Under the pieces are notes generated by a model that did not search any database, had not been told where the DNA came from, and was given only the letters and a program-made list of their open reading frames with translations. Shown here one piece after another: positions 1-6,280 of a DNA stretch of 6,280 bases. Origin of the DNA: Bacteroidota bacterium (lineage in GTDB: Bacteria; Bacteroidota; UBA10030; UBA6906); NCBI GenBank assembly GCA_016844425.1, contig JAERML010000088.1, positions 1 to 6,280 on the forward strand, read 5' to 3'. Within the stretch, counting starts at the first letter, position 1. Every line of letters starts with the position of its first letter. A program made the position numbers and the translations under genes.

Positions 1-1
1 G

Positions 2-1363
2 CTTCAATGTTCGGAAGGGTGCTGCGAGTATCAAGTCGTGCAGATGATGAATGGTCATCCTGTGTTCTTCAACGCGCTCGCGGAGTTTCTGGCAAAGGAA
101 AACGAGATCAAGATTCTGAAAGGCAATCACGATATTCAGCTTTACTGGCGGGGAGTGCGGCGTCAAATCGTCGAACGCCTCGCTGACCTCGTCCAACGGA
201 AAGGGAAGCAACTCGCAGATAGCCAAGTCGAATTCCTGCCATGGTTCTACTATGTTCCAGATTTGTTGTATGTTGAACATGGCAACCAGTACGAAGCCAC
301 AACCGCCTTCAGGAATTTTCTCCACCCGCTTCTTCCGTCGTCGAACAGGAAGCGTCGCAACCCACAGTTGGAACTCGATCTCTCCAGTTTCCTTGTCCGG
401 TACCTTACGAACCGCCTCGAGCCAGTAAACCAGCTTGCAGATAACATCCGCCCGCTGACGAAGTACTACGGCACAATGTGGAAGGCACACCCGTATGAGA
501 TGATCGACACTCTTGGCACAGCCTTCAGGTTTGTGCTCAAGGCGTTTCGCAAGGCACGGGAGCAAAAACGCGGGGCAAAGAGCGCGGAGTATGAACAGAT
601 CCGGGATACGAACTCCACCATGATTCATAAACAGGCTGGTCGGTTTTCTGATGACGATCCTGATGTGGAACGATGGCTGGAAACTCATCTTGTGCGCTTC
701 GACGAGAGGAGAATGGATCCTATTCTTGAGGGAGGAGCGTTCAAGTTTGTCTGGGAGATCATCAAGGAAGCGTCGAAAAGTTTGAAGATCCTACTGCCGC
801 TCTATGTTCTGACATTTATCCCAGACTTGGGCAAACGGATTCTCGACCTCATCAACGGGACCGGCATAACCTGGTTGATCGCCGCGGCAGAGTTTCTGTA
901 CAAGTTCAATCTGTTGCATGTTCTTGTCATTGTCATCGTCGGACTTGCGCTGATCTGGCTTGTGCGGAAGCGGAGGCGTTCCAAATCGAAAGATAAGAAA
1001 AGCACGGTGCTTCCGGACGTGAGCATGGAGATGCGAGAACATGCAAAGTACATTGTGCAGAGCCTCGGTGTCAAGTACGTAACGTTCGGACATACGCACT
1101 ACGTTGACACCTGCGCTCTGCATGGCGATGCTCGTTACTTCAACACGGGAACGTGGATGGGGATCTATGAGGAGCAGGAACAACTCTATCGCGAGGCCCA
1201 TCAGTTTACATTCCTCTTGGTGGAGAATTCGGAACCCTGGCTCTTGCGCTGGAACGCAGACGGCAAGACTCCGTTCCCAGTTGTTGTCGTCGATAATGCT
1301 CCTCCTCTCTCGGGCGAGGAGGACAGCATTGTGAAGCTTGTGATGAAAGCAGTGAAACTGTAG
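2..1363 (+). CDS. Membrane-inserted calcineurin-like metallophosphoesterase (LpxH/COG2908-like), 5' end missing
   Basis: The reading frame is open to the left edge, so the true start and the first metal-binding motifs (DxH and GDxxD) lie outside the window; the GTG at 38 is only the first possible start inside it. Visible family motifs are GNHD (122-133), EHGN (275-286, in the place of the usual GHD/HGD block) and GHTH (1088-1099), followed by NTGTW (1142-1156). This order is that of calcineurin-like phosphoesterases, which use two metal ions to hydrolyse phosphoesters or pyrophosphates; the spacing recalls UDP-2,3-diacylglucosamine hydrolases. Unusually, about 270 codons separate EHGN from GHTH. 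That insert holds hydrophobic segments near 788-830, 863-903 and 911-963, the last followed by a KRRRSKSKDKK-type basic stretch. The two catalytic halves must lie on one side of the membrane, so an even number of crossings is expected. The substrate is unknown. Gene 2 starts 15 bp downstream, implying cotranscription. Confidence 0.85.
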   Translation, partial: LQCSEGCCEYQVVQMMNGHPVFFNALAEFLAKENEIKILKGNHDIQLYWRGVRRQIVERLADLVQRKGKQLADSQVEFLPWFYYVPDLLYVEHGNQYEATTAFRNFLHPLLPSSNRKRRNPQLELDLSSFLVRYLTNRLEPVNQLADNIRPLTKYYGTMWKAHPYEMIDTLGTAFRFVLKAFRKAREQKRGAKSAEYEQIRDTNSTMIHKQAGRFSDDDPDVERWLETHLVRFDERRMDPILEGGAFKFVWEIIKEASKSLKILLPLYVLTFIPDLGKRILDLINGTGITWLIAAAEFLYKFNLLHVLVIVIVGLALIWLVRKRRRSKSKDKKSTVLPDVSMEMREHAKYIVQSLGVKYVTFGHTHYVDTCALHGDARYFNTGTWMGIYEEQEQLYREAHQFTFLLVENSEPWLLRWNADGKTPFPVVVVDNAPPLSGEEDSIVKLVMKAVKL

Positions 1364-1378
1364 GATTGGAGAGCAAGC

Positions 1379-2299
1379 ATGAACAGTTCAGCCATCAAAG
1401 CCGCTCTTGTGTGTTTGATGTTCTTTAGTCTCGCCGGCTGTGGAATGTTCAAGGGAATTGGAGAGGACTTCGGCGGCGGATTGGCCAAGGGCGCAGTGGA
1501 TTCACTCGATACGCCTCAACGGGTCGAGAAACTCAACAGCGTCATCGATTCGTTGATTGCGGTACTTGGGGTAGCTGCGAAACGCGAGGTGCCGTCGATG
1601 CTCGACACGCTGCAGATTCGCGCCAGGGTCGAGGAAATTGCCGAACTTCTGAAACACGACATAAAACAGGTTCGTGATGATCTGGTGGGGACGCGAACGC
1701 AGGGACCTCTGCTGGCATTGCGCGACTCGCTCCTTGGTGCGAAGACGAATGCGGCAGTGCAAGCACTTGTAGATAGCATGTTGGTAGTAGTTCTCAGTAC
1801 ACGTACTGTCGAACGGGCCGGGGCGCTCAGGGATGAGCTTCTGGGTCCGAAAACAAAAGAGGCAGTGAGTTCCATTGTCGATAGCGCCATGATGAGTCTC
1901 GCGAGGCGGTACGAGCTTGACCTCTCGCCCGCATTGCAGGGAGACCTCGATGTCATTAGGAAATACGCGAAGGAACTGCTGATCACTCTTGGCGTGGTGG
2001 CTATTGCCATTGTCGGGTATTTCTGGTGGCAGAAGACAAAATACCGAAAGACTGTCGCCATTCTTGCTCAACAGATCAATGAGATCCCGGATCAAGAGCT
2101 GTACGATAATCTGACCCTGAGCATCCGGCGAAACGCGCAAGTATCCGGCGTTGAGCCGTTGCTGCGAAAAACGCTCGCTCAACACGGTCTCCTCGGCGTT
2201 GAGAGCTGGAGACCCACGAGAAAAGAGGACTCGCGACACTCGGCGGGAGGAAACGGAAGTACTGTACCTGAGCCTCAAGGAGGAGCAGAGCATGGATGA
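1379..2299 (+). CDS. Lipoprotein with a C-terminal membrane helix (spanin-like topology), function unknown
   Basis: This 306-residue protein is not a family I recognise. Its N-terminus is a clear lipoprotein signal: Lys7, a hydrophobic core, then the lipobox LAGC with Cys21, followed by Gly (no Asp at +2, so outer-membrane sorting is allowed under the E. coli rule). Residues about 45-195 look almost wholly helical and contain a recurring L/V-R-D-x-L-L/V-G motif at residues 98, 114 and 150. Residues 200-217 (LLITLGVVAIAIVGYFWW) form one strong membrane helix followed by K/R-rich sequence, so the last 90 or so residues are probably cytoplasmic. The tail ends in low-complexity G/S/P/E sequence that also carries the ribosome site of the next gene. 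The start ATG is preceded by GGAGAG (1368-1373) at a normal distance. It overlaps gene 3 by 8 bp. A phage-type unimolecular spanin or an inner-membrane lipoprotein scaffold are both possible. Confidence 0.85.
   Translation: MNSSAIKAALVCLMFFSLAGCGMFKGIGEDFGGGLAKGAVDSLDTPQRVEKLNSVIDSLIAVLGVAAKREVPSMLDTLQIRARVEEIAELLKHDIKQVRDDLVGTRTQGPLLALRDSLLGAKTNAAVQALVDSMLVVVLSTRTVERAGALRDELLGPKTKEAVSSIVDSAMMSLARRYELDLSPALQGDLDVIRKYAKELLITLGVVAIAIVGYFWWQKTKYRKTVAILAQQINEIPDQELYDNLTLSIRRNAQVSGVEPLLRKTLAQHGLLGVESWRPTRKEDSRHSAGGNGSTVPEPQGGAEHG
1670..1891 (+). repeat. Degenerate protein repeats inside the lipoprotein gene
   Basis: Three related units start at residues 98, 114 and 150 of the lipoprotein. Each opens with R-D followed by an acidic or small residue, then L-L/V-G-x-K/R-T. 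The second and third units match best and continue into A-V-x-x-x-V-D-S (residues 126-133 and 162-169). Spacing between units is 16 and then 36 residues, so the middle unit shares residues with the first. The pattern fits a helical rod grown by internal duplication; the DNA has diverged beyond an obvious direct repeat. Confidence 0.55.
2277..2283 (+). promoter_or_regulatory. Strong ribosome binding site inside gene 2 for the GH46-like hydrolase
   Basis: AAGGAGG lies 8 bases before the ATG at 2292. It decides the start of the hydrolase: the frame stays open upstream to 2151, but those codons overlap the lipoprotein gene and do not resemble the family. The site sits inside the last codons of the lipoprotein gene, so ribosomes ending that gene can load directly on this one, which suggests translational coupling. 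Confidence 0.85.
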
Positions 2300-3209
2300 A
2301 CTGCAGAAAAAAACCGCACAGGGGATCGTCAACATCTTTGAGACAGGGAAGGTTCTGGGTGAGTACGGAAGAGTGACCTTGCTTCCCGGAGATAGCGGAC
2401 ATCTCACGTATGGTCGCTCACAGACGACTCTCGCAAGCGGCAACCTTTATTTGCTTGTGAAGTCGTATTGCGATCAAGGCGGGGCGACGCTCAAGGATGG
2501 TTTGCGTCCATTTCTTCAGCGACTAAGTGTCCGTGATCTCTCGCTTGATCATGAGGTACTGCTTCGTGATCTTCTCGCCCGTGCCGGCAACGACCCGGTC
2601 ATGCGAGACACACAGGATAGATTCTTCGACCGGGTGTACTGGAAACCGGCCATGGATTTTGCGGCGGCAATACAGATCGCCTCTCCGCTTGGGGTTGCCG
2701 TGGTCTACGACAGCTGTATTCACGGCTCGTGGATTCGCATGCGTGACCGGACGATCAACCAGTTCAAGAAGCCTCCTGACATAAACGAGAATATCTGGAT
2801 CGGCCACTATGTGGACGAACGGAAGGATTGGCTTGCCACTCACCCGAATGCTCTCCTGCACCGCACGGTGTATCGGATGGATGCGTTTCGAGATCTGATC
2901 AAAAACAACAAGTGGAACCTCGCGCTGCCGGTACGAGTTCGAAACATCGACATCACGGAACAGTTGCTTCAAGTTGAAGAGCCTGTCGTTGCATCGGCCC
3001 ATGACCCAGCCGACAGAGTGCTCCTCCTGAAAACTCCTCGCATGCATGGAGAGGATGTCCGGCGTGTGCAGCAGGCCCTGAAGCTCGCTTCCCCCGATGG
3101 CATCTTCGGGCCGCAGACTGCCCAAGCGGTGGCGCGGTTTCAGGCATCGAAGGGTCTGCGCGCAGACGGCATAGTCGGTCCGGCCACCGTTGCCGCGCTC
3201 GGCTTGTAA
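2292..3209 (+). CDS. GH46 chitosanase-like glycoside hydrolase with C-terminal peptidoglycan-binding domain
   Basis: This 305-residue protein has two domains. Residues about 1-235 resemble glycoside hydrolase family 46 (chitosanases with a lysozyme-like fold): Glu17 in NIFETG and Asp34 in PGDSGHLTYG have nearly the spacing of the catalytic Glu22/Asp40 pair of Streptomyces N174 chitosanase, DRFFDRVYW (109-117) fits the conserved DRVYFDPA block, and YDSCIHG (139-145) fits the YDAIVMHG block. Residues about 253-305 form a PG_binding_1 domain with the usual DGIFGPQT and DGIVGPAT repeats. The likely role is cleavage of a glucosamine-containing wall or extracellular polymer, possibly peptidoglycan glycan strands. 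There is no signal peptide or membrane helix, as in endolysins that depend on another protein to reach the wall. The start at 2292 is set by AAGGAGG and overlaps the lipoprotein gene by 8 bp. Family is fairly certain; substrate is not. Confidence 0.88.
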   Translation: MDELQKKTAQGIVNIFETGKVLGEYGRVTLLPGDSGHLTYGRSQTTLASGNLYLLVKSYCDQGGATLKDGLRPFLQRLSVRDLSLDHEVLLRDLLARAGNDPVMRDTQDRFFDRVYWKPAMDFAAAIQIASPLGVAVVYDSCIHGSWIRMRDRTINQFKKPPDINENIWIGHYVDERKDWLATHPNALLHRTVYRMDAFRDLIKNNKWNLALPVRVRNIDITEQLLQVEEPVVASAHDPADRVLLLKTPRMHGEDVRRVQQALKLASPDGIFGPQTAQAVARFQASKGLRADGIVGPATVAALGL

Positions 3210-3262
3210 CGCGAATAGAGAACAGAATTCACCAGACATTCAATCACCTGGAGTACTCAGCC

Positions 3263-4144
3263 ATGGATCATCCTGAAATCTTCGAGCCGCTGGACAAATG
3301 GCCTGACGGTGTTGTGGACTTCCCCGAATCGCTTCAGGGAAAGATCCGCTACGACCCGGAAAAGAAGAGGCTCGTATTGGTCGACGCCTTGTTGAAAGAG
3401 GAGTTGGAACAACTACTCAAAATGTCTTCAGACCCGGCGTTCGTCGGCGCTGTCAAGCGCTTGGACGCTCGCTACAATGAACTCCTTGGCAACCTCCGAT
3501 TCAAAGAAGAGGATGACTCGGGATTTGTAACAGAAAAAATTGCCGGCATGAAGAGATACGTTCATATTTTCCTGTTGCTGTGGTTCGTTGCCCTTGGCGG
3601 GGGTGCGATCTATGTCCTTATTTACCACTGGCCTGAGCCTCGGCTGCTTCCTGATGGAAGGAGTCAAGCTGTTGACTCAGAAAAAACAGGCCCGGCAGAT
3701 TCGGCGCGATCGGAAAGAAACGATGTGACTGATGCCGCAGGCAATCCCCTGTCTCAGCGCCTCATCATGAGTCTTGTTCTTGCTGCCGGCGTTCTCGGAC
3801 GATCACTTGTAGGGCTGACGTCTCTTGTGTGGTTCCGGGCGCACCGAAGGCTGTTCAAGTCATGGACTCTTTGGTACTTTGCCCAACCGTTGATTGCAGG
3901 GATGCTTGCCGAGGTGTTCTACATAGTAGTGCGGGCGGGATTCCTGACTCCGAATTCGACAGTGAATCTGTACGGGGTTGTCGCGATCAGCGGGTTGGTG
4001 GGGATGTTCACCCGCGAGGCAATGGACAAGCTCTCAGACGTCTTCAAAACGCTGTTTGCATCAAAGACTGGAGAAACCAACGAGGGGAAGGCAGTGACAA
4101 CAAAGACGGTGGAAGAGAATGGGCCGCAGCCACGGGCAGAGTGA
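3263..4144 (+). CDS. Four-helix membrane protein with an N-terminal LP-x-K-x-x-YD module, function unknown
   Basis: This 293-residue protein has no named family that I can assign. Residues 20-72 match a recurring pattern I recall from many large bacterial proteins: a short strand pair around KIRYDPEKKRLVL, then a helical E-x-x-x-LL-x-x-SxDPAF-x-x-A stretch. Membrane segments follow at about 102-121, 167-191, 203-223 and 236-249. The last three carry G-x-LGRSLVGLTSLVW, SWTLWYFAQPLIAG, LAEVFYIVVRAGF and GLVGMFTREAMDKLSDVFKTLF, a signature I recall from an uncharacterised widespread membrane family. The loop at 124-166 is polar. The C-terminal tail (about 266-293) is charged and low in complexity. 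The ATG has a modest TGGAG site (3249-3253). It lies 53 bp after the hydrolase and probably shares its transcript. Its 3' end is duplicated at 5736-5870. A holin role is conceivable from position, but the protein is larger and more complex than typical holins. Confidence 0.82.
   Translation: MDHPEIFEPLDKWPDGVVDFPESLQGKIRYDPEKKRLVLVDALLKEELEQLLKMSSDPAFVGAVKRLDARYNELLGNLRFKEEDDSGFVTEKIAGMKRYVHIFLLLWFVALGGGAIYVLIYHWPEPRLLPDGRSQAVDSEKTGPADSARSERNDVTDAAGNPLSQRLIMSLVLAAGVLGRSLVGLTSLVWFRAHRRLFKSWTLWYFAQPLIAGMLAEVFYIVVRAGFLTPNSTVNLYGVVAISGLVGMFTREAMDKLSDVFKTLFASKTGETNEGKAVTTKTVEENGPQPRAE
4037..4144 (+). repeat. Direct repeat, copy A (3' end of gene 4)
   Basis: This 108-base stretch ends exactly at the stop codon of gene 4 and recurs at 5763-5870 with a constant offset of 1726 bases, no gaps and 15 mismatches (about 86 % identity). 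The first part is best kept: 4040-4070 is identical over 31 bases. Weaker similarity continues upstream to about 4019 (7 mismatches in 18 bases). It encodes the end of the last conserved helix (VFKTLFASKT) and the low-complexity tail. Confidence 0.93.
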
Positions 4145-4280
4145 AGGTGCGAGTGGATATTCATAGGGCAGTGCGGCGAAGAAAGCGTGGATCAGGGGTA
4201 CCCTAATGGGTTGGCTACGAGTTCCCAATTCCACGAGACGTACGAAATCGACAGTGGTTCATTTCAAACAGGAGGCTTCC
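4145..4280 (+). other. Intergenic leader between genes 4 and 5
   Basis: This 136-base gap has no convincing terminator hairpin or promoter. It contains an 8-base palindrome (GGGTACCC at 4196-4203), too short to interpret. An ATG at 4206 is in frame with gene 5 but lacks a ribosome site and would put 25 polar residues before the signal sequence, so I treat it as leader. A few bases just after the stop of gene 4 (AAGGTGCGAG) resemble the sequence after the stop of the duplicated copy (AAAGGTGGAG). Confidence 0.5.
4270..4275 (+). promoter_or_regulatory. Ribosome binding site that sets the start of gene 5
   Basis: AGGAGG sits 5 bases before the ATG at 4281. The resulting N-terminus is a good signal sequence, whereas the in-frame ATG at 4206 has no such site. 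This favours the shorter 463-residue product. Confidence 0.8.
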
Positions 4281-5672
4281 ATGACCACACATCACTTCAT
4301 ACTTCTCACGATGTTCATTGGGTTGCTTTTGGCAGGAACCAGCGATGCTCTTCTTGCTGATCCTCCTGCGCTCACAGTCTATGATCGATTTCAGGAGCAG
4401 CTGACCGAATCAAGAAACACGTTTGATAAGTGGAGCCTGAACGGCACAATCATCGTCACACTCACCTTCCTCACTGCTATTTTCGGGGCGGTTTCAGGCT
4501 GGCTTCACCAACGAGATGATAAGGCCAAGGGGAAACGGATTTCGGTGATGTGGAAAGTTGCAATCGCCTTGTGCGTCACCATCTTCACGGCCGTTAACAG
4601 CACTCTCTTCGAAGCTGACCACCGCACCTACTGGCGTCTCTCTGATGAAGGGCATGACTTGGCTTGGAAGATAGACGTTGACCTGGCATCATATCAGAAT
4701 GCAAGCGATGAAGACCGGCAGGAGTTCTTCCAAGGTATCCAGGAGAACTTTGCCAAGGTCCAGGAGCTGAAGCGCTCACTCCACGACAAAAAAGCGGGCG
4801 GCTTCATTGCGGCCAGTCATTCGGATGGAGTGTTCACGAGCGTCGCGCTTGCCAGCGGTCGGGAGCCGAGGCCGTCGTGGGTGACTCGCCTCCCCAACGA
4901 CTATGGCAACATCTATTGTGTCGGGGTCGATTACGACAACTCGATCAAGCTGGCAACGGTGGCGTCGCTGGAGGATGCAAAACGGAACTGCACGGCATAC
5001 TTGATTGTGCTCTTTGAAAGCATGGTTCCCTCAACTGACTCCGGCGCCAAGTACCAGGATATTGCGAACTTCATCGTGTCATCCAGAAGTGTCCGTGTCG
5101 CAGACACCTATTATGAGTACGACCAGAGTACGAAGCGGTACACTTATTACACTCTGCTGCAGATTCAGCGTGAGCTTGCCCAGAATGATATTGCCTTTTT
5201 CACGGAGACGAAACAGCAATCATCCATGCGGACCGGCTCTCTGGGAGACATCATAATGAAAGCCCGAGGTCTGCCGGAGGATTTCTACTGGAGGCGAGAG
5301 CAGGAGTTTCGAAAGAAGGTGCCTTTCTCCGTAAGGTTGACCGACATGCAGAAGCGGCTCTGGTATGCCATTGGACTGAGAAAGGAGGGAAACCTCAAGA
5401 AAGCCTCCACGGAGTTCTCGTATATCGTGAAGAAGGACAGCACCATGATCGAGGCATGGTACAACCTCGCGCTTGTTGCCGCGGGGCAAAAGGACTCTTC
5501 CGGCGCAACAAAGGCGTACACCCGTGGTGTGCGTGTTGCAGAACTTAAGAGGCTCGACCATCCCTATCTGTGGAGGGATTACGGGCTCTGGCTATACAAG
5601 AGTGCGAGCAAGTTGGCGCTGGAGTATCTGAAACGCTCTTCCCCTCCCGAGGCAAACCCAAGAGGGATGTAA
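4281..5672 (+). CDS. Membrane-anchored envelope protein with LPP20-like region and C-terminal TPRs
   Basis: The 463-residue product starts with a hydrophobic signal sequence (residues 6-19), with a possible cleavage site near Ala26. Two further membrane segments follow at about 56-75 and 90-106, joined by a short basic loop (HQRDDKAKGKR) that should be cytoplasmic; the large C-terminal part would then be periplasmic. Residues about 198-300 (PSWVTRLPNDYGNIYCVGV, then ADTYYEYDQSTKRYTYYTL) recall the LPP20-like envelope domain, in which a PxW segment is followed by an IYxVG strand, an alanine-rich helix and a tyrosine-rich edge; I rate this moderate. Residues about 357-424 form two TPR-like helix pairs (GNLKKASTEFSYIVKKDS, then AWYNLALVAAGQKDSSGA), usually protein-binding. 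No catalytic motif was seen. The likely role is an envelope scaffold or partner for the neighbouring membrane proteins. It follows gene 4 after 136 bp. Confidence 0.8.
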   Translation: MTTHHFILLTMFIGLLLAGTSDALLADPPALTVYDRFQEQLTESRNTFDKWSLNGTIIVTLTFLTAIFGAVSGWLHQRDDKAKGKRISVMWKVAIALCVTIFTAVNSTLFEADHRTYWRLSDEGHDLAWKIDVDLASYQNASDEDRQEFFQGIQENFAKVQELKRSLHDKKAGGFIAASHSDGVFTSVALASGREPRPSWVTRLPNDYGNIYCVGVDYDNSIKLATVASLEDAKRNCTAYLIVLFESMVPSTDSGAKYQDIANFIVSSRSVRVADTYYEYDQSTKRYTYYTLLQIQRELAQNDIAFFTETKQQSSMRTGSLGDIIMKARGLPEDFYWRREQEFRKKVPFSVRLTDMQKRLWYAIGLRKEGNLKKASTEFSYIVKKDSTMIEAWYNLALVAAGQKDSSGATKAYTRGVRVAELKRLDHPYLWRDYGLWLYKSASKLALEYLKRSSPPEANPRGM

Positions 5673-5718
5673 ATGCGTCATGGTCGTTCTTCCGAGGGTC
5701 GACAGATGATGCATGTGT

Positions 5719-5735
5719 GAGAACGCAGACATTCT
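5719..5735 (+). repeat. Short direct repeat, copy 1
   Basis: The sequence GAGAACGCAGACATTCT matches GAGAATGCAGACATCCT at 5914-5930 in 15 of 17 bases, 195 bases apart. Both copies are followed about 12-13 bases later by GATTGA. The pair brackets most of the gene-4 remnant and may mark a duplicated leader segment, though chance cannot be excluded. Confidence 0.5.
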
Positions 5736-5870
5736 ATTCAACAAGCGATTGACATACTGAAAGAAGTCTTCAAAACGCTGTTTGCATCAAAGACTGAGGA
5801 AACCAACGAAGGGAAGGCAGTGACAACAACGACGGCGGAGGAGAGCGAGGGGCAGGCAAGGGCGGAGTGA
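5736..5870 (+). pseudogene. Remnant of the 3' end of a gene-4-like membrane protein gene
   Basis: The frame ending at the TGA 5868-5870 encodes the last 40 or so residues of a gene-4 homologue. From 5745 it reads AIDILKEVFKTLFASKT and continues into a low-complexity tail ending QARAE, aligned without gaps to gene 4. In this frame a TGA at 5718-5720 lies just upstream and no ATG, GTG or TTG occurs in between, so no normal protein can start here. All membrane segments are missing. Because the tail is intact while everything upstream is gone, it looks like what is left of a second copy after deletion, or the scar of a recombination event. It was not inactivated by frameshift within the retained part. 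Translation from a rare ATT or CTG codon is unlikely without a ribosome site. Confidence 0.8.
5763..5870 (+). repeat. Direct repeat, copy B
   Basis: This is the counterpart of 4037-4144: 108 bases, no gaps, 15 mismatches, with the same reading frame and the same stop position. Differences concentrate in the low-complexity tail after 5828. The two copies flank gene 5 completely, so homologous recombination between them could in principle delete or duplicate that gene. Confidence 0.93.
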
Positions 5871-5913
5871 AAGGTGGAGCGATGATGATCGGCGTAGGCG
5901 AAATTGCGCGCAA

Positions 5914-5930
5914 GAGAATGCAGACATCCT
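5914..5930 (+). repeat. Short direct repeat, copy 2
   Basis: GAGAATGCAGACATCCT is the second copy of the 17-base motif at 5719-5735, with 2 mismatches. It lies in the leader of gene 7, ending 31 bases before its ATG. Confidence 0.5.
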
Positions 5931-5961
5931 TACACACTCATTGATTGAAGGGAGCAACATC

Positions 5962-6280
5962 ATGAAGGTAGTTCGCTTTGACGCAAATGGTGGCCGGCTG
6001 ATGATTTGCATCGAGGTTGGCCATGCACAAATTGGGTCGTACAGGTTAAGACTCTGGGAGCCGGGTAGCAACACGGTGGTCCTTGACGAGAGTGGGAACA
6101 ATCAGAACCCAAACGACGATTGTCATGAGCTCCCTCTCCCAACGGCAAACAATGATGGAAGGCTAGTGCAGTGTGAATTCAGTGTATTGTCGCCTGCTCC
6201 GGCACCGGGAGACATGTACTCTGTTGCGATGGTCTTCAAACAAGGTGGAAACACCATCGAGACTGTGTCAGAATCTGGGC
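5962..6280 (+). CDS. Start of an unrecognised, probably beta-rich protein (3' end missing)
   Basis: An open frame begins at the ATG 5962 and runs without a stop to the right edge, giving 106 complete codons. It is preceded by AAGGGAG (5948-5954) at a normal distance, which supports this start. The protein begins MKVVRFDANGGRLMICIEVG and continues with alternating hydrophobic and polar residues, G/N/P/D-rich turns and little predicted helix, as expected for a beta-sandwich. There is no signal peptide and no membrane segment in the visible part. I do not recognise the family and see no catalytic motif. The minus-strand frames opposite it are interpreted as shadows. Cotranscription with gene 5 is uncertain because the 289-base gap contains a gene remnant. 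Confidence 0.75.
   Translation, partial: MKVVRFDANGGRLMICIEVGHAQIGSYRLRLWEPGSNTVVLDESGNNQNPNDDCHELPLPTANNDGRLVQCEFSVLSPAPAPGDMYSVAMVFKQGGNTIETVSESG

Follow-up and report, generated by a model that had tools for sequence, protein, structure and literature searches.

Organization of the locus

The window, that is, the whole stretch of DNA analysed here, comprises 6,280 nucleotides of a contig from a Bacteroidota bacterium and carries six genes on one strand, selected from its list of open reading frames (ORFs). A sequence-only reading of this DNA had likened gene 2 to the unimolecular spanins (u-spanins) of the phage T1 gp11 type and had combined it with the adjoining gene 3, read as a wall hydrolase, into a lysis cassette. 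The genes and features are the following.

2..1363, + strand: gene 1, calcineurin-like metallophosphoesterase with its 5' end outside the window (PF00149, E 0.004, under the curated cut-off)
1379..2299, + strand: gene 2, putative lipidated single-helix envelope protein of 306 aa (ATG at 1379, TGA at 2297-2299)
1439..1441, + strand: TGT codon of Cys21 in the lipobox LAGC of gene 2 (sequence; Cys aligned in 23/23 relatives)
1442..1972, + strand: spacer between the anchors, residues 22-198, predicted to be helical (low-confidence AF2 model, repeat and periodicity analysis)
1670..1855, + strand: three LRDELLGxxT copies, residues 98-107, 114-123 and 150-159 (motif scan)
1973..2029, + strand: membrane helix, residues 199-217 (hydrophobicity scan and AF2)
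2030..2296, + strand: tail, residues 218-306, put in the cytoplasm, with its first two thirds kept in relatives (alignment)
2278..2283, + strand: AGGAGG, ribosome-binding sequence of gene 3, inside gene 2 (sequence)
2292..2299, + strand: 8-bp overlap of genes 2 and 3 (ORF coordinates)
2292..3209, + strand: gene 3, GH46 domain (residues 14-214) and PG_binding_1 domain (residues 253-303) (Pfam; PDB chitosanase match)
3263..4144, + strand: gene 4, membrane protein with three hydrophobic segments (simple scan)
4206..5672, + strand: gene 5, membrane protein with a weak TPR match and a start possibly at 4281 (profile search, hydrophobicity)
5962..6280, + strand: gene 6, small protein with its 3' end outside the window (relatives in loci L020 and L054)

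The two motif regions of gene 1 flank a single hydrophobic segment, and a gap of 15 nt separates this gene from gene 2. The overlap of genes 2 and 3, with the ribosome-binding sequence of the latter inside the former, is as first described. The window gave no Rfam match, promoter and terminator scans did no better on it than on shuffled sequences, and PADLOC recognized nothing among the six genes. Neither a phage gene nor an eCIS gene was seen in these 6.3 kb.

A conserved putative lipid anchor and membrane helix in gene 2

We could confirm that the layout of gene 2, a lipid anchor combined with a membrane helix, is real, conserved and beyond chance. At E ≤ 0.001, 49 proteins were collected, a count that includes gene 2 itself. 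In an alignment of 23 rows, hand-picked from proteins and loci, every relative retains the lipobox Cys (23/23), at identities as low as 22%. Cys21 and the only hydrophobic segment past the lipobox (residues 199-217) are 178 residues apart in gene 2, and 89 residues follow the helix. Among the 23 relatives, the spacer is 176-217 residues long, and the conserved tail after the helix has 56-109 residues with a median of 65. The lipobox, the single membrane helix and the tail of about 90 residues, already considered atypical of spanins, therefore stand as originally read, and the tail proves long and conserved in the relatives. The positive residues after the helix suggest that the tail faces the cytoplasm. 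The only cysteines of gene 2 are Cys12 and Cys21, with none between the anchors; two of the 23 relatives carry one extra Cys.

We also screened the fetched loci, using 308 ORFs with a minimum length of 150 aa (some overlapping L022 frames included), for proteins that combine a lipobox with a single late hydrophobic helix and, after it, a tail of 40 aa or more. Eleven ORFs passed, every one a member of the gene 2 family, which is represented by 13 members in this set, the gene 2 of the window being excluded.

Gene 2 remained unmatched at E ≤ 0.01 in Pfam, PHROGs, NCBIfam and PADLOC, and at E ≤ 10 among PDB sequences; three single weak Pfam matches were seen among 38 of its relatives. Its distribution is patchy, with 9 of 395 Bacteroidota genomes matched and, within one family, 9 of 394 (two of the matches being weak in either set).

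The spacer carries a 16-residue repeat

The repeat unit of the gene 2 spacer comprises 16 residues, LRDELLGxxT plus six. Averaged over the 23 spacers, residue identity reaches 0.147 at a lag of 16 and 0.136 at a lag of 32, compared with a shuffle maximum (99.9%) of 0.092 taken as the threshold, which lags 36, 43 and 27 also slightly exceed. Motifs of the LRDELLGxxT type occur in 0-6 copies per protein among the 24 proteins scanned, counts to which some fortuitous hits in the signal, membrane or tail parts contribute. Hydrophobicity shows a strong period of 4.0 residues (4.7 vs 1.0 ± 0.2 in shuffles) and modestly raised values of 1.7-1.8 at 3.7-3.8 residues, and no signal at the 3.5-residue period typical of coiled coils (1.2 vs 1.0 ± 0.2 in shuffles).

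The AF2 model of gene 2 consists of helices only, with breaks near the repeat turns, and is of poor quality (pLDDT 61.5, pTM 0.30), the helix of residues 190-234 being its best-scored part. A second structure model scored worse, and a fold search with the poor AF2 model gave nothing useful (best E 1.6 for viral and 7.0 for PDB entries). Thus, of the roughly 180 mostly helical residues proposed earlier, the length is borne out, and the helical character agrees with AF2 at low confidence. A single 180-residue helix spanning the periplasm, as had been envisaged, or a classical coiled coil is unlikely because of the Gly-containing breaks recurring with the 16-residue repeat and the absence of a 3.5-residue signal. 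Given the raised values at 3.7-3.8 residues, the spacer may adopt a right-handed or mixed helical form.

Comparison with u-spanins and other layouts

According to the u-spanin survey (PMC6139136), the prototype u-spanin combines lipoprotein anchorage in the outer membrane with a membrane domain at its C-terminus, the periplasmic domain of T1 gp11 is predicted to be mainly β-sheet, unlike the helical i-spanins, and none of the 58 u-spanins surveyed has a periplasmic Cys. Measured against this account, gene 2 resembles u-spanins in its predicted N-terminal lipoprotein signal, followed by one membrane helix beyond the periplasmic region, and in lacking Cys between the anchors. However, its membrane helix is not C-terminal, being followed by the conserved tail, and its spacer is predicted to be a helical repeat at the low confidence noted above, in contrast to the β-sheet of T1 gp11; this comparison of spacer builds was made with the T1 gp11 family, one beside 12 other u-spanin families. 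The setting differs as well, with no lysis cassette in the 13 gene 2 loci described below and no phage sequence relative; in the window itself, the signal-less GH46-PG_binding gene adjoins gene 2. Whereas the anchor order of the proposed T1 gp11-type topology holds, the u-spanin identity fails on the tail, the helical spacer and the setting. Gene 2 is u-spanin-like in its anchor layout only, and we do not file it as a u-spanin.

CyoA-type oxidase subunits are also lipoproteins with membrane helices. The likeness to gene 2 is one of layout, a lipid anchor and membrane helices in one protein; CyoA differs in being an oxidase subunit.

Gene 2 relatives adjoin genes for membrane enzymes

Thirteen gene 2 loci (L019-L028 and L071-L073) were read from 17 matched genomes, found by one genome-contig scan and several whole-genome searches, leaving out weak partial matches in G038, G317, G624 and G636. 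In five of them (L019, L020, L021, L028 and L072), gene 2 is immediately preceded by a co-oriented metallophosphoesterase gene, with a gap of 4-18 nt or an overlap of 4 nt. Four of these phosphoesterases (L019_08, L021_08, L028_13 and L072_11) are BLAST relatives of gene 1; the one in L020 belongs to another subtype and has no membrane segments. Hydrophobic segments are present in four of the five. A GMC oxidoreductase gene is found 31-1271 nt from gene 2 in eight of the 13 loci, a count nearer to 6 of 11 independent cases because L071-L073 have one common neighbourhood; seven of the eight GMC proteins have N-terminal hydrophobic segments. Both neighbours occur together in only four loci (L019, L020, L021 and L072), and neither was recognized in four others (L022, L025, L026 and L027). 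From a rough guess of gene density, either neighbour would be expected so near a random locus in no more than a few per cent of cases. The tallies of neighbour families cover 109 of 157 listed ORFs (without gene 2, the overlapping frames of L022 and any frames that were short or antisense) and rest on the best 25 of 130 Pfam and the best 25 of 30 PHROG families.

No GH46 relative was found in the 13 loci, which bears on the proposed check of whether genes 2 and 3 stay adjacent in other genomes. The gene 3 protein was unmatched in 10 gene 2 genomes, in a search without an internal positive control; the GH46 profile did match genomes other than these 10. Gene 2 relatives largely occur with no wall hydrolase nearby, a pattern that the sequence-only reading had itself named as speaking against its proposal, although at least one is confirmed, a glucosaminidase in L026 about 6 kb away. 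The PHROG matches in these loci include five endolysin and two integrase families with one member each, which we attribute by eye to the L026 glucosaminidase and one L020 gene. We found no gene 2 relative in 50,697 phage records or in IMG/VR pattern scans, the latter being sensitive to close relatives only; on plasmids, neither gene 2 nor gene 6 had a relative. With neither GH46 in the 13 loci nor a phage or viral relative of gene 2, the lysis cassette is not substantiated. Relatives of gene 2 and gene 3 were met on contigs of equal length (1822 bp) from different sources, which we take as chance.

Surroundings of genes 3 and 4

Gene 3 matches GH46 (PF01374) at E 3.8e-14, above the cut-off, and GH46 chitosanases (PDB 7c6c and 6lwu) over residues 4-219 at E 1.1e-14. 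Both conserved acids of these enzymes are shared: E17 and D34, presumably the GH46 catalytic acids, are kept in 26 of 26 aligned relatives, and PDB 7c6d carries Ala at the position aligned with the gene 3 Glu. Unlike the chitosanases, gene 3 adds PG_binding_1 and shows no export signal. Inspection by eye revealed no such signal in gene 3 and its relatives (26 aligned), most of which start near the same residue, in agreement with the description of gene 3 as a hydrolase without an export signal. With its chitosanase-family domain, GH46, and PG_binding_1, gene 3 is a putative wall hydrolase.

At E ≤ 0.001, 2437 proteins match gene 3, some perhaps through the PG-binding part alone. The GH46 profile matched 147 of 395 genomes, mostly via the PG-binding part; among the matches listed, at least eight genomes are matched in the GH46 part itself. 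Seven GH46 genomes were read, G098 being left out and the copy in G119 being broken, and no GH46 locus that was read contains gene 2. In L053 and L057, the gene immediately after GH46 is a relative of gene 4, again with no gene 2 present; in L054, a relative of gene 6 comes after GH46. P0052 (GH46, 63%) and P0171 (gene 4, 56%) are probably neighbours, since they come from the same source and both from 4793-bp contigs; no gene 2 relative from such a contig is among the matches listed.

Gene 3 relatives are encoded on three viral contigs. In L049, the GH46-PG_binding gene lies after a tail-gene region (PhageMin_Tail, 9.1e-23), a position that makes a role as endolysin plausible there. That the gene 3 family can look endolysin-like is thereby supported; no full-length gene 3 relative was found in the 50,697 phage records. 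GH46 relatives on Rhizobium, Pararhizobium and Microvirga plasmids adjoin L,D-transpeptidase, DUF3616, caspase or IS genes. We rejected a plasmid origin of the locus on account of these other settings and the lack of plasmid relatives of genes 2 and 6.

The gene 4 profile matched 19 of 247 genomes, several only over the first 76 positions, and gene 4 was recognizable in seven of eight loci fetched. Its relatives adjoin SIR2-like genes in L089 and L091, FRG genes in L086 and L090, an NLPC_P60-like gene in L086 (below the cut-off) and an M15 gene in L089; none of these four kinds was recognized by eye beside gene 4 in L085, L087 and L088. No gene 4 relative was found in phage records or viral pattern scans, and the plasmid search gave one distant match in an unannotated Streptomyces stretch. 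Gene 6 relatives occur in both the gene 2 locus L020 and the GH46 locus L054, L020_05 resembles L054_10 and L091_04, and L020_12 resembles L089_02. These neighbourhoods thus draw on a common pool of genes.

Contractile-injection genes in GH46 and gene 2 genomes

In three of eight GH46 genomes among the matches listed, GH46 lies within 7 kb of a match to eCIS_core or the contractile sheath: 313 nt from eCIS_core in G279, 6.6 kb from eCIS_core in G174 and 6.0 kb from the sheath in G123. This proximity likens the GH46 relatives of gene 3 to eCIS-associated genes, among which two studies describe a peptidoglycan-hydrolase toxin and peptidoglycan-binding toxins (PMC8213781, PMC11297309). Neither "chitosan-" nor "Glyco_hydro" occurs in the main text of these two papers. 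In the literature on contractile injection or eCIS, we met the word chitosanase in one reference list only, and our searches found no publication linking glycoside hydrolase family 46 with endolysin or eCIS with GMC oxidoreductase; nothing on the gene 2 family was seen in the literature on tethers.

Seven of the 13 gene 2 genomes contain eCIS_core (G308 weakly), compared with 10 of 50 others (G031 and G074 weakly), and the C-terminal sheath family is present in 7 of 13 and 11 of 50, respectively. The Fisher p values of 0.03 for eCIS_core and 0.04 for the sheath are uncorrected for the two tests, kinship and genome size. Among the GH46 matches listed, each of the two families is found in two of eight GH46 genomes. 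In the gene 2 genomes, several of which are draft assemblies, gene 2 is separated from these matches by over 300 kb or is found on a different contig. On this ground, an eCIS role of gene 2 was set aside.

A possible role of gene 2 and competing explanations

Our preferred reading, which we hold tentatively at slightly less than an even chance, is that gene 2 encodes a Bacteroidota dual-anchored accessory protein for metallophosphoesterase and GMC membrane enzymes. The layout, conservation, repeat and neighbours of gene 2 are seen at the sequence level; we infer the membrane that the lipid occupies, complex formation, an enzymatic role and the substrates of the enzymes. The N-terminus would be lipidated, short helices in 16-residue repeats would lie in the periplasm, one helix would pass through the inner membrane, and about 65 conserved residues would form a domain on the cytoplasmic side. 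Gene 2 would probably be co-made with the upstream metallophosphoesterase, gene 1, and would most likely serve as an accessory or scaffold subunit, with the tail holding membrane enzymes that the lipid anchor and repeat region would connect to the outer layers of the envelope. As the readable relatives adjoin membrane enzymes, the overlapping wall-enzyme gene is probably not the usual partner of gene 2; the GH46-PG_binding gene and gene 4 would belong to another gene set that came to lie downstream here. Against the preferred reading we count the four loci with neither partner, the presence of both partners in only four, the common neighbourhood of L071-L073, the sub-threshold Pfam match of gene 1 and the poor structure model, and against two separate gene sets the gene 6 relatives on both sides and the likeness of L020_05 to L054_10.

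The main rival, which we consider somewhat less likely, keeps the same enzymes and confines gene 2 to the inner membrane, in which both the lipid and the helix would sit while the repeats form a compact helical domain. Helices broken on a 16-residue repeat, the missing coiled-coil signal and the membrane segments of the partner enzymes are consistent with such an arrangement. In E. coli, Asp after the lipobox Cys is a signal for inner-membrane retention. The residue after Cys in the gene 2 family is, however, mostly not Asp (G, S, N, K, V and others; Asp in L022), and the 4.0-residue period with the raised values at 3.7-3.8 residues leaves room for an extended form.

Very unlikely is a chromosomal self-lysis device, in which gene 3 would cut the wall, gene 4 would give gene 3 passage across the inner membrane and gene 2, as a spanin-like tether, would break the outer membrane, for particle release or for suicide on infection. 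The overlap of genes 2 and 3, the signal-less wall-type hydrolases beside gene 4 relatives (GH46 in L053 and L057, an M15 peptidase in L089 and, below the cut-off, the NLPC_P60-like protein in L086), the SIR2-like or FRG genes in L086, L089, L090 and L091, and the above-mentioned proximity of GH46 to contractile-injection genes all point in its direction. Yet no GH46 locus that was read contains gene 2, none of the 13 gene 2 loci contains GH46, no relative of gene 4 turned up among phages, and no lysis activity is known. We see an even slimmer chance that genes 2-4 form a non-prophage device of this kind with a repeat-built tether from the outer to the inner membrane, releasing contractile-injection particles or killing infected cells.

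That gene 2 is a genuine u-spanin of a phage or prophage, set in a lysis cassette, deserves hardly any credence and is largely refuted: although gene 2 shares the anchor order of T1 gp11 and the lack of Cys between the anchors, the chromosomal enzyme neighbours, the phage-record and IMG/VR searches, the long conserved tail, the predicted helical spacer in place of β-sheet and the distance to contractile sheath genes speak against it.

Implications

A lipobox and a membrane helix beside a hydrolase are not enough for calling a spanin. A lead worth pursuing is the recurrence of signal-less wall-type hydrolases in the company of gene-4-type membrane proteins, of SIR2-like or FRG genes and of contractile-injection genes. 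If gene 2 bridges both membranes, it would represent a cellular single-chain tether that shares the anchor layout of u-spanins but is unrelated to them in its build, with a scattered occurrence among Bacteroidota and an association with metallophosphoesterases and GMC oxidoreductases.

Repeat and gene neighborhoods around genes 4 and 5

The membrane-protein gene 4 (3263..4144, +) shares a direct repeat of 127 nt, 83% identical, with a second position in the window (4019-4145 vs 5745-5871), where the second copy, truncated, corresponds to the 3' end of gene 4 and is placed downstream of gene 5. The repeat is a remnant of duplication or recombination. Genes for SIR2-like, FRG, M15 and NLPC_P60-like proteins adjoin relatives of gene 4 across four loci (L086, L089, L090 and L091; the NLPC_P60-like match in L086 lies below the cut-off), a setting that looks like one of defence or conflict genes.

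Settings of gene 2 and GH46 relatives

A distant relative of gene 2, which encodes the dual-anchored envelope protein, resides in a single-strand gene run (locus L026, 9697-18735), together with genes for an MBL-HhH protein, a signal-less glucosaminidase, two membrane proteins, a DyP peroxidase and a P450.

GH46, the family of gene 3, was found in several settings. On the Rhizobium and Pararhizobium plasmids (L060, L061), an L,D-transpeptidase gene and a DUF3616 gene adjoin the GH46 genes, and in L060 a caspase-family gene lies upstream. In a viral contig (L049, 3671-10936), a GH46-PG_binding gene follows tail genes, and because of this placement we regard its product as a candidate GH46 endolysin; among the papers searched, none links "glycoside hydrolase family 46" with "endolysin". 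Among the sampled Bacteroidota genomes, eCIS_core or contractile sheath genes, markers of contractile-injection systems, lie <7 kb from GH46 genes in L055 (9191-11074, G279), L054 (G174) and L052 (G123). The GH46 enzymes near these injection-system genes may serve as effectors or release enzymes.
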